Origin: Metabacillus halosaccharovorans
Lineage (GTDB): Bacteria; Bacillota; Bacilli; Bacillales; Bacillaceae
DNA length: 64,000 nucleotides
Direction: 5' to 3'
Assembly: GCF_002019635.1 (NCBI RefSeq)
Contig: NZ_KV917372.1
Coordinates: 2,028,290 to 2,092,289, forward strand
Below, in pieces: positions 1 to 64,000 of this stretch. The notes beneath the pieces are model-generated. The model was not told where the DNA came from and ran no database searches. It saw only the letters and a program-made list of their open reading frames with translations. Position 1 is the first letter of the stretch, and every line of letters begins with the position of its first letter. The position numbers were made by a program, and so were the translations under genes.

Positions 1-24
1 GCCTTTTCCTTTAGCTTTACTCAT
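1..24 (-). CDS. Start of an unidentified small or truncated gene (partial)
   Basis: Only the first eight codons lie in the window, reading MSKAKGKG on the minus strand from an ATG at 24. A GGGGTGAT ribosome-binding sequence stands at the usual distance upstream, so this is probably a true start. The lysine- and glycine-rich beginning resembles small basic or spore-type proteins, but the rest lies outside the window and no function can be given. Confidence 0.45.
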
Positions 25-639
25 AATATCACCCCATTATTATTCCAGGTTAAATTACCTATCAGGTTAGTTTTAGTATTTTACTCGGTTTTTAAACAAG
101 CATATTGCAATAAATAACATCCTTCTGTCACCTATACTATTGTATATCGTTTTTAAACTAACCTGCATTCTTCACAATCTTTAAGTTGATTTTCAACAAT
201 CTGGTCCGATTGATGAAGATGATATATTGATAGGTTCGGTGCTTCTTTTCCCCAAGACGTGTTAATAACACTTATAGTTGGGACCTAATCAATAAAAAAA
301 GAGCCTCAATCCCATTACTACCAAGGAATTTAGACGTTTAATCGTATCAAATCTAGTTGTGTTAATAGATATTTTACACGAAGTTAAGACTTTAAAAATA
401 ATAGGGAGTTTCCTCCCTCTCTTCAAAACTTTTCATTATAATATCCGATTGGAAAGGCATTTAACATATTTTAGTTAGATAAAACGTGAAATTAGATCTT
501 CAACACTCGCGCTTCGTTTGTTGAAGATGGTCTTGAACTAAAGCACCTGACTATCTCAAGACGAAAAAGATGAACTCATAATATCGAATTGACAATAAAC
601 CCAATCTATTGCTTCTTATTATAACGGTAGTCGGGGTAG
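25..639. other. Gene-poor interval with degraded sequence
   Basis: No convincing open frame with a ribosome-binding site is visible on either strand. It contains one copy of a block repeated near 3.7 kb (190-275), followed at about 295-335 by a minus-strand hairpin resembling a terminator. The interval runs into a decayed transposase fragment. The whole stretch looks like insertion and decay debris. Confidence 0.5.
190..275. repeat. Copy 1 of a duplicated 85-90 bp block
   Basis: About 85 bp that recur at 3690-3780 with roughly 90% identity; both contain GATTGATGAAGATGATATAT and CCCCAAGACGTGTTAATAAC. On the minus strand both can be read as VINTSWG(K/R)EAPNLS, but an indel puts the two copies out of frame after that, so a maintained gene is unlikely. 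A terminator-like hairpin lies beside each copy on the same side. Identity of the parent element is unknown. Confidence 0.7.
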
Positions 640-884
640 AACGTCGCACCCGTGGGACTCGATCTCTCTTATCACCTTTGCGAGCTATTTTATAAAGAAG
701 AGTTAGAGCCTTATAAAAAAAGAGGAATTTAACTATTAAACCTTCGTAATCTAACTAGACAACAAGAAAGTATTGCTGAAGTATCAGCACAGACCAAAAT
801 ACAGCTGCATACCCTTTCTTTTGGATCAGGTTTTTCCTGAATATAGAGGAGTTTTTGGAAGCCTATATTCAAAGGTCTCATTGC
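640..884 (+). pseudogene. Fragment of an IS110-family transposase, frameshifted
   Basis: The plus strand reads a chain of segments typical of the middle of IS110-type transposases: YHLCELFYKEELEPYKKRG, then a TAA stop at 730, then LLNLRNLTRQQESIAEVSAQ, then after a +1 shift near 815 LLDQVFPEYRGVFG and SLYSKVSL. Only about 80 of the usual roughly 400 residues remain, with no start, no catalytic N-terminal DEDD region and no C-terminal serine region visible. It is therefore dead debris. The family assignment rests on recognising the motif string, not on a search. Confidence 0.65.
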
Positions 885-1055
885 CTATTAGCTGGTTTTA
901 TTTAAGTAAAACCGTTCACAAATTCATCCTTTAATTACATAAAAAAGAGAACCAGAAGTCATCCCCTAGTTTAAATACCTTATTCAAAAACTTCATTTGA
1001 TAAAAGGAAAACTTTAACAGATTATTTATTTTATATACGAAGGTAAGCACTTGAA

Positions 1056-1093
1056 TTTTACTAATTAATCAGTTATGCTGATTATTAGTAAAA
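1056..1093 (+). promoter_or_regulatory. Palindromic operator upstream of the MarR gene
   Basis: Left arm TTTTACTAATTAATCAG (1056-1072) and right arm CTGATTATTAGTAAAA (1078-1093) are inverted copies differing by one inserted base, around a 5-nt centre. A further half-site, AAAACTGATTAA, follows directly. MarR dimers bind such AT-rich palindromes next to their own promoters, so autoregulation of the three-gene operon is the likely role. Confidence 0.65.
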
Positions 1094-1122
1094 CTGATTA
1101 ATTTAGGAGGTGAATATTACAC

Positions 1123-1542
1123 TTGGAAAAATGGAATCAATCATATGGTTTTTTGCTAGGAAAAGTTCTTCAACAAATGGAAACTAAGTTTGCTGAAGGA
1201 CTGACTCCTTATAAAATTAATGCTAGACAATATGGAGTCCTTTTATTTATTAGTGGAAACCCTTATTCTTCACAAAAGGATATTTCCGAAAATCTACAAA
1301 TTGATCGGACGACTATGGTTAGCCATATCGATCACCTAGAAACTTTAGGATTTGTAGAGAGAACTAGAAATCCTAATGATAGAAGATCATATAGTCTTTT
1401 AATCACATCAAAAGGGACTCAAGTTTTAGATTCACGTTGGGAATTTCTAATTGAAACGGAATTAGAAGTACTCACCCCTTTAAACCATCAAGAAAAACAA
1501 TTGCTGAAGGAGTTTCTTGTGAAAATTTGGTATACATTATAA
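1123..1542 (+). CDS. MarR-family transcriptional regulator
   Basis: A 139-residue winged-helix regulator. The MarR DNA-binding region is clear: SQKDISENLQIDRTTMVSHI recognition helix (about 49-68), then the wing with ERTRNPNDRRSYSLLIT (about 78-95); the flanking helices would form the dimer interface. No cysteine is present, so a thiol-switch mechanism is unlikely and ligand control is more plausible. The chosen start is TTG at 1123 behind AGGAGG at 1105-1110; the spacing is longer than usual. It opens an operon with a rhodanese protein 19 bp downstream and an EVE-domain gene, and a strong palindrome sits just upstream, suggesting that it represses its own operon. The inducing ligand is unknown. 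Confidence 0.85.
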   Translation: MEKWNQSYGFLLGKVLQQMETKFAEGLTPYKINARQYGVLLFISGNPYSSQKDISENLQIDRTTMVSHIDHLETLGFVERTRNPNDRRSYSLLITSKGTQVLDSRWEFLIETELEVLTPLNHQEKQLLKEFLVKIWYTL

Positions 1543-1561
1543 AACTGGAGGTAACTATTAA

Positions 1562-1954
1562 ATGAATGCACTTGATTATTTTAATGCACGTCTGGAAGCA
1601 ACTGTAAGTCCTATGGATTATTTGAGATTGGCACAAGTCAATCCAGAAAGATACTTTCTAATTGATGTAAGAAACGGTCCTGAACATGTAAGAAGTCTAA
1701 CAATTAAAGATGCTATCATCATTCCTCAACAAGAGCTGCAAGAACGATTACATGAGATTCCTAAAGATAAAGAAATTATAGTTTACTGTTGGGATGTTTG
1801 GTGTAATACAGCAGCTAAAGTAGCAGCTTTTTTGCTAGAACGTGGCTATAAGGTAAAAGAGTTGACTGGTGGGATAGCTGCATGGAAAAAAATGAATTTT
1901 CCTGTATCAGATGTTGCTCAAGTTGTTAATCTATCTGATAATTGTGGATGCTAA
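1562..1954 (+). CDS. Single-domain rhodanese-like protein
   Basis: A 130-residue protein with one rhodanese fold: the LIDVRNGPEH segment (about 33-42), then the active-site loop after the IIVYC strand. The loop reads CWDVWCN, with the presumed catalytic cysteine first and a second cysteine five residues on, unlike the common CxxGxR loop but like the rhodanese subgroup with a CWGPxCN loop. GYKVKELTGGIAAWKK is the standard C-terminal rhodanese ending. The protein then finishes with an unusual NCGC tail that could be a second thiol or metal site. It probably carries or transfers sulfane sulfur in the cytosol. The gene follows the MarR gene with a good GGAGG ribosome-binding site and slightly overlaps the EVE-domain gene, so the three are co-expressed. 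Confidence 0.85.
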   Translation: MNALDYFNARLEATVSPMDYLRLAQVNPERYFLIDVRNGPEHVRSLTIKDAIIIPQQELQERLHEIPKDKEIIVYCWDVWCNTAAKVAAFLLERGYKVKELTGGIAAWKKMNFPVSDVAQVVNLSDNCGC

Positions 1955-1959
1955 CTCTA

Positions 1960-2388
1960 ATGCATAATACAAGACGGTTTTGGATTGGAGTAGCTTCACG
2001 TGATCATGTTTTAAATGCAGTACAAGGCGGATTTGCTCAGCTTTGCCATGGCAAACATGCGCCTTTAAGAAAAATGAGCACTGGTGATTGGATCATTTTT
2101 TACTCTCCTAAGGTAAATTTTAAAGAGAGTGCTCCTCTTCAAAAATTTACTGCTATTGGAAAAATTATTGATGAGGATGTTTATCAGGTAAATGTGGGGA
2201 ATGATTTTGTACCTTTTCGAAGAAATATTGATTTTTTCCCTAGCATTGAAACACCAATTAAACCACTAATCTCAAAACTGTCATTTATTAAAAATACAAA
2301 ATACTGGGGTTATTCCTTTCGATATGGTCATATAGAAATAAGCGAAAAAGACTATAAACTAATAGCAGAAAAAATGGTAGATAAATAA
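1960..2388 (+). CDS. EVE-domain protein (UPF0310-like)
   Basis: About 142 residues. The sequence FWIGVASRDHVLNAVQGGFA followed by CHGKHAPLRKMSTGDWIIFY and SPKVNF is the hallmark of the UPF0310/EVE family, a PUA-like fold related to YTH and ASCH domains. The fold reads modified bases or nucleotides; a biochemical role for this small bacterial version is not established. In-frame starts exist at 1942 (TTG), 1948 and 1960 (ATG); 1960 is chosen because family members begin a few residues before the RYWIGV-like motif. Translation is probably coupled to the rhodanese gene, whose stop codon lies at 1952-1954. It is the last gene of the MarR operon and is followed by a terminator hairpin. Confidence 0.8.
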   Translation: MHNTRRFWIGVASRDHVLNAVQGGFAQLCHGKHAPLRKMSTGDWIIFYSPKVNFKESAPLQKFTAIGKIIDEDVYQVNVGNDFVPFRRNIDFFPSIETPIKPLISKLSFIKNTKYWGYSFRYGHIEISEKDYKLIAEKMVDK

Positions 2389-2417
2389 GGAGATTAGAAC
2401 ATTCTAACCTCCTTTTT
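2387..2417 (+). terminator. Rho-independent terminator of the MarR operon
   Basis: AAGGAG-A-TTAG pairs with CTAA-C-CTCCTT around a short loop with one internal mismatch and is followed by a T run. Confidence 0.75.
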
Positions 2418-2444
2418 ACATTGATTCCTCAGCTAACCAGCCAC

Positions 2445-2508
2445 GTTTCTGCCATAAGATAGATTTAATTTAATACAAGAATGCTGCCCTGTTTGTGCCA
2501 TAAGAAAG
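2445..2508. repeat. Two short direct copies in the gap between the EVE and HxlR genes
   Basis: GTTTCTGCCATAAGATAG and GTTTGTGCCATAAGAAAG lie exactly 46 bp apart (2445-2462 and 2491-2508). No open frame spans them. They look like remains of a tandemly repeated sequence; nothing further is seen in the 267-bp gap. Confidence 0.4.
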
Positions 2509-2655
2509 TTTCTCTTCATTATTAAAGGAATGCTGACACGACTGTTAGATAAGGAAACAGCTACATATTAGGTAGGTAACTGTTCTTTAAAGTATGAAAC
2601 TGAATTATTCTCACTCTGTTTCCAAATCGATCCTTATTAGCTATACAACAAGAAG

Positions 2656-2994
2656 TTAATTATTGCGGTTTTTTTCTCCCCATTCACATAACTGTTCCAA
2701 AACAGGTAATAGCGTTTCTGCTTTATGTGTAAGACTGTATTCCACTTTAGGAGGGATTTGAGGATATTCTTTTCGTCTAACCATCCCATCTGCTTCCAAA
2801 TCTTTTAGTTGTGAACTCAATGTTTTAAAGGTGATAGTTCCTAATCTTCTTTTCATATCATTAAATCGAACAGGTTGATTTTCCGAAAGGAGATACAGAA
2901 TTAACATTTTCCATTTACCTCCAACAACTGACAATGTATATCCGAAAGGTGTCTCTTGGATATTACCCTTTTCTTTATAATCAGCCATACTCAT
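2656..2994 (-). CDS. HxlR-family transcriptional regulator
   Basis: A 112-residue winged-helix protein with the family signature LSVVGGKWKMLILYLL, then RFNDMKRRLGTITFKTLSSQLKDLE (recognition helix) and the wing GMVRRKEYPQIPPKVEYSLT. In redox-sensing relatives such as YodB or HypR a cysteine stands just before the TLxxIGGKW motif; here that region reads ETPFGYTL and has no cysteine. The only cysteine is near the C terminus (QLCEWGEK). Sensing through the conserved N-terminal thiol is therefore excluded. It is transcribed away from a RidA-family gene 105 bp away, with an inverted repeat between them, and probably regulates that gene. Confidence 0.85.
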   Translation of the reverse strand: MSMADYKEKGNIQETPFGYTLSVVGGKWKMLILYLLSENQPVRFNDMKRRLGTITFKTLSSQLKDLEADGMVRRKEYPQIPPKVEYSLTHKAETLLPVLEQLCEWGEKNRNN

Positions 2995-3015
2995 ATTGAC
3001 ACTATCCTTTCCGGT

Positions 3016-3040
3016 AGTAACTATCTAAATAGTGCGTACT
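3016..3040. promoter_or_regulatory. Inverted repeat between the HxlR and RidA genes
   Basis: ACTAT-CTAA-ATAGT with AGTA on the left and TACT on the right forms a dyad in the 105-bp divergent promoter region. HxlR dimers bind such short dyads; assignment to this regulator is inference from position. Confidence 0.5.
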
Positions 3041-3099
3041 ATTTTTTTCTTTGTATTCATTTTATACTTACCTTACTTTGAAATAAAGGAGAGAAAAAA

Positions 3100-3483
3100 A
3101 TGACTAATGTTAAAACCTACAATCACAACCTATGGGATCACGGCATTACGCAAGGATATAGCGTCAACGATACTATCTACATTTCTGGTCAATTTTCACA
3201 CGATAAGGATGGTATGTTCGTTGGTAAGGAGAATATTGAGGCTCAGACTCGACAAACATTTGAGAACCTCGATCGGGTTTTGGAGGAATTTGGTATCACG
3301 AAGTACAACCTCGCTTATGTGGAAGTCTTTCTAACAAATCCGCAAGACCACTCCGAACCAGTAATCAGTCTGTTCAAGGAATATCTAGAACAACACAGAC
3401 CAGCCGGCAGCCTCATCGGAGTGACTTACCTGGCGTTCCCAGAGCAATTGATTGAAGTCAAGGCTGTCGCCCACACTGATTAA
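3100..3483 (+). CDS. RidA/YjgF/UK114-family protein
   Basis: A 127-residue protein of the RidA superfamily: YSVNDTIYISGQFSHD near the N terminus, the QTRQTFENLDRVLEEFG helix in the middle, VEVFLTNPQDH, and the C-terminal PAGSLIGVTYLAFPEQLIEVKAVA. In true RidA imine/enamine deaminases an arginine in the last-third motif (usually GxPxRxxxxV) binds the substrate; the equivalent region here reads QHRPAGSLIGV, so the arginine is not in the canonical place and substrate is uncertain. The gene has a strong AAAGGAGAG ribosome-binding site and more C-rich codons than its neighbours, hinting at recent acquisition. It stands opposite the HxlR gene and is probably under its control. Confidence 0.8.
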   Translation: MTNVKTYNHNLWDHGITQGYSVNDTIYISGQFSHDKDGMFVGKENIEAQTRQTFENLDRVLEEFGITKYNLAYVEVFLTNPQDHSEPVISLFKEYLEQHRPAGSLIGVTYLAFPEQLIEVKAVAHTD

Positions 3484-3548
3484 GCAAACTACATTTTAAA
3501 AACAAAGTAATTATGTCAGGCCTATTTAGGTCATATTATAACAATTAA

Positions 3549-3594
3549 ATCTGTAATGATCTTGAATTAAATAAATGCAAAAATCATTACAGAT
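3549..3594. repeat. Perfect 12-bp inverted repeat after ridA
   Basis: ATCTGTAATGAT (3549-3560) and ATCATTACAGAT (3583-3594) form a perfect stem with a 22-nt loop. The T content afterwards is modest. It could act as a terminator for the RidA gene. Confidence 0.55.
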
Positions 3595-3689
3595 AATATT
3601 GTTATCTTTCATTTCTTAATGCTTATGTCATAAACCTGCCACTTTAGTTGAAGTATAACTCTTCATAATCTCAATTTCATTCTAACTGA

Positions 3690-3780
3690 TTTTCTCCAAT
3701 CTGGCCCGATTGATGAAGATGATATATTTGAAAGGTTCGGTGCTTCTCTTCCCCAAGACGTGTTAATAACACTTATCGTT
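3690..3780. repeat. Copy 2 of the duplicated 85-90 bp block
   Basis: Matches 190-275 (GATTGATGAAGATGATATAT, then CCCCAAGACGTGTTAATAAC). It lies downstream of the tRNA-Val terminator on the minus strand and may be transcribed only by read-through. Confidence 0.7.
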
Positions 3781-3880
3781 ATAGAAGGTATATACAGTAA
3801 AATGTAAGAGAAACTTATTATATAAAACTTAAAAATGTTCAAAATAAAGTAAAGTACTAAAAAGATTTGCGAATAAAAAC

Positions 3881-3920
3881 AAAAAAGCCCCAATCCCTTA
3901 TTTAAAAGGAACTGAAGCTT
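3881..3920 (-). terminator. Terminator of the tRNA-Val transcript
   Basis: On the minus strand AGCTTCAGTTCC pairs with GGGATTGGGGCT (with G-U pairs) around TTTTAAATAA, followed directly by a T tract. Confidence 0.75.
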
Positions 3921-3928
3921 CACTCTGA

Positions 3929-4000
3929 TGATCCGAGAGGGATTCGAACCCCCGACCCCTACCCTGTCAAGGTAGTGTTCTCCCACTGAACTATCGGATC
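3929..4000 (-). tRNA. tRNA-Val (GAC)
   Basis: A complete 72-nt cloverleaf is readable on the minus strand: acceptor GATCCGA/TCGGATC plus discriminator A; D stem GTTC/GAAC; anticodon stem CTACC/GGTAG with loop TTGACAG giving anticodon GAC; a 5-nt variable loop; T stem GGGGG/CCCTC with loop TTCGAAT. The 3' CCA is not encoded and must be added by the nucleotidyltransferase. It is a solitary tRNA gene, not part of an rRNA-linked cluster. Confidence 0.95.
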
Positions 4001-4115
4001 AATATATTATTTTATGTAACGCTTTAAGCTACATATTCTATTATATTCAGTTACCCACCTCAAGTCAACACTTCTTCTCTATCACTGTTCGACTTATTTC
4101 CCAGAAAATATTTGA

Positions 4116-4168
4116 ATCATGTCAAAATGGATTTATCATATGACAAAACCCTCCCATTTTGACACGAT
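4116..4168. repeat. Inverted repeat downstream of the TAXI gene
   Basis: ATCATGTCAAAATGG and CCATTTTGACACGAT form a 15-position stem with one mismatch around 23 nt. It lies between the tRNA and the stop of the TAXI gene and may end that minus-strand transcript, although the T run is poor. Confidence 0.5.
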
Positions 4169-4208
4169 TCTCATCATTATTCTTCAAAACTCTGGAATTC
4201 TATTTCTA

Positions 4209-5219
4209 CTACTGTATCCCTTTTTCTTCAAAATATTTCGCTGCACCTGGATGTAATTCCAGATTTCCCAATCCTTCAAGTGCAGTTTCAGGTGTAATCA
4301 ATTCACCTTTAGCATGCGTAATTTTATCTGTGTTCTCAAATAGTGATTTTGTCATCTCGTAGACTAGCTCTTCATCTAAGTCTTTTGTTACAACAAGCAT
4401 TGCCTTTACAGCGACTGTTGTTACATCTTCTTCTATCTTATATGTTCCTGCAGCAACTGTATCTTGTGCATAATATGGATACTGATCAATTAATGCTTGA
4501 ATTTTATCTTCTGCAAATGGAACTATTAGGATATCGTTTTGGGCTGATAGTGCTTCTACCGCACCTGTTGGAGTCCCTGCTGTAATAAAAGCCGCATCGA
4601 TCGTTCCGGCTTGAATGCCATCAGTTGATTCATCAAATGATAGGTTTTGAGGTTTAATATCTTTATCTGTTAATCCATGAGCTTCTAACACTTGCATGGC
4701 ATTGATATATGCCCCAGAACCTGGCGCACCTACGGATACTGCTTTTCCCTTTAAGTCTTCTACTGACGTAATACCGCTATCTTTCGTTGTGACTAGTTGA
4801 ACTGTTTCCGGATATAAAGATCCAATTGCTTGAATATTATCAATCGCATTTCCTTCGAACATTTCTAATCCATCAATCGCATATGCGGCAATGTCTGTTT
4901 GTGAAAATGCTATTTCCGCTTCTCCAGCTCTTAAGGTTTCCATGTTTTCAGCTGAGGCCCCTGATGTTTGTGGTGTTATATTTGCATTTGTGTTGTCGGT
5001 AATAATTTTTCCGATCTGGCCGCCGAGTGGATAATAAGTTCCACCTGTACCACCTGTTAATAAGCTTAAATCTTGCTTATCACCTGAATTATTTTCAGAT
5101 CCGTTTGTGCCCTCTTCTTCATTTGTATTACCCGAATCAGCACCACTATTACAGGCAGCCATGACCAACATGAAGGCAAGGAGTAGGATAAATAACAAGC
5201 TATGACGCATTTTTTTCAT
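4209..5219 (-). CDS. TAXI-family TRAP transporter solute-binding lipoprotein
   Basis: A 336-residue secreted lipoprotein. The signal peptide is followed by lipobox MAAC with Cys23, then a Ser/Asn/Glu-rich linker (about 24-50) typical of anchored binding proteins. The mature part begins with LLTGGTGGTYYPLGG, the characteristic TAXI motif, and contains RAGEAEIAFSQTD and GAPGSGAYINAMQVLEAHG, also typical. TAXI proteins deliver small carboxylates or amino acids such as glutamate to a fused TRAP membrane protein. No such permease lies next to this gene, so it must work with a partner encoded elsewhere or act alone. Start at 5219 is supported by AAAGGGGGA. It is transcribed away from the adjacent c-di-GMP protein gene. 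Confidence 0.88.
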   Translation of the reverse strand: MKKMRHSLLFILLLAFMLVMAACNSGADSGNTNEEEGTNGSENNSGDKQDLSLLTGGTGGTYYPLGGQIGKIITDNTNANITPQTSGASAENMETLRAGEAEIAFSQTDIAAYAIDGLEMFEGNAIDNIQAIGSLYPETVQLVTTKDSGITSVEDLKGKAVSVGAPGSGAYINAMQVLEAHGLTDKDIKPQNLSFDESTDGIQAGTIDAAFITAGTPTGAVEALSAQNDILIVPFAEDKIQALIDQYPYYAQDTVAAGTYKIEEDVTTVAVKAMLVVTKDLDEELVYEMTKSLFENTDKITHAKGELITPETALEGLGNLELHPGAAKYFEEKGIQ

Positions 5220-5409
5220 CTCTGTTCCCCCTTTGAAATTTTAGTTAAAGCGCTAGCTCTTTTTTATATATGATAAAACCTCTCTGTACATGCATAGGAA
5301 TCTTGACAAGTTTCCTATATCTACCATCATAGATCACTAGTTCCCAGATAATTCTGTATAGTATAATATCTATACGTATATCATAAAAACGAAAGAAGAA
5401 GGATAACCA

Positions 5410-7950
5410 ATGGCACTTGATCAGAAAGAAATCTTAACAAAAATTATTGATACAAGTCCTGATATTATCGTATTGAAGGATTACAAGGGTCGTTGGATCA
5501 AAACAAATCAGCGTACACTTGATATTTTCGGGTTAGATGAAAATTCTTATGAAGGCAAAACAGATGAAGAACTAGGACACCTAGGTGCTGGAATTGCTCC
5601 CTTCGCACCCGACTTTGAATCTTCTGACCAGAAAGCATGGGATGAAGGAAGACAAATTAAAATAGAGGAAATTATTACAATCAACGGAAAGGATCATATT
5701 TTTGAAGTCATAAAAACGCCTGTCTACGACTCGCTTGGAAATCCAGATACTATTGTAGTCATCGGGCGCGATATAACTGATTTATTAAGCAGTAATCAAA
5801 CATATAAATCTATATTTGAACACCATCCCTATGGTGTCTTTTCAATAGATATAGATGGGACTTTTTTAGATATTAATCAAGAGCTTCAAAAAATCACTGG
5901 ATATCATAAAGATGAACTTATTGGACATCACTTTGAATCTGTTATTGCAAAGGATAACCTTCCGTTCATAATGGAGAAGTTTAATCATGTTAAATACGGA
6001 CAAACTCAAACAAATGAAGCAAAGATTGTGAGAAAAGATGGTATCCTTGTTGACTTTCAAATTACAACAATCCCCTCTACCTTAAATGGAAAATTAATAG
6101 GAATACATGGAGTTGCCAGAGATATAACAGATCAAAAACTAAGTGAAATGGTAAAGGTGTTTCAGTACAGATATTTAGAAAGAATTGCGTCAGGAGAACC
6201 TATTCAAAAGATTCTTCAAGGGATTGTTGAAACTGTTGAGAAACTATCAAATGAAAGTTATTGTTCGATTATGCTTTATGAAAAAGAACATAATTGGCTT
6301 CGTGTGGCATATGCTTCCAAACTTCCATCATCATTTCTGGAACAGGTAGATCAGTTCCCAGTCATGTATAACAATGCTTGTTGTGGGCATGCAGCCTACA
6401 CAAAAAAGTTAGCAATAACTTCAAATATAGAAACCGATCCTAGTTGGGAAGAATGGAGGAGAATTGCATTAGATCATGGAATTCATTCGTGTTGGTCAAT
6501 GCCGATTCTGTCGACTAAAGGGGTTCTATTAGGAACATTCGCTATTTACCATCCTAAAGTTCGTGCACCTGAACGCTATGAAATTGAGTTGTTAAATGTT
6601 TTTAGCTACCTTTCCGGTCTCGCAATTGAACGAAATCTTAAAGAGCAGGAAATCCATTATTTAGCATCACATGACATATTAACTGATCTTTATAATATTC
6701 GATTTCTTCATGATATTTCCAAAGACATTATTCAAGAAACGAAGGAGAATAAAACGAAGTTTGCGATTTTAGTCATGGACTTAGATCGCTTCAAACCGAT
6801 TAATGATTCATTTGGTCATGCATTCGGTGACAAGCTTCTTCAACAAGTTGCTAAAAGAATTACCGATCATGTGCGTGATGGAGATATTGTATCTCGTATG
6901 GGCGGCGATGAATTTGTCCTTCTTTTACGTGATGTTTCTGATGAAAAACTTCTATTTACTATTGCAGAAAGAATTATTCATGAAATCAGAAAGCCTATTA
7001 TTATAGAAAATCGAGAATTTAATGTTACTGCAAGTATTGGAATTAGTGTATATCCAGAACATGGAAACTCCTTAGATCTTCTCATTAAGAATGCCGATAT
7101 AGCGATGTATCAAAGAAAAGGAGCTGGCGGTAAGTCAGTAGCATTGTATGATGAATCAATGACAGAGCGAGGAATTGAGTTATTCATGCTTAACGAGGAG
7201 CTTCGCCATGCATTAAATAAGAACCAATTTGAATTATTTTATCAACCAAAGATGAATGCAGAGATAGGGAAAGTAATTGGATTTGAGGCCTTAATCCGTT
7301 GGAATCACCCGGAAAAAGGATTAGTCGGTCCAGCTCATTTTATCCCTTCAGCAGAGGAAAGTGGCTTTATAGAAGAATTAGGTAGTTGGGTCATTTGGGA
7401 AGCATGCAGGCAACTTCATGAATGGAAGAAACAGCAGTATCCAATTGTTCCTATAGCGGTTAATGTCTCAATCAATCAGTTTATTCTTACTGACATTCCA
7501 GCATTTGTAGAAGAAACATTATCTGAATTTGACCTTACACCCAATTGTTTAGAAATTGAGATCACTGAAAGTGTTTTAAACCAACATAATCAGCATATCC
7601 AACATTCTGTGAAACGATTGCAGGATTTAGGAGTAAAAATTTCGATTGATGATTTCGGTACAGGGTATGCTTCTATTACGTATTTAAGACAAATTAGAAT
7701 TGATACAATTAAAATTGACCGGTCATTTATTTCAACTCTTCCAAACAACAAGGAAGATGCAGCCATTATTTCAGCCCTTATTACTCTTGCTCGTGAGTTA
7801 AATATTCAAATTATTGCAGAAGGGATTGAAACAAAGGAACAGCTGGACTTCCTATTATCTAAGGGTTGTACAGATTTTCAAGGATATTATTTTAGTCGGC
7901 CTCTTCCTGCACAAAAAACACATAAATTTTTAAGTTCAAATGAAACATAA
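5410..7950 (+). CDS. PAS-PAS-GAF-GGDEF-EAL cyclic-di-GMP signalling protein
   Basis: An 846-residue soluble protein. Order: PAS (about 5-125), PAS (about 130-245), GAF (about 265-415), GGDEF (about 420-580) and EAL (about 590-840). The diguanylate cyclase site is intact (GGDEF at 498-502), and an inhibitory RxxD site (R489-D492) stands five residues before it. The phosphodiesterase half also looks active: EAL at 626-628, then EIEITES, DDFGTGYAS, IKIDRSFI and AEGIET motifs. The protein could therefore both make and degrade c-di-GMP, with direction set by its sensory domains. No membrane segment is seen, so sensing is cytoplasmic. Start at 5410 follows AAGAAGGA. It is monocistronic and ends at a strong terminator. 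Confidence 0.93.
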   Translation: MALDQKEILTKIIDTSPDIIVLKDYKGRWIKTNQRTLDIFGLDENSYEGKTDEELGHLGAGIAPFAPDFESSDQKAWDEGRQIKIEEIITINGKDHIFEVIKTPVYDSLGNPDTIVVIGRDITDLLSSNQTYKSIFEHHPYGVFSIDIDGTFLDINQELQKITGYHKDELIGHHFESVIAKDNLPFIMEKFNHVKYGQTQTNEAKIVRKDGILVDFQITTIPSTLNGKLIGIHGVARDITDQKLSEMVKVFQYRYLERIASGEPIQKILQGIVETVEKLSNESYCSIMLYEKEHNWLRVAYASKLPSSFLEQVDQFPVMYNNACCGHAAYTKKLAITSNIETDPSWEEWRRIALDHGIHSCWSMPILSTKGVLLGTFAIYHPKVRAPERYEIELLNVFSYLSGLAIERNLKEQEIHYLASHDILTDLYNIRFLHDISKDIIQETKENKTKFAILVMDLDRFKPINDSFGHAFGDKLLQQVAKRITDHVRDGDIVSRMGGDEFVLLLRDVSDEKLLFTIAERIIHEIRKPIIIENREFNVTASIGISVYPEHGNSLDLLIKNADIAMYQRKGAGGKSVALYDESMTERGIELFMLNEELRHALNKNQFELFYQPKMNAEIGKVIGFEALIRWNHPEKGLVGPAHFIPSAEESGFIEELGSWVIWEACRQLHEWKKQQYPIVPIAVNVSINQFILTDIPAFVEETLSEFDLTPNCLEIEITESVLNQHNQHIQHSVKRLQDLGVKISIDDFGTGYASITYLRQIRIDTIKIDRSFISTLPNNKEDAAIISALITLARELNIQIIAEGIETKEQLDFLLSKGCTDFQGYYFSRPLPAQKTHKFLSSNET

Positions 7951-7984
7951 AGAGCTAACTTTAAATCAGTTAGCTCTTTTTCTT
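7949..7984. terminator. Bidirectional terminator between the GGDEF-EAL and DoxX-like genes
   Basis: GAGCTAACT-TTAAATC-AGTTAGCTC is a perfect 9-bp hairpin with a T run on the plus strand. Confidence 0.85.
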
Positions 7985-8978
7985 ATGCAAATCGATAATA
8001 AATCAATAAAAATGTACTTAAAACAAACAGGAAGTTTAGTGATACAAAAATCATTTGATCTAACTTTGATTTATGCATTTTAATTGGAGGGTGGTAAAAC
8101 GAAATCCCTTCAATAATAAAGATAAGCAGGACAATGTGAATCATTGCATGTCCAACAACCTCAGTGTAGCCAAAAATTGTTGTTGTTAAGATAAATAAGA
8201 TGGTCACGACAACAGCTAAAACTCTATTCAGGATACCAACCACTAATAAATACCCTACTACAAACTCGATAAAAGCTGACAGAACAACAAATATTCCAGG
8301 TTCAAAGCCAAATGTCGGAACATTGTGATGGTGGATAATCTCTGTCGTCATCATTGGGTAAACCCACTTTTCAACAGCTACCCAACATAAACTTAAACCG
8401 GTCCCCAGGTATAAAAATGGAAATCCCACATTTTCCAGCTTTGTTTTCCCAATTAATAATACGCCGATAATCGCTACATAGAACCCATAATCTAACATAT
8501 GGAACCAACCCGCTTCACTCCATACAAAGATAAATAACCCTAACATAAAAAGAGCTGCAATTTTCGTCGCATAGTGATGCGGAATAAGCAAGAAGATGAT
8601 TATAATCCACATGATGAGGGTTTGCCATGTTTGATGAATCGCAAACTCAGGTGCAAACATCGTCCCATTCACAACCTGAAGAATAAAGGATAAAGCTGTT
8701 CCATACTTCAGTAAATACCTCAAATACTTTCGAAAGCTGTCCAGTTTCATATCAATTTTTGCTGCAAGAGGAATATCCATTAATTTACCCATTACTTGGG
8801 ATAAGACGGCTAAAATAATTGCACATAATAAAGAAATCGTAATAAAAAATGGCGATAGGATTTGTTCAATGCTGACTTTTTCGGGTTCGACTGTTGCAAA
8901 CCATTTTACGTGTGCACTGGCAATGACGGGTATCAATAAACAAGATATTGCTAGTATCCAAACAATTCGTTTCCTCAT
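7983..8978 (-). CDS. DoxX-like integral membrane protein with signal peptide
   Basis: A 331-residue protein with an N-terminal signal sequence ending near VIASA, then AHVKWF, so a histidine would lie close to the start of the mature protein. About eight hydrophobic segments follow, and the C-terminal half (LSAFIEFVVGYLLVVGILNR onward) resembles the DoxX four-helix bundle. A cluster of histidines (TTEIIHHHNV) lies in a predicted loop. DoxX relatives are linked to redox or oxidative-stress processes, and the new N-terminal His could bind a metal, but neither is shown here. Start at 8978 follows GAGGAGA. It is monocistronic, convergent with the c-di-GMP gene, and I cannot assign a specific function. 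Confidence 0.6.
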   Translation of the reverse strand: MRKRIVWILAISCLLIPVIASAHVKWFATVEPEKVSIEQILSPFFITISLLCAIILAVLSQVMGKLMDIPLAAKIDMKLDSFRKYLRYLLKYGTALSFILQVVNGTMFAPEFAIHQTWQTLIMWIIIIFLLIPHHYATKIAALFMLGLFIFVWSEAGWFHMLDYGFYVAIIGVLLIGKTKLENVGFPFLYLGTGLSLCWVAVEKWVYPMMTTEIIHHHNVPTFGFEPGIFVVLSAFIEFVVGYLLVVGILNRVLAVVVTILFILTTTIFGYTEVVGHAMIHIVLLIFIIEGISFYHPPIKMHKSKLDQMIFVSLNFLFVLSTFLLIYYRFA

Positions 8979-9084
8979 AAAGATATCTCCTCTTCTTGAA
9001 TGAATTATAGATAGTTTTAGAAGAAATAAAGATAATTATGTACGTTTATATCTTGTATAATAAGAACCTATCGTTACCGCTATT

Positions 9085-9111
9085 CAAAAAAACTGACCCA
9101 TAAGAGTCAGC
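9085..9111 (-). terminator. Terminator of metI-metC
   Basis: On the minus strand CTGAC-TCTTATGG-GTCAG is followed by seven T residues. Confidence 0.75.
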
Positions 9112-9120
9112 ATTATTTCT

Positions 9121-10308
9121 TTATACATTCACATTTTCACTTTTCTTTACAACCGGAAGCTTTTCCAATGCTGCATCAAAATCTTTAATCAAGTCTTCCA
9201 CTTTCTCTAACCCTACACTTAGTCGAAGCAATCCATCAGAAATCCCACGTTTTTCACGTTCAGCTGGAGGCATTGCTGCGTGTGACATTTTTGCCGGATA
9301 CGAAAGAATCGATTCAACCGCCCCTAAGCTTACAGCGAAAACAGGAAGCTCAACATTCTCCACCAACGTTCTTACCGCATCTCCATCTGCTAGTTTAAAT
9401 GATAAAACTGCTCCTGGTCCGTCTGCTTGATATCGCTGTGTATCATGTCCCGGATGAAAGCTTAAGCCAGGGTAGTATACTTCAACCACCTTTGGATGAT
9501 CAGCTAAAAACTCAGCGATCTTTAATGCTGAAGCTTGTGATTGCTGTAATCGTACATGTAATGTTTTTAACCCTCTAAGTACTAACCATGCATCCTGTAC
9601 ACCAAGCACTGCCCCAAATGCATTTTGTAGTTTATATAAGCGATCCCCAAGATCAGGGTCTTTTACAACCGCAAGTCCTGCAAGCACATCACTATGACCT
9701 GCTAAAAATTTCGTTGCACTATGAAGCACAACATCCACACCAAGCTCCAAAGGTCTTTGAAGCTCCGGAGTTAAAAACGTATTATCTAAAAAGGTTAAAC
9801 AATTATTTGCTTTTGCTAAATTCACAATACCTTGAATGTCGGTTACCTTTAACAATGGATTTGAAGGTGTTTCCATATAGATCACCTTCGTATTTGGTCT
9901 GATTTCAGATGCAACCTGATGAAGATCTGTCATATCAACAAATGTATGCTCAATGCCAAAACGAGTTAATACGTCTGTAATAATCCGAAATGTCCCGCCA
10001 TATACATCCTCTGTTACCAATACGTGATCACCTTGCGATAACAATAAGAATGCTGTTGAAATAGCAGCCATTCCTGAAGAAAATGCCAACCCTTTGGATC
10101 CACCCTCTAATTCTGCTATAGCTTGTTCCAAAGCTTCACGGGTCGGATTTCCTGAACGGGCATAATCATACTTTCCAAACTCATCAACATTAAATTGATG
10201 AAAAGTGGAAGAATGGTGAATAGGCACACTTACCGATCCTGTGCTGTGGTCCACCTTTGATTCATTATGAAGTAGTTTTGTTTGAAATGACCAATTATGA
10301 TTGCTCAA
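9121..10308 (-). CDS. metC: Cystathionine beta-lyase MetC
   Basis: A 395-residue PLP enzyme of the Cys/Met metabolism family that cleaves cystathionine to homocysteine, pyruvate and ammonia in methionine synthesis. The PLP lysine lies in HSATKFLAGHSD, with the upstream FSSGMAAIS phosphate-binding segment and the YMETPSNPLLKVTD motif. The start is TTG at 10308, inside the last codons of metI (14-bp overlap), with an AGGGAG sequence at acceptable distance. The order metI-metC matches B. subtilis yjcI-yjcJ. Family members are hard to tell apart; the call as beta-lyase rather than gamma-lyase rests on this pairing and the SAM-riboswitch control. Confidence 0.9.
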   Translation of the reverse strand: MSNHNWSFQTKLLHNESKVDHSTGSVSVPIHHSSTFHQFNVDEFGKYDYARSGNPTREALEQAIAELEGGSKGLAFSSGMAAISTAFLLLSQGDHVLVTEDVYGGTFRIITDVLTRFGIEHTFVDMTDLHQVASEIRPNTKVIYMETPSNPLLKVTDIQGIVNLAKANNCLTFLDNTFLTPELQRPLELGVDVVLHSATKFLAGHSDVLAGLAVVKDPDLGDRLYKLQNAFGAVLGVQDAWLVLRGLKTLHVRLQQSQASALKIAEFLADHPKVVEVYYPGLSFHPGHDTQRYQADGPGAVLSFKLADGDAVRTLVENVELPVFAVSLGAVESILSYPAKMSHAAMPPAEREKRGISDGLLRLSVGLEKVEDLIKDFDAALEKLPVVKKSENVNV

Positions 10309-11419
10309 TTGCTACCGCTCCCTTCATTGCTTTAAATGCTTGTGTAAGATCTTCTATAATATCTTCCGCATGTTCAACACCTACTGAAAAGCGCAATAAC
10401 TTGTTACAGACACCATTAGCAATGCGAATTTCTTCAGGTATGTCCATATGAGTTTGGGTAGCCGGATATGTGATAAAGCTTTCAATTCCGCCTAAGCTTT
10501 CAGCAAATGAAATAGTTTTTAAGTTTTTCAAAAATGGATTTACCCATGTTTCATCCTGCAAACGGAAAGAAAGCATTCCACCTTTTCCGGGATAAAGTAC
10601 ATCAAGTACGTCAGGATGCTCTTCTAAAAATTGTGCAACCTGCTGAGCATTTTGCTGATGCTGTCTCATACGAAGAGATAATGTTTTCATCCCTCTCATT
10701 AATAACCATGAATCGAATGGAGATAAAACTGCTCCGATCGCATTTTGATGCTGAAAAAACTCATCACTCAGTTCCTGGCCTTTTGTTACAACTAAACCGG
10801 CTAGTAGGTCATTATGTCCACCTAAATATTTTGTTGCACTATGAATGACAATATCAGCACCATCTAAAATTGGCGTTTGAAGCACAGGAGTATAAAAGGT
10901 ATTATCAACAATCACTAAAATATCATGTTTTTTTGCAATTGCTGCTAATTCTTTTATATCTGTTTCCTGCATTAATGGATTTGTTGGTGTTTCAATAAAT
11001 AAAGCTTTTGTTTTCTCATTTATTAACTTTTCTGTTTCCGCTGGATTTGTGAAATCATCGTATTGAAAAGATAGTCCGTACTTTCTCCACTCTCTTTCAA
11101 ACAAACGATATGTTCCGCCATATAAATCAGATGAGACGATTAATTCATCTCCACTTTGAAATAAAGCCATGATCGTTTGGATTGCAGCCATTCCCGAGCT
11201 GAAGGCAAATCCCCGATCACCATGCTCTAAATCAGCGATTGCCTGCTCTACGAGTAACCTAGTAGGATTTCCTGTACGTATATAATCAAATCCTGTTGAT
11301 TCTCCAATCCCTGCATGACGATATGCTGTAGAAAAATAAACTGGAGGGTTTACAGTACCTGTTACATTTTCACTTCTGTTACCAATTTGGGCTAATTTCG
11401 TTTCAATTCGTTTGCTCAT
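10295..11419 (-). CDS. metI: Cystathionine gamma-synthase / O-acetylhomoserine thiolyase MetI
   Basis: A 374-residue PLP enzyme that joins an activated homoserine with cysteine (or sulfide), the first step of transsulfuration to methionine. PLP lysine motif HSATKYLGGHND, FSSGMAAIQ and FIETPTNPLMQETD are all present, and the length matches B. subtilis MetI. The ATG at 11419 is preferred over an in-frame GTG at 11428 because AGGAG lies eight bases before it, while the GTG falls inside that ribosome-binding site. It is the first gene of the metIC operon. Its leader holds an S-box riboswitch, so expression should rise when SAM is low. A hairpin repeat (11477-11602) is inserted between the riboswitch terminator and the gene. 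Confidence 0.92.
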   Translation of the reverse strand: MSKRIETKLAQIGNRSENVTGTVNPPVYFSTAYRHAGIGESTGFDYIRTGNPTRLLVEQAIADLEHGDRGFAFSSGMAAIQTIMALFQSGDELIVSSDLYGGTYRLFEREWRKYGLSFQYDDFTNPAETEKLINEKTKALFIETPTNPLMQETDIKELAAIAKKHDILVIVDNTFYTPVLQTPILDGADIVIHSATKYLGGHNDLLAGLVVTKGQELSDEFFQHQNAIGAVLSPFDSWLLMRGMKTLSLRMRQHQQNAQQVAQFLEEHPDVLDVLYPGKGGMLSFRLQDETWVNPFLKNLKTISFAESLGGIESFITYPATQTHMDIPEEIRIANGVCNKLLRFSVGVEHAEDIIEDLTQAFKAMKGAVAIEQS

Positions 11420-11476
11420 GTTTGTCACTCCTAAAGTTTGAATTAATGATTATGGACATGAGAGAAAGCGTTAAAC

Positions 11477-11602
11477 AAAAGCGCAAGCGCCTTGGTCAGC
11501 CCCGACAAGCATAAGACGCAAATGAATAGAAGACGTTCTTTGTCTTCAATTCATTTGTGGCTTATGACCTCGAGGGGCTAGGCGCTGGAGCTGGATGTCT
11601 AA
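11477..11602. repeat. Long-hairpin repeat, family B copy 1
   Basis: An imperfect 126-bp palindrome: AGCGCC...GGCGCT outermost, GCCCC/GGGGC next, then GCATAAG/CTTATG and AATGAAT/ATTCATT, with a small loop near GTTCTTT. The same architecture occurs at 19587-19712 and, shortened, at 42552-42618. Arm positions that differ between copies are changed on both sides so pairing is kept. It sits in the metI leader downstream of the riboswitch terminator. Confidence 0.8.
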
Positions 11603-11641
11603 GCACCTATCAAAGTACACGATTTTTTATTATCTTCTAAG

Positions 11642-11677
11642 GCAAAATAAAAAGTCTTCCCCGTTAAGAAGAAGACT
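11642..11677 (-). terminator. S-box riboswitch terminator
   Basis: AGTCTTCTTC pairs with GGGGAAGACT around TTAAC, followed by TTTTTATTTT. The 5' arm CTTCTTCTT can instead pair with AAGAAGAAG from the 3' side of riboswitch P1, forming an antiterminator. Confidence 0.88.
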
Positions 11678-11697
11678 GTATTGTTTTAAATGCGCTT

Positions 11698-12072
11698 CTT
11701 CTTATCTCTCAAGCATAAAGCTGGTGTGGCTTGCTGGATTTAGCACCTTGGCACTCGTGGAAGATCTTTCGTAAAATGTGTTAGCTTAATATTTACTTAT
11801 GAACTTAGAAGCTACTTAATTTGTTTAAGTGGGGTTTTTAAAAACACGCAAGTGCTTGCGGCTTGCGATGCAAGCCTGCGACAGATAATGAAAAATGCTT
11901 CGAACAAACAAAATCGCTTTGTTCGCTTCATTTTTCATCATCTGTCGGTGCTTTTAAAAACCAACATAGGTAGTTTCTAAGAAAATAAATATCAATCACC
12001 AGATCTTCACTCGTTATGAACCGGTTGCTGAGGCTTCATAGGGCCAGTCCCTCTGCCTCTCTTGATAAGAAA
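11698..12072 (-). ncRNA. SAM (S-box) riboswitch with an enlarged P3 arm
   Basis: The 5' half (RNA from 12071) contains the diagnostic CTTATCAAGAGAGGC, GGGACTGGCCC, TGAAGCCTC and AGCAACC; the 3' half contains GGTGCTAAATCC and the P1 return GAGAGATAAG. P1 pairs TTCTTATC with GATAAGAA; P2 pairs GAGGC with GCCTC; P4 pairs CAAGC with GCTTG. P3 closes with GAAGATCT/AGATCTTC but encloses about 233 nt instead of a short loop. The enclosed RNA is itself a nested hairpin: CTTAGAAGCTAC/GTAGTTTCTAAG, GGTTTTTAAAARCAC and its complement, then a 29-nt inner stem. It controls metI-metC by transcription attenuation. Confidence 0.93.
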
Positions 12073-12104
12073 TATATGAAATTTTTTGGTTTACTTTTTT
12101 TACT

Positions 12105-12133
12105 ACTTTACATGATTCGAGTTTAGAATGCAA
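12105..12133 (-). promoter_or_regulatory. Promoter of the metI leader
   Basis: Minus-strand TTGCAT, 17 nt, TAAAGT. Transcription would begin about 30 nt before the riboswitch P1. Confidence 0.55.
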
Positions 12134-12176
12134 TACAATTATTGAAATAGTTTGATTTGTATAATAATTCCCACAC

Positions 12177-12203
12177 AAAAAGCCGACGTTTTGTCGGCTT
12201 CTA
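12177..12203 (-). terminator. Terminator after the small membrane-anchored protein gene
   Basis: AGCCGAC-AAAAC-GTCGGCT followed by TTTTG on the minus strand. Confidence 0.85.
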
Positions 12204-12485
12204 CTAAGATTTCGATTTTTCATTAAAATAATTGACAGAGTACATAGATCCTTCCGCAACCATCGAATTATCTTCTATATCATAAGGATCGGGATGTCCG
12301 GCTTTTTCCATAACTGGTTCCTTCCTAGATAATAGGATTTTTGCTTTATTTTTTATTCGCTGTATTCCATAATTCATTTTATCTTTTCGTTTCTCATCTT
12401 TTAATAAATAAGAAGTAACACCTATTGTTGATAGCGCAACACCGGATAAAACCACTGTCCTCTTTGATAAGGCTTGTTTTTTCAT
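12204..12485 (-). CDS. Small single-helix membrane protein, unknown function
   Basis: A 93-residue protein starting MKKQALSKR; the ATG at 12485 has a good AAAGGAGA site, whereas a longer frame upstream lacks one. Residues about 8-25 (RTVVLSGVALSTIGVTSYLL) form one hydrophobic helix, followed by a strongly basic stretch and an acidic tail (HPDPYDIEDNSMVAEGSMYS). This layout suggests an anchored protein with the C terminus in the cytosol. It lies between the metI leader promoter and the divergent yjcH gene. I do not recognise the family. Confidence 0.7.
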   Translation of the reverse strand: MKKQALSKRTVVLSGVALSTIGVTSYLLKDEKRKDKMNYGIQRIKNKAKILLSRKEPVMEKAGHPDPYDIEDNSMVAEGSMYSVNYFNEKSKS

Positions 12486-12650
12486 TGTGATTCTCCTTTC
12501 ACTCTTTTTTAATAGGTTTACTATGTACATTCCCTTGTCCCATTTTTTCAAACCTTTTTTCTCTATCTTTCTATTTGCATTTTTAAGGATGAATCATCTC
12601 AGGCGTGTTAAAATAGAAAAGGGTTTCAAACACATACATTAAGGAGGGAA

Positions 12651-13379
12651 ATGATGAGTAAACAAACAGGTATTATAAAGGAGCGTTCCTTTTTTTCAGC
12701 ATCTTTAGAGGAAGAAGTAACATTACTTATTTATCTTCCGGAAAATTTTTCTCCTTTATATAAGTATAGTTTGTTAATTGCACAGGATGGTCAGGATTAT
12801 TTCAAGCTGGGCCGAGTTGGCAGACAACTCGAAGCACTCATGAAAGAAGAAGAAATTGAGAATGTTATTGTTGTAGGAATTCCATACAAAGATGTGGATG
12901 ACCGCCGAGACAAATATCATCCTAATGGAGTTAAGGTTAAGCAGTATATACGCTTTCTTGCACATGAGCTTGTTCCATATTTGGATGAGGAGTTTCCAAC
13001 CTACCAAATCGGATACGGCCGTGCTCTTATCGGAGATTCTTTAGGGGCAACCGTTTCATTGCTGACAGGCTTAATGTATCCAAATATTTTTGGTAAACTC
13101 ATTTTGCAATCCCCATTTGTAAGTGATGATGTATTGGAAGCAGTAGAAAACTTTACTTCATCTACTCGTCCAATTGTTTATCATCAAATTGGAAAGAAAG
13201 AAACAGCTGTAAAAACAACTCATGGTGAGATCCTTGATTTTGTGACACCGAACCGCAAGCTTGCAGAAGCGATTGAAAAAAAGGGATTTTCATACACCTA
13301 TGAAGAATTTGATGGCGATCATACATGGAAGTATTGGCAGCCTTCTTTAACTCCGATTTTCAAGCAAATATTCGAGTAA
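12651..13379 (+). CDS. yjcH: Predicted esterase YjcH
   Basis: A 242-residue alpha/beta-hydrolase of the esterase-D-like family. The nucleophile elbow is GDSLG (Ser near 124), the fold start IYLPENFSPLYKYSLLIAQDGQ resembles enterochelin-esterase-type proteins, and GDHTWKYWQPSL near the C terminus supplies the catalytic histidine. No signal peptide is present, so it is cytosolic; the substrate is unknown. AAGGAGG precedes the ATG pair at 12651/12654. It is the first of yjcH-yjcG-yjcF, in the same order as in B. subtilis. Confidence 0.88.
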   Translation: MMSKQTGIIKERSFFSASLEEEVTLLIYLPENFSPLYKYSLLIAQDGQDYFKLGRVGRQLEALMKEEEIENVIVVGIPYKDVDDRRDKYHPNGVKVKQYIRFLAHELVPYLDEEFPTYQIGYGRALIGDSLGATVSLLTGLMYPNIFGKLILQSPFVSDDVLEAVENFTSSTRPIVYHQIGKKETAVKTTHGEILDFVTPNRKLAEAIEKKGFSYTYEEFDGDHTWKYWQPSLTPIFKQIFE

Positions 13380-13463
13380 TTTTCAGGCACATCATACGTA
13401 CATATTTTTATTTTCAAAAATTTGATATACTAACATTACAATGACTCGTTAGGAGGGAATGAC

Positions 13464-13982
13464 ATGAAATACGGAATTGCCCTTTTTCCATCTAAAAAAC
13501 TGCAGGATCTTGCCAATTCTTACCGTAAACGATATGACAAACATTACGCTTTAGTTCCACCGCATTTAACGTTAAAAACAGCATTTGATGCAGAAGATAC
13601 TGAAATTAAAGCTATTGCAAAAGAGTTACGTGAGATCGCTGAAGCAACAAAACCTTTGCACATATCCATTAAGAAGGTAAGCTCTTTTTCACCTGTGAAT
13701 AACGTCATTTATTTAAAAGTAGACCCGACAGATGAGCTTAAAGCTCTCCATGAAAAGCTGCATACAGGATCACTGAATAGCAAGCCGGAGTATGCGTTTG
13801 TTCCACATATAACAATTGGTCAAAAACTATCAGACGATGAACATTCAGATGTTTTAGGAAATCTTAAAATGTTGGATATTCGTCATGAAGAAGTTATTGA
13901 TCGTTTTCACCTTTTATACCAATTAGAAAACGGTACTTGGACTGTCCACGAAACATTTTTACTCGGAAAGGAAAGCGAATAA
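13464..13982 (+). CDS. yjcG: 2H phosphoesterase / 2'-5' RNA ligase-like protein YjcG
   Basis: A 172-residue protein with the two HxT motifs that define the 2H superfamily: PPHLTLK (about 32-38) and VPHITIG (about 113-119). Each contributes a His and Thr to one active site acting on 2',3'-cyclic or 2'-5' phosphodiesters in RNA or nucleotides. Length and sequence match B. subtilis YjcG, whose fold is known but whose substrate is not. TTAGGAGGGA precedes the ATG. It lies 84 bp after yjcH and abuts yjcF. Confidence 0.9.
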
Positions 13983-14417
13983 TTGAACATACAACAAGTC
14001 ACAACAAAAGAACAACTAGATGATGCATTTTCAGTACGATACACTGTTTTTGTAGATGAACAACAAGTTCCAGTGGAAGAAGAAATTGATCAACTTGAGA
14101 ATGAAGCAACACATGTCGTGCTATATGATGACAGTCAAAAGCCTGCCGGTGCAGGACGGGTGCGAGTTGTCGACGGCATAGGCAAACTTGAAAGAATCTG
14201 TGTTTTATCATCAAGCCGCAAAAACGGCGCTGGTCGAATGATTGTTGAAAAATTAGAAGAAATTGCGACTCAGCAAGGTGTAAGCAAGCTAAAGCTTAAC
14301 GCACAAACCCATGCGATTCCTTTTTATGAGAAGTTAGGTTATGAGGTTGTGTCTGATGAGTTTATGGACGCAGGGATACCTCATGTGACGATGATCAAGG
14401 ATATAGAAAAAAGCTAA
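13983..14417 (+). CDS. yjcF: GNAT-family acetyltransferase YjcF
   Basis: A 144-residue N-acetyltransferase. The DAFSVRYTVFVDEQQVPVEE opening is typical of the ElaA/YjcF group; the acetyl-CoA loop is CVLSSSRKNGAGRMIVEKLE and the last strands include LNAQTHAIPFYEKLGYEVV. The acceptor is unknown. The start is TTG at 13983, directly after the yjcG stop, within reach of GGAAAGG, so translation is coupled. A long terminator follows immediately. Confidence 0.88.
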   Translation: MNIQQVTTKEQLDDAFSVRYTVFVDEQQVPVEEEIDQLENEATHVVLYDDSQKPAGAGRVRVVDGIGKLERICVLSSSRKNGAGRMIVEKLEEIATQQGVSKLKLNAQTHAIPFYEKLGYEVVSDEFMDAGIPHVTMIKDIEKS

Positions 14418-14443
14418 CATGAATGTTAGCTTTTTTCTATATA
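14399..14443. terminator. Bidirectional terminator between yjcF and the DUF3231 gene
   Basis: AAAAAGCTAACAT-GA-ATGTTAGCTTTTTT, with pairing extended outward by GATATAG and CTATATATC. T runs occur on both strands. Confidence 0.9.
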
Positions 14444-15450
14444 TCCTTCTTTACAAGCTTTTTGCGATCCTTTAAACCTGGCGGCTGCTCAAGCCAATTG
14501 TTATTTATCATGATATCTGCTCCGGTTTTTGCAAATTCTGCAATTTCTACAGAAAGCCTTTCATAATTAACCGCTAAATCCGCCCGTTGGCTTGCTGCTG
14601 CAGCTGTTGCGTAATTACCCGCACCTGCTGCACTAAGCAACGACATTTGAAACATCATTAATTTATCGGAGTATGTTTGTGATGTAGAATCACTTACACA
14701 AACATCAGGAGAACCAGGTGCTAAGATATCACTCTCAGCCAATGTTTTTGTAAAAATTTTTACATGTTTTTTTGAAATCTCACTTCCTCTCATCATATAT
14801 TCCTGTACTTCCTTATTTTGAGATGTCTGTCCAAAACTTAAGCATAATTTACTTCCGACTGAATTGGTTTGGATGTTCATGTATAAATGTGAAATCTCAA
14901 TCGCATTTAATGGCCGTTTTTCTGAAAAAGGATTTAAACCACTAAGATATTTTTTCGTCTCCACATAATCACTGTCCTCTGGTACTTCTATGTACGGTGG
15001 TTTGACATAAAAGCCTTTTTTGTCAGCAATTTCAAGGGTGGAGTTATATAAATCTGCCGCCTTTTTCAAACACTCCGTGAAGAAATGCCTTGTATCTTCT
15101 CGTACACACATAGCCAAACAACCTGAATACCCCAGCATGGCCACCTTTGACATGTGATTAATATAGATAAGGATAAATGTGTCGGAGTATAATTTTTGTG
15201 CATTTGTATATATGTCTTCATTTGTAAATCCAACTGGTTTTGCATATTTATGTTTCTGGAAAAATTCTGTTAAAAAATTCAAATTATGATTCGCCAGTTC
15301 ATAAGATTGCTGGACCCCTGTTTTTATTTCACTCTCCTCTATATCTCTAAGCATATGTGATAACATCGTCTTCACCATGCTCTCATTCATATAGGTCGTC
15401 CAAAGTGATGCAATTTCAGTTGAGGTAAGTATGTTATAATCCTCAGACAC
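14437..15450 (-). CDS. DUF3231 protein, ferritin-like, spore-associated family
   Basis: A 337-residue protein built of two similar helical halves, each with an LTSTEIASLWTTYMNES- or LNAIEISHLYMNIQTNS-type start, characteristic of DUF3231. The helices resemble the ferritin-like fold of coat protein F relatives. Such proteins are largely confined to spore formers; their function is not established. Start is GTG at 15450, eight bases after AAGGAGG. It is monocistronic and convergent with yjcF. Confidence 0.8.
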   Translation of the reverse strand: MSEDYNILTSTEIASLWTTYMNESMVKTMLSHMLRDIEESEIKTGVQQSYELANHNLNFLTEFFQKHKYAKPVGFTNEDIYTNAQKLYSDTFILIYINHMSKVAMLGYSGCLAMCVREDTRHFFTECLKKAADLYNSTLEIADKKGFYVKPPYIEVPEDSDYVETKKYLSGLNPFSEKRPLNAIEISHLYMNIQTNSVGSKLCLSFGQTSQNKEVQEYMMRGSEISKKHVKIFTKTLAESDILAPGSPDVCVSDSTSQTYSDKLMMFQMSLLSAAGAGNYATAAAASQRADLAVNYERLSVEIAEFAKTGADIMINNNWLEQPPGLKDRKKLVKKDI

Positions 15451-15603
15451 TTATACGCCTCCTTCTACAATTAAGAATTTTTTAATATTCTTTCCTTCCA
15501 TTCCTTTTTTTATTTCAATCATTTCTCTCATATTTCTTTAGTATAAAAACAATTATGACGCTAAAGATACTATATATGGACTTGTGTGACGGAGGTTTTG
15601 AAT

Positions 15604-16278
15604 ATGCATTTTGGACAAATAACAATTGAACTTATCTTTGGATTTATTGCTCTCTTTGTTATCACAAGAATATTAGGAAAAACACAAATTACACAAATTA
15701 CAACATTTGACTTTATCTCTGCCCTTGTTTTAGGTGAATTGGTCGGGAATGCCGTTTTTGATGATCAAGTTAGTATTGCTGAAATATTTTATGCTGTTTT
15801 CATTTGGGGACTTCTCATTTTCATCTTAGAAATAATTACGCAAAAGTGGAGTAAAACTAGGGGATTTCTTGAAGGAAAGCCAACCATTATTATTAGAGAG
15901 GGAAAAATACTAAGAGACAGCTTAAAAAAGTGTAAACTTGACATTAATCAATTGCAGCATTTAATTCGATCTAAGGGTGTATTCTCGATTAGGGAGCTGG
16001 ATTATGCTGTCCTTGAAACAGATGGTACCGTCAGTATTCTTAAAAAAGCAGAATTCGAAAATCCAACAAAGTCAGATCTTCAAGTGAATCAGGAAAAAGT
16101 TCACATCCCCATTACAATTATTAGCGATGGAAAAGTTTTAAAAGATAACTTAATTGAAGCTGGTTTTAATTACAATTGGCTTGAGCAGCAATTAAAGCAA
16201 CAGAATATTTTTCGGACAGAGGAAGTTCTCTATGCAGAGTGGTTAGAAGGGAAAGGGTTACATGTACAATCTTTCTAA
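15604..16278 (+). CDS. DUF421 (YetF-like) membrane protein
   Basis: A 224-residue protein with about three N-terminal membrane helices (IELIFGFIALFVITRILG onward) and two soluble DUF421 subdomains (EGKPTIIIREGKILRDSLKK and DGKVLKDNLIEAG). DUF421 proteins such as YetF form membrane assemblies in spore formers; their roles are only partly known. The ATG at 15604 is chosen because GGAGGT ends seven bases before it; an in-frame GTG at 15586 lies ahead of that site. A second DUF421 gene is at 20216-20929. It stands alone and is followed by a bidirectional terminator. Confidence 0.85.
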   Translation: MHFGQITIELIFGFIALFVITRILGKTQITQITTFDFISALVLGELVGNAVFDDQVSIAEIFYAVFIWGLLIFILEIITQKWSKTRGFLEGKPTIIIREGKILRDSLKKCKLDINQLQHLIRSKGVFSIRELDYAVLETDGTVSILKKAEFENPTKSDLQVNQEKVHIPITIISDGKVLKDNLIEAGFNYNWLEQQLKQQNIFRTEEVLYAEWLEGKGLHVQSF

Positions 16279-16282
16279 ATTG

Positions 16283-16322
16283 AAAAAGGGATTGTTTCCA
16301 ATTGGAACCAATCCCTTTTTCC
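16283..16322. terminator. Bidirectional terminator
   Basis: AAAAAGGGATTG and CAATCCCTTTTT with a TTTCCAATTGGAAC centre that can also fold. Confidence 0.85.
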
Positions 16323-16325
16323 TAT

Positions 16326-16571
16326 CTAAACATATTCATTCAAGTGATTTCCTTTTCCTGTATATGTTGCTATGTATTTATTCTGCTTCATTTTATCCTT
16401 TAAAATATCTGCAAACTTTTGTTGTTCTGCCTGTGGACTTTCCCGGAGATGACGAGTATTCAATGTGATTGCGGATGTTGGCAAAACATGTGCATAATGT
16501 TGTTGAACTGAGACAGATCGATTAGCGTATTGAGTGTATGTATCATGTTGTATCGGTAAGATATATCCCAT
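16326..16571 (-). CDS. Small hypothetical protein beginning MGYILPIQ
   Basis: An 81-residue protein. The ATG at 16571 follows AAGGAG by seven bases; an in-frame GTG at 16580 overlaps that site and is rejected. It opens MGYILPIQHDTYTQYANR, a beginning I associate with small uncharacterised Bacillus proteins, and ends with a basic, soluble tail. There is no signal peptide or membrane segment. It is convergent with the DUF421 gene and divergent from yjcD. Function unknown. Confidence 0.6.
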   Translation of the reverse strand: MGYILPIQHDTYTQYANRSVSVQQHYAHVLPTSAITLNTRHLRESPQAEQQKFADILKDKMKQNKYIATYTGKGNHLNEYV

Positions 16572-16746
16572 TTTTATCACTCCTTATTCTTTATTTCCCA
16601 TATCTTTGGAAGGTTAAACCATTTTCTTTCACTTTTCGTTCAGTTCTCGTTCTGTTATCATAGATTTTGTCGCTTCATTTATTCGCTTATACTAACTTTC
16701 TATATACATACGATGAAATATCCTATTTTAAGGGAGGAGGACAACA

Positions 16747-19026
16747 ATGAATTCAGCAAAAATGAACGAATCAATCATCTCCTTAACACAATTACCTCAG
16801 CAGGAAATCCAAAGAATACATGAAGAATCCTTAAAAGAAGCTGTTGTTTGCAGGTGCTGCGGAAAACCGGTGAAGCTGTATTTAGGCATTAACCATCCTC
16901 CCTATTTTTATCACTCAAACAGAGAATTAAATGAAACATGCCAGAAGCAATTTCATATCGATTTTCCGCAGCAAGAAGAAACACCTACTCATGAAACAAC
17001 AACAGAGAACGACTCTGAGCACAATGGGTTTCGGTTACCAAAATCCAGAAGTATTGCTACAGCTGATAAAAAAGAAACAACAAAATGGCGTGAACCAAAA
17101 ACGCTAAAAGGGAGAACTCCTTTTTCAGTAAAAGTAAAAGCTCCTGCGTCCCTATTGGGCATTCCACTGGATGTGGAACAAAAAGAAGCTGTCACAACGA
17201 CTGAAGGACCTTTGCTTATTTTAGCTGGTGCCGGTAGTGGAAAAACACGTGTATTAACAACAAGAGCTTTATACATGATTGAAGAAAAAAAGATTTCACC
17301 TACATCGATGATGCTTGTCACCTTTACAGCAAAGGCCGCAAAAGAAATGCAGCAACGGCTTATTGCAAACTCTTCTGTCCAGGCTGCAAAGCTTAATCAA
17401 TTGGTCATTGGAACATTTCATAGTATCTTTTATAAAATCCTTATCCACCACGATCGTGAGAAGTGGAATAGCCGACACCTGTTAAAATGGGATTGGCAAA
17501 AGGAAAGCTATCTAAAAGCCTCCTGCAGAGAATTAGGAATTGTTGAAAAGGACTTTCCATTTGACCAAGCAATCCAACAAATCGGTTATTGGAAAAATAC
17601 AATGCAAATGCCCCAGTGTTTAAAGCCTGCTGATGATTGGGAGCAAACCGCACTCACTCTTTATAGAGAATACGAGGATCAAAAACAACAGCGCGGTCAA
17701 TTTGACTTCGATGATATGCTTGTAAAATGCTATGAGCTACTAAATGAAAATCCTGATCTTTTATCCTCTTATCAACAACGGTTTCAGTATTTTTTAATTG
17801 ATGAATTTCAGGATATTAATCCTGTCCAATATAAGCTTATTAAGCTATTATCAAGTCATACTAACAATCTATGCGGTGTCGGTGATGATGATCAAACTAT
17901 TTATAGTTTTAGAGGCAGTCAACCGTCATTTATTTTAAATTTCAAACAAGAATACCCATTAGCAAAAGTGATTACACTCTCTGCTAATTATCGTTCTGAT
18001 CATCAAATTGTCTCAACAGCAAATGATGTTATATCAAAAAATAAACAAAGACTCAGCAAGCAAATGATCGCTCAATATGAAACGCCACACTCACCTGTTG
18101 CTTTTTTTCCATATGATGAAGAGGAAGAAGCTACAATGATTCTGCAAGATATGAAGGAGAAAATTGAAGCAGGAGCAAAACCCGAAGAATTTGCCGTTTT
18201 ATATCGTACACATACAGGTGGACGAGCAATATTTGAACGATTTGTTCAATCAAGCATTCCTTTTACTATTGAAAAAGGACAATCATCCTTTTATGAAAGA
18301 AAAATAGTACGTGGTATTTTATCCTATCTTCGCCTAAGTATGAACTCTGATGACAGCTCCGCCATAACGGAGTTGATACGCGCTTTATTTTTAAAACAAT
18401 CGGTTCTCAATGATGTCAAAGCTTTATCCATCCTGCATGACTGCTCACTTGTTGAAGCTCTGCTGCATGTAAATGGACTGCCTGCATTTCAAAAAGCAAA
18501 GCTAAAGAAAATCATCCCAAGGATCAACTCTCTTCAGTATGAAAAACCGGCTGTTGCATTAACGATCATTGAAAAAGATTTAGGCTTTGTTGATTACTTA
18601 AAGAAGCAAGGTAATGAAGGAAATGCAATGGAAAAGGGCTCAGATGACTTGAATGATTTAAAGGTAGTTGCGAAGAAATTCATGACTGTTACTGATTTTC
18701 TCCAGCATGTTGACCATATGATTGTGACACAGCAATCATTAAAAACATCAACACAGGAATCCGGAGTCCAGCTTATGACGATACACCGGTCAAAAGGCCT
18801 TGAATTTAAATATGTCTATGTATTAGGTGTTGTCGACGGCTCTTTACCACATGATTTCGCTTTGGAGTCGGCTCGAAAGGAAAAGTTCGAACACCTTGAG
18901 GAAGAAAGAAGATTACTTTATGTAGCGATGACGCGGGCAAAAGAACATTTATATTTGTCTGTTCCCTCTTATCGGAGAGGTCGAAAGGCTGTCCCTTCCC
19001 GGTTTATACGAGGAATGATGAAATAA
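16747..19026 (+). CDS. yjcD: UvrD/Rep-family ATP-dependent helicase YjcD
   Basis: A 759-residue superfamily 1A helicase. Walker A AGAGSGKT lies at about 160-167, LVTFTAKAAKEM is motif Ia, DEFQDINPVQ is motif II, GDDDQTIYSFRG motif III, ANYRS motif IV, TIHRSKGLEFKYVYV motif V and LLYVAMTRAKEHLYL motif VI. All motifs look intact. The first 150 residues are an extension with a putative zinc finger (C35, C37, C38, then YFYHS and ETCQ) resembling the N terminus of CoiA. It probably unwinds DNA 3' to 5' in repair or recombination. Start ATG at 16747 behind GGGAGGAGG. A periodic TTGCA array and a terminator follow. Confidence 0.92.
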   Translation: MNSAKMNESIISLTQLPQQEIQRIHEESLKEAVVCRCCGKPVKLYLGINHPPYFYHSNRELNETCQKQFHIDFPQQEETPTHETTTENDSEHNGFRLPKSRSIATADKKETTKWREPKTLKGRTPFSVKVKAPASLLGIPLDVEQKEAVTTTEGPLLILAGAGSGKTRVLTTRALYMIEEKKISPTSMMLVTFTAKAAKEMQQRLIANSSVQAAKLNQLVIGTFHSIFYKILIHHDREKWNSRHLLKWDWQKESYLKASCRELGIVEKDFPFDQAIQQIGYWKNTMQMPQCLKPADDWEQTALTLYREYEDQKQQRGQFDFDDMLVKCYELLNENPDLLSSYQQRFQYFLIDEFQDINPVQYKLIKLLSSHTNNLCGVGDDDQTIYSFRGSQPSFILNFKQEYPLAKVITLSANYRSDHQIVSTANDVISKNKQRLSKQMIAQYETPHSPVAFFPYDEEEEATMILQDMKEKIEAGAKPEEFAVLYRTHTGGRAIFERFVQSSIPFTIEKGQSSFYERKIVRGILSYLRLSMNSDDSSAITELIRALFLKQSVLNDVKALSILHDCSLVEALLHVNGLPAFQKAKLKKIIPRINSLQYEKPAVALTIIEKDLGFVDYLKKQGNEGNAMEKGSDDLNDLKVVAKKFMTVTDFLQHVDHMIVTQQSLKTSTQESGVQLMTIHRSKGLEFKYVYVLGVVDGSLPHDFALESARKEKFEHLEEERRLLYVAMTRAKEHLYLSVPSYRRGRKAVPSRFIRGMMK

Positions 19027-19074
19027 GTTAGAAAACAGCTGCTCTAAGTCTGATTTCATTTACAAAATCAGCTC

Positions 19075-19190
19075 ATGTTTGCAGACTTCCACTAGTTTTT
19101 TGCAGATTTCAAATTTTTTTTGCAAGTTTGACTTATATTCTTGCAAATTCTTAATCTATTTTGCAAAAGAGAGTTTTTTTTGCAGAACTT
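19075..19190 (+). repeat. Six-unit TTGCA array downstream of yjcD
   Basis: TGCA occurs at 19080, 19101, 19121, 19142, 19162 and 19181, i.e. spacings of 21, 20, 21, 20 and 19. Most units have a T run of two to eight before GCA and R-A/T-rich sequence after it (TTTGCAGATTT, TTTGCAAGTTT, TTGCAAATTC). It lies between the yjcD stop and a bidirectional terminator. An array of the same size, phase and orientation follows trpS. Confidence 0.85.
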
Positions 19191-19207
19191 AATTTTCTAA
19201 CCTACTA

Positions 19208-19240
19208 CAAAGGGTCTGACCATAAGTCAGACCCTTTTTC
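19208..19240. terminator. Bidirectional terminator between yjcD and spoVIF
   Basis: AAAGGGTCTGAC-CATAA-GTCAGACCCTTT with T runs on both strands (shorter on the minus strand). Confidence 0.9.
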
Positions 19241-19243
19241 TGT

Positions 19244-19498
19244 TTATTTCTTATTTATCATTTTAGAAATCGTATTAAAATCCAATTTCTCATTTCCGTT
19301 AACAATAGAGTTAACGATTTTATCTTCCATTTGCTTGTTAACTGGTTTATTGGCAATCTTAGAAACTCGTTGAATGACGCTGCGTACTGTTTTTTCATCT
19401 TTAAAGTTTGCACCTTGTAATGAGTTAGCTAATGAGAAAATATCATTCATGTTAACGCCGGTTTTTCCTTCAAGATTCTTAAAGAATTTGCTATCCAT
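19244..19498 (-). CDS. spoVIF: Stage VI sporulation protein F
   Basis: An 84-residue protein matching the SpoVIF (YjcC) pattern: MDSKFFKNLEGKTGVNMNDI, the NFKDEKTVRSVIQRVSKIAN core and a DFNTISKMI end. In B. subtilis SpoVIF is made in the mother cell and stabilises GerE, so it helps late coat gene expression. That is consistent with the cotVWX-cotYZ cluster a few kilobases away. ATG at 19498 is preceded by AAGGAGG. It is soluble, has no cysteine and lies between two repeat regions. Confidence 0.93.
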   Translation of the reverse strand: MDSKFFKNLEGKTGVNMNDIFSLANSLQGANFKDEKTVRSVIQRVSKIANKPVNKQMEDKIVNSIVNGNEKLDFNTISKMINKK

Positions 19499-19586
19499 TT
19501 TCCCGCCTCCTTAATTCATGATATATCGTATGGAATTCCATCTAAAATGTGATAGGAAATTCGTCTTTTTAATAAAATTCAAGTTA

Positions 19587-19712
19587 GAAAAGCACAAGCG
19601 CCTTGATCAGACCCGACAGGCATAAGACGATTTGGAATAGAAGGCGTTCTTTGCCTTCAATTCCAAATTGGCTTATGACCCCGAGGGTCTAGGCGCTGGA
19701 GCTAGACACCTA
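19587..19712. repeat. Long-hairpin repeat, family B copy 2
   Basis: Same layout as 11477-11602: AAGCGCC...GGCGCT ends, GACCC/GGGTC where copy 1 has GCCCC/GGGGC, and TTGGAAT/ATTCCAA where copy 1 has AATGAAT/ATTCATT. The paired substitutions keep the stem. It occupies most of the gap between spoVIF and the YjcZ-like gene. Confidence 0.8.
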
Positions 19713-19796
19713 TACTAAGTAAAAACTTTATTAAAAAGACGAAAGTACGAGCAGCCTACCATGCTCGTACTTGGTTCGTCATTAAAGCTTCACACA

Positions 19797-19928
19797 TTAG
19801 TTATAAAAAGATGCACCAACAATGATTAAAAGAATGAACAATACAACGATTAATACGAAAGTACTTCCGTAGTATCCGCCACCGCCATAACCATAGTTAC
19901 CACCACCGTAGCCGTAACCCATGAGCAT
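19797..19928 (-). CDS. YjcZ-family small sporulation membrane protein
   Basis: A 43-residue protein: a Gly/Tyr-rich start ([20 protein letters not shown]), then one hydrophobic helix ([15 protein letters not shown]) and a short end. This is the typical YjcZ/YuaB-like miniprotein pattern annotated as sporulation protein in Bacillus. AGGAGGTG lies just before the ATG at 19928; a second ATG at 19922 is also possible. It is short enough to be missed by size-limited gene finders. Confidence 0.8.
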
Positions 19929-20015
19929 AAGCACCTCCTCTACCCTAACTTCTTTATAATCTATGTAGGTATTGAGAAAACGGTGTGGACGAATAACAGT
20001 GTTTCTGCCTTAATT

Positions 20016-20219
20016 TCACTTTGATTTTGACTTCACCCATTTTTCATATTCTATTGCTGCGCTCTCCATTCGATATTCAAAATCTTCTGTTGTTTGGTCT
20101 AATGTTTTTAATTGGTCATGCAGTTCAGCCAATTTCACATCTTCTCCAGATTGAATCCGATCATGCTTTTTCATAGTAGAATTCAGCCATCCTTCAAAAA
20201 ACAGCTCTAAAATATTCAT
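20016..20219 (-). CDS. Small coiled-coil protein encoded with a DUF421 gene
   Basis: A 67-residue acidic helical protein, with heptad-like spacing in AELHDQLKTLDQTTEDFEYR suggesting a short coiled coil. Its start overlaps the stop of the DUF421 gene by four bases (ATGA), so the two are translationally coupled. It has no membrane segment. A partner role for the DUF421 protein is inferred from this coupling only. I do not recognise the family. Confidence 0.65.
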   Translation of the reverse strand: MNILELFFEGWLNSTMKKHDRIQSGEDVKLAELHDQLKTLDQTTEDFEYRMESAAIEYEKWVKSKSK

Positions 20220-20929
20220 TTTTTCTCTCCTGTTTCCGGCTTTTTTAGTTCATCATCATAGTAATCTGCATATAGATTCCCATCAGAGTCGAGTTGAGCA
20301 AGAAATACATCCTTCACATTTCTTTTTTTCTCCTTCAACTTACTCCTCACCCAATCTAAACTATAGCCACCCTCATAAATAGCACTTTCTAAGTAGTTTC
20401 CATCCATAATGACCGTTAACGGTGTTTTCTGTTTTGGCCCTTCTCCGAAAAAGTCTTCCCATTTTGTTGGCTGCTTTTCTTTTTTTAATAAAACACTTAG
20501 CTCTCCATTCGTCTCTAATATGGCAAATTCAACATCAGAAACTTGAAAGATATTTTTCTTGCGCAGCTGTTCAAGTAATTCATCTGTACTATATTTTTCG
20601 TACTTTAGATTTCCTTCTAAGATTTTCCCATCCTGAATAAACGTAGTTGCTTTTCCTTCAACAACATCCCGAAACTTCTTACTTTTAAGCGAGATATGAG
20701 ATATGACAAGGGGAAATAACGTCCATATTAAGATAGAAACCACTCCGTTCAAGATATTTAATTCAATATCCATCGTGATGGTTCCCGCAATATCTCCTAC
20801 TGTTATGCCAACAATATATTCAAAAAAAGATAATTTGGATAATTGCTTTTTCCCAAGTAACTTCGTAATAAAAAAAAGGCCACCAATGATGCAAAAAGAA
20901 CGAATGACAACTTCAATCCAATCTGGCAT
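20216..20929 (-). CDS. DUF421 (YetF-like) membrane protein
   Basis: A 237-residue protein with about three N-terminal helices (VVIRSFCIIGGLFFITKLLG and following) and two DUF421 subdomains (EGKATTFIQDGKILEGNLKY; PLTVIMDGNYLESAIYEGG). It ends with an acidic tail. Start at 20929 behind GGGAGA. It is the second DUF421 protein in the window and differs clearly from the one at 15604-16278, so the two are not a recent duplication. It overlaps the downstream small coiled-coil gene by four bases. Confidence 0.85.
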   Translation of the reverse strand: MPDWIEVVIRSFCIIGGLFFITKLLGKKQLSKLSFFEYIVGITVGDIAGTITMDIELNILNGVVSILIWTLFPLVISHISLKSKKFRDVVEGKATTFIQDGKILEGNLKYEKYSTDELLEQLRKKNIFQVSDVEFAILETNGELSVLLKKEKQPTKWEDFFGEGPKQKTPLTVIMDGNYLESAIYEGGYSLDWVRSKLKEKKRNVKDVFLAQLDSDGNLYADYYDDELKKPETGEKK

Positions 20930-21014
20930 ATAACTATCTCCCTAACTTTTGAAATAATAACTTAATTTAGTATGTGGATATATATGTAAATATATGTAAT
21001 ATGTTTTTTACCAT

Positions 21015-21049
21015 TAAAAAGAGACTACCAATTATGTAAAGTAGTCTCT
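21015..21049 (-). terminator. Terminator of the small Cys-Gly tail gene
   Basis: On the minus strand GAGACTAC and GTAGTCTC around 12 nt, followed by TTTTTAATGG. Confidence 0.8.
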
Positions 21050-21069
21050 CCATTCAAACCTATTAAAAG

Positions 21070-21195
21070 CTACACACGTTTATTTTTCTTTCCACAGCCG
21101 CAGCCACTCTTTTTTACCTTTTTAGGTTTTGACACAGAGATCGATTGATTCGAGTTAGTCGGTCTTCCGGAAGGATTAAAGTTTGCCTTTTTCAT
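21070..21195 (-). CDS. 41-residue basic protein with a CGCG tail
   Basis: Reads MKKANFNPSGRPTNSNQS, a lysine-rich middle, then SGCGCGKKNKRV at the C terminus. The ATG at 21195 follows GGTGGGA and a terminator lies just after the stop, which supports a real gene too short for common gene callers. The basic composition and Cys-Gly-Cys-Gly end suggest a spore coat-type or metal-binding miniprotein, and its neighbours (yjcA, cot genes) are spore genes. I do not recognise a family. Confidence 0.65.
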   Translation of the reverse strand: MKKANFNPSGRPTNSNQSISVSKPKKVKKSGCGCGKKNKRV

Positions 21196-21337
21196 GATTA
21201 TCCCACCTTCCTATCGATTTAATATAGCTTTTAGACGTTATGCAGAAGAAGTCAGTTGTTCTTTTTACAGTCTGCAGTCATTTAGCATCTATATCTCATC
21301 TTATGTGTAATTGCTTTTATGTTTCTATGTGTTTTGC

Positions 21338-21688
21338 CTATTCTATTAGTTTCCCTACGATAGATTCAATGATTCCGGCTAAGCCTGCAATGGCTAAAAT
21401 CACAAGTAATGGTTCGGCACCTATTGGCCAAAACCACCACAATCCGCATAAAAAGGCTGTACACCAGACCCCTGTACACCAATAACAACTTAATAATTCA
21501 CCGATCCATGCTCGTATTCCTTTTCCTTTAATTTCAATATAAATTTCGGTTTCACCGTTTTCGTTTATCTCTTCAATTTCACGATGGAATGGACTGCGAA
21601 TAAAGGAGGTGATTTTATCGAAAACCATTAATCTCGTTAACCGAAAAGATGCCAATGCAATGATCAAAAATTCTACCCATGTGATCAT
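21338..21688 (-). CDS. yjcA: Sporulation protein YjcA (DUF1360)
   Basis: A 116-residue membrane protein with an N-terminal helix (VEFLIIALASFRLTRLMVFD), a soluble middle and a C-terminal pair of hydrophobic segments starting at the conserved LLSCYWCTGVWCTAF cysteine motif. DUF1360 proteins such as B. subtilis YjcA are expressed during sporulation; the mechanism is unknown. ATG at 21688 has AAAGGTGG upstream, with further G-rich sequence immediately before the start. It is divergent from cotV, as in B. subtilis. Confidence 0.85.
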   Translation of the reverse strand: MITWVEFLIIALASFRLTRLMVFDKITSFIRSPFHREIEEINENGETEIYIEIKGKGIRAWIGELLSCYWCTGVWCTAFLCGLWWFWPIGAEPLLVILAIAGLAGIIESIVGKLIE

Positions 21689-21995
21689 CCCCTCCCACCT
21701 TTCTAATCATAATCTTTATACATTATGAAGGCATTTTTATTTTATGAACTTGGACATGTTAATTTTTTTATGTATAGGCCAAATCCCTAAACAGTCATTT
21801 GTCCATCAGCATTTATAAGAAAAATGGGTGCAAACCTGTATGTTTGCCTCATTCAAAACCTAGTGAATCTGCATTATATACAAGTAAAAGGGAACACAGC
21901 ATACCTCACGATTTCTTTCCTCCCTAAACGTCCCATCGTAACGGTTAATCGTTGTGTCCCCTTTTTACCTCTTATCGTGAAAGGAGTGAATTTGG
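21689..21995 (+). promoter_or_regulatory. Divergent yjcA/cotV promoter region with a GerE-like box
   Basis: AAATGGGT at 21822-21829 fits the core of the GerE consensus (RWWTRGGY), and CATTATATA about 60 nt later resembles a sigma-K -10 element. The same AAAAATGGGTG string recurs upstream of cotX. GerE and sigma-K control of the homologous cot genes is established in B. subtilis; the sites here are matched by eye only. Confidence 0.4.
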
Positions 21996-22418
21996 ATGTC
22001 AACTAGATGGTCTGCCTTAGATGATTGCAAATGTAAGCATGATAAAACTAGCCCAACACAAGATGCGGTTCAAACAAATGAGACAGTTCAAGTTTCAGAG
22101 GAATTTATCCACATTAAAGATTCCTGCAACGTTGATATTAAATCAACAGACACACAAGTAGCTGTTTCATTACAAGCAGCAATTCAAGTAGCGATTGCAT
22201 TAGTTATTAACTTAACAATTGCTGACAGCGCCCGTGCTGAACAAGTAACTCAGGATTTACTACAAAACTCTGTTATTAGGCAAGCAAATAAACAAAAAGT
22301 AATCATTGAGAATTCCCGTGACGTTAAGATTACAACAACTGATACAGATGTAGCCATTTCTCTCCAGGTTCTAATTCAAATTTTACTAGCATTGTTAGTA
22401 TCAATTGATATCCTATAA
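21996..22418 (+). CDS. cotV: Spore crust protein CotV (CotX-domain)
   Basis: A 140-residue protein. After a short polar head it contains two copies of one pattern: DSCNVDIKSTDTQVAVSLQ with the following hydrophobic segment (about 43-80) and NSRDVKITTTDTDVAISLQ with its segment (about 105-140). This is the CotX domain, which mediates assembly of the insoluble outermost spore layer. The first copy is almost identical to that in CotX downstream. AAAGGAGTGA precedes the ATG. It heads cotV-cotW-cotX. Assignment as cotV rather than another CotX paralogue rests on position. Confidence 0.85.
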   Translation: MSTRWSALDDCKCKHDKTSPTQDAVQTNETVQVSEEFIHIKDSCNVDIKSTDTQVAVSLQAAIQVAIALVINLTIADSARAEQVTQDLLQNSVIRQANKQKVIIENSRDVKITTTDTDVAISLQVLIQILLALLVSIDIL

Positions 22419-22508
22419 AACTACCAGAGATAAATAAAAAATCTTTATGGGGAAGGGGTCGCTATGCGCTATTTCCCCTATCCATTTATGTTATGGAGGT
22501 GAATGACA

Positions 22509-22790
22509 TTGTCTAATGATAAATTAAATCTTCAAGACATCTCACAAACAATGATGCAACTATTCGTTCAAGACGTATTAAGCAAAAATAACATCTCAGA
22601 TGAAAGTAAAAAGAAATTAACGGACGACCAAAAGGAACAGTTAAAAAAGGTAGTAGCAGATCTTCAAGCACAAGTGAATGAATTTGTAAAAGGTGCTCAG
22701 GCGAAAAAAGAAGATCCTGAAAAAGTTGAAGAAGCACCAAAAAACATGACACTACGTGACATGTTAAAAAATAAAAAGAAAGACAAATAA
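22509..22790 (+). CDS. cotW: Spore coat protein CotW
   Basis: A 93-residue hydrophilic, lysine-rich protein between the two CotX-domain genes, the same place as cotW in B. subtilis. It shares the pattern of an N-terminal QDVLSKNNIS helix, DDQKEQLKKVVADLQAQ and a basic end (MLKNKKKDK). The TTG at 22509 is chosen because GGAGGT ends eight bases before it; the in-frame ATG at 22503 is only two bases from that site. CotW interacts with CotX in the crust of B. subtilis. Confidence 0.8.
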   Translation: MSNDKLNLQDISQTMMQLFVQDVLSKNNISDESKKKLTDDQKEQLKKVVADLQAQVNEFVKGAQAKKEDPEKVEEAPKNMTLRDMLKNKKKDK

Positions 22791-22795
22791 ACTAA

Positions 22796-22870
22796 AAATG
22801 GGTGAAAACACCAAGATGTTTGTCTTATACAAAAATAAAATCCTGACATTTAATAATAGTACATCGAAAG
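22796..22870 (+). promoter_or_regulatory. GerE-like box upstream of cotX
   Basis: AAATGGGT at 22796-22803 repeats the string upstream of cotV, followed by CTTATACAA, a possible sigma-K-type -10. A separate late sporulation promoter for cotX is inferred. Confidence 0.35.
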
Positions 22871-22883
22871 GAGGAATTAAAAC

Positions 22884-23402
22884 ATGCAAGCAAAACCATA
22901 TGAGTGGGTTGCATTAGACCGTAATTCTTGTCATCCAACACATTGTGGCTGTGGTAATCACAACAACAACAACAATAACAACAACAACGAGGTGGCTGGA
23001 GCAAACGTTGGCAATTTCTTTGGCGACGATGCTCAAGTATCACAAGGAGCTAATCAAGTAAGCGAAACAGAGCAAATTTCTTCAGAAACAATCATTGTAA
23101 GAGATTCTTGTGACATTGATATTAAATCAACTGATACTCAAGTAGCTGTTTCCCTACAAGTAGCACTTCAAGTGGCAATTGCACTTGTTATCAACTTAAC
23201 AATTGCTGACAGCGCTCGTGCAGAGCAAGTAACACAACAATTACTTCAAGAAGCAGATATGAAACAAGTTAACAAACAAAAACTAGTCATTGAAAATTCA
23301 AAAGATGTAAAAGTTACAACAACTGACACAGACGTTGCAATCTCACTTCAAGTTCTTCTTCAAATCTTAATCGCACTAGTTGTTAACATCGACATTTTCT
23401 AA
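22884..23402 (+). CDS. cotX: Spore crust protein CotX
   Basis: A 172-residue protein, the same length as B. subtilis CotX. The N-terminal third has SCHPTHCGCG, then a run of nine asparagines after NH and a polar spacer. The rest is two CotX units, DSCDIDIKSTDTQVAVSLQ (about 74) and NSKDVKVTTTDTDVAISLQ (about 137), each followed by an alternating hydrophobic segment. CotX is a main crust protein and affects spore hydrophobicity. AAAGGAGGA precedes the ATG. The asparagine run is encoded by AAC/AAT triplets, so it may vary in length between strains. Confidence 0.93.
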   Translation: MQAKPYEWVALDRNSCHPTHCGCGNHNNNNNNNNNEVAGANVGNFFGDDAQVSQGANQVSETEQISSETIIVRDSCDIDIKSTDTQVAVSLQVALQVAIALVINLTIADSARAEQVTQQLLQEADMKQVNKQKLVIENSKDVKVTTTDTDVAISLQVLLQILIALVVNIDIF

Positions 23403-23410
23403 TGACAAGA

Positions 23411-23434
23411 AGCAGGGGCTGCCCTGCTTTTTTT
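23411..23434 (+). terminator. Terminator of cotVWX
   Basis: AGCAGGG-GCTG-CCCTGCT followed by seven T. Confidence 0.9.
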
Positions 23435-23458
23435 ATGCTGTTTTAAATGTAGTTGAAG

Positions 23459-23606
23459 GTAAAAATTAGTTCGTTCCATTACGCTGCAGACACTCCATGC
23501 GCCGGGGAGGAAGCTGAGCCTCCCTCAGCTTAGCCTGCGGGGTCTCAGCATTCCCTCTACTTCCCGCAGGAGTCGAGTGTCTTCCGCTCCATTTCACTAT
23601 AGAGTT
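23459..23606 (-). repeat. Repeat family R, copy 1
   Basis: GC-rich element read on the minus strand as AATGGAGCGGAAGACACTCG...GAGACCCCGC...GAGGCTCAG...GTCTGCAGCG. The matching copy at 53205-53352 shares also the outer flank GGTAAAAATYAGTTCGTTCC and ACTATAGAGTTA. This type of element is common in intergenic spaces of many Bacillus genomes; no transposase is encoded. Confidence 0.75.
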
Positions 23607-23774
23607 AAAATATTGTTTTAAAAGCCACAATCTTTGCGGAAACTGCCTTTTCAGTTTATGTTTTTATCCTCAACTAAGTAAAGATCATATCATATGTTGT
23701 ATCCAACTAATTTTATTATTATTAAACTTTATATGAGTCTATATTTAATAGCATCTGTAAACAATAACTTTGTA

Positions 23775-23904
23775 GGTTGATTGAAGCGGAAGGTGCGAGA
23801 CTCCTGTGGGAGTTGTGGGATAGGTGAGACCCCGCAAGCGCTAGCGCTGAGGAGGCTCACCGCCCACCCCACTTAAGATGAGCATCCTGGAGCTTCAATC
23901 AACC
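23775..23904 (+). repeat. Repeat family R, copy 2, with perfect terminal inverted repeats
   Basis: GGTTGATTGAAGC (23775-23787) and GCTTCAATCAACC (23892-23904) are perfect inverted ends enclosing the family core GCGAGACTCCTGTGGGA, GTGAGACCCCGCA and GAGGAGGCTCACCGCCC. The whole would fold into one branched hairpin. No coding capacity. Confidence 0.8.
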
Positions 23905-24108
23905 AGCAAAACACTAATTACTTTAGCAGCAAAGTATCCGATGCCTTGTTTTAAGAAGACAAGTTTCATCTCTTTTTTTGATACATTCACCTAAAAACTT
24001 TCTGGATGAATACATACAATATAGACGATAACCCACACCAACTAGTCATTTCCCACATAGTCTGTTAAGGACTAAAGTCAATAAATCATTTAAGGAGATG
24101 ACTATTCA

Positions 24109-24594
24109 ATGGGTTGCAAAGATAAAAAAGATAGAGACAATAATTGCGTATGTGAAGCCGTTGAACAAATTTTAGCTGAACAAGAAGCAGTAGAAGAAAT
24201 CTCATGCCCAACTAGCTGCTACAGCAATTTATTAGGCCCTGTCTCTGGTCCTCAAAGAGATACAATTCCTTTCATCCTTTACGGAAAAAAAGGTGAACTC
24301 TTTAAAGCATTCGGTAATGTTGGTGGATTCAATGGAGACATGACTTGCTTCCAAACAATCTTCTTCCGTGTTGAAGCTGTTGAAGATTGCTGTGCAACAT
24401 TATCATTATTACGTCCGGTTGATGTTGATGGCAATACGCTAAGCGTATGTAATCCTTGTGACGAAGATTTCTTCGGTCTTGAAAAGACTGACTTCTGCAT
24501 CGAAGTAGACCTTGATTGCTTCTGTGCTATCCAATGCTTATCACCGGAATTAGTGGACCGTGTTGCAGACGAAAGAAAAAAACACCACAAATAA
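24109..24594 (+). CDS. cotY: Spore crust protein CotY
   Basis: A 161-residue cysteine-rich protein of the CotY/CotZ family. Conserved stretches include [68 protein letters not shown] and [17 protein letters not shown]. About fourteen cysteines allow disulfide cross-linking into the ordered arrays known for CotY. Length is close to the 162 residues of B. subtilis CotY. AAGGAGATGA precedes the ATG. It is followed by a terminator and then by cotZ, so the two are probably separate late sporulation transcripts or partly attenuated. Confidence 0.92.
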
Positions 24595-24605
24595 ACTGGA
24601 TCATC

Positions 24606-24640
24606 AAAGACTGCTGAACAATCGGCAGTCTTTTCTTTTT
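24606..24640 (+). terminator. Terminator of cotY
   Basis: AAAGACTGC and GCAGTCTTT stem followed by TCTTTTTAT. Confidence 0.8.
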
Positions 24641-24746
24641 ATATATGCAACAAGATCTCCAGAAAAATAGGCACTTTCCCCAGAACCTATTGGCCAATTA
24701 ATTCTTATACTATTAATAAGAACTATTGGTGGGAGGGATATCAAAA

Positions 24747-25160
24747 ATGAGACATAATAATGCCTTTAACTGTGTCTGTGATGCGGTTGAAAATATACTG
24801 AATCAACAGGAAGCTGTCGAAGATGAGAAATGTCCAACTAGTTGTTATTCAAACCTTCTAAACCCTGTCAAATCACTTGGAGATACAATACCCTTTATTC
24901 TGTTAAATGAAAAGGGTGAGCCATTTAAAGCATTCGGTCATGTTGGTGCGGAATGCTTTGAAACAAACTTTTTCAGAGTCGAAAAGATTCATCATTGCTG
25001 TGCAACGCTTAGACTACTGCTTCCAATCGATTGTCATGGACATATTGCTCATGAAATTTGTGATGTAAAAGAGCTTGTTAAAACAAGAAATTGTGTAGAG
25101 GTTGACCTAAGCTGTTTCTGTGCAATTCAATGCTTATCACCCCGTTTATTAGTTGATTAA
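24747..25160 (+). CDS. cotZ: Spore crust protein CotZ
   Basis: A 137-residue paralogue of Cot[64 protein letters not shown] and [19 protein letters not shown]. CotZ is the morphogenetic protein needed to build the crust in B. subtilis. The ATG at 24747 is used because GGGAGGG lies nine bases before it; a longer TTG-initiated frame from 24726 would start before that site. It is called cotZ, not cotY, from its place next to cotO and its shorter length. Confidence 0.88.
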   Translation: MRHNNAFNCVCDAVENILNQQEAVEDEKCPTSCYSNLLNPVKSLGDTIPFILLNEKGEPFKAFGHVGAECFETNFFRVEKIHHCCATLRLLLPIDCHGHIAHEICDVKELVKTRNCVEVDLSCFCAIQCLSPRLLVD

Positions 25161-25170
25161 AAATCTCATC

Positions 25171-25208
25171 AAAAAAAGTTAGACACAAATGTGCCTAACT
25201 TTTTTTGT
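25171..25208. terminator. Bidirectional terminator between cotZ and cotO
   Basis: AAAAAAGTTAG and CTAACTTTTTTT with an inner CACA/TGTG pair around a short loop. Confidence 0.88.
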
Positions 25209-25217
25209 TTAAGTACG

Positions 25218-25715
25218 TTAGAAACCTAACAAATTAATTTCTTTAATCTGATTTAGCGGTATATCAATCGGTTTAGAATGTGTTAACGATCGAATTGTAA
25301 CAATGTCATTTTCTTCTGTCATAATCACTCCACGGTATGTTTCTTCAACTGTACTGATCTGACAAAGTGTCCTAGGCATATTTTTCGGTAAATGTTTAAA
25401 AAACTCAATCTTTTCCTGAACGTTCATCTGGGTAATAGGTTTTCTTTGCTTTCGATACTGCTTAACTGTAGGTTCTTCTTCTACCTGTTCTTCCTCTTGA
25501 ATCTCCACAGCCGTACTAACAGCCCCTAGCAGTTCAGTTTCGACTGCTTCCTCTACTACTGTATTAACAACAACTTCTGATTGTTTTGGCTTCTCCACCA
25601 CTTTTTGTTTTGCTTTTTTCACAACATAAGACTGCATATTTACATGAACACCATCAGAATCAGGTTGAACAATATACATAAGGGGCTTCATTTTGTAATT
25701 TTGCTTATTTGCCAT
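25218..25715 (-). CDS. cotO: Spore coat morphogenetic protein CotO
   Basis: A 165-residue protein. The head PLMYIVQPD is followed by a long charged, Val/Glu-rich low-complexity middle (about 35-90). A conserved tail domain (KIEFFKHLPKNMPRTLCQI onward) ends with the PIDIPLNQIKEINLLGF strand, as in CotO (YjbX). CotO links the outer coat to the crust in B. subtilis. ATG at 25715 behind TTAGGAGGGA. It is convergent with cotZ and has the same neighbours as in B. subtilis (fabI, cotZ). Confidence 0.88.
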   Translation of the reverse strand: MANKQNYKMKPLMYIVQPDSDGVHVNMQSYVVKKAKQKVVEKPKQSEVVVNTVVEEAVETELLGAVSTAVEIQEEEQVEEEPTVKQYRKQRKPITQMNVQEKIEFFKHLPKNMPRTLCQISTVEETYRGVIMTEENDIVTIRSLTHSKPIDIPLNQIKEINLLGF

Positions 25716-25807
25716 TCGTTTCCCTCCTAAACAAGAGTCTACACACTCAACATGTTATGCGGGAGTACTGGGTAATGTGCCTATTTTCTAGGCTCTAGGA
25801 TTTTTTC

Positions 25808-25872
25808 TTAGAAAAACACGACTTACCGTCAAGAATGGCGGAAGTCGATGTCTTTTCTTATACTTTAATCCT
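25808..25872 (+). repeat. Short hairpin repeat, family H copy 1
   Basis: AGAAAAACACGACTTACCG, the loop TCAAGAATGG, then CGGAAGTCGATGTCTTTTCT form an imperfect 20-bp hairpin followed by TATACTTTA. A second copy sits at 60087-60150 at the start of the trpS leader. Confidence 0.7.
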
Positions 25873-25898
25873 TAAATATAGTTAAACTTTCTTAAAGT

Positions 25899-25938
25899 AT
25901 AAAAAAAATCGACTTAACCAAACGGCTAAGTCGATTTT
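25899..25938 (-). terminator. Terminator of fabI
   Basis: AAAATCGACTTA and TAAGTCGATTTT with a T-rich minus-strand end. Confidence 0.88.
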
Positions 25939-25954
25939 CTAATATGATCAAAAA

Positions 25955-26728
25955 TTATGCTAAGATATGGTATCCTGAGTCAACGTGAAGATTTTCTCCA
26001 GTCATTCCTCGAGATAAATCACTGAATAAGAATAATGCAGTATCTCCAACTTCTTCCGGAGTTGTTGTGCGGCGAAGTGGAGAACGCTCTTCAATATCTT
26101 TTAAGATTGAGTTAAAGTCACTAATACCTTTTGCAGAAAGAGTTCGAATCGGACCAGCGGAAATTGAGTTAACACGGATTCCGTCTTTTCCAAGATCACT
26201 TGCTAAGTATCTTACACTTGCTTCTAAAGAAGCCTTTGCAACACCCATTACATTGTAGTTAGGCAGTACACGCTCTCCACCAAGATACGTTAGCGTCACA
26301 ATGCTTCCGCCTTCTGATAATAGACCTCTTGCTTCCTTAGCAACAGCTGTTAAAGAATATGAGCTGATGTTTTGTGAAAGCAGGAAACCTTCACGTGTTG
26401 TGTTTAGGTATTCACCTTGTAACTCTTCTTTATTAGCAAACGCGATACAATGTGCAATACCATGAATCACTCCAACTTGTTCTTTAATTGTGGCAAAGCA
26501 TGTTTTAATTTCTTCATCATTTGTAATATCACAAGGTAGAACAAGTGAATCATTACTTTCTAATGAATCAGCTAAATCGCGAACTGATTTCTCAAGACGT
26601 TCACCAGCATATGTAAAAATTAATCGTGCTCCGGCATTATGTAAAGAACGTGCAATTCCCCAAGCAATACTGCGTTTATTCGCTACACCCATTACGACAA
26701 TATTACGTCCTTTTAATGATAAACTCAT
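25955..26728 (-). CDS. fabI: Enoyl-[acyl-carrier-protein] reductase FabI
   Basis: A 257-residue short-chain-dehydrogenase-type enzyme that does the last, NAD(P)H-dependent reduction in each cycle of fatty acid elongation; target of triclosan. The nucleotide-binding start is GRNIVVMGVANKRSIAWGIA; the catalytic pair is in YNVMGVAKASLE (Tyr-x6-Lys) with the second tyrosine in LTYLGG; the substrate loop ISAGPIRTLSAKGI follows. The ATG at 26728 lies six bases after AGGAGG; the first ATG at 26734 touches that site. A FapR-like palindrome overlaps the promoter, agreeing with known FapR control of fabI. Confidence 0.96.
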   Translation of the reverse strand: MSLSLKGRNIVVMGVANKRSIAWGIARSLHNAGARLIFTYAGERLEKSVRDLADSLESNDSLVLPCDITNDEEIKTCFATIKEQVGVIHGIAHCIAFANKEELQGEYLNTTREGFLLSQNISSYSLTAVAKEARGLLSEGGSIVTLTYLGGERVLPNYNVMGVAKASLEASVRYLASDLGKDGIRVNSISAGPIRTLSAKGISDFNSILKDIEERSPLRRTTTPEEVGDTALFLFSDLSRGMTGENLHVDSGYHILA

Positions 26729-26758
26729 GTACATCCTCCTTAAATTAATACATGTTAT

Positions 26759-26775
26759 TAGTACCTGGTTATAAT
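26759..26775 (-). promoter_or_regulatory. FapR-type operator over the fabI promoter
   Basis: TTAGTACCTGGTTATAA resembles the 17-bp FapR palindrome (TTAGTACC...GTACTAA). The minus-strand TATAAT of the promoter lies just beside it, so FapR binding would block initiation until malonyl-CoA rises. Confidence 0.7.
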
Positions 26776-26804
26776 TATATCACTGATTTTGAAAAAGTGC
26801 TATT

Positions 26805-27455
26805 TCATATTTTGGTTGCTTTGATGGAAAGAAATTCTGCAGCAGCCTGTTTCGGTGATTCATCTCCACTAATGGCACTTATAACAGCCACCCCATTTGC
26901 TCCTGCCTCATAAACAAGATTCGCCCGATCAAGTGTAATTCCACCTATCCCAACAATCGGAAATTGGTCCAAACCTGATCTTCTAATTGTTTTAATTAGG
27001 TCAGGTCCCACCACCTGATGTGCATCCTCTTTTGTTTTAGTAGGAAACATCGGTCCTACCCCTATATAGTCAGCTCCATCCTTTACTGCCTGTTGGGCTT
27101 CTGCGATTGAATGTGTAGAGAGTCCCATCCACATGTTCTCGCCAATTTGTTTTCTTGTCCTATATGGGTCACCATCATCTTGTCCAATATGTACACCATC
27201 AGCATGAAGTTCTAGAGCAAGCTCAATATCATCATTGACAATAAACGGAATCTTATTCTTCTTACAAAGCTGTCTCAATTTTTGCCCCAGATATAAACAG
27301 TCGTTTTCTTTTAAAGCTTCATTCCCTTTTTCCCGAAATTGAAATAACGTAATTCCACCTTCAATTGCTTCAGCCAAAGTCTTTTCTGGATCAAAAACAC
27401 GACAATTTGTTGATCCCATGACAAGATATAGTTTTAATGCTTCAGATACATTCAT
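26805..27455 (-). CDS. thiE: Thiamine-phosphate synthase ThiE
   Basis: A 216-residue TIM-barrel enzyme that joins HMP-pyrophosphate to the thiazole phosphate to give thiamine phosphate. Family segments are TLFQFREKG, PFIVNDDIELALELHADGVH, IGQDDGD, VGPMFPTKTK and IPVGIGG-type FPIVGIGGITLDRA. The ATG at 27455 (MNVSEALKLYLVMG) is used; the open frame extends 16 codons upstream through a terminator hairpin without a better start. It is the last gene of the thiamine operon. In B. subtilis thiE lies elsewhere with thiM, so its addition here is a local difference. Confidence 0.93.
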   Translation of the reverse strand: MNVSEALKLYLVMGSTNCRVFDPEKTLAEAIEGGITLFQFREKGNEALKENDCLYLGQKLRQLCKKNKIPFIVNDDIELALELHADGVHIGQDDGDPYRTRKQIGENMWMGLSTHSIAEAQQAVKDGADYIGVGPMFPTKTKEDAHQVVGPDLIKTIRRSGLDQFPIVGIGGITLDRANLVYEAGANGVAVISAISGDESPKQAAAEFLSIKATKI

Positions 27456-27472
27456 GATTATGTCTCTCCCCG

Positions 27473-27541
27473 CAAAAAAACTGACTCCACAAATACACGG
27501 CAACTAATCGATAGATTGCCCCGCCTAATCAAGAGTCAGTT
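27473..27541 (-). terminator. Hairpin with T run between thiD and thiE
   Basis: Minus strand ACTGACTC and GAGTCAGT enclose 45 nt holding a second hairpin (GGCAA/TTGCC), followed by TTTTTTT. It can end transcription before thiE and so lower thiE relative to the upstream genes. Confidence 0.75.
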
Positions 27542-27548
27542 CTTTTTA

Positions 27549-28364
27549 TTATGAACTAAATATAAGATTCTTTTTTCTGTATGCCCAATGATTGGTTGGG
27601 CCGTGTCCTCCACCAATTCCTAATTGGTCATCGATTGCTGCTTGTATAAATTCCTTCGCTGTACCAACGGCTTCATGCACGTTTTTTCCTTTGCTTAGTT
27701 CAGCCGTAATGGCTGCGGCAAATGTACAGCCAGTTCCATGAGTATGCTTTGTTTCTCTTCGTATACCCTCAAATGATTCAAAGCTGTTTCCATCATATAA
27801 AAGGTCAATCACAACTTCTCCTGTTATATCATGGCCTCCCTTAATCATGACGAACTTGGCACCAAGATTGAACAACTTTTTAGCCGCTTCTTTTTTATCC
27901 TCAAGCGTTTGAATTTCCATTCTTGTTAAAACCTCTGCTTCAGGGATATTTGGAGTGATCACTTTAGCCAGAGGTACTAAGGCTGTCAGCAGTGCACTGA
28001 CTGCTTCTTTTTGCAAAAGCGACTGTCCGCCTTTGGCGATCATAACCGGATCAACTACTATATTCTCCCATCCATAATACTGGATGCGATCAGCAACTAG
28101 CTGAATCATCTCAGCATTAAAAAGCATACCTGTTTTAATTGCAGCCGGCTTCAAATCAGTAGCAACCGAATCGATTTGATTCTTTAACGCATCAAGACTA
28201 AGCGGATATACCCCTTGTACTCCTAATGTATTTTGGGCCGTTACAGCAGTAATGGCTGACATACCAAACACACCAAGTTCCTGAAAAGTTTTTAGATCCG
28301 CTTGAATACCAGCTCCTCCTCCAGAGTCAGATCCGGCAATTGTAAGCGCTCGAGACACTTTCAT
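27549..28364 (-). CDS. thiD: Hydroxymethylpyrimidine / phosphomethylpyrimidine kinase ThiD
   Basis: A 271-residue ribokinase-fold enzyme that phosphorylates HMP and HMP phosphate for thiamine synthesis. It begins ALTIAGSDSGGGAGIQADLK, contains VVDPVMIAKGGQSLL and the anion-hole/catalytic TKHTHGTGCTFAAAIT near the C terminus. It corresponds to B. subtilis YjbV. ATG at 28364 follows GGGAGAGGGAG, 17 bp after the thiF stop. A terminator-like hairpin lies just after it. Confidence 0.93.
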   Translation of the reverse strand: MKVSRALTIAGSDSGGGAGIQADLKTFQELGVFGMSAITAVTAQNTLGVQGVYPLSLDALKNQIDSVATDLKPAAIKTGMLFNAEMIQLVADRIQYYGWENIVVDPVMIAKGGQSLLQKEAVSALLTALVPLAKVITPNIPEAEVLTRMEIQTLEDKKEAAKKLFNLGAKFVMIKGGHDITGEVVIDLLYDGNSFESFEGIRRETKHTHGTGCTFAAAITAELSKGKNVHEAVGTAKEFIQAAIDDQLGIGGGHGPTNHWAYRKKNLIFSS

Positions 28365-28381
28365 GTTTCTCCCTCTCCCTA

Positions 28382-29398
28382 CTACCCAACGTAGCGGTGA
28401 TAAATCTTCTTCGCTTCCGATATATCCTTTGTTCCGTGAATTAAGGCACGCCCATCTTTAAACAGAACGATTCTATGCTCCCCAAATGTAAATGACATTA
28501 AAAACGGATTTTCTAAAAATGCATCTGCAAGCGGCTTTACACGTTCAGCCACTTGTGCAAATGAAAATTGTTTTGTCTCACTTGGTCTGATTTGTACAGT
28601 ATCTCTTCCACATAGAACGGCAGCCTTTGTTTCCATTTCAGCTGTTAAGTAAGGATATACTGGATTTGTTCCACATGTCGGGCAAGCATTATTTTTTAGA
28701 CGGTCCATGTTGATTGATGAATATTGATTTTTCCATAAGTCAAAGGAAACAAGCTTACCACGTCTATTTTCTTCATCTCCCACAAGAAGTTTTAGCGCTT
28801 CTGATGTTTGATGTGAAGCCACCATACTTACGATTGGTGAAATAACCCCCACCGTATCACATGTCATTCCATCAAACGGGATATGTTTTAATAAGCAGTG
28901 CAAGCATGGTGTTTCATGTGGAATAATGGTAAAAGTTAATCCATAGCTTCCGACACATCCACCATAAATCCATGGAATCTCATGTTTTAATGCCACATCA
29001 TTTATCAGTAATCTTGTTTCAAAGTTATCGGTCGCATCAATGATTAGATCGACACCTTCTGCAAGTTCTTCAATATTTGCTGATGTTACATCTTCAACAT
29101 ATGAATGAACTTCTACTTCTGAATTTATTTTTTTCAGATGAAGCTTTGCCGCAACAGCTTTAGGGATGCGATTCTGTGCATCCTCTTCTATATAAAGCTG
29201 TTGACGCTGCAAATTGCTCCATTCTACATAATCACGGTCGACGATTGTAAGTTTTCCTATCCCGGCGCGGGCAATCATCTCGGCATTTGCGGTACCCAAT
29301 GCACCTGCACCAACTACCAGGATATGTTTCTTCCGTATTTGCTCTTGACCTTTTTCCCCGATTGGAGAGAATAGTATTTGTCTAGAATAGCGTTCCAT
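28382..29398 (-). CDS. thiF: Sulfur carrier adenylyltransferase ThiF
   Basis: A 338-residue E1-like enzyme that adenylates the C terminus of ThiS. The ATP-binding glycine loop is VVGAGALGTANAE; DRDYVEWSNLQRQ is the adenylation motif. DATDNFETRLLINDV, the zinc ligands CLHC-like (TPCLHCLL) and CPTCG are also present. The last 60 residues are a short rhodanese-like remnant without an evident catalytic cysteine. Its ATG shares a base with the thiG stop, so the two are translationally coupled. Confidence 0.93.
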   Translation of the reverse strand: MERYSRQILFSPIGEKGQEQIRKKHILVVGAGALGTANAEMIARAGIGKLTIVDRDYVEWSNLQRQQLYIEEDAQNRIPKAVAAKLHLKKINSEVEVHSYVEDVTSANIEELAEGVDLIIDATDNFETRLLINDVALKHEIPWIYGGCVGSYGLTFTIIPHETPCLHCLLKHIPFDGMTCDTVGVISPIVSMVASHQTSEALKLLVGDEENRRGKLVSFDLWKNQYSSINMDRLKNNACPTCGTNPVYPYLTAEMETKAAVLCGRDTVQIRPSETKQFSFAQVAERVKPLADAFLENPFLMSFTFGEHRIVLFKDGRALIHGTKDISEAKKIYHRYVG

Positions 29399-30165
29399 TA
29401 AGTCGTAATCATTCCTTCTGTTGGACTACTTGCGATGGCATAGTCTTTTTTAGCTATTCTACCAGCTTCATACCCTAATCTGCCAGCTTCAATAGCCAGC
29501 TTCATCGCTACAGCCATTTTCACAGGATCTTTTGCAGCAGAAACAGCTGTATTTAAAAGGACTCCATCAGCACCAAGCTCCATTGCCAATGCAGCATCTG
29601 CAGGAGAGCCGATTCCGGCATCAATGATAACAGGCACTTTTGATTGCTCAATAATAAATGATAGATTAAGAGGATTTAATAATCCTTGACCTGAGCCAAT
29701 CGGTGAAGCACCAGGCATAATTGCATGAACACCTAATTCTTCTAATCTTCTTGCCAGAACCACATCATCTGATGTATACGGTAAAACAATAAATCCTTCT
29801 TCTAACAGCATTTCGCTCGCTTTTAATGTCTCAACAGGATCTGGAAGCAATGAACGGTCACAGCCGATCACCTCTACTTTAATCATGTCACATAATCCTG
29901 ATGCTTTTGCAAGCTTCGCAATTCTCACTGCTTCTTCAGCCGTTTTTGCGCCCGCGGTATTTGGCAACAGTGTATATTTTGATACATCTAACTGTTCAAG
30001 GAAATTCGGCTGAGATTCTTCGAAAATATTCATTCGACGAACGGCAAACGTCAAAATCTCCGCTTCTGACTGAGCAACAGCTTCCTTTTGAATTTCGAAT
30101 GACGGGTATTTTCCTGTCCCCAATAATAATCTTGATTGAAATACTTTATCAGCAATTTTTAACAT
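29398..30165 (-). CDS. thiG: Thiazole synthase ThiG
   Basis: A 255-residue TIM-barrel enzyme that makes the thiazole phosphate from DXP, dehydroglycine and ThiS-thiocarboxylate. It reads [57 protein letters not shown] (containing the Schiff-base lysine) and [16 protein letters not shown]. The ATG at 30165 is preferred since the first ATG (30174) touches GGAGG, while this one is nine bases on and matches the B. subtilis start. It sits between thiS and thiF. Confidence 0.95.
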
Positions 30166-30170
30166 GTCAA

Positions 30171-30374
30171 TCATCCTCCTCCTACAAAATGAACTAATTC
30201 AATTTCATCTCCATGTTGAATGGTTGTTGAATCATATTGATCCTTTACAATAATTTCCCGATTATGTTCTACGATAACCAGACGGTTTTCCAACTGATAA
30301 AAAGCTAATAACTGCTGAACTGTCTTAACATCTTCCTTTAGGTCAACCAGCTCTCCATTAAGCTTTATGCTCAT
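30171..30374 (-). CDS. thiS: Sulfur carrier protein ThiS
   Basis: A 67-residue ubiquitin-like protein ending ELVHFVGGG; the terminal diglycine is adenylated by ThiF and then thiocarboxylated to donate sulfur to ThiG. It overlaps the thiO stop (ATGA) and its last codons contain the thiG ribosome-binding site, so all three are coupled. Confidence 0.93.
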
Positions 30375-31498
30375 ACGATCACCTCATTAGACTGTGCTAA
30401 ATTTCTCGTTACAGAGAATGCTCTCACATAGTTTTCATCTATCTTTTTCTTTAAAATAAAATCCCTTATCATCGTTCCTGTTTTAGGAGCAAGCAGGATT
30501 CCGTTTCGGTAATGTCCTGTTGCAAATAGAATATTATCATCTTCAGGATGCACCCCAATATAAGGTTTTCCATCCTCTGACTGTGGCCTTAACCCTGCCC
30601 AGGTGCTTATAAGTTGTGCAGAAGATAACCCAGGCACAAGCGGGGAGACCTTTTCAATTAACGCATGAATTCCTCCTAAAGATGGTGTCGTACTCCAGTC
30701 ATCCTCTACCATCGTGGCACCAACGACAAATCTTCCATCACCTTTGGGAACAATATAGCAATGATCATAAAAAATTGTCTTTTCCAAATGCAAAGTATTA
30801 CTTTTTACTGCCAGGCATTCTCCTTTAACAGGCTTCATCCTATTTGGTAACCCTAACTGTTTAAAGAAGTAACCGCTCCAAACGCCATTCGCTATAACTA
30901 CTTTATTACAAGTAAAATCTCCTTGTGGTGTACTGAGTATATAGTCATTGACCGATGCTTTTTTTATGGACTGAACGGGAGCATTCTCGATAAAAGTTGC
31001 ACCAAGTAAACTAGCTGATTTTGTAAATGCCTCACAAACGTGTGTTGGTGAAACATGACCATCCTCGGGGATATGAAGTGCTCCTTCAATTTCACTTGAA
31101 ACAGAAGGTTCGTGATTTAAAACTGTTTCCCTTGTGTGCCATTCAAGTGCTTCATGATGTTGTACCGCATTTTTTAAAGCTATGGCTTCTTCTTGAGATA
31201 AAGCTACTTTATACATTCCTTTATCAACTAGTTGAATATGAATCTGAGAAAAATTAGAAAGTTCGTCTTGTAATAGATGATATTGTCGTTGACTTTCCTT
31301 CGCAAACTGGAAAAAAGCATCATTCTGTTCAAGTTCAGAATTCGCTCCAAGCATTCCTGCTGCAGCACTTGTCGCACCAGATCCCCCTTTATGACGATCC
31401 AACACAAGGACAGAGATACCTTCTTTTGCCAATTGGTAGGCAATCGATTGACCAATGATTCCGCCACCAACAATTCCTACATCATAGTGCTTGCTCAT
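30371..31498 (-). CDS. thiO: Glycine oxidase ThiO
   Basis: A 375-residue FAD-dependent oxidase that turns glycine into the imine used by ThiG. The FAD-binding start is VGIVGGGIIGQSIAYQLAKE; SGATSAAAGMLG follows, and STWAGLRPQSEDGKPYIG plus ATGHYRNGILLAP near the end are the second FAD-contact motifs. ATG at 31498 follows AGAGGAGAG and overlaps the 3' end of tenI by 17 bp. An aerobic thiazole route is implied, since ThiO needs oxygen. Confidence 0.93.
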   Translation of the reverse strand: MSKHYDVGIVGGGIIGQSIAYQLAKEGISVLVLDRHKGGSGATSAAAGMLGANSELEQNDAFFQFAKESQRQYHLLQDELSNFSQIHIQLVDKGMYKVALSQEEAIALKNAVQHHEALEWHTRETVLNHEPSVSSEIEGALHIPEDGHVSPTHVCEAFTKSASLLGATFIENAPVQSIKKASVNDYILSTPQGDFTCNKVVIANGVWSGYFFKQLGLPNRMKPVKGECLAVKSNTLHLEKTIFYDHCYIVPKGDGRFVVGATMVEDDWSTTPSLGGIHALIEKVSPLVPGLSSAQLISTWAGLRPQSEDGKPYIGVHPEDDNILFATGHYRNGILLAPKTGTMIRDFILKKKIDENYVRAFSVTRNLAQSNEVIV

Positions 31499-32099
31499 TG
31501 TATCTCTCCTCTACTACCTTTTTTAATTTCATCAATGCACTCTTGGGGTCTATGCTCTCCATGACATAAGACATAATAGCTACACCATGTACATTTGTTT
31601 GGTTTAGTTGATCAATTGTTTCAGGAGTAATTCCTCCTATTGCGATAACCGGTATCGTGACGTTTTTACAAATGTCCTTTAACTGCTCGACACCCCGAGG
31701 CAAAAGATCAACTTTACACGTTGTTTCAAAAATATGTCCATATAATAAATAATCTGCGCCTTCATTCTCACATTGAATCGCTTCCTCTAAAGAATGAATC
31801 GATCGGCCGATTCTAAATGAAGGCCTGTATTTTCTTACTTCTTGAATCGAAAAGCCATGGCTTGGTAAATGGAGATTAGGTATGTTATGTAAAACAGCCA
31901 CATCCATTCGATCATTTATGACAAGCTTTTCCTTTGGTACACCTTTGTCCACTAACACAGATAAGAGCTCCATAATGTCTGAAGCTGATTTTGTTTTTTC
32001 TCGAATATGGATATAATCAAATTCAGTGTGAATGATTGACAATCTAGATATCAGTTCATCTATGGATTGCTTACCATCTGTTATGACATGGAATTCCAA
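31482..32099 (-). CDS. tenI: Thiazole tautomerase TenI
   Basis: A 205-residue ThiE-like protein lacking thiamine synthase activity in B. subtilis, where it tautomerises the ThiG product. It reads DYIHIREKTKSASDIMELL, KLVINDRMDVAVLHNIPNLH, RSIHSLEEA, YLLYGHIFETTCK and IPVIAIGGITPETI. The TTG at 32099 is chosen: AGGTG lies six bases upstream and the product then starts (M)EFHVITDG, matching the B. subtilis start MELHAITD. An upstream in-frame GTG at 32108 overlaps that site. It is first in the operon; tenA, which precedes it in B. subtilis, is absent. Confidence 0.92.
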   Translation of the reverse strand: MEFHVITDGKQSIDELISRLSIIHTEFDYIHIREKTKSASDIMELLSVLVDKGVPKEKLVINDRMDVAVLHNIPNLHLPSHGFSIQEVRKYRPSFRIGRSIHSLEEAIQCENEGADYLLYGHIFETTCKVDLLPRGVEQLKDICKNVTIPVIAIGGITPETIDQLNQTNVHGVAIMSYVMESIDPKSALMKLKKVVEERYNEQAL

Positions 32100-32125
32100 T
32101 ACGATCACCTAGTTCTTTTATGGCA

Positions 32126-32162
32126 AATAAAAAAACCACTTTTCCATAGAAAAGTGGTTTTA
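32126..32162 (-). terminator. TPP-riboswitch terminator
   Basis: AAAACCACTTTT-CTATGG-AAAAGTGGTTTT followed by TTTATTTG. The 5' arm CCACTTTTC can pair with the GGGAAGTGG end of the aptamer, giving the competing fold. Confidence 0.88.
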
Positions 32163-32184
32163 CATACATTTATATATCATGCTG

Positions 32185-32290
32185 TAATCCACTTCCCTAC
32201 GCTGGTATGAACCAGATCAGGTTATAAGGGTCTTAAAGAATCACTTTAATCTCAGCCCATTGTATAGGGCTCCCCTAGCGGTTGATTGCC
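32185..32290 (-). ncRNA. TPP (THI-box) riboswitch of the thiamine operon
   Basis: Minus strand carries CTAGGGGAGCCC, GGGCTGAGA, GACCCTT, AACCTGATCTGGTTCATACC and AGCGTAGGGAAGTGG, the complete set of conserved THI-element segments in order. The variable P3 arm is short (TTAAAGTGATTCTTTAA). Bound TPP would favour the downstream terminator and switch off tenI-thiO-thiS-thiG-thiF-thiD-thiE. Confidence 0.96.
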
Positions 32291-32404
32291 AATATTTATT
32301 TGTTATTTACTATTATCATACCAAATGTGTGCGAACTTTCAAGAAATAATTGAATTAAAATAGAGTTTGAGACACTTTGTACTCTATTTTAATGTGAAAG
32401 TATA

Positions 32405-32429
32405 TCGTTCCATTGCGCTCCAGACACTA
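32405..32429 (-). repeat. Fragment of repeat family R
   Basis: ATCGTTCCATTGCGCTCCAG and the next five bases match the left end of the copy at 53205-53352 and then break off. It is a short relic in the gap between the thiamine leader and the antiporter gene. Confidence 0.6.
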
Positions 32430-32514
32430 TCGACTTAATAATAAATATTCAAAGATTAATCTTTATGAAAAAGCAATCATTATAAAATATACAAAATACA
32501 TTATCCTACATATA

Positions 32515-34362
32515 TCAGACTAACTCCAACTCCTGTTTAAGTTCATTTACATATTCTCTTGAGCCTGTGACGATGAGGCGGTCACCGAGTTTAAGGTCTG
32601 TATCACCGTGAGGTACAATGGAATCTTTTCCTCTGAAAATTCTTACGAAAATGATATCACCTGTAAACGGAAAGTTGCGTAATAAAATATCATCGTATTT
32701 TGGATTGTTTAAATTGATTTGGTAAAGAGTTGTTTCTTGGTTTGTTAAAATTCTCATGACACTTGGTGCTTCAATTAAAGCACGCAGTACTGTATTCGTA
32801 GATAGTAGTGTTGAGAAGATGTCGATTTCTTCATCTTTTAATTTACTTGCTAAATCTGGTGAACCAACACTCGCAATTACCCGATTAACTTGTTCTTCTT
32901 TTGCATACAGGGCAATCGCAGCATTTTTTTGTTCATCTCCAGTTGCCACAACGATCATATCAACATCAAATGCATTCTGTTCTTTTAAAGCATCAACCTG
33001 AAACTCACTTATTTCTTTAATTTCGAATAATGATTCAGCTATTTGCTTATCAATCTTGTCTTGTTGAATATGATAAACCGTTGTTTCATAAAGATCTGGA
33101 TTTAATTCCCTTGTAACAGGTAATGTCATTTGGTTTGCACCAATAAATGCCACTTTAATTTTTGTAGGCTCTGCTTCCGTTTTAGGGAACAGCTTTTTAA
33201 AGAATATTGGTGTCACAATACTCGTAATAACAGCAACTAAAATCAAGGCTCCTGACATTTGAGAAGTAATGATTTCCATCCTTTCCCCGATTGTCGCTGC
33301 TGCAATAACTAATGATAAGGTTGATGTTAACAAGAACCCTGAAGCTAAAGTGGTTTTCATGTCATACCATTTCTTCAAATACAACACGGGTACAATTTTA
33401 GAAATGAGTAAAGCGATAAACAATAATGGGATCAAAATGAAAATTTTAGGGTCTTGGAATAATGCCCATATATCTAAATCAACCCCAACCATTACAAAGA
33501 AAATCGGAATAAGGAAACCATATCCAAACGAATCAAGTTTTTGAACCATTTCTTTGTTAGGAGATAGGAGTGATACTAATACCCCCGCTAAAAAGGCTCC
33601 AAGGATATTTTCTGCCCCTATAGTCTCTGAGATTGCCACTAATAAAATGATTAAAGTAAAAACAGCACGAGTCCCAATTTGAATGGTTCCCTTTGACATT
33701 GTTTCAATGAACGACCGATTCATAAACGTTTTTCCTAAGAAGTAGAGCGCAACACCTGCTCCAAACAGAATGAGTAGCAGCCATGTATTGCTTTCTCCTC
33801 CTCCATATATAGAGGCAAAAACAGCAAGTAAAATCATCGTTACTAAATCAGCAATAACAGCGACCAGCAAAATAATTTGACCGATGTTGGATTTCATAAT
33901 GCCGGCATCCTTTAAAGTAGGAACAACAACACCAAGCGAAATGGTTGAAATGATCAATGTCATGAGGAAGGCATTGTCCATTAAACCGATCCATACAAAT
34001 ATGTAAGAAAGTAATAATGATAGGGCAAATATCCCCACAAAAATAACTGTTGAAACTAAGAATGTATTTGGAGCATTTTTCCCTGAAGGAAGCTTTTCTT
34101 TCTTCTTCCCTCCCGCAAATGCTGTAAAGTCGATTTCAAGTCCACTAAGAAACATAAGAAAGATAAAGCCAAGCATTGACAATGTCTCCAACCACATATC
34201 CTCGTGAACAATATTGAAGCCGCTTTTTCCAATAAATAACCCGATGATAATCTCAGCTACCACAACAGGCATAAAATTCAATTTTAAACGGTGGAGTAAA
34301 ATTGGGGTTAAAAAGGCTGCGAGAATAACAATAACTAATGAAGTTACAGAAGCTCCGTGCAT
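32515..34362 (-). CDS. yjbQ: Monovalent cation:H+ antiporter, CPA2 type with TrkA domains (YjbQ)
   Basis: A 615-residue membrane protein: about 12 helices (1-390) of the Kef/CPA2 fold, then a TrkA-N nucleotide-binding domain (KIKVAFIGANQMTLPVTREL, about 400-510) and a TrkA-C domain (about 530-615). Kef-type relatives exchange K+ or Na+ for protons under ligand control. The start is set at 34362 (MHGASVTS), six bases after AAGGAGG; nine upstream codons contain that site. Size fits B. subtilis YjbQ (614). It follows mgtE at 164 bp with a 12-bp inverted repeat between. Confidence 0.9.
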   Translation of the reverse strand: MHGASVTSLVIVILAAFLTPILLHRLKLNFMPVVVAEIIIGLFIGKSGFNIVHEDMWLETLSMLGFIFLMFLSGLEIDFTAFAGGKKKEKLPSGKNAPNTFLVSTVIFVGIFALSLLLSYIFVWIGLMDNAFLMTLIISTISLGVVVPTLKDAGIMKSNIGQIILLVAVIADLVTMILLAVFASIYGGGESNTWLLLILFGAGVALYFLGKTFMNRSFIETMSKGTIQIGTRAVFTLIILLVAISETIGAENILGAFLAGVLVSLLSPNKEMVQKLDSFGYGFLIPIFFVMVGVDLDIWALFQDPKIFILIPLLFIALLISKIVPVLYLKKWYDMKTTLASGFLLTSTLSLVIAAATIGERMEIITSQMSGALILVAVITSIVTPIFFKKLFPKTEAEPTKIKVAFIGANQMTLPVTRELNPDLYETTVYHIQQDKIDKQIAESLFEIKEISEFQVDALKEQNAFDVDMIVVATGDEQKNAAIALYAKEEQVNRVIASVGSPDLASKLKDEEIDIFSTLLSTNTVLRALIEAPSVMRILTNQETTLYQINLNNPKYDDILLRNFPFTGDIIFVRIFRGKDSIVPHGDTDLKLGDRLIVTGSREYVNELKQELELV

Positions 34363-34398
34363 CCTATCCCTCCTTTTTATTTTTTTCATAATTGAAAT

Positions 34399-34444
34399 GG
34401 TTGAATGCAGAAATGAAGATAATCGTATGTCACTGCATTCAACC
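34399..34444. repeat. Perfect 12-bp inverted repeat between mgtE and yjbQ
   Basis: GGTTGAATGCAG (34399-34410) and CTGCATTCAACC (34433-34444) enclose 22 nt. Only a weak T run follows on the minus strand; it may be an mgtE terminator or attenuate yjbQ. Confidence 0.6.
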
Positions 34445-34526
34445 TCATCATTTTTCTCTTTAGATAATTCTAGTTCCTATCATATACAAATTTAATTTTT
34501 AATTGTATTAATATGCTTGCTTGTTA

Positions 34527-35894
34527 TTAAATCAAATATTGCATAAACAATGTTGCCATTCCAAAATAAATTAAAATGCTAATAATATCATTAATCGTTG
34601 TAATAAAAGGTCCTGATGCAACAGCAGGGTCAACCTTTAGTTTGTGCATGATTAGCGGAATGAATGCTCCTGAAATGGTCGCAACTGTTAATGTAGCCAA
34701 AATAGACACACCTACTAATATTCCCAGAAAAAGCGTCCCCTTCCAAATAAAGACAGTGAGAGCAACAACAATTCCACATATTGTTCCTGTAATGAGTCCA
34801 GTTCCAGCTTCCTTGAATACCATTTTGCTTAAACTTTGATTTTCTGTATCTCCTAATGAAATTCTTCTAACAGCGACCGCTAATGCCTGTGTCCCAGTGT
34901 TACCGGCCATTCCCGCAATTAACGGAATAAAGACAGCTAAAATGGCAACTTTGTCTAAAGTTTCTTCAAAGCGTCCGATTAAACTTGCCGTAAACATTCC
35001 TAAGAATAATAAGATAATAAGCCATGGCAGTCTCTTTTTAGCTGCTGAAAACGGATTTCGATCTGTTGATCCAACATCGGAAACAGCGGCTAATTTTGAA
35101 TAGTCATCACTAGCCTCTTCATCAATAACATCAACGATATCATCAACTGTGATAATTCCTAATAAATGACCTTGAAAATCAACAACTGGAAGAGCTAAAA
35201 AGTTATAGTCCTTCATTTTTCTTGCGACTTCTTCTTGATCCTCAGCAACACTTACAGAATATACCCTCTCGCTCATAATCTCTGAAATCATTGTATCTGA
35301 ATCACTTATAATTAGATCTCTTAACGAAATAACTCCTGCCAGCTTCTCATCTTCATCAATGACAAACACATAATAAATGGTTTCTGCATTCGGTGCTTCC
35401 TGCTTCAATATTTGCATGGCAGAGTGAACGGTTTGATGGGCATGAATGGAGATATACTCAGTCGTCATAATACTACCTGCAGTATATTCTTCATAATGAA
35501 GCAACTCACGAATTTCTTCAGCTGCATCATCATCCATAATCGTTAAATAGCTTGCAACCTGATCTTTATTTAATTCATTCAATACGTCGACTGCATCATC
35601 CGCATACATCTGGGCAAGCATCTGTGCCGCAAATGTGGGATCCATTTCAGATAAATAGGTTTCATATTGACCGTCTTCATCCTCAATGTTTTCAAACAAT
35701 GCAGCCATTTCTTCAGGAGAAAGATATTGATATACTGTATTTCGTTGGTCAAGATCAAGTTTAATAAATACATTTGCTTGGTCATATGGATGTTGCTCTA
35801 AAAAAATGGACCGGAATTCATCCATATTTTTATCTGACAAACTTGTTAGAAGTGCTTCCACTTCATGTTCTGCCTGTTCTTTTATTTCTGACAT
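34527..35894 (-). CDS. mgtE: Magnesium transporter MgtE
   Basis: A 455-residue Mg2+ channel: N-terminal helical MgtE-N domain (about 20-125, LSPEEMAALFENIEDED), two CBS domains (about 130-255, with AGSIMTTEYISIHAHQTVHS and MSERVYSVSV), a connecting helix and five membrane helices (about 285-455, with AGNTGTQALAVAVRRISLG). The intracellular domains sense Mg2+ and close the pore. The conserved Asp of helix 5 is seen in FITTINDIISILIYFG. No M-box leader is visible upstream. ATG at 35894 behind GAGGAGGA. Confidence 0.93.
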   Translation of the reverse strand: MSEIKEQAEHEVEALLTSLSDKNMDEFRSIFLEQHPYDQANVFIKLDLDQRNTVYQYLSPEEMAALFENIEDEDGQYETYLSEMDPTFAAQMLAQMYADDAVDVLNELNKDQVASYLTIMDDDAAEEIRELLHYEEYTAGSIMTTEYISIHAHQTVHSAMQILKQEAPNAETIYYVFVIDEDEKLAGVISLRDLIISDSDTMISEIMSERVYSVSVAEDQEEVARKMKDYNFLALPVVDFQGHLLGIITVDDIVDVIDEEASDDYSKLAAVSDVGSTDRNPFSAAKKRLPWLIILLFLGMFTASLIGRFEETLDKVAILAVFIPLIAGMAGNTGTQALAVAVRRISLGDTENQSLSKMVFKEAGTGLITGTICGIVVALTVFIWKGTLFLGILVGVSILATLTVATISGAFIPLIMHKLKVDPAVASGPFITTINDIISILIYFGMATLFMQYLI

Positions 35895-36245
35895 AAGTTG
35901 TTCCTCCTCTCTTCTGGATCGATTGGATCGTTTATATTTATATGGAAAAATATTTTATGCGTTCGACAAAAACTTATATCCTTCTACATATTGTGCTTCT
36001 GTCCATAATAACTATAATATTCTATATACAAATGATGAATCAATAAGTTGACGACTATTTACACAAATGAAACATTTCTGAAAAGTTGAATGACCTGCAA
36101 CATAACAAAAAACAAAATAAATTGTACATTCCACATCTTTTTAAAAAGGATTCTTTGCAAATCGTTCACAATCCTTTAAGATTGTACATGATACAATGAA
36201 GATGGACTGTTTTTCAAGTTAAAAGATTTTAGAAAGGGATCGGCT
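35895..36245. other. Divergent promoter gap between mgtE and the RodA-type gene
   Basis: AT-rich; no gene and no magnesium riboswitch found. ATTGTACAT occurs twice on the plus strand (36121-36129 and 36182-36190), and GATACAAT at 36191-36198 may be the -10 for the rightward gene. Confidence 0.4.
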
Positions 36246-37421
36246 ATGACAAATGATAAATCCCCTCAACAACAAATAGATTATACGTTAATTTTTATAT
36301 TGTTTTTATTAGCGATTGTCAGTTCAGTCGCAATTAATAGTGCTGAATCAACATTACCAGCAACCCTGCAAAGCATCAATTTTTCGATGAAACAAATTCA
36401 GTGGTACATTATTGGTGCAGTTGCCATTGCAGTAACAATGCTCATTGACTATGATCGGTTTAGACAGCTTGCTTGGTATTTATATGGTTTTGGCTTTTTA
36501 CTATTACTTGGTTTAGAAATATTACCGGAAGGAATCGTTCAAACCATTAAAGGAGCAACAGCCTGGTATAAACTTGGACCATTTGGTAATTTTCAGCCAT
36601 CAGAGTTAATGAAAATTATCATTATTATCGTCTTGAGTAAGGTCGTTGCTGACCACCGAGAGAAGTATCCGCAAAATACAACAGCAGATGACTTTCTTCT
36701 TATCGGAAAAGTAGCTGCTGTTGCCGGCCCTCCTATACTATTGTTAATTAGACAACCCGATATGGGGATGACAATGGTATTTTGTGTAATTATTGCTTCT
36801 TTACTGCTTATCTCAGGCATTAAGTGGCGTATTATTCTGCCGGCTGTTATTACGTTTGTAGTAGGTGTTGGTACATTTCTTATTCTATTTTTTAAATACC
36901 CTGATATCCTTTTAAAATACATTCTAGGTGGTCAATCTTATCAATTGGACCGATTTTATGGTTGGTTAAATCCTTATGAATATTCAGGAGAACAAGGTTT
37001 CCAGCTTGTAAAATCACTCCTCGCTATCGGATCAGGAGAACTACATGGAAAAGGGTATAATAATTTAGAAGTTTATTTACCTGAGGCCCATACTGACTTT
37101 ATCTTTGCGATTATTTCTGAGCAATTTGGATTTATTGGCGGCAGTATCGTTGTATCGTTATTCTTTTTACTTATCTACAGAATGATTCACATTTCTCTGG
37201 AAAGTAATGATCCATTTGGCAGCTATTTATGTACCGGTGTTATCGGTATGATTACATTCCAAGTATTCCAAAACATCGGCATGACAATCGGACTTCTTCC
37301 GATTACCGGCTTACCATTACCATTTGTTAGCTACGGCGGTAGCTCACTGGCAACATATATGGTCGCAATCGGTATTGTTTTAAATGTCAGGTCTCGTACA
37401 AGAAAATACATGTTTGATTAA
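36246..37421 (+). CDS. SEDS-family peptidoglycan polymerase, RodA/FtsW type
   Basis: A 391-residue protein with about ten membrane helices. SEDS hallmarks: FNFQPSELMKI-type GNFQPSELMKIIIIIVLSK, LLIRQPDMGMTMVF, the extracellular YQLDRFYGWLNPYEYSGEQGF-like region, EAHTDFIFAIISEQFGFIGG and PITGLPLPFVSYGGSS. The aspartate in the PEAHTD loop is the catalytic candidate. SEDS proteins polymerise lipid II together with a class B PBP. The length fits RodA. No PBP gene is adjacent, so elongation, septation or sporulation use cannot be decided. Ribosome-binding site AAAGGGATCG precedes 36246. Confidence 0.9.
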   Translation: MTNDKSPQQQIDYTLIFILFLLAIVSSVAINSAESTLPATLQSINFSMKQIQWYIIGAVAIAVTMLIDYDRFRQLAWYLYGFGFLLLLGLEILPEGIVQTIKGATAWYKLGPFGNFQPSELMKIIIIIVLSKVVADHREKYPQNTTADDFLLIGKVAAVAGPPILLLIRQPDMGMTMVFCVIIASLLLISGIKWRIILPAVITFVVGVGTFLILFFKYPDILLKYILGGQSYQLDRFYGWLNPYEYSGEQGFQLVKSLLAIGSGELHGKGYNNLEVYLPEAHTDFIFAIISEQFGFIGGSIVVSLFFLLIYRMIHISLESNDPFGSYLCTGVIGMITFQVFQNIGMTIGLLPITGLPLPFVSYGGSSLATYMVAIGIVLNVRSRTRKYMFD

Positions 37422-37428
37422 GACAAGT

Positions 37429-37458
37429 GGTACTCTATTTCTAGAGTACCCTTTTTAT
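37429..37458 (+). terminator. Terminator of the SEDS gene
   Basis: GGTACTCTA-TTTC-TAGAGTACC followed by CTTTTTATT. Confidence 0.88.
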
Positions 37459-37491
37459 TACTAGCAAAACAAAGATATGAGGTGTCTACAT

Positions 37492-38226
37492 ATGAAAATC
37501 GATGTAATCGGTGATATACACGGATGTTATGCAGAGTTTGAAGAGTTAACGAAGAAATTGGGATATGATTGGGAATGTGGTATGCCTGTTCATCCTGAAG
37601 GACGTAAGCTCTCTTTTGTGGGAGATTTAACAGATCGTGGGCCAAATTCTATTAAGGTTATTCATATGGTTTACAAGCTTGTAAAAGAAAATCATGCCCA
37701 CTACTCACCTGGTAATCACTGTAATAAGCTTTATCGATTCTTTTTAGGTAATAAAGTTCAAATCACTCATGGACTTGAAACCACTGTTGCAGAATATGAA
37801 CAGTTAGCAACCGATGAGCAAGCTGATGTGAAAGCAAAATTCATGTGGTTATATGAATCTTCTCATTTATATCAAATTCTCGATAATGGCAAATTGATTG
37901 TTGCCCACGCAGGCATTCGTGAAGATTATATAGGAAAGAACACCAATGCTGTCAAAACCTTTGTGTTATATGGAGATATCACCGGTAAGAAAAACCCGGA
38001 TGGAACGCCTTTACGCCGCGATTGGGCTCAGCATTACCAAGGGAAACCAATGATTGTATATGGCCATACACCAATTAAAGAACCCAGACGGGTAAATCGT
38101 ACAATTAATATCGATACAGGAGCCGTTTTTGGTAATAAACTCACCGCCTTCCGTTACCCGGAAGAAGAACTTATTTCCGTCCCATCCAGCCTGCCATATG
38201 ATGAAACAAGATTCAGGGAAAAATAA
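37492..38226 (+). CDS. prpE: Bis(5'-nucleosyl)-tetraphosphatase PrpE
   Basis: A 244-residue metallophosphatase of the PPP type: GDIHGCY (motif I), [10 protein letters not shown] (motif II), SPGNHCNKL (motif III), plus HAGIRED and YGHTPIKEP histidines for the two-metal centre. B. subtilis PrpE (YjbP, 244 residues) hydrolyses Ap4A-type dinucleotides and dephosphorylates proteins, and influences spore germination. The ATG at 37492 lies seven bases after GAGGTG; five upstream codons of the open frame include that site. Confidence 0.93.
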
Positions 38227-38250
38227 TGGAAGTTCAATTCACTATCAAAG

Positions 38251-38274
38251 GCCCTACTAATGATATAGTAGGGC
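38251..38274. terminator. Hairpin between prpE and yjbO
   Basis: GCCCTACTA-ATGATA-TAGTAGGGC in the gap between convergent genes; only short T runs. Confidence 0.6.
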
Positions 38275-39164
38275 TAACTAAGTAATTCTCTCATATCCTC
38301 AGGCATTTCCGCCTCAAATGTTAATTGCTTTTCTAACAAAGGATGCCAAAATGACAGCTGTGAACTATGAAGGGCCTGTCTTTTGATCTCGTATTCATTT
38401 CCACCGTATAATTGATCTCCACATAAGGGGTGCCCGAGTGAAGACATGTGCACTCGGATTTGATGAGTTCTGCCTGTTTCAAGGACCAGCTCTACAAGCG
38501 TTTTATCCTCCAGTCGTTGAATGACCTCATAATGAGTAACTGCCACCTGTCCATCTTCACAAACTTCTCTCTCGATAATACTATCTTTTTTTCGGCCAAT
38601 CGGAGCTGTTATCGTTCCCTTATCCAGAGTCAATACACCATGCACGACCGCTTTGTACGTTCGATGGATTTGCTTGGTTTTTTGTTGAGTAGAAAATAAA
38701 GAGTGAGCAAATCGGTGTTTCGCAACAAGCATAAGTCCTGATGTATCTTTATCTAATCGATTCACAATGTGAACGGTCGAAGGTATATGATGTTTTTCAT
38801 AATAATCAATCAATCCGTTCGCCAATGTTCCTATTGTATGCTCCCGGGACGGGATAGACGGGACATATGGCGGTTTATTAATCACTAAACAATGTTGATC
38901 TTCATAAACAATGTTAAATGGTACTTTGTCTGCCTGTAAGCCTGGGCCTCGTTCTTCCTCGGGAAAAATGATTGTTAGGACATCTCCTTCTTTTACCTTA
39001 TACCTAACAGTCACATGGTTAGAGTTAACTAATATGTCGCCGCCATTAAATTTTATATCTGTTAAAGCACGCTTAGAGATTTGCTTTGCTTTCACAAAGT
39101 CAAAGATGAGCATACCATCTTCTTCCTTGCGAATGGTCCACTTCAGATGAAACGCTCTGTCCAT
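38274..39164 (-). CDS. yjbO: RluA-family pseudouridine synthase YjbO
   Basis: A 296-residue-or-shorter frame whose supported start is the ATG sharing a base with the nadF stop at 39164, giving [11 protein letters not shown]. The N-terminal third is an S4-like RNA-binding region (ISKRALTDIKFNGGDILVNS); the catalytic motif is NRLDKDTSGLMLVAK with the essential Asp; HRTYKAVVHG and ETGRTHQIRVHMSSLGHPLCGD complete the family pattern. It makes pseudouridine in rRNA or tRNA; the exact site is unknown. It is co-translated with nadF. Confidence 0.9.
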   Translation of the reverse strand: MDRAFHLKWTIRKEEDGMLIFDFVKAKQISKRALTDIKFNGGDILVNSNHVTVRYKVKEGDVLTIIFPEEERGPGLQADKVPFNIVYEDQHCLVINKPPYVPSIPSREHTIGTLANGLIDYYEKHHIPSTVHIVNRLDKDTSGLMLVAKHRFAHSLFSTQQKTKQIHRTYKAVVHGVLTLDKGTITAPIGRKKDSIIEREVCEDGQVAVTHYEVIQRLEDKTLVELVLETGRTHQIRVHMSSLGHPLCGDQLYGGNEYEIKRQALHSSQLSFWHPLLEKQLTFEAEMPEDMRELLS

Positions 39165-39967
39165 TATCTTTCTGTATTTCCCACAAATGAATCTCGTACA
39201 CGATTCCAAAATGGAAATGGCTTAAATCGTGCAAATCGGACATTTTCATGAGCCACTCTACATTGAATGGACTTTACATCTTTATGCAGCAAGGTGAGAT
39301 GGTCAATCGTAACCTGAAAATCAACATCATTTACCGGCTTCAGCATACATGTATGGTGCTCAGGTAAAATTAATGGTGATCCAATTGTTCGAAAGACTCT
39401 GTTATTTATAGATGCCATTTCCGCCAATTGAATCGCCCGTAAAGAAGGATGTAAAATTGCTCCACCAAGCGCTTTATTATAAGCGGTACTTCCTGACGGT
39501 GTTGATATACATAATCCGTCACCTCTAAAGGTTTCAAACATTTGGCCTTTAATTTCAACGTTCATAACCAATGTTCCTTCAATACTTTTCACCGTACATT
39601 CATTGAGGGCCAAATACCTTGCCTCCCTGCCACCATCATTATGACGGACAATAACCTCTAAGATTGGATATTCAACAACCTGGTAAGGTGTTTTTGCTAT
39701 GGCAATCACAAGCTTTTCAATTTCCTCAGGTACCCAATCAGCATAAAATCCTAAGTGACCGGTATGTACTCCAATAAAGGCGGTTTTGTCCAGTCTACTT
39801 TTGTAGCGATGAAATGCATATAATAGCGTTCCATCCCCTCCAACTGAAATCACGATATCCGGACATTCTTCATCATATTCCAGCTGAAAATCAAGTAAAT
39901 AGGTTTTCATTTTTTGCATAATTGAGTTTGAAATTGGATCACCCTTTGATGAAATGGCAAATTTCAT
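39164..39967 (-). CDS. nadF: NAD kinase NadF
   Basis: A 267-residue enzyme that phosphorylates NAD to NADP. The GGDG motif lies in [16 protein letters not shown] (about 40-55), with [21 protein letters not shown] (NE motif) and [17 protein letters not shown] following. The ATG at 39967 matches the start of B. subtilis YjbN/NadF (MKFAxSSKGD) and has AAAGGGG upstream; ten upstream codons contain that site. It sits between yjbM and yjbO, as in B. subtilis. Confidence 0.94.
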
Positions 39968-40014
39968 AGATACTACCCCTTTATTGTTTATTTTCATAAT
40001 AAGGCTAGTTCAGC

Positions 40015-40644
40015 TTATTTTTTATCGGTCTTCCTTGAGAAAATAGCTTGGGCTTCTTGGATTTCTCCTCTTATCTGGGACATTTCTTCATCTAGTGAGT
40101 AAGCAGCTTCAGCAGCTCGTTTTAAGCGGACTTTGATGTTGTCCGGTATGTTTCCACTGTATTTATAATTTAATGAGTGTTCAATCGTTGCCCAAAAGTT
40201 CATTGATAACGTACGAATCTGAATTTCAACCAGCAGCTTCTTTTCACCTGCAATAGTTTGTACCGGGTATCTTGCAACAAGGTGATACGATCTGTAACCA
40301 CTGTCTTTTTGATTTGTAATATAGTCTCGTTCCTCAATGATTTCGAGGTCGTTTCGATTTTTCAACATATTTACAACAAATCGAATATCATCAACAAACT
40401 GACACATCATCCTTACCCCTGCGATATCTTGAAGACCTTCTTCCAAATCTTCCATTGCTATATTTTTCCGCTTAGCTTTATCTAAAATACTAGCAATAGG
40501 CTTCACTCGCCCAGTAACAAACTCGATCGGAGAATTCGAATGTTCCAGCTCATATTGTGACCGAATGCCTCTTAACTTAACCTTTAATTCCTCCACTGCC
40601 TGGTTATAAGGAGCCAAAAAGGCTTTCCATTGTTGACCTTCCAT
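40015..40644 (-). CDS. sasB: Small alarmone synthetase YjbM (SasB/RelQ)
   Basis: A 209-residue single-domain (p)ppGpp synthetase without a hydrolase domain. It reads SPIEFVTGRVKPIASILDKA, DIAGVRMMCQFVDDI, ERDYITNQKDSGYRSYHLVA and EIQIRTLSMNFWATIEHSLN, covering the GDP/ATP-binding and catalytic Glu/Asp sites. RelQ-type enzymes are tetramers activated by pppGpp and respond to cell-wall stress. ATG at 40644 follows TTAGGGGGA. It is just upstream of nadF and yjbO. Confidence 0.92.
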   Translation of the reverse strand: MEGQQWKAFLAPYNQAVEELKVKLRGIRSQYELEHSNSPIEFVTGRVKPIASILDKAKRKNIAMEDLEEGLQDIAGVRMMCQFVDDIRFVVNMLKNRNDLEIIEERDYITNQKDSGYRSYHLVARYPVQTIAGEKKLLVEIQIRTLSMNFWATIEHSLNYKYSGNIPDNIKVRLKRAAEAAYSLDEEMSQIRGEIQEAQAIFSRKTDKK

Positions 40645-40686
40645 CTATGTATCCCCCTAACACAACCGCCTGTTGTCCACTACATT

Positions 40687-41070
40687 TTAAGATAGAGAAA
40701 AAAGTTCTACTACCTTGCTCTCCATTTCATCTCCGTAATTTGCATTATCTTTAATATTTTCTAATAGATAACGTAATTCATCTGTTAAATTTTCGAGCTC
40801 AATCTGCTTGCCATTCAATTTCATAGCAACTTTATACTCTTTATCCAACGCTTCTTTTAAATGCGGCCAAATTTGATAAGGAAGACTTGCATAGACAAAC
40901 TCATCTTCTGATTCCAATATATAAATAAAAGCCAATTGATCAGAATCAACAAGCATCTGTCCTTGTGCCTTTACATCACTTTGTTCCAATCCGGATGAAA
41001 TTTCTGCCGGCTCCAAAATTAATACATGATCTTCTACTTTTGCTTCGACTAATTCAATTCTAGTATTCAT
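40687..41070 (-). CDS. yjbL: UPF0738 family protein YjbL
   Basis: A 127-residue acidic cytosolic protein of the UPF0738 family, matching B. subtilis YjbL in length and place. Beta-rich N-terminal part (RIELVEAKVEDHVLILEPAE), then ESEDEFVYASLPYQIWPHLKEAL and a helical end. No catalytic motif is visible. ATG at 41070 follows GAAGGAGA. It is divergent from yjbK. Function unknown. Confidence 0.82.
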   Translation of the reverse strand: MNTRIELVEAKVEDHVLILEPAEISSGLEQSDVKAQGQMLVDSDQLAFIYILESEDEFVYASLPYQIWPHLKEALDKEYKVAMKLNGKQIELENLTDELRYLLENIKDNANYGDEMESKVVELFSLS

Positions 41071-41231
41071 ACGAATCTCCTTCCATTACAATCCAAGATT
41101 ATTTTACCATATTAAAAAGTTACATGATAACATTGCAGACTATTTAAATTCGAGAGATAATAAGAAATGCGGAAGCACCTGTTTAAGGTAATGGCTTTCG
41201 TTGAAACTCTGATTAGTGAGGTCAAACCGAT

Positions 41232-41816
41232 ATGTCACAGGAAATAGAAATTGAATTTAAAAACCTATTAACTCGCAATGAGTTTAAGAACATAAAAGAA
41301 GTATTTCAGTTGAAGGATGAACAATTTTTTCTTCAGGAAAATCATTATTTTGACACCCCACAGTTTTCATTAAAAGATCTTGGATCTGCTCTTCGAATTC
41401 GAAAGAAACAGAATCAATTTGTCATGACATTAAAGGAGCCTGCACAAGTTGGCATACTGGAGACTCATCAAATCGTTACAAAAAAAGCAGCCCAACAGAT
41501 GATGGAAACTGGGATTCTCGAGGATGGACAAATTACTGAGAGATTAACGAGCCTTGGAATTAATAAAGCGGACATGACCTATTTTGGTACTTTATCCACA
41601 TTACGGGCAGAAATAAATTATAAAAATGGTTTACTTGTGATCGATCACAGCCGATATTTAAATATAGAGGACTTTGAACTTGAATATGAAGTAAAAGATG
41701 AACAAGAAGGTAAAAATGTTTTCCATAATCTTTTAGAAGAACTAAATATACCAATTCGCGAAACGAAAAATAAAATTCGCCGTTTTTATGAGCAAAAATA
41801 TAGTGAGATGAGGTAA
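41232..41816 (+). CDS. yjbK: CYTH-domain protein YjbK (triphosphate tunnel metalloenzyme)
   Basis: A 194-residue CYTH protein. The signature [11 protein letters not shown] (ExExK-type) starts the protein; [17 protein letters not shown] and the final ENKIRR-like [14 protein letters not shown] supply basic residues of the tunnel. CYTH enzymes hydrolyse inorganic or organic triphosphates; the substrate here is unknown. GTGAGGT precedes the ATG at 41232. It is followed five bases later by yjbJ. Confidence 0.9.
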
Positions 41817-41821
41817 GACTT

Positions 41822-42472
41822 TTGGATATTAAAATGCAATATTACAAAACCATGCTTGAACTGCAGGCACTTCAAAGCTTTAATCAATCTGCTAATCAGT
41901 CAAGTAATTCCACTTTTGAAACGAATTTTCAAGAACTACTAAAATCTTTCTTATCAGTCGGTACTAGCAGTAATAATGAAACAGTCCAACAGAATGTTAC
42001 ACCAACACTATCATCTTTGCCAATATCTTCGTTGATGAGTTCACCTGTTGTTGATCAATTGACTTCTACTAGTCAATCGGACACTCCTTTACAGGCAAAC
42101 TCAATTGATGAAATCATTAATAAAGCAGCCGAAAAGTATGGTGTAGATGAGAAGTTAATTCGTGCTGTCATTAAACAGGAATCCGGTTTTAACCCGACTG
42201 CCAAAAGCCATGCCGGAGCAATGGGTTTGATGCAGCTAATGCCTGCAACTGCAAGATCTCTTGGAGTTGATAATCCGTTAGATGCCGCCCAAAATGTTGA
42301 CGGAGGAACAAAATATTTAAAACAAATGCTATCACGATACAATGGAGATGTTTCCCTCGCTTTAGCAGCATATAATGCGGGACCAGGAAACGTAGACAAA
42401 TATGGCGGTATTCCTCCATTTAAAGAAACACAAAACTATGTAAGAAAAATCACGTCAACTTATCAGGTGTAA
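41822..42472 (+). CDS. yjbJ: Lytic transglycosylase YjbJ (SLT domain)
   Basis: A 216-residue protein. The first 95 residues are Ser/Gln/Asn-rich and disordered; the rest is an SLT family 1 domain: [20 protein letters not shown] with the catalytic Glu, [37 protein letters not shown] and ETQNYVRKI. It cleaves peptidoglycan glycan chains. No conventional signal peptide is seen, so the export route is unclear. The start is TTG at 41822, seven bases after AGATGAGGT; an ATG at 41834 is an alternative. Confidence 0.88.
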
Positions 42473-42484
42473 AGTAAACTTTTT

Positions 42485-42513
42485 AAAGACCATCTTCTTG
42501 ATGGTCTTTTTTT
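42485..42513 (+). terminator. Terminator of yjbK-yjbJ
   Basis: AAAGACCATC-TTCTT-GATGGTCTTT followed by a T run. Confidence 0.9.
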
Positions 42514-42551
42514 AAACTGATAAGATAGTATATAATTTGTACTTAGTTTTA

Positions 42552-42618
42552 GTGTCTAGCTCCAGGCGCCATCGGCTCGAGGTCATAAGGCGATTGGCAG
42601 GCGCCTTGCGCTTTTCTT
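42552..42618. repeat. Family B repeat, shortened copy 3
   Basis: In reverse orientation it retains both ends (AAAAGCGCAAGGCGCC and GGCGCCTGGAGCTAGACACT) and the CTTATGACCTCGAG arm of the copies at 11477 and 19587. The central 50-60 bp are missing. The ends still pair. The rest of the 304-bp gap before yjbI shows nothing else. Confidence 0.75.
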
Positions 42619-42776
42619 CTTCCACATACAATAATGGTAAATATAACATTTGAGAGCGGTTTGTTTGAGATATGAAAGAACGCTTGTTAAAATGAATTTA
42701 CATCAAAACAAAAAACTACCTAAGATTCAATTTTAACGTAACTTGTTATTTAGCATATCGAAAAGGAGAAATCAAC

Positions 42777-43208
42777 ATGACGAATCAACATTTAACACCT
42801 TATGAAGCGATCGGAGAAGAAACACTTTCGCAGCTTGTTGATACCTTTTATTCTCATGTTCAGAATCACCCGTTACTGGCTCCCATATTTCCAGATGATC
42901 TCACGGAAACAGCACGTAAGCAAAAGCAATTTCTGACACAATACTTAGGTGGACCACAACTTTATACAGAAGAACATGGGCATCCGATGTTAAGAGCAAG
43001 ACATCTGCCCTTTGAAATCACACCTTCCAGAGCAAATGCTTGGATAAGCTGTATGCAAACCGCTATGAAAGAAACAGGCTTAGAAGGGGAAATAGCGGAT
43101 TTTCTCCTTCATCGATTACAGCTAACAGCACATCATATGGTCAACACAATTGAACCGGAAGAAGAAAGCAATCAGAAAGAAGGCACAAACAATGAAGGAA
43201 CATCATGA
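42777..43208 (+). CDS. yjbI: Truncated haemoglobin YjbI
   Basis: A 143-residue group II truncated haemoglobin: [42 protein letters not shown], then [13 protein letters not shown], which contains the proximal histidine of the F helix, and the group II aromatic residues. It binds haem and oxygen or NO. In Bacillus it always neighbours spxH, and roles in protecting SpxH or in redox defence have been proposed. AAAAGGAG precedes the ATG. Its 3' end overlaps the spxH start by 17 bp. Confidence 0.92.
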
Positions 43209-44076
43209 GAAACAGAACGTATCCCTCTTCTTCTCCCATTGTCATGGGCATCCTGATAAACCAATTGAGATTTATATGTTTGTTGATCCTCTATGCCCCG
43301 AATGTTGGGCATTGGAACCAATTATAAAAAAGTTACAAATCGAGTACGGACGGCTTTTCACCCTTAAATACATCATTAGCGGACGTCTCGCTACATTGAA
43401 TATTACAAAAAGAAAAAGCCCTGAAAAGCTCGCTCAGGCTTGGGAAAAAACTGCATGTCGTACAGGCATGTCTTGTGACGGTAAAGTATGGATGGAAAAT
43501 CCATTATCAACTCCGTATCGGGCATCACTGGCAATAAAATCCGCTGAATTGCAAGGTAGAAAAGCAGGACTTCGCTATTTACGAAAATTGCAGGAATTAT
43601 TATTTATTGAAAGTCAAAATGTATCAGATGAAGAAATTTTAGTAGATATTGCCAATAACGTAGGACTGGATGTAACTGAATTTCGGAAGGACCTCCATTC
43701 TGAGAGTGCTGCAAAAGCATTACAATGTGATCTTAAAATCACATCAGAAATGGATATCCAGGAAATCCCCACACTCGCCTTTTTTAGCGAAGAAGTTGAG
43801 CAGGAAGGATTAAAAATAACCGGCATTTATTCTTATGAAATGTATGTAGAGCTTTTAGAAGAAATGGTTGGTGACGTGATTAAACCTTCCCATACACCTC
43901 CATTGGAAATATTCTTACAGCATTATCGATTTGTTGCATCAGTTGAGATTGCAACCGTTTATAATATGACCATAACTGAAGTAGAAAAAGAGCTTAAAAA
44001 GCTGGTTCTTTCCCAAAAAGTTGAAAAGATTCAAGCGAAACACGGAACATTTTGGAGATATACAGGAACCAAATAA
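43192..44076 (+). CDS. spxH: Spx degradation adaptor SpxH (YjbH)
   Basis: A 294-residue DsbA-like protein that delivers Spx to ClpXP. After a His/Cys-containing head (SHCHGH) it reads [20 protein letters not shown] with the thioredoxin-like CPEC (Cys35, Cys38), then [26 protein letters not shown] and the helical insertion. The start at 43192 is taken because upstream codons in the open frame have no ribosome-binding site. Translation is coupled to yjbI. The target gene spx lies about 8 kb to the right. Confidence 0.92.
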
Positions 44077-44085
44077 AGGGATTGG

Positions 44086-44113
44086 GGGATTGACTATAGT
44101 CAATCTCTTTTTT
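44086..44113 (+). terminator. Terminator of yjbI-spxH
   Basis: GATTGACTATAGTCAATC palindrome followed by TCTTTTTT. Confidence 0.8.
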
Positions 44114-44150
44114 ATGAATAAGAAAGTAAAGAACTTTCACTTCCAAAATA

Positions 44151-44184
44151 AAAAGACCCTATACAAAGTAAAGGGTCTCTTTTA
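44151..44184. terminator. Second hairpin after spxH
   Basis: AGACCCT and AGGGTCT around 11 nt, followed by CTTTTA, with AAAA on the other flank. The remaining 270 bp to the next gene show no other feature except the small gene's promoter region. Confidence 0.65.
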
Positions 44185-44451
44185 TATGTCTTAACGACAA
44201 CAAAGGGGATGGGAGAAATTTTTCACGGTCAAACAAAGGGGTAAATGTTTGTTTGTGATTAATTTCACATCTATAATATATCAAAATGTGTCGACATTTG
44301 ACAAGTAAGATAGCTCCTTTTCACAAAAAATTCACATTCCAATGAGGTTTAGTTGCACTTCTCGATGACTTAACCTGTCTCAATTTTCATGGATAATTGG
44401 TTCACTGATAACATATAAAATACTAAGAATTAATTCTAAGGGGGATTACTC

Positions 44452-44625
44452 ATGAAAGGTAGCTGGATCCTGCTTCTCACCTTAATAACAATCGTTTTAA
44501 TCATTATTAACTTATTAGCATTTATGGACATTTTCCCGCTATATATTACCTCTCCTCTACTATTTATTGCTATTTTTACAACTCTTTATTTTATTAACCA
44601 TCGAAAAACATTTAAAGGATTTTAA
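44452..44625 (+). CDS. 57-residue two-helix membrane protein
   Basis: Reads MKGSWILLLTLITIVLIIIN as a first helix, a short FMDIFPLYITSP turn, then a second helix (LLFIAIFTTLYFI) and a basic end NHRKTFKGF. AAGGGGGA stands eight bases before the ATG, and the pattern is that of a real small membrane protein missed by length cut-offs. It is convergent with pepF. Function unknown. Confidence 0.65.
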   Translation: MKGSWILLLTLITIVLIIINLLAFMDIFPLYITSPLLFIAIFTTLYFINHRKTFKGF

Positions 44626-44645
44626 AGAATTAATATGTTATAACC

Positions 44646-44679
44646 CAAAAAGGAATGTGCAATTGCACATTCCTCTTTC
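44646..44679. terminator. Bidirectional terminator at the pepF 3' end
   Basis: Perfect 24-nt palindrome AGGAATGTGCAATT and its complement (44651-44674), with T-rich flanks on both strands. Confidence 0.85.
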
Positions 44680-44682
44680 ATT

Positions 44683-46611
44683 TTAACTATTCACTTTCGC
44701 TAATAACTCTTCCATTTCATTTAATTTTTCTTCAAATACTTTGCAAGCTTCTTCGATCGGTGCAGATGAAGTCATATCAACACCTGCTTTTTTAAGAACT
44801 TCAATTGGATAATCAGAGCTTCCTGCTTTTAAAAATTCTACATAACGGTCTACAGCAGGCTGACCTTCCTCTAGAATTTGGTTGCTCAATGCTGTTGCAG
44901 CACTATAACCTGTTGCATATTGATAAACATAGTAATTGTAATAGAAATGAGGAATTCTCGACCATTCCAATCCGATTTCTTCATCAACTACAATATCTTC
45001 ACCAAAGTATTTTTTGTTTAAGTCATAATAGGTTTTTGTTAATAATTCAGGTGTTAACGGCTCTCCATCCTGTGCTTTTTGATGAATGATATGTTCAAAT
45101 TCAGCAAACATGGTTTGACGGAAAACAGTTCCTCTAAATCCTTCAAGGAAATGATTTAGTAAATATAACCGTTTCTTTTCGTCATCAATTGTATTTAACA
45201 GGTAATGATTTAACAGTGCTTCATTACAAGTTGAAGCTACTTCTGCAACGAAAATAGAGTAGTTTCCATAAGGATATGGTTGAGACTTGCGTGTGTAATA
45301 GCTGTGTACAGAATGTCCGAACTCATGAGCAAGTGTAAATAAATTGTTAACATTATCCTGCCAGTTCATTAAAATGTATGGATTTGTTCCATATGTACCT
45401 GAAGAATAGGCACCACTGCGTTTTCCCTTATTTTCATGAACATCAACCCAACGATTTTCAAAGCCTTCTTCAAGTATAGAAATGTAATCTTCTCCTAATG
45501 GCTCAAGACCTTTTAAGATATAGTCTTTTGCTTCGTCATAGGTTACTTCCATTTTCACATCTTTGATGAGAGGTGTATACAGATCATACATATGAACTTC
45601 ATCAAGCTTCAGTACTTCTTTACGAAGCTTCACATACCGTTGAAGCAAATCCAAATGATCATGAATCGTATTCACTAAATTATCGTAGACTTCCTCAGGA
45701 ATATTGTCACTGCTTAGTGCTGCCTGCCTAGCAGAATCATAATTTCTTACCTTTGCACTAAAATTGTCTTTTTTTACTGTCCCACTTAAAGTACTGGCAA
45801 AAGTGTTTTTGAATTCATCATATTTTCCATATACTGCTTTAAATGCCTCTTCACGTACTCTGCGATCTTCGCTTTCTAAAAAGCGGATATATCGGCCATG
45901 TGTGATTTCTACCTCTTCCCCGTTTTCATCCTTAATTGTCGGGAAAGTTAAGTCAGCATTGTTCAGCATACCAAATGTATTGCTTGAAGAATCCAAGACC
46001 TCTGAAGCTTCAGCCAATAGTTCTTCCTTTTCAGCTGAAAGAACATGTGGACGCTGACGATTAATTTCGTCTAAAGCATGCTCATATAGTTTCAGCTCTT
46101 CTTTTTCACCTAAAAATTGCTTAATTTTCGCTTCATCAATTGATAGAATTTCCGGTACAATATATGAGCTAATACTTGAAGCCTGTGTGTATAAATTTCT
46201 GGCACGATCATTTAGTGCCTGGTACTTTGAGTTTGTTGTGTCCTGATCATACCTCATATGTGCATATGTATACAGTTTTCCTAAGCGCTCCATTACTTCG
46301 TCTTGATAGAAAAGAGCTTCATGAAGTGATGCTGCACTGTCCCCTAGTTTTCCTTTAAACTCGGCTAATTTAGGTAGTGCTTGTTGGACTTCATTATATT
46401 CTTTCTCCCAGGCATCATCTGTAGAAAAAATATCCTCTAATCTCCATGTATCATCTACTTTGATGTCACTTCTAGATGGTAACTTTTTTACTGCTGCTTG
46501 TTCCGACATATCATTTCCCCCTTTAACGTTAACAGCTAATGCGGAGCTTGGGCTCATTGAACCCATAAGTGTAAAAGCTGTTAGAAGAGATAACAGTTTG
46601 CTTATGTTCAT
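44683..46611 (-). CDS. pepF: Oligoendopeptidase F with a possible signal peptide
   Basis: An M3B zinc peptidase that cuts medium-size peptides. Zinc site TLAHEFGHSVHSYY plus the downstream EVASTCNE glutamate; SRIPHFYYNYYVYQYATGYS is the substrate-side motif. Two starts are possible in frame. The ATG at 46611 has GGGAGGG six bases upstream and gives 642 residues with a plausible signal peptide (LLSLLTAFTLMGSM, cleavage near SALA). The ATG at 46509 has AAAGGGGG upstream and gives the usual 608-residue cytosolic form, MSEQAAVKK. Both sites look functional. The gene follows a small membrane-protein gene by 38 bp. Confidence 0.92.
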   Translation of the reverse strand: MNISKLLSLLTAFTLMGSMSPSSALAVNVKGGNDMSEQAAVKKLPSRSDIKVDDTWRLEDIFSTDDAWEKEYNEVQQALPKLAEFKGKLGDSAASLHEALFYQDEVMERLGKLYTYAHMRYDQDTTNSKYQALNDRARNLYTQASSISSYIVPEILSIDEAKIKQFLGEKEELKLYEHALDEINRQRPHVLSAEKEELLAEASEVLDSSSNTFGMLNNADLTFPTIKDENGEEVEITHGRYIRFLESEDRRVREEAFKAVYGKYDEFKNTFASTLSGTVKKDNFSAKVRNYDSARQAALSSDNIPEEVYDNLVNTIHDHLDLLQRYVKLRKEVLKLDEVHMYDLYTPLIKDVKMEVTYDEAKDYILKGLEPLGEDYISILEEGFENRWVDVHENKGKRSGAYSSGTYGTNPYILMNWQDNVNNLFTLAHEFGHSVHSYYTRKSQPYPYGNYSIFVAEVASTCNEALLNHYLLNTIDDEKKRLYLLNHFLEGFRGTVFRQTMFAEFEHIIHQKAQDGEPLTPELLTKTYYDLNKKYFGEDIVVDEEIGLEWSRIPHFYYNYYVYQYATGYSAATALSNQILEEGQPAVDRYVEFLKAGSSDYPIEVLKKAGVDMTSSAPIEEACKVFEEKLNEMEELLAKVNS

Positions 46612-46649
46612 ATCCAACCCTCCCGAAGATCATTCTCCGCATGAGCCAA

Positions 46650-46820
46650 TTAAAAATCATTCCTTATATAATCGAAAGGATTTTCTGTTGGATATGACTC
46701 CTTACTATCTCTATCTTCACCCCGCATTGCTTCTTTTGTCAAATAGTAAGTAGCTGCCCCAACACCTAACATCGAAGCCACCATTAAAACAGGATTACTT
46801 TTTCTCTTCATATTAAACAT
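46650..46820 (-). CDS. 56-residue single-helix membrane protein upstream of pepF
   Basis: Reads MFNMKRKSNPVLMVASMLGV followed by GAATYYLTKEAM (one hydrophobic helix) and an acidic tail ending NPFDYIRNDF. AAAGAGGTGA precedes the ATG at 46820. The layout (basic head, helix, acidic tail with a conserved-looking aromatic end) resembles the small protein at 12204-12485. It lies between coiA and pepF in the same direction. Function unknown. Confidence 0.65.
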   Translation of the reverse strand: MFNMKRKSNPVLMVASMLGVGAATYYLTKEAMRGEDRDSKESYPTENPFDYIRNDF

Positions 46821-46891
46821 ATGTTCACCTCTTTATGTTAATATCTCCCTTTTAATTTGTTCAAAAAATAAATTACTATTCACTGTCGTAT

Positions 46892-48076
46892 TTATATTGA
46901 TCCTATTATTTTTACATCTTCCTTGAACAGCTCTTCCATTTGGTTTGTCCACCTTATTTCTTTTATCTTCTTCAATCGATCCTTTCCTTCGAAAACCACA
47001 ACTGCCAAGTCTGCAAGCTTCATGAGATATGTATCAATTGCTGAAATAAAGGACACTTGCTTTATTAAAGAACGAGATGTAATGGAGCCTTCATTCATTC
47101 TCATTGAGATGGCATGGTAAACATCATGTGTACGAAATGAACCATTTAACGAGATAGCATGAATAAACAAGAGGATCCATCCCTGCCACACATAGACAGG
47201 AGATTCAAAAATATAATTATTGGCCAAAGGAAGAAATGCATAGGAAGGTAAATATGAAAGTGGCAGATGAACGGTTTGATATAGATATTGTTGGAGTTTT
47301 GACGATTGTTTAGATTGAAAACCCGGTGCTTTAAGACGAAAACTTCTAACCTTACGAATCCACTCCTTATGCAAATTCTCTTTTTTATAAGGTTGAAGTT
47401 TCATGACATCATGAACGGAGCTTGAGGGTAAAGGGTAATGTTTATGTTCAGAAATAACTGTTCGTGAGGAAAATGGAAGAAGATGATATAACACAATCAT
47501 TGCCCTTGAATTAGGGCAATACGAAAATAGATATGGCGCTGAGTTTTCTTTTTTTAAGATAAAATTCCATTGAAAAGGAGATAGACGATAGGACTGTGAT
47601 GCTACTCTTGTTAGAGTTTTGGCACCTAAGATCCATAGATAGGAGATTCCTTCCTGGTGATATAGTTGTGATCTTTTTCTCAAAATTCTCGTATCAATTG
47701 TTGAGCATTGATATTCAATCGCAATTTTATTTTGATTATATTCAATGAATAAATCCGGGCGCTGCATTGTTTCTTGTAGATAAGGTTCGAGTTGTACAGA
47801 TTCAACCCCTTTCTGACTAGTAAACCAATGATACAAATCATGTTTTCCCCTCATATGATAGTCACTTTCATGACTTCCTTTGACGGTGGGGCATTCCCCA
47901 TATTTTTTGTGTGCAAAATGTGCAGCGATAATAGAGCCAATTTTCAAATCTACTTCTTGCTTACATGTTGGACAGTTGAAGTTCCTTTTTTCCCTGAGCT
48001 TCATTAATCTCTGTCTTGACCACTTTTTTTCTGCAACATTAACCATCAATCCTTCTTGATCAATCGCGACAAACAC
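46892..48076 (-). CDS. coiA: Competence protein CoiA
   Basis: A 394-residue protein required for recombination of transforming DNA. N-terminal zinc-finger-like domain FNCPTCKQEVDLKIG with AAHFAHKKYGECP, then the nuclease-like core HMRGKHDLYHWF, RPDLFIEYNQNKIAIEYQCS (restriction-endonuclease-type D-ExK arrangement) and TDTRIL-like IDTRILRKR. Start is GTG at 48076, preceded by GGGAGGGGAAG. It corresponds to B. subtilis YjbF/CoiA and sits between cls/mecA and pepF as there. Confidence 0.92.
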   Translation of the reverse strand: MFVAIDQEGLMVNVAEKKWSRQRLMKLREKRNFNCPTCKQEVDLKIGSIIAAHFAHKKYGECPTVKGSHESDYHMRGKHDLYHWFTSQKGVESVQLEPYLQETMQRPDLFIEYNQNKIAIEYQCSTIDTRILRKRSQLYHQEGISYLWILGAKTLTRVASQSYRLSPFQWNFILKKENSAPYLFSYCPNSRAMIVLYHLLPFSSRTVISEHKHYPLPSSSVHDVMKLQPYKKENLHKEWIRKVRSFRLKAPGFQSKQSSKLQQYLYQTVHLPLSYLPSYAFLPLANNYIFESPVYVWQGWILLFIHAISLNGSFRTHDVYHAISMRMNEGSITSRSLIKQVSFISAIDTYLMKLADLAVVVFEGKDRLKKIKEIRWTNQMEELFKEDVKIIGSI

Positions 48077-48149
48077 CTGCTTCCCCTCCCTTTTCTATCC
48101 ATTATCCATATGAAGGGGATTTTGACAAATTGCGAAAAGTTAATTTTTG

Positions 48150-48183
48150 AAAAGAAAAACAACCAATTTCCACTGGTTGTTTG
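48150..48183 (-). terminator. Terminator of cls
   Basis: AAACAACCA and TGGTTGTTT stem, followed on the minus strand by TTTCTTTTC. Confidence 0.8.
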
Positions 48184-48193
48184 AACTTTTGTG

Positions 48194-49705
48194 TTAAAGC
48201 AATGGTGACATAAGCCTTGCCCCGGATTCAAAAAGTTTTACCGGAAGCGACCGCTTCGAAAACTGTTCTAAATTAATCTCTCTGGAATGATTAATATCAT
48301 TTATATATGCGTCTACTAACTTTTGTGTACTACCCGTCCGGTATAAAAAGGCGTTCACTTCAAAATTCAAATGAAAGCTTCTCATGTCCATGTTGGCTGT
48401 CCCAATGGAAGCTAGTTCATAATCAACAATTATGATTTTACTATGTAAAAATCCTTTTTCATATTCATATACTTTTACTCCTGCCTCTAATAGCTCAGGA
48501 AAGTATGATCTTGATGCATAATAAACAATTTTTTTATCCGGTCGCTTTGGTACGAGAAGTCTAACGTCAATTCCACTTAATGCGGCAACCTTTAGTGCCG
48601 AGAGAATATCTTCATCAGGTACAAAATAAGGAGAAGCAATCCATATCGACTCTTTTGCAGAGATAATCATTGAAAAAAATAAGTTCTTAATAACATCCCA
48701 TTTATTATCTGGACCACTTGCAATTAACTGCACCCCTCCCGTTTCCTCTAATGACTCTGTGTTTGGTGCTAAATACAAATGAGGTAACAGTTTTTTATCT
48801 GTCATGTAGTACCAGTCTTGTAAAAAAATCATTTGTAATGTTCGAACTGCTTCACCCTTAATCAGTAGATGGGTGTCTCGCCAGTAACCAAAATAGGAAT
48901 CTTTCCCCAGATATTCATCCCCTACATTCAAGCCCCCAACAAAGCCAACTTCTCCATCAATCACGACGATTTTTCTATGATTTCGAAAATTTATTTTATT
49001 GTTAAAGAAGGGAATTTTGACCGGTAAAAACGGAACCATTTCTATACCCGATTTACTTAGTTCTTTAATATATTCTTTAGATAATTTCCAGCAACCAACA
49101 GCATCATATAGAAACCTGATCTCCACGCCTTCATTTGCTTTTTCAATCAGAAGGTTCTTTAACCCTTGTCCAACCTCATCATCTCTCACAATGTAATATT
49201 CAAGATGAATATGATGCTTTGCTTTCTTAATTTCCTGAAAGATATGTTCAAATGTCTCGATTCCATCTGTTAACACTTTTGTCTTGGTGCTAAATGAAAT
49301 AGGACTATGTCCTAAACGGTGAGCTAACTTAAACAATAATTGCTGATGATTCCCCATATGCTCAATTTTATCTTGATATGACCTTTGATTTCCCTCTATT
49401 TCCAAAAATGCTTTTTCATCTAAAAGAGCTTTTTTTTCAAACAACCGCCTCTTTTTAATATTTCTTCCAAAGAATAAATAAAAAAAGAAACCTACTAGAG
49501 GAAATCCCCCTAATACGACGAGCCATGTGATTGTATGAGATGGATGTCTGTTTTCTAAGAAAATGACAATGCAAATAAATATGATGGAAAGTGTAAAAAG
49601 GACACTGACAGATCCAACAATCCAATCTCCCCAGAAACTTTTGGTAATTAGGATAATGGAAGCAATAAGTGTGATAAATAGTAGTAATCGGAATGTAAAT
49701 TTCAT
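48194..49705 (-). CDS. cls: Cardiolipin synthase
   Basis: A 503-residue phospholipase D-type enzyme that joins two phosphatidylglycerols. Two N-terminal membrane helices (about 5-25 and 33-55), then two HKD motifs: HRKIVVIDGEVGFVGG (about 243) and HSKIIIVDYELASIGTAN (about 421). Both His-Lys-Asp sets are intact. ATG at 49705 follows GACAGGTGA. B. subtilis has several Cls paralogues; which one this equals cannot be decided. It is not part of the B. subtilis gene order at this point and stands alone between mecA and coiA. Confidence 0.92.
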   Translation of the reverse strand: MKFTFRLLLFITLIASIILITKSFWGDWIVGSVSVLFTLSIIFICIVIFLENRHPSHTITWLVVLGGFPLVGFFFYLFFGRNIKKRRLFEKKALLDEKAFLEIEGNQRSYQDKIEHMGNHQQLLFKLAHRLGHSPISFSTKTKVLTDGIETFEHIFQEIKKAKHHIHLEYYIVRDDEVGQGLKNLLIEKANEGVEIRFLYDAVGCWKLSKEYIKELSKSGIEMVPFLPVKIPFFNNKINFRNHRKIVVIDGEVGFVGGLNVGDEYLGKDSYFGYWRDTHLLIKGEAVRTLQMIFLQDWYYMTDKKLLPHLYLAPNTESLEETGGVQLIASGPDNKWDVIKNLFFSMIISAKESIWIASPYFVPDEDILSALKVAALSGIDVRLLVPKRPDKKIVYYASRSYFPELLEAGVKVYEYEKGFLHSKIIIVDYELASIGTANMDMRSFHLNFEVNAFLYRTGSTQKLVDAYINDINHSREINLEQFSKRSLPVKLFESGARLMSPLL

Positions 49706-49849
49706 CGATTTTCACCTGTCTTATTTTTATTCTTACTTCCCTTCTTTTAATAAAACAAAACCTTTCCGGCTGTTTTTCAAAGTTTGCTGCTTTATAGTTC
49801 TCACTATTTTATTACTTAAGAATCCTTTTTAACCCTTAAATAGGAAAAT

Positions 49850-50066
49850 AAAGTGAGACTTCCATCAGTGGGGATTTTATTCTTCCCCCACTGATGGTTA
49901 GCCAAACTTATCAGGCTCATAACGCCACATCCTTATGTCTAGCCTGACTTGGACGTCCTGCCTTCGTCGGACTTTTACGGGCAGTTAGTTAACTCTCTCT
50001 TATCTTCTTTGCTTCTCCCAAATCTTGAAATAGAAATTTCACTGCACGTTAAGGTGGGATAAAAAA
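49850..50066 (-). ncRNA. Multi-hairpin element between cls and mecA, candidate structured RNA or repeat
   Basis: Several stems are readable. CCATCAGTGGGG/CCCCACTGATGG (49861-49899) is a perfect 12-bp hairpin. TCAGGCT/AGCCTGA encloses CATAA/TTATG (49910-49951). CTGCC/GGCAG (49957-49987) encloses a GTCGGAC segment. Strand is assigned because the strong hairpin would come last on the minus strand, followed by AAGTCTCACTTTATTTT. I have the impression that similar elements occur in other Bacillus genomes, but cannot name a family. Only one copy is in this window. Confidence 0.45.
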
Positions 50067-50069
50067 CAC

Positions 50070-50104
50070 AGAAAAAACCGATTCATGAATAATCGGTTTT
50101 TTCT
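50070..50104. terminator. Terminator of mecA
   Basis: AAAAAACCGATT-CATGAAT-AATCGGTTTTTT, T runs on both strands. Confidence 0.9.
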
Positions 50105-50119
50105 GCTACTTATAATTTA

Positions 50120-50791
50120 TTAGGAAAAGTGCTTTCTGATAACAGTAAGTGCATGATCTTTTGCAATAATAGAACCATATTCCTCAAGTCGGTGAATGGT
50201 CACCCGAGATTCTTGTCCATATTCAAGAAGAATACTTAATGTGTTCTCGATTTCATCATCACTGACCTCGTCATCAAACTCTATAAATAAATAATACTGT
50301 TGGTCGAGCGTGTATAAATGATTCGTCATCCCATTCAGTTGCGAATATTTAGACAAGGAAATAATATGTTCAAGATCATTAAATTTTAATACAAACTGAA
50401 GCTGTTGTTCCATATCTTCCATGTGATCATCTTGTGAATCACTTGATTTATTAAAATGTTGATCCAATAAGGATTCAATATTTTCATCTACTGGCAGTTC
50501 TTTAAGCTTCTCATCAGAAATTGGAAGTTCAAGCTTTTGTCCGTCTTTTGATAATTGGGCCTTTGTCACAATAACTTCTAAACCTTTATCAAGCGCCTGA
50601 ACTTGAATCCAAAGAGGACCTTCAACCATAAATTCTTCTTCCTCATGGACTTCATCCATCATTTCCCAAAAAAGCTCTTCACTTCGATCACGATTATACC
50701 ATATTTCATCACGATCAAATCCACGCTCTTCTATATCTAAATACGAAATATAAAACTTTACGGTATTCTCGTTAATACGTTCAATTTCCAT
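50120..50791 (-). CDS. mecA: Adaptor protein MecA
   Basis: A 223-residue acidic adaptor that delivers ComK (and represses Spx activity and sporulation factors) through ClpC/ClpP in B. subtilis. It begins MEIERINENTVKFYISYLDI with RGFDRDEIWYNRDRSEELFWEMMDEV, the substrate-binding domain. An acidic linker (about 100-128) leads to the C-terminal ClpC-binding domain FVLKFNDLEHIISLSK to the end. ATG at 50791 behind GAAGGGAAGG. Confidence 0.94.
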   Translation of the reverse strand: MEIERINENTVKFYISYLDIEERGFDRDEIWYNRDRSEELFWEMMDEVHEEEEFMVEGPLWIQVQALDKGLEVIVTKAQLSKDGQKLELPISDEKLKELPVDENIESLLDQHFNKSSDSQDDHMEDMEQQLQFVLKFNDLEHIISLSKYSQLNGMTNHLYTLDQQYYLFIEFDDEVSDDEIENTLSILLEYGQESRVTIHRLEEYGSIIAKDHALTVIRKHFS

Positions 50792-51127
50792 TACTCAACC
50801 TTCCCTTCTATATAAGATGTTGAAGGGACAACCCCCCTCAGGGTAGTTGTACTTTACTACACTTTACCCAAAATTTCAACTATTTAACCCGGGTAAAGGG
50901 AAGTGTCAACATTCTCCTAAAAGAATGATTCACACTAATGTTCAAAACCTTCAATATTGAAAGAATCTTGTACTCCTATTTTATGATAAAAAGTGCTTAA
51001 AGGAAATAAAAAAACTCTGAATTTACAAAAACAGTTATTTACCTATATGAATCTTAAAAGCATAACTTAAAAATACAATCATATAATTTGTACGAGCAGT
51101 CAAAAAGCTGAAAAGAGGGTTTATTCG
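50792..51127. other. Divergent promoter gap between mecA and yjbE
   Basis: No gene and no yybP-ykoY manganese riboswitch is seen. A small hairpin ACAAC...GTTGT with CCC/GGG inside lies at 50829-50851 near the mecA leader. The rest is AT-rich. Confidence 0.4.
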
Positions 51128-51796
51128 ATGGAACACGATTTCTTGTTATCACTTCTTATGATCATAGGAATTGATTTAGTCCTTGGTGCAGACAACGCTG
51201 TTGTTATTGCTATGGCATGCCGTAACTTACCCGTTGTTCAGCGTAACAAAGCGATTGTATTAGGAACAATGCTTGCAATTGTCATTCGGATCCTCATTAC
51301 ATTAGTTGCCGTGTATTTACTAAAAATACCTTTCCTTCAGCTTATTGGTGGTGTTTTTCTCCTCTATATTGCGTACCAACTTATTGTCGGAAAAGAGGAA
51401 GACACGACAAAGATAAGAAGTCATCAATCTTTATGGAAAGCTATTAAAACAATAGTTGTTGCCGATTTATTAATGGGATTTGATAATGTTCTTGCGGTAG
51501 CTGGAGCAGCGCAGGGGCATATGTTATTAGTAGCACTAGGACTATTTATTTCCATTCCTATTATCATTTGGGGAAGTAAGATCATCCTTGTCTTACTGAC
51601 AAAGTATCCATTTTTGATCTATATTGGCGGAGGCTTACTTGCGCTTACATCAGGAAAAATGATTATTGAAGAGCCTAATTTGCAAAATCTGTTTATCTCT
51701 TACCCTATGATTGAGCAGAGCATCCCCTATTTAACCGTGTCTTTTATTTTGTTAGCAGGTCTTATTTATCAACAAATTTCTTTAAGAAAAGAATAA
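51128..51796 (+). CDS. yjbE: TerC-family membrane protein YjbE
   Basis: A 222-residue protein with about seven membrane helices. The TerC signature IGIDLVLGADNAVVIAMA at the start and VVADLLMGFDNVLAVAGAA in the middle carry the acidic residues thought to bind the metal. TerC relatives in Bacillus export manganese, also to secreted metalloenzymes. ATG at 51128 follows AAGAGGG. It is divergent from mecA and convergent with spx, as in B. subtilis. Confidence 0.88.
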   Translation: MEHDFLLSLLMIIGIDLVLGADNAVVIAMACRNLPVVQRNKAIVLGTMLAIVIRILITLVAVYLLKIPFLQLIGGVFLLYIAYQLIVGKEEDTTKIRSHQSLWKAIKTIVVADLLMGFDNVLAVAGAAQGHMLLVALGLFISIPIIIWGSKIILVLLTKYPFLIYIGGGLLALTSGKMIIEEPNLQNLFISYPMIEQSIPYLTVSFILLAGLIYQQISLRKE

Positions 51797-51813
51797 ACAA
51801 TCCCCAAATAAAC

Positions 51814-51873
51814 AAAGAGGTATTTCTACAGTATTCAAGAATTTGAATAGAATGTAGAAATAACCTCTTTTTC
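51814..51873. terminator. Bidirectional terminator between yjbE and spx
   Basis: AAAGAGGT-A-TTTCTAC and GTAGAAA-TA-ACCTCTTT with a further hairpin (TATTCAA/TTGAATA) at the tip. Confidence 0.85.
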
Positions 51874-51877
51874 ATAT

Positions 51878-52273
51878 TTAATTAACTAAACGTTGTGCTT
51901 CTTGTAATTGATAAGTTCGAACACGGCGAGGAAGGAAACGTCTGATTTCATCCTCATTATAGCCTACCTGCAGTCTTTTTTCGTCAATGATAATAGGACG
52001 ACGAAGAAGTCCAGGGTTTTCTTGAATCAAAGTATACAGATCTTGCAATGGCATTGTTTCTAAGTTAATATTTAACTTTTGGAAAATCTTAGAACGTGTT
52101 GAGATAATTTCATCTGTTCCGTCTTCAGTCATTCGTAGGATTTCTTTAATCTCCTGAATGGATAAAGGTTCGGAAAAAATATTTCTTTCAACGTACGCAA
52201 TTTCATGTTCCTCTAACCATGCTTTTGCTTTACGACATGAAGTACAACTTGGTGATGTATACAATGTAACCAT
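51878..52273 (-). CDS. spx: Global redox regulator Spx
   Basis: A 131-residue ArsC-fold protein that binds the RNA polymerase alpha subunit and redirects transcription under thiol stress. The CxxC redox switch is Cys10-Cys13 in [27 protein letters not shown] and [28 protein letters not shown] follow. The length equals B. subtilis Spx. ATG at 52273 follows GAGGAGTGA. Its adaptors SpxH and MecA are encoded nearby. The 245-bp space to yjbC holds a hairpin and its own promoter region (TATAGTATAATC). Confidence 0.96.
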
Positions 52274-52451
52274 TGACTTTCACTCCTCTAAATATAGAAT
52301 GAGTAACATTTATATCTTTCTAAAATTAAAATTAATTTAATTAAGAATCAATAAATTGATTATACTATAAAAAAGTAAGTATGCATATAGCTATTATATT
52401 AAAAGTATGACAAAACGATTACAATCTTGAAAAGTCTAGATAGTGTATGTA

Positions 52452-52507
52452 AACAGTGACTTATTTTGGCTTTTAAAAAAGCCAGCTGTTCCAAAAAAGT
52501 CACTGTC
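52452..52507 (-). terminator. Hairpin between yjbC and spx
   Basis: GACAGTGACTT and AAGTCACTGTT arms with an inner GGCTTTT/AAAAGCC hairpin; little T follows. It may weaken read-through from yjbC into spx. Confidence 0.6.
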
Positions 52508-52518
52508 TGCATTCTCAA

Positions 52519-53097
52519 TTAAGTCAGCTCATCGAAAATATTTTGATTGTTCTTCTTATCATCCATTGACAGTACTTCATGAACAGGTTGATAGGATTCC
52601 CCGTAAAGTTCTTTGTCTTTGAATGTATGAATAAGGGTATATGTTTGTTGCATGGCTTCAAAAATCTTTTCTTCAGATTCATCATTTGGTGCCCAATATA
52701 AGATCTCAAGCTTATTTATTTCATTTGTTGCAAGTGAGCGCCTTTCATAACCAATTGATTCAGCATGCTTAAAGCCTTGTTTTTGGTAAAATTTCAAGCG
52801 CTTTTCGGAATCAGAATCTTCATAATTAATGGGCTCAACCTCAAGAATGATAGGTTTCTTTTTATCTTTGAGCTTATTTATTAATTTACTCCCTAAGCCT
52901 TCTCCCCGAGCATCTTTTGATACGAAGAGATAATCAATAAAAAGAAAATCAGGAAGTTCAGCGTACATTAGGACATGATTTTTCCCTTCATCCTTATGAT
53001 AGATATCTTTCCTCTCTTGAAGCAATGTTTCCATATGTTTTTTTGATTTCATTTCTTCAATGGGAAAATACTGATTTAATTTCTCATACCAGTTCAT
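52519..53097 (-). CDS. yjbC: GNAT-type acetyltransferase YjbC
   Basis: A 192-residue protein with a GNAT core: FLFIDYLFVSKDARGEGLGSKLINKLKDKK is the acetyl-CoA-binding region and KRLKFYQKQGFKHAESIGY the last conserved part. It equals B. subtilis YjbC in length and lies upstream of spx, with which it is partly co-transcribed there. It has been linked to stress and the membrane-stress sigma factors in B. subtilis; the acceptor is unknown. ATG at 53097 behind TAGGAGT. Confidence 0.87.
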   Translation of the reverse strand: MNWYEKLNQYFPIEEMKSKKHMETLLQERKDIYHKDEGKNHVLMYAELPDFLFIDYLFVSKDARGEGLGSKLINKLKDKKKPIILEVEPINYEDSDSEKRLKFYQKQGFKHAESIGYERRSLATNEINKLEILYWAPNDESEEKIFEAMQQTYTLIHTFKDKELYGESYQPVHEVLSMDDKKNNQNIFDELT

Positions 53098-53204
53098 TCA
53101 TCTACTCCTATCACATTTAATAAATTCTCCCATGCTTATGTATACCCTTTTTATGAATTATTAAACATTCTATATTAATAAAAGGCTATTTCTTACATAC
53201 TAAT

Positions 53205-53352
53205 GGTAAAAATCAGTTCGTTCCATTGCGCTCCAGACACTCACTTTCCGCGGGGAGGAAGCTGAGCCTCCTCGGCTTCGCCTGTGGGGTCTCAGCCTTT
53301 CCTCACTTCCCGAAGGAGTCGAGTGTCTTCCGCTCCATTTCACTATAGAGTT
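53205..53352 (-). repeat. Repeat family R, copy 3
   Basis: Reads on the minus strand AATGGAGCGGAAGACACTCG, CTCCTTCGGGAAGTG, GAGACCCCACAGGCGAAGCC, GAGGAGGCTCAG and GTCTGGAGCGCAATGGAACG. Same orientation and outer flanks as 23459-23606. It fills a third of the gap between yjbC and the opp terminator; the remaining bases show nothing recognisable. Confidence 0.75.
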
Positions 53353-53444
53353 ATTACTATTTTTTTAAAAAACAATCCTTTCGAAAACACACAAGGAACA
53401 CACGTTCCCACCTGATTATAACATAATTTCTTCATATGTCCACG

Positions 53445-53476
53445 TAAAAAAGAGACTACCCGTGGGTAATCTCTTT
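53445..53476 (-). terminator. Terminator of the opp operon
   Basis: AGAGATTACCC-AC-GGGTAGTCTCT on the minus strand, followed by TTTTTTACG. Confidence 0.85.
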
Positions 53477-53486
53477 CACAAAATCA

Positions 53487-54425
53487 TTAAGCATTTTCTT
53501 TTTTATATTTTTCAAATTCCGCTTGTGAACACATGACAAAGTGTCCTGGTTTTACTTCTCTGAATTCAACTTCATCACCTGGTTGATAATTATGTTGACT
53601 AGGAGAATACGTTCTTCTAACTCGAGTGCGCTCATAATCCGGATCAGGAAGTGGAATTGCTGATAATAAAGATTGTGTGTAAGGGTGAATTGGATTGTTG
53701 TAGAGTTCTTCTGCACTAGCCAGTTCCACAAGCTTTCCAAAGTACATAACACCAATACGATCACTTATATATTTCACCATTGATAAATCATGGGCAATAA
53801 ATAAATATGTTAAGCCTTTTTCTTTTTGAAGCTTTTTCATTAAATTAACAACCTGAGCTTGAATCGATACATCTAGTGCAGAAATTGGTTCATCTGCAAT
53901 AATGAATTCAGGCTCTACAGCAAGTGCACGAGCGATTCCGATACGTTGACGCTGCCCGCCACTAAATTCATGAGGGTAACGGTTTGCGTGCTCTTTATTT
54001 AAACCTACTGTTTCAAGTAATTCAATGACTCTGTCCATTCGTTCTTTTTTCGTTTTTGCAAGACCGTGAATGTCAATACCTTCAGCAATAATATCTGAAA
54101 CCTTCATTCTTGGGTTTAAAGACGCTTGGGGATCCTGAAAGATCATTTGCATTTTTCGGTTAAATTCTTTTAATTGTGAACGGGACTTTTTCCCATGTAC
54201 ATTTACACCATTGAATAGAACCTCACCGTCAGTAGCATCATATAATCTGATAATTGTTCGGCCGGTTGTAGATTTACCACACCCGGACTCTCCAACTAAT
54301 CCTAATGTTTCCCCTTTAAAAATATCAAACGAAACATTATCTACTGCTTTTACTTCATTTGCCTTACCAATGTTAAAGTATTGCTTTAAATTTTTAATTT
54401 CTAATAACTTTTCTGTTGTTTCCAT
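53487..54425 (-). CDS. oppF: Oligopeptide transporter ATPase OppF
   Basis: A 312-residue ABC ATPase. Walker A GESGCGKST, signature FSGGQRQRIGIARAL, Walker B FIIADEPISALD, H-loop LFIAHDLSMVKYI, and the C-terminal oligopeptide-transporter extension (YNNPIHPYTQSLLSAIPLPD). It powers peptide import with OppD. ATG at 54425 lies six bases after GGGGGGA and one base after the oppD stop; seven upstream codons contain that site. Confidence 0.95.
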   Translation of the reverse strand: METTEKLLEIKNLKQYFNIGKANEVKAVDNVSFDIFKGETLGLVGESGCGKSTTGRTIIRLYDATDGEVLFNGVNVHGKKSRSQLKEFNRKMQMIFQDPQASLNPRMKVSDIIAEGIDIHGLAKTKKERMDRVIELLETVGLNKEHANRYPHEFSGGQRQRIGIARALAVEPEFIIADEPISALDVSIQAQVVNLMKKLQKEKGLTYLFIAHDLSMVKYISDRIGVMYFGKLVELASAEELYNNPIHPYTQSLLSAIPLPDPDYERTRVRRTYSPSQHNYQPGDEVEFREVKPGHFVMCSQAEFEKYKKENA

Positions 54426-54426
54426 T

Positions 54427-55470
54427 TTAGTTCCCCCCTTTTCCATCAGGGAATTGACGCTGACGTCGTTTTACTGCGAGTGGCGGTTCAACCTTCGGCG
54501 CATCCGGATGGAGTAACCATGTTGCAGCATAATGTGTATCAGACACTTTAAACATAGGAGGCTGCTCCTCCAGATCAATTTGCATTGCATATTCATTACG
54601 AGGTGCAAATGCATCACCCTTAGGCGGGTGTAATAAATCAGGCGGAGTACCTGGAATTGCATATAATTCCTCTTCTTCAGTATCAAGGCTTGGCATTGAA
54701 CTTATTAATCCCCATGTATATGGATGCTGCGGATTATAGAAAACTTCATCAACAGTTCCAGTTTCAACAATTTTCCCACCATACATCACGGCAACACGAT
54801 CAGCAACATTTGCCACAACACCTAAATCATGGGTGATAAAAATAATGGATGTATTAATTTTCTTCTGTAATTCCTTCATTAATTCAAGAATTTGAGCTTG
54901 AATTGTCACATCTAACGCAGTAGTCGGTTCATCAGCAATCAGAACCTTCGGGTTACACGCAAGAGCAATCGCGATTACGACCCTTTGCCTCATTCCACCG
55001 GAAAATTGATGTGGATATTGATTAAAACGATCTTCAGGTTTAGGAATACCTACAAGCTTTAATATATCAATTGCACGTTCCTTCGCAGCTGATTTACTTA
55101 GTTTTTGATGTTTAATAATTGGTTCCATAATCTGCTTTCCAATTTTCATTGTTGGATTCAACGAAGTCATTGGATCTTGGAAAATCATCGAGATATCTTT
55201 CCCACGAATTTTTTGCATATTTTTATTTGATTCTTTTGCTAGATCTTTACCTTCAAAAAGAATCTCACCTTGTTTAATGTCTGAATTTGCTTCGGGAAGC
55301 AAACGCATAATCGCTTTTGTCGTAACTGATTTTCCAGAACCGGATTCACCTACGATTGCTAAAGTCTCCCCTTTAAACAAATCAAAATTAACTCCACGAA
55401 TTGCCTGCACTTCTCCAGCAAACGTATGGAATGAAATGTGCAAGTCTTTCACTTCTAAGATTTTATCCAT
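54427..55470 (-). CDS. oppD: Oligopeptide transporter ATPase OppD
   Basis: A 347-residue ABC ATPase: Walker A GESGSGKSV, signature FSGGMRQRVVIAIAL, Walker B LIADEPTTALDV, then HPYTWGLISSMPSL and IPGTPPDLLHPPKGDAFAPR of the peptide-transporter C-terminal domain. Some OppD relatives carry a Fe-S cysteine cluster in the tail; none is seen here. ATG at 55470 is preferred (AGGTAGGTGA eight bases before) over an upstream in-frame GTG. Confidence 0.95.
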   Translation of the reverse strand: MDKILEVKDLHISFHTFAGEVQAIRGVNFDLFKGETLAIVGESGSGKSVTTKAIMRLLPEANSDIKQGEILFEGKDLAKESNKNMQKIRGKDISMIFQDPMTSLNPTMKIGKQIMEPIIKHQKLSKSAAKERAIDILKLVGIPKPEDRFNQYPHQFSGGMRQRVVIAIALACNPKVLIADEPTTALDVTIQAQILELMKELQKKINTSIIFITHDLGVVANVADRVAVMYGGKIVETGTVDEVFYNPQHPYTWGLISSMPSLDTEEEELYAIPGTPPDLLHPPKGDAFAPRNEYAMQIDLEEQPPMFKVSDTHYAATWLLHPDAPKVEPPLAVKRRQRQFPDGKGGN

Positions 55471-55491
55471 TTTCGGGTTCACCTACCTTTT

Positions 55492-56514
55492 CTAGTCACG
55501 CATTTTCGGATCTAAAGCATCGCGCAGTCCATCTGCAATCATATTAAAGCAGATCATAATTAAACTGATAATAATTGCCGGTATGATCATTTGATAAGGG
55601 TATAGCTGAAGTACTTTAAACCCGTCATCAATCAGTGTACCTAAAGAAGCCAACGGCGGCTGTAATCCCAGTCCAATGAAGCTTAAAAAGGCTTCGAAGA
55701 AAATGGCACTTGGAATAGTAAACATTGTGTTGATGATAATTACACCAGCTAAGTTTGGTAAAAGATGCTTCCAAATAATCTTTCCATTTGACAAACCTAA
55801 TGTTCTAGCAGCTAAAACATATTCCTGTTGTTTTAATTTCATGACCTGGGCACGGACAACCCTCGCCATTCCAACCCAACCTGTAATGGTTAAGGCGATT
55901 GTAATCGATAAAATACCTGGATCCAACACAATAATCATGAGGATAACAACAACAAGGTTTGGAATACCTACTAATATTTCTGTAATCCGTTGCATAACAT
56001 TATCAGTGCGGCCGCCGACAAATCCGGAAATAGCACCGTATAAAACACCAATAACCATATCAATAACGGCAGCTAATACTGCAATATATAATGATACTTG
56101 TGTACCTTTCCATACACGTGTAAATAAATCACGACCAAGACTGTCTGTCCCTAACCAGTAATATTCATCTACATTTTTTTGTTCATAGGCATTATAAACA
56201 TCGCCATTTTTTCTAGTTAAGTCCCCATCAAATGGTAACCAGCTAATATTCTCTAGCCCCTGAATTCTTGGAGGTAAGTTAGAATGTTTAAGATTTTGTT
56301 CGTCAATGCCATACCCGTTTATATGCGGGCCAACAAGAGCCATAATAGTTAATATTGCCAGAACAATTAAGCTTACAATAGCTCCTTTGTTTTTCCTAAC
56401 GCGTAACCATGCATCCTGCCAATAATTAAGGCTTGGTTTGGAAATCTCTTCGCTTTTCGCTGAATCAATATGAGCGGGTTTAAACAACTCTTTTGAAATT
56501 TTCTCATGTGCCAT
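55492..56514 (-). CDS. oppC: Oligopeptide transporter permease OppC
   Basis: A 340-residue permease with one N-terminal helix (KGAIVSLIVLAILTIMALVG), a periplasmic-side loop to GTDSLGRDLFTRVWKG and five more helices. The EAA loop that contacts the ATPases is YVLAARTLGLSNGKIIWKHL. It pairs with OppB. Its ATG shares a base with the oppB stop. Confidence 0.94.
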   Translation of the reverse strand: MAHEKISKELFKPAHIDSAKSEEISKPSLNYWQDAWLRVRKNKGAIVSLIVLAILTIMALVGPHINGYGIDEQNLKHSNLPPRIQGLENISWLPFDGDLTRKNGDVYNAYEQKNVDEYYWLGTDSLGRDLFTRVWKGTQVSLYIAVLAAVIDMVIGVLYGAISGFVGGRTDNVMQRITEILVGIPNLVVVILMIIVLDPGILSITIALTITGWVGMARVVRAQVMKLKQQEYVLAARTLGLSNGKIIWKHLLPNLAGVIIINTMFTIPSAIFFEAFLSFIGLGLQPPLASLGTLIDDGFKVLQLYPYQMIIPAIIISLIMICFNMIADGLRDALDPKMRD

Positions 56515-57443
56515 TATTTTTTACCTCCCGCTAAACGAATCCGCGGATCAATGATTCCATACAGTAAATCTACAATTAAGATAACGACAACAAACAGAAC
56601 CGCGAATAGGATTGTTGTACCCATAATAACCGGGTAGTCGTTTACTGTAATTGACTTCACGAATTGCTCACCTAGTCCCGGAATCCCAAATATCTTTTCA
56701 ATAACAAGGGAACCGGTCATTAAACTAACAACCAACGGTCCTAAAACAGTTACTACTGGAATTAAAGCATTTCTAAGAGCATGCTTGAAAGCAATTTCAA
56801 ACCAGCTGGCACCCTTAGCTTTAGCAAGTGTAATGTAATCGGATTCTAAAACCTCTACCATTTCGGTTCTAACAAACCTTGCCGCTGTTGCAATCGGGAA
56901 CATAGCTAATGCAATTGTAGGCAATACCGTGTATTCCGGGCCTTTCCAGAATGCAACTGGAAACCACCCTAATTTTACAGCAATGTAATATTGCAATAGT
57001 CCCGCAAAAACAAATGAAGGGATTGATTTACCAAGTACCGCTAAAAATGTTGCACTATAATCAACCCAAGTATTTTGTCTTAATGCTGAAATGACTCCTA
57101 AAATAATACCGAAGATTGTACCGAAAAGAATGGCCTGAAATCCGAGTGTTGCTGATGGACCAATGCTATTCACAAGTATTTCAGTGACACCTACATTATT
57201 GAACTGAAAGGAAACACCTAAATCACCTTTAAGCATATTCACCATATAGTTCATATATTGAACCGGTACGGGTTCATCTAAACCATATTTATCTTTCATA
57301 ATCGTTAGCTGTGTCTCTGACAATTTACTAGCATTTGTAAAAGGTGTACCTGGAATAATTTTCATGAGGAAAAAAGTAAACGTGGCAATTAATAAAAGTG
57401 TAATGACCATATAAATAACACGTTGAGTTAAGTATTTCGCCAT
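56514..57443 (-). CDS. oppB: Oligopeptide transporter permease OppB
   Basis: A 309-residue permease with six membrane helices. It begins MAKYLTQRVIYMVITLLLIA with IPGTPFTNASKLSETQLTIM, and has the EAA loop YITLAKAKGASWFEIAFKHA. ATG at 57443 follows TTAGGAGGTG; the longer frame has no site. A terminator hairpin separates it from oppA, so oppB-oppC-oppD-oppF are probably expressed below the binding protein. Confidence 0.94.
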   Translation of the reverse strand: MAKYLTQRVIYMVITLLLIATFTFFLMKIIPGTPFTNASKLSETQLTIMKDKYGLDEPVPVQYMNYMVNMLKGDLGVSFQFNNVGVTEILVNSIGPSATLGFQAILFGTIFGIILGVISALRQNTWVDYSATFLAVLGKSIPSFVFAGLLQYYIAVKLGWFPVAFWKGPEYTVLPTIALAMFPIATAARFVRTEMVEVLESDYITLAKAKGASWFEIAFKHALRNALIPVVTVLGPLVVSLMTGSLVIEKIFGIPGLGEQFVKSITVNDYPVIMGTTILFAVLFVVVILIVDLLYGIIDPRIRLAGGKK

Positions 57444-57502
57444 ATGAGTGCACCTCCTAAATAAATTAAATATTCTACAAAGTTCGACAATTTCCCAACA
57501 AG

Positions 57503-57540
57503 GGAAAAGAGAGTATATCGACATTCAATATACTCTCTCT
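57503..57540 (-). terminator. Attenuator between oppA and oppB
   Basis: GAGAGTATAT-TGAATGTCG-ATATACTCTC followed by TTTTCCC on the minus strand. Partial termination here would give excess OppA. Confidence 0.8.
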
Positions 57541-57589
57541 CTTTACATCAATTATCACTATAATCAAAAAGTACTAATAAAATCAATAC

Positions 57590-59278
57590 TTATTTTACTG
57601 ATGCCCATTTGTAACTATATTCTGGTCCAACTAAGTGGTAAGTAAATCCTTCAACATTCTCATTTACTAACACGTTAGAAGAACGTTGATACATAGGAGC
57701 AATCGCAGCATCTTCTTCAAGTAAGATTCTTTCAGCCTCAGCAAGTGCCTCATAACGCTCTACAGGTTTTTGTGCTAACGTTGTTTGAGCGTCTTTTACT
57801 AACTGATCATACTTTTCATTAGAGTAATCCATTTTGTTATTTCCTCCGCCTGTTAACCATAGGTCAGAGAAAGTCATTGGGTCTAAGTAGTCAGGACCCC
57901 AACCAGCCATTTGAATATCATAATCCTGAGAATTTTCACGATCTAAACGAACGCTGAATGGAACACTTTCAACTTTAAGTGTAAGGCCAGGAAGATTTGT
58001 TTCTAATTGATTTTTAACATATTCTGCTACTTTCTTAGCACTTTCAGTATCATCACCTAAGTATCTTACTTCTACTTTATCTGTACCAAGAGCAGCTAAA
58101 CCTTTTTCCCATGATGCTTTTGCTGCATCTACATCATATGGTAATAATTCATTTCCATTAATTTCACGGAAGTCTTTCCCAGTTTCTTCGTTTTTAACAA
58201 ATTCACTTGGAACAGCATAGTTTGCAATGATTGAACCATTGTTTAATACACTGTTAACGAAGTCTTCTTTGTTAATTGCTTGTGCAAGAGCTTTACGAAT
58301 ATCCGGATTTTTTAGAGCTTCATTTTCTTTTTGGTTAAATTTCAACCAGAAGATTGTTGGTTCTAACCATTTTACCATTCTTTCATCGCCTTCATATTGA
58401 GGAACGATGTCAGAAGAAAGTTTTCCAGTTACATCTGCTTCACCAGTTTCAAAAGCATTTGCAGATGCTTGAGAATCTTTTAATACATTCCATTGAACTG
58501 TTTCTAACTTAACTGTTTCTGCATCCCAATAATCTTCATTTTTTGTGTAAGTCCATTCAGATGCAGTGCTTCCACCCCAGTCAGATAAAACGAATGGTCC
58601 GTTATAAACTAGGTTTTCCGCAGTTTTCGCGTAATTATCTCCTTGTTCTTCAACAAACTTTTGATTTTGTGGATAGAACGTTGGGAACGCCATTAAGGAT
58701 TGGAAATATGGAATTGGTCTTTCTAATGTTACTTCAAGTGTTTTCTCATCGATTGCTTTAACACCTAAAGTGTTAAGATCGTATTCTATTTTCTCAGCAC
58801 CAGCTGCAGTAATTTCAGCTGCTCCTTTAATTTTACCATCCATCATATATGGACCATAAGGTGATGCGTTTGCAGGATCAATTGCACGTTGCCATGCATA
58901 AACGAAATCATTCGCTGTAACAGGGTCGCCATTTGACCATTTCGCATCTCTTAATTTGAATGTATAAACTGTACCATCTTCACTAACTTCAGGTTCACCT
59001 TCTGCCATACCTTCAACAACTTCTTGGTTAGGATCTAAACGGTATAAACCTTCCATTACGTTATTCATCGTAGTGAAACTAACTGTATCTTGAGCCATTA
59101 CACTATCCATTGATGGAATTGCCTGTGACTCTAGAGCAGTAATTTTTTGCTCTGCTGTACCTTCATCTCCGCCTGTATCTGTCTCTTTACCAGTATCTCC
59201 GCCACCATTACATGCAGCTAAGAACATACTTAGTACAAGCGATAATGCTAAAAGTAGAAAATATTTCGACTTTTTCAC
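57590..59278 (-). CDS. oppA: Oligopeptide-binding lipoprotein OppA
   Basis: A 562-residue extracellular lipoprotein that captures peptides for OppBCDF. Signal peptide with lipobox FLAAC (Cys23), a Gly/Asp/Thr-rich linker, then the SBP family 5 body: LRDAKWSNGDPVTANDFVYA and WQRAIDPANASPYGPYMM (family signature), NGPFVLSDW, LEPTIFWLKFNQKE and GWGPDYLDPMTFSDLW. In B. subtilis OppA also imports Phr signalling peptides. GTG at 59278 lies eight bases after GGGAGG. Promoter TGCACA-17-TATAAT is upstream. Confidence 0.95.
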   Translation of the reverse strand: MKKSKYFLLLALSLVLSMFLAACNGGGDTGKETDTGGDEGTAEQKITALESQAIPSMDSVMAQDTVSFTTMNNVMEGLYRLDPNQEVVEGMAEGEPEVSEDGTVYTFKLRDAKWSNGDPVTANDFVYAWQRAIDPANASPYGPYMMDGKIKGAAEITAAGAEKIEYDLNTLGVKAIDEKTLEVTLERPIPYFQSLMAFPTFYPQNQKFVEEQGDNYAKTAENLVYNGPFVLSDWGGSTASEWTYTKNEDYWDAETVKLETVQWNVLKDSQASANAFETGEADVTGKLSSDIVPQYEGDERMVKWLEPTIFWLKFNQKENEALKNPDIRKALAQAINKEDFVNSVLNNGSIIANYAVPSEFVKNEETGKDFREINGNELLPYDVDAAKASWEKGLAALGTDKVEVRYLGDDTESAKKVAEYVKNQLETNLPGLTLKVESVPFSVRLDRENSQDYDIQMAGWGPDYLDPMTFSDLWLTGGGNNKMDYSNEKYDQLVKDAQTTLAQKPVERYEALAEAERILLEEDAAIAPMYQRSSNVLVNENVEGFTYHLVGPEYSYKWASVK

Positions 59279-59323
59279 AAATTTGACCTCCCTTTATTTT
59301 GAACAAGTTTCTTTACACGGATT

Positions 59324-59351
59324 ATTATACAAGTATTCAGTAAATTGTGCA
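59324..59351 (-). promoter_or_regulatory. Promoter of the opp operon
   Basis: Minus strand TGCACA, 17 nt, TATAAT, about 45 nt before the oppA start. AATTTTCTTAATTTT at 59442-59456 is a weak CodY-box lookalike (11 of 15), and CAACGC-TTTAAC-GCGTTG lies further upstream (59472-59489). The rest of the 403-bp gap to the DUF3899 gene shows nothing else. Confidence 0.5.
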
Positions 59352-59681
59352 TTTATTTTTTTAATAAAATTTACACAAATGCAATAATATTAATGAAATT
59401 CGAATAAAAAATAGGTAAAAAGACCTACATAACTCCATTTGAATTTTCTTAATTTTTCACCTAATTTCTTCACAACGCTTTAACGCGTTGAATTGGAAAG
59501 GGTTACAAAATCTCACAAACATTTTTTGTAGAAAATGTAGAAATATGACGAATGCTTTTATATAATTTATACATTTGCATCTAATAAATATTTCTACAAT
59601 AACTTCACTTGTTTTTCCCCTCCCCCTTTCATCTGATATAATAGATGGAATAGTATTTTAACAAGAAAAGAGTGAAAGAAA

Positions 59682-60044
59682 TTGCGTACTAATCGATCTG
59701 TTACACTCATTATTGTGTCTTTATGTTTAACAATCTTACTGTCATTTATCATTTACCAAAAATTAACTATTTTATCTTTTATAAATATTTCTTTCTTTTT
59801 CGCCTTGGGTTTGTTGTTCATTTCTTTCTTTACAATCACAGTAAAAGGTGGTTTCTTTGACGGTATAACGTACGGCTTTAGAAGAATGTTTGTTTCTAAG
59901 GGTAAGGAGCTTTCAAAACAGGAAGTGAATGAAATGACGCCAGTTTCTGAGCTATTAACATTTGATCATTCACCTTTTTTAACTAGTGGATTAGTTATGA
60001 CAGGAATTGTAGTGATCGGGACAGTTCTTTATTACTACATTTAA
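59682..60044 (+). CDS. DUF3899 small membrane protein
   Basis: A 120-residue protein with three hydrophobic segments (LIIVSLCLTILLSFIIYQ; FFFALGLLFISFFTITV; SGLVMTGIVVIGTVLYYYI) and the conserved-looking FFDGITYGFRRMF, followed by a charged stretch (KGKELSKQEVNEM). This matches the DUF3899 pattern. The start is TTG at 59682 after AAAAGAGTGAAAG. It lies between the opp operon and trpS, all on different transcripts. Function unknown. Confidence 0.75.
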   Translation: MRTNRSVTLIIVSLCLTILLSFIIYQKLTILSFINISFFFALGLLFISFFTITVKGGFFDGITYGFRRMFVSKGKELSKQEVNEMTPVSELLTFDHSPFLTSGLVMTGIVVIGTVLYYYI

Positions 60045-60056
60045 AACATTAAAAAT

Positions 60057-60085
60057 TTGCAAATGCATACATGATTTCATATAAT
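60057..60085 (+). promoter_or_regulatory. Promoter of the trpS leader
   Basis: TTGCAA, exactly 17 nt, TATAAT. Transcription would begin around 60092, at the first bases of the hairpin repeat of family H. Confidence 0.75.
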
Positions 60086-60086
60086 T

Positions 60087-60150
60087 AGAAAAACACGACT
60101 TCTTACAGTCAAGAATGGCGGAGGTCTATATCTTTTCTTATACTTTAAAG
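60087..60150 (+). repeat. Short hairpin repeat, family H copy 2
   Basis: AGAAAAACACGACTTCTTAC, AGTCAAGAATGGCGGAGGTC and TATATCTTTTCTTATACTTT match the copy at 25808-25872. The ends pair to a weaker hairpin here. It forms the first part of the trpS leader transcript, before the T-box. Confidence 0.7.
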
Positions 60151-60167
60151 TATATAAAAAATAATCG

Positions 60168-61412
<1,245 letters not shown>

Positions 61413-61450
61413 TATGCACTGACTCGCCGGTAGGAGTTACTTCTAAACTC

Positions 61451-61566
61451 TATTTTGCAGGGTTTCTATATAATTTTGCAAATTTTGCCGCTTTTTTGCA
61501 GAATCCTGTTAATTTTTTGCAAGTTTTTATTTTATCTTGCAAATTCCATGATATTTTTGCAAATCC
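61451..61566 (+). repeat. Six-unit TTGCA array downstream of trpS
   Basis: TGCA occurs at 61456, 61477, 61497, 61518, 61538 and 61558: spacings 21, 20, 21, 20, 20. Units read TTTTGCAGGGTTTC, TTTTGCAAATTTTG, TTTTTTGCAGAATCC, TTTTTTGCAAGTTTT, TCTTGCAAATTCC and TTTTTGCAAATCC. The orientation relative to the gene, number of units and placement before the terminator equal those at 19075-19190. Confidence 0.85.
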
Positions 61567-61576
61567 TATTAAACCT

Positions 61577-61613
61577 AAAAAAAACGATGTGAACCTATCA
61601 CATCGTTTTTTTA
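61577..61613. terminator. Bidirectional terminator between trpS and yjbA
   Basis: AAAACGATGTG-AACCTAT-CACATCGTTTT with T runs on both strands. Confidence 0.9.
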
Positions 61614-61631
61614 CTATGTAGCTTGTCCAAA

Positions 61632-62384
61632 TCAATTAACCTTTGATTCATGCTCCATGTCCCAAAGCTTTTCAAAAAAGGGTTGTCCTTTTATTAGTCG
61701 TTCACATAGCTGAATATGCTTTGGAGACCAACCGTTTAATGTTTCTTCATAGAGCTGATTCCATACTTCATCAAATTCTCTTTGCTGAATATCCTCATAT
61801 TTTGTAGGGTTCCATTCAGTATACCAGTACTTCACTTCAGCAGCATTTTTTGTTGCCAGCAGCTGATCAAGCGCCATAAATAACAATTGCTTTAATTGGC
61901 GTTCTTTTCTTGTCAAGCCTCTCATATATTGTGGTGCTAAAGACAAAATATGATATTCCTTGTTTGATTCTTCTTTTATAATTTCTGTTGAATATGATTC
62001 AGGCTCAATATCTTTCACCATTTCAAATACCAATTGTTCTTGTCTTGGGATAATTCTGCTTTTTCGAATTGGAATGGTATAGCCAATTGTATCAACTGCT
62101 AAAATTCCAATTCCATCTGTCACAACAAAACAATAATCAAGTTGGATTCGCTCATGATTTTTACGAATATAAGCCTTTTGAAAAATATCTTTTAATAGAC
62201 CAGGTGGTAACTCCGATAAGTTGTTTTCTATGTAGTCGAATAGCATGGAATTTACCTTTAATAGAGGAACCTGATCAAGGAGTTCAACACTGTCATCTTT
62301 TCTCCATTCATGAAAATGACAGACATTGTATCCATTCTCTTCACCTTCAAACCAATTTACCCAAACATCATGAAGAAATAACAT
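61632..62384 (-). CDS. yjbA: UPF0736 family protein YjbA
   Basis: A 250-residue soluble protein of the UPF0736 family, with [60 protein letters not shown] and [20 protein letters not shown] typical. The ATG at 62384 (GAGGGG eight bases before) gives a length near B. subtilis YjbA; 36 upstream codons of open frame lack a site. No catalytic motif is recognised. It lies between trpS and yjaZ as in B. subtilis. Function unknown. Confidence 0.85.
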
Positions 62385-62525
62385 ATAAAAACCCCTCACT
62401 TCAGTACCATTTGTCAAACAGTATAGGCAAATTTTAGAGAATTTATTCCAATCTATGAAGATTATGCATTGTTTTTTCAGAAGTTTGAACATGTCCTAAC
62501 ACATTGTATGAAATTAGGCTTTTTT

Positions 62526-63320
62526 TTATGATATTTTCTTTACATCCGAATACTTTTTCAGTATTTTTTCAGACGGCATACCTAACATCTGCTTTGTTTT
62601 CAGTCCTGTCTTATCCATCAATGTTTTTACAATATGATATCCTACAGAATACCCCAGCATATTTGGATAAAATCCAGTTCCATACATGAGCTGGGAAAAT
62701 TTCGAACTTTCTCTGGTCATCTCTTTATTCGGCAGAATCATTCGTTCATAAAATCTTTCACATTGGTCTGAATCATATAAATTCGTCCAATTCGACACAG
62801 CCTGTTCGCCAACCATTTCCCTAACCGCATTTTCTGCCAAACCTTCCATTATCACTGTATCAATTATCGTAAACGTATCTTCAGATTTTGTGACAGCAGC
62901 CAGTCGGCAAACATGGTGATATTCGTGTAAAAATAAAGACTCAATATCGTCTTTATGTACGTCTTTAGAAAGAAATAAGAATAATTTATTATGAAAAGCT
63001 AAACCAGCTCTTCCCCGGTATTCTCTCTCTATTTTCCGATTGGCTTGATCTATTGGTAACATAAAGATCGGTACATCCGGTCCGTTCCACTCAAGCTTAT
63101 ATCTCTTTGCTAACTTTTTAATATAATGGCCAATTTGCTTTTCTGTCATCTGTTCAATCCATTGATCAATGTTTGCTGGGTGTTTATACATCCCAAATGA
63201 ATTTAGATAGGAAGCAATTTCTCTTTTATTCATTTCGTTAAAATATGGAATTAATTTTTCACAAATCTTTAGTTGCTGTGGTGTATTCTCTAGCCAATCA
63301 ATCGTATTGATTAAACTCAT
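62526..63320 (-). CDS. yjaZ: DUF2268 zinc-protease-like protein YjaZ
   Basis: A 264-residue protein with the zinc-peptidase motif LFLHEYHHVCRLA (HExxH) and a downstream Glu in VIMEGLAENAVREMVGEQ. This is the pattern of DUF2268 predicted Zn-dependent proteases. The N-terminal part is helical; no signal peptide is seen, so it is probably intracellular. ATG at 63320 is chosen (GGGGGAG ten bases before); the open frame runs seven codons further. The B. subtilis counterpart is of similar length and also sits next to fabF. Confidence 0.87.
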   Translation of the reverse strand: MSLINTIDWLENTPQQLKICEKLIPYFNEMNKREIASYLNSFGMYKHPANIDQWIEQMTEKQIGHYIKKLAKRYKLEWNGPDVPIFMLPIDQANRKIEREYRGRAGLAFHNKLFLFLSKDVHKDDIESLFLHEYHHVCRLAAVTKSEDTFTIIDTVIMEGLAENAVREMVGEQAVSNWTNLYDSDQCERFYERMILPNKEMTRESSKFSQLMYGTGFYPNMLGYSVGYHIVKTLMDKTGLKTKQMLGMPSEKILKKYSDVKKIS

Positions 63321-63430
63321 TATGAACATCTCCCCCTTCATATGTATTCTATGAATTGAAGGATGAACTGTTCTTGATGGAAGTTACCTATTTGTTAATT
63401 TGCCACTATATTATTAATTAAACGATTTCG

Positions 63431-63463
63431 TAAAAAATAAACCCGACACAACTGTCGGGTTTA
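63431..63463 (-). terminator. Terminator of fabF
   Basis: AAACCCGACA-GTTG-TGTCGGGTTT followed by ATTTTTT on the minus strand. Confidence 0.9.
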
Positions 63464-63469
63464 TAAAAA

Positions 63470-64000
63470 TTAAGCATTATATTTCTTAAAAATAATCGTT
63501 GCGTTATGTCCGCCAAATCCTAAAGAGTTACTTAGAGCAGCTCTTACTTCCTGTTTACGGGATTTATTAGGAACATAATCTAGATCACATTCAGGATCTG
63601 GAGTTTGCAAATTAATCGTTGGCGGAATGATACCTTCTTTAATCGCCAAAACACTAAAAATAGCCTCAACTCCACCAGCTGCACCTAGAAGATGACCTGT
63701 CATTGATTTAGTTGAACTTATCGCTAATTTTTTAGCATGTTCACCAAATACCTCTTTTATTGCCAGTGTTTCAAACTTATCATTGTAAGGGGTACTTGTA
63801 CCATGAGCGTTAATATAATCAATATCATCAACTGAAAGGCCGCTACCTTCAACTGCCATCCGCATTGCTCTTGATCCACCCTCACCACCTGGTGCTGGTG
63901 CTGTTATATGGTAGGCATCACCTGTTGCCCCATATCCTACGATTTCAGCATATATTTTTGCTCCTCGAGCTAAAGCATGCTCCAATTCCTCAAGAACAAC
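63470..64000 (-). CDS. fabF: Beta-ketoacyl-ACP synthase II FabF (3' part, cut by window edge)
   Basis: The last 176 codons of a condensing enzyme of fatty acid elongation; the frame continues past base 64000. Visible are both catalytic histidine motifs ([13 protein letters not shown] and [12 protein letters not shown]) and the C-terminal [17 protein letters not shown]. The active-site cysteine lies in the missing part. In B. subtilis it follows fabHA and is controlled by FapR; its promoter is not in the window. Confidence 0.95.

Follow-up and report, generated by a model that had tools for sequence, protein, structure and literature searches.

Among the described systems closest to the arrays reported here, REP/BIME elements are built of an imperfect palindromic REP unit and have as partner a Y1 (HUH) transposase, the RAYT (TnpA-REP), whose gene is flanked by the elements. 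Iteron and TnsB-type arrays consist of direct repeats of ~20 to 22 bp that are bound by one protein, at plasmid origins or transposon ends. BldC is described as binding cooperatively and head to tail to asymmetric direct repeats in variable number (PMC5859096), and RemA sites as AT-rich direct repeats with a period of 10 bp that lie upstream of promoters and are poorly conserved (PMC8481266). DNA-bound proteins are also described as roadblocks, some of them orientation dependent (PMC10310618), and the TAACTGA elements of the Beggiatoaceae as direct heptamer repeats, many before start codons (PMC4679880). Among the papers listed in searches of an open-access library, we found no report of arrays like those described below.

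The window analyzed here is a 64,000-nucleotide stretch of the 5.40-Mb genome of Metabacillus halosaccharovorans (G000; other genomes and array loci are given as G and L numbers). The array at trpS is confirmed as real. Six TTGCA[A/G] boxes on the forward strand start at 61455, 61476, 61496, 61517, 61537, and 61557 (array 61455..61561), with steps of 21/20/21/20/20 and a mean step of 20.4 bp. The first box follows the stop codon (61410-61412) of the tryptophanyl-tRNA synthetase gene trpS (60423..61412, forward) by a gap of 42 nt, and a bidirectional intrinsic terminator (61577..61612, AAAAAACGATGTG..CACATCGTTTTTT, an A-run/hairpin/T-run) begins ~16 nt past the last box. This terminator separates trpS from a convergent ORF on the reverse strand (61632..62492), which has its 3' end towards the array and which we take to be YjbA-like from its location beside trpS; the T-rich strand of the array is oriented towards the terminator of this facing gene. 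The other array of the window (19079..19184, forward), with six TTGCA boxes at 19079, 19100, 19120, 19141, 19161, and 19180 in steps of 21/20/21/20/19, starts 52 nt past a stop codon, is followed by an inverted repeat and a T-run, and lies between the convergent ORFs 16747-19026 (forward) and 19244-19498 (reverse). A three-box pattern matched the window 9 times, against 0.01 matches expected, and none of 100 dinucleotide shuffles of the window reached 9 matches.

The first-pass annotation had described the trpS array with six units and these same steps, which were re-found at 61455-61561, and had given the two arrays identical spacing and a distance of about 45 to 55 nt from the stop codon. 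The six units hold for both, but the array at 19079-19184 ends with a step of 19 rather than 20 and begins 52 nt past its stop codon, versus 42 nt at trpS. An Rfam scan of the window also returned a T-box leader upstream of trpS (60162-60367, forward; RF00230, 147.8 bits), the RsaE/RoxS small RNA (44150-44268, reverse; RF01820, 105.3 bits), a TPP riboswitch (32177-32286, reverse), and a SAM (S box) riboswitch (11932-12071, reverse).

Across the whole genome, the pattern gave 70 three-box matches (49 forward and 21 reverse) versus 0 for the reversed control pattern, and these matches make up 12 array loci. Among 13 arrays profiled, one per locus plus one from the relative G019, 11 have six boxes and two have five, with a mean step of 20.32 bp; the mean step was 20.88 bp both in G008 and G013 (19 arrays) and in G073 (7 arrays). 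The arrays had been said to be alike in the box only, but the repeat unit is longer than the box, with the profile TWWTYTTGCARNTTY in G000 and TAATYTTGCAACTTY in G008 and G013. The unit is an asymmetric site of ~15 bp, arranged as direct repeats every 20 to 21 bp, i.e., two helical turns, and within one array the units have their boxes in common but not their spacers. This ~15-bp unit had been missed by the first-pass annotation, as had the NERD-domain gene found beside arrays in several families (see below).

Two of the 12 loci carry tandem copies of a whole array at ~215 bp: L033 (2435-3403) has five and L040 (2438-2951) three, each repeat of ~213 to 216 bp comprising the whole array and a linker of ~107 bp. 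The 214-bp array-plus-linker unit of L040 matched units of L033, on another contig, over its full length, with 70 to 71% identity in two L033 copies. General copying of arrays was rejected, with this as the one clear paralogous pair: a test by unit order matched 0/135, 0/45, and 0/36 array pairs at p<0.01.

The arrays resemble BldC sites in their asymmetric head-to-tail direct repeats of variable number, and differ in that BldC repeats are described as 9 bp long and at promoters (PMC5859096), whereas those found here recur every 20 to 21 bp, mostly at gene ends. With RemA sites they share periodic AT-rich direct repeats over ~100 bp or more, but not the 10-bp period, the position before promoters, or the poor conservation described for RemA (PMC8481266). 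Like the TAACTGA repeats, they consist of short direct repeats that occur in numerous intergenic sets and are sporadic in distribution, although the heptamers are described as often preceding start codons (PMC4679880) and the arrays lie mostly at gene ends. The length of the direct repeat, ~20 to 22 bp, is that of iterons and TnsB-type sites, but no plasmid-origin or transposon genes were seen among the Pfam-scanned neighbors. The features of a CRISPR were not seen, since the conserved part spans 5 to 15 bp within a unit of 20 to 21 bp, and no cas genes were present among the 20 flanking proteins scanned in G000.

We then compared the boxes with their surroundings in relatives. In the close relative G019, 11 of the 12 G000 arrays have an orthologous counterpart. 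In nine G000/G019 pairs, leaving out the two loci with tandem copies, mismatches affected 7/265 box positions versus 84/694 in spacers and 215/1621 in flanks (Fisher 1.7e-6 for boxes versus spacers), in a sample biased to intact boxes by the detection of G019 arrays through three boxes. The trpS locus is without this bias because it was fetched by the TrpS protein and not by the array, and it showed 0/30 mismatches in boxes versus 22/77 in spacers. Four more distant pairs had 10/120 mismatches in boxes, 107/307 in spacers, and 291/720 in flanks. Box change was four- to fivefold rarer than spacer change, which supports a constraint on the boxes of the kind expected for sites of protein binding. 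The claim of a real class of elements is supported and held up against its own refuting condition: instead of two isolated cases with no periodic box in related species, there are 12 loci in G000, at gene ends, with orthologues of 11 in G019 and boxes in relatives.

Downstream of trpS, fetched by its protein, boxes were present in five of 21 genomes in the genus: six in G000, six in G019, three in G005, five in G003 (the outer two TTGCG), and one in G020. G010 has a few GCAAAA-type boxes there in the opposite orientation, and no boxes were seen by eye within 240 nt past trpS in the other 15 genomes. Among the loci compared, G000 shares only two, the uvrB/GNAT locus and the NERD locus, with its distant relatives G008 and G013, and therefore most arrays come and go.

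The three-box pattern was found in 80 of 150 genomes, G000 included, many of them with a single match of coding-like appearance. Of the 20 genomes of the genus other than G000, 15 had at least one match and 11 had seven or more; outside it, nine or more matches were found in 7 of 129 genomes (G024, G035, G073, G105, G114, G128, and G137). A class-wide search gave a match in 56/250 genomes. Related arrays with diverging boxes are patchy across Bacilli. By genus, the box reads TTGCAC[AC]G (G073), AATTGCACAGTA (G128), TAATTGCACG (G240), TTGCAGAA (G366), TTGCAGTCG (G333), TTGCACCG (G157), GGATATTTGCA (G290), AATCSCACGTTA (G124), TTTTTGCACGTTA (G132), and TTTTGCACAACTC (Rummeliibacillus), the core TTGCA being imposed by the search pattern except in G124, G132, and G105, for which ACGTT was sought. 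Some arrays also have conserved ends, namely CTGGAAAAATTATTCTCTTACTCAG, with small differences, 5' of five of the eight G240 arrays, and CC[TG]TGTCGAA 3' of all five G157 arrays. We set aside coding repeats that fitted the pattern, among them L149 (judged by eye), L335 and L352, within ORFs, and two loci of a set of eight further genomes.

Several side observations were made in these searches. A TGTCGAA/TTCGAC word, which we take to resemble a Spo0A box, is found a short way past the final box of arrays from several families, in varied orientations (L527-L531; L322, L324, L325, L330, L361, and L379). A Planctomycetota MAG (L075, L107, L118, and L146) has dispersed arrays of 6 to 7 TTGCAAAACG boxes at 21 bp, with a similar hairpin-like end at L107, L118, and L146, and in Mycoplasma bradburyae (L124, 6801) a tandem array at 21 bp, near perfect, contains TTTTGCACAAGTCA.

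An all-against-all comparison of 428 ORFs from 130 array loci revealed one ORF family at the arrays of several groups. Its proteins, 310 to 342 aa long where complete, have a NERD domain (PF08378), a zinc-ribbon-like CxxC..CxxC pair that is invariant in the family alignment A3, and an HTH-like C-terminal end. PF08378 scored 65.7 to 78.4 bits in six complete or near-complete rows and 22.6 bits in the partial L176, versus a cut-off of 22.1. The NERD residues D79, E92, and K94, present in all or nearly all rows, are presumably a PD-(D/E)XK nuclease motif with putative activity. For the HTH-like end, the best Pfam match was HTH_17 in one of seven proteins, below the cut-off (E 0.018); this weak likeness to HTH_17 is a further difference from BldC. 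A fold prediction was unusable (pLDDT 38), and solved structures gave chance-level matches only, mostly to the zinc-ribbon part.

A family HMM made from the 8 rows of A3 (Metabacillus, SA1-12, G132, and G290) was run over 563 sequences (3.77 Mb). It matched G000, G005, G008, G013, G019, G020, and G015 in Metabacillus, as well as Bacillus sp. SA1-12 (L176, frameshifted), G132, and G290, and, outside its own rows, G128, G333, G366, and G105 (frameshifted), at arrays. In Metabacillus, the array lies upstream of the gene, by 253 nt in G000, 254 in G005, 274 in G020, 96 in G008, and 97 in G013, as it does in G128 (86 nt) and G132 (64 nt). Arrays are found on both sides in G290 (67 nt upstream and 12 downstream) and G366 (134 upstream and 38 downstream), and downstream in G333 (50 nt) and G105 (~100 nt). 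The gene hence adjoins arrays in 6 of 13 genera (Metabacillus, G128, G132, G105, G290/G309, and G333/G366); an incomplete sampling of arrays did not show it in the other seven (G073, G137, G124, G240, G035, G157, and Rummeliibacillus), nor in G309, G012, G003, and G006. The family was present in 0/179 viral loci (1.68 Mb) and in 1/118 pattern-fetched genome loci (0.87 Mb), the one being L176, which has a real array. For seven adjacency cases, with G333 and G366 belonging to one genus, the Poisson p ranged from 3e-10 to 8e-5 under an assumed background of 0.15 to 1 chance neighbors.

The box and the protein may change together. At the syntenic locus of G015 the gene is present, with a protein 46% identical to that of G000 and 55% to that of G008, and the box before the gene is ATCTATCAACTTT instead of ATCTTGCAACTTT (TATCA for TTGCA). 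A short array there has AATCTATCAACTTT at 21 bp and ends with ATTCGACA, which also follows some TTGCA arrays. It is the only changed-box array in the G015 sequence examined, where a three-box TTGCA array is retained nearby. Because the G008 and G013 proteins have also diverged (56% and 54% identical to that of G000) and yet keep the TTGCA core, this co-change is one suggestive case and no more. The gene is absent beside its usual neighbor, the one locus considered, in G003, G002, and G006, which retain a few TTGCA arrays: the match counts are 9, 7, and 7, respectively, versus 70 in G000, 65 in G008, 57 in G019, 47 in G013, 35 in G020, and 15 in G005. G003 has TAATCTACCATTCGACA at that locus, and in these three genomes the gene could be at another genomic site. 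In G019, a stop codon interrupts the partner ORF, while the arrays are intact. The array-free G014 adds nothing either way, as the 400 kb examined contained neither the neighbor gene nor the family.

When the T-rich strand is counted as forward and ORFs are called mechanically, only 4 of the 12 loci in G000 lie between convergent genes and 8 lie between same-strand genes, so that the position between convergent genes, true of both window arrays, does not stand as a rule. The 31 arrays of G000, G008, and G013 comprised 19 tandem antisense, 2 tandem sense, 8 convergent, and 2 divergent cases; the 8 arrays of G073 (L335, within an ORF, excluded) comprised 2, 1, 5, and 0; and 50 loci of eight further genomes, after two lying inside an ORF and one on the edge of a contig were dropped, comprised 17, 12, 15, and 3. 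Overall, arrays lie at gene 3' ends, with 28 convergent versus 5 divergent. In 23/40 arrays (2/200 in shuffles), the facing gene has an intrinsic terminator within 130 nt past the array, versus 7/40 same-sense and 11/40 opposite-sense terminators within 130 nt on the other side. A polar post-terminator rule was rejected: the antisense orientation holds for 19 of the 21 tandem arrays of G000, G008, and G013, but the eight further genomes gave 17 versus 12 (p 0.46), and the antisense orientation is a local trend of those three genomes only.

With regard to the nucleoid-organizing role that the first-pass annotation thought possible, all 9 arrays of G013, a lone coding-like match at 4840 kb being left out, lie within 0.67 Mb of dnaA, and all 10 of G008 within 1.01 Mb. 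An origin-proximal centromere was rejected, as this clustering is not seen in G000, whose contigs C1 and C2 may lie in either order. On C1 of G000, near 1457 kb, lepA lies ~0.23 Mb from dnaA, with trpS on the other contig; in six relatives trpS is ~0.9 Mb from dnaA, and the G000 arrangement is a rearrangement or a misassembly. G002 gave 22 partial DnaA-family matches besides the true dnaA, many of equal score, and these extras are probably multicopy IstB-like transposon ATPases.

We lean towards reading the arrays as a dispersed element made of phased cognate sites of the chromosomal NERD/zinc-ribbon-like/HTH-like protein, with copies at gene 3' ends. One asymmetric ~15-bp site every 20 to 21 bp would be the predicted binding site of the NERD-domain protein, whose binding to the boxes we infer, and molecules of the protein would be aligned on a single face of the helix. 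Beside the partner's own gene, such binding may serve feedback control. Copies at the 3' ends of genes, in many cases directly after a terminator, would be tolerated there and have their boxes retained. The NERD domain may be active and take part in the spreading of arrays, and the bound arrays may affect readthrough transcription or act as insulators.

A rather unlikely alternative is that the arrays are bound by a different protein, host-wide and of RemA, LytTR, or BldC type, which sets up a boundary or an RNA polymerase roadblock just past terminators, the NERD gene being a frequent neighbor or one target. The excess of facing-gene terminators after arrays and the antisense orientation of 19/21 tandem arrays in three genomes fit such a protein, for which BldC (PMC5859096), RemA (PMC8481266), and the roadblocks (PMC10310618) are described precedents; however, the orientation rule failed as a forecast in the eight further genomes, a genome has no more than some dozen arrays, and the recurrent NERD neighbor would go unexplained. 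A defense nuclease with arrays as its operators or self-marking decoys, rather than mobile copies, appears improbable to us. It draws on a weak similarity to MAD6 (27.7 bits versus a cut-off of 460) and PglW (17.6 bits), proteins of defense systems, but these scores are low and cover mainly the NERD part, no defense genes were among the Pfam-scanned neighbors in G000, and the family had no match in the phage collection or viral contigs and, in the plasmid collection, none over its full length. A plasmid origin of the arrays was likewise rejected, the partner family being only partially matched, in 3 plasmids, and so was a phage origin, given the missing partner homologues and viral loci with only near-identical tandem or coding-like repeats; the viral locus L195 has five boxes with mixed steps.

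That the element acts as an RNA, with the T-rich strand transcribed and the boxes pairing or binding an RNA-binding protein, is very improbable. The array strand of five arrays, each folded alone, folded better than shuffles (z -3.0, -3.1, -2.2, -4.0, and -2.4) and the other strand less so (z -1.3, -0.8, -2.0, -2.0, and -1.2), but the self-complementarity of TTGCAA boxes is enough on its own to favor folding. Promoter-like sites upstream on the array strand were in weak excess at up to 3 mismatches (14/20 versus 45% in shuffles) but numbered 0/20 at up to 2. Covariation was not seen in two sets of three sequences (2 pairs versus 1.2 in shuffles, and 0 versus 0), and Rfam had no match at the arrays in the window and 13 loci. 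An RNA element was thus rejected for want of lasting support from Rfam, folding, or pair counts, and the RNA-binding or RNA-structure reading of the first-pass annotation, which was right in part, is the part that fell, also because both neighbors run opposite to the array in 19 of the 31 cases from G000, G008, and G013. A bent-DNA element was rejected as well, with no excess of predicted curvature over shuffles (mean z 0.74, 0.15, and 1.35 for 12, 19, and 7 arrays, computed from dinucleotide values). Functionless chance tandem repeats kept by slippage are scarcely credible; the local 215-bp tandem copies of L033 and L040 would suit them, but units of one array share boxes and not spacers, and the boxes resist change four- to fivefold more.

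Under the reading that we prefer, phased sites of the NERD-domain protein, the arrays resemble REP/BIME-RAYT systems in that both are short, scattered over the genome, and located at the 3' ends of genes, of species-specific sequence and patchy occurrence, with a chromosomal partner gene flanked by the elements, on both sides in G290 and G366 and on one side in Metabacillus, G128, G132, G333, and G105. They differ in that the boxes are direct, phased, and non-palindromic, with no covarying hairpin in the two sets of three sequences, and the partner is a NERD/zinc-ribbon/HTH-like protein with no Y1 transposase. We tentatively propose, as possible rather than probable, an undescribed two-part system of Bacilli, in which a NERD/zinc-ribbon/HTH-like nuclease and phased arrays of its own site, box and protein co-changing, would spread or maintain copies at gene ends and so shape transcription boundaries or chromosome structure. 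If this is true, a class of intergenic elements across Bacilli would gain a partner protein and become testable, a nuclease-type protein would gain a DNA target, and the spread and retention of non-palindromic repeats at gene ends would gain an example unrelated to REP-RAYT, in what would be an undescribed DNA-protein system.
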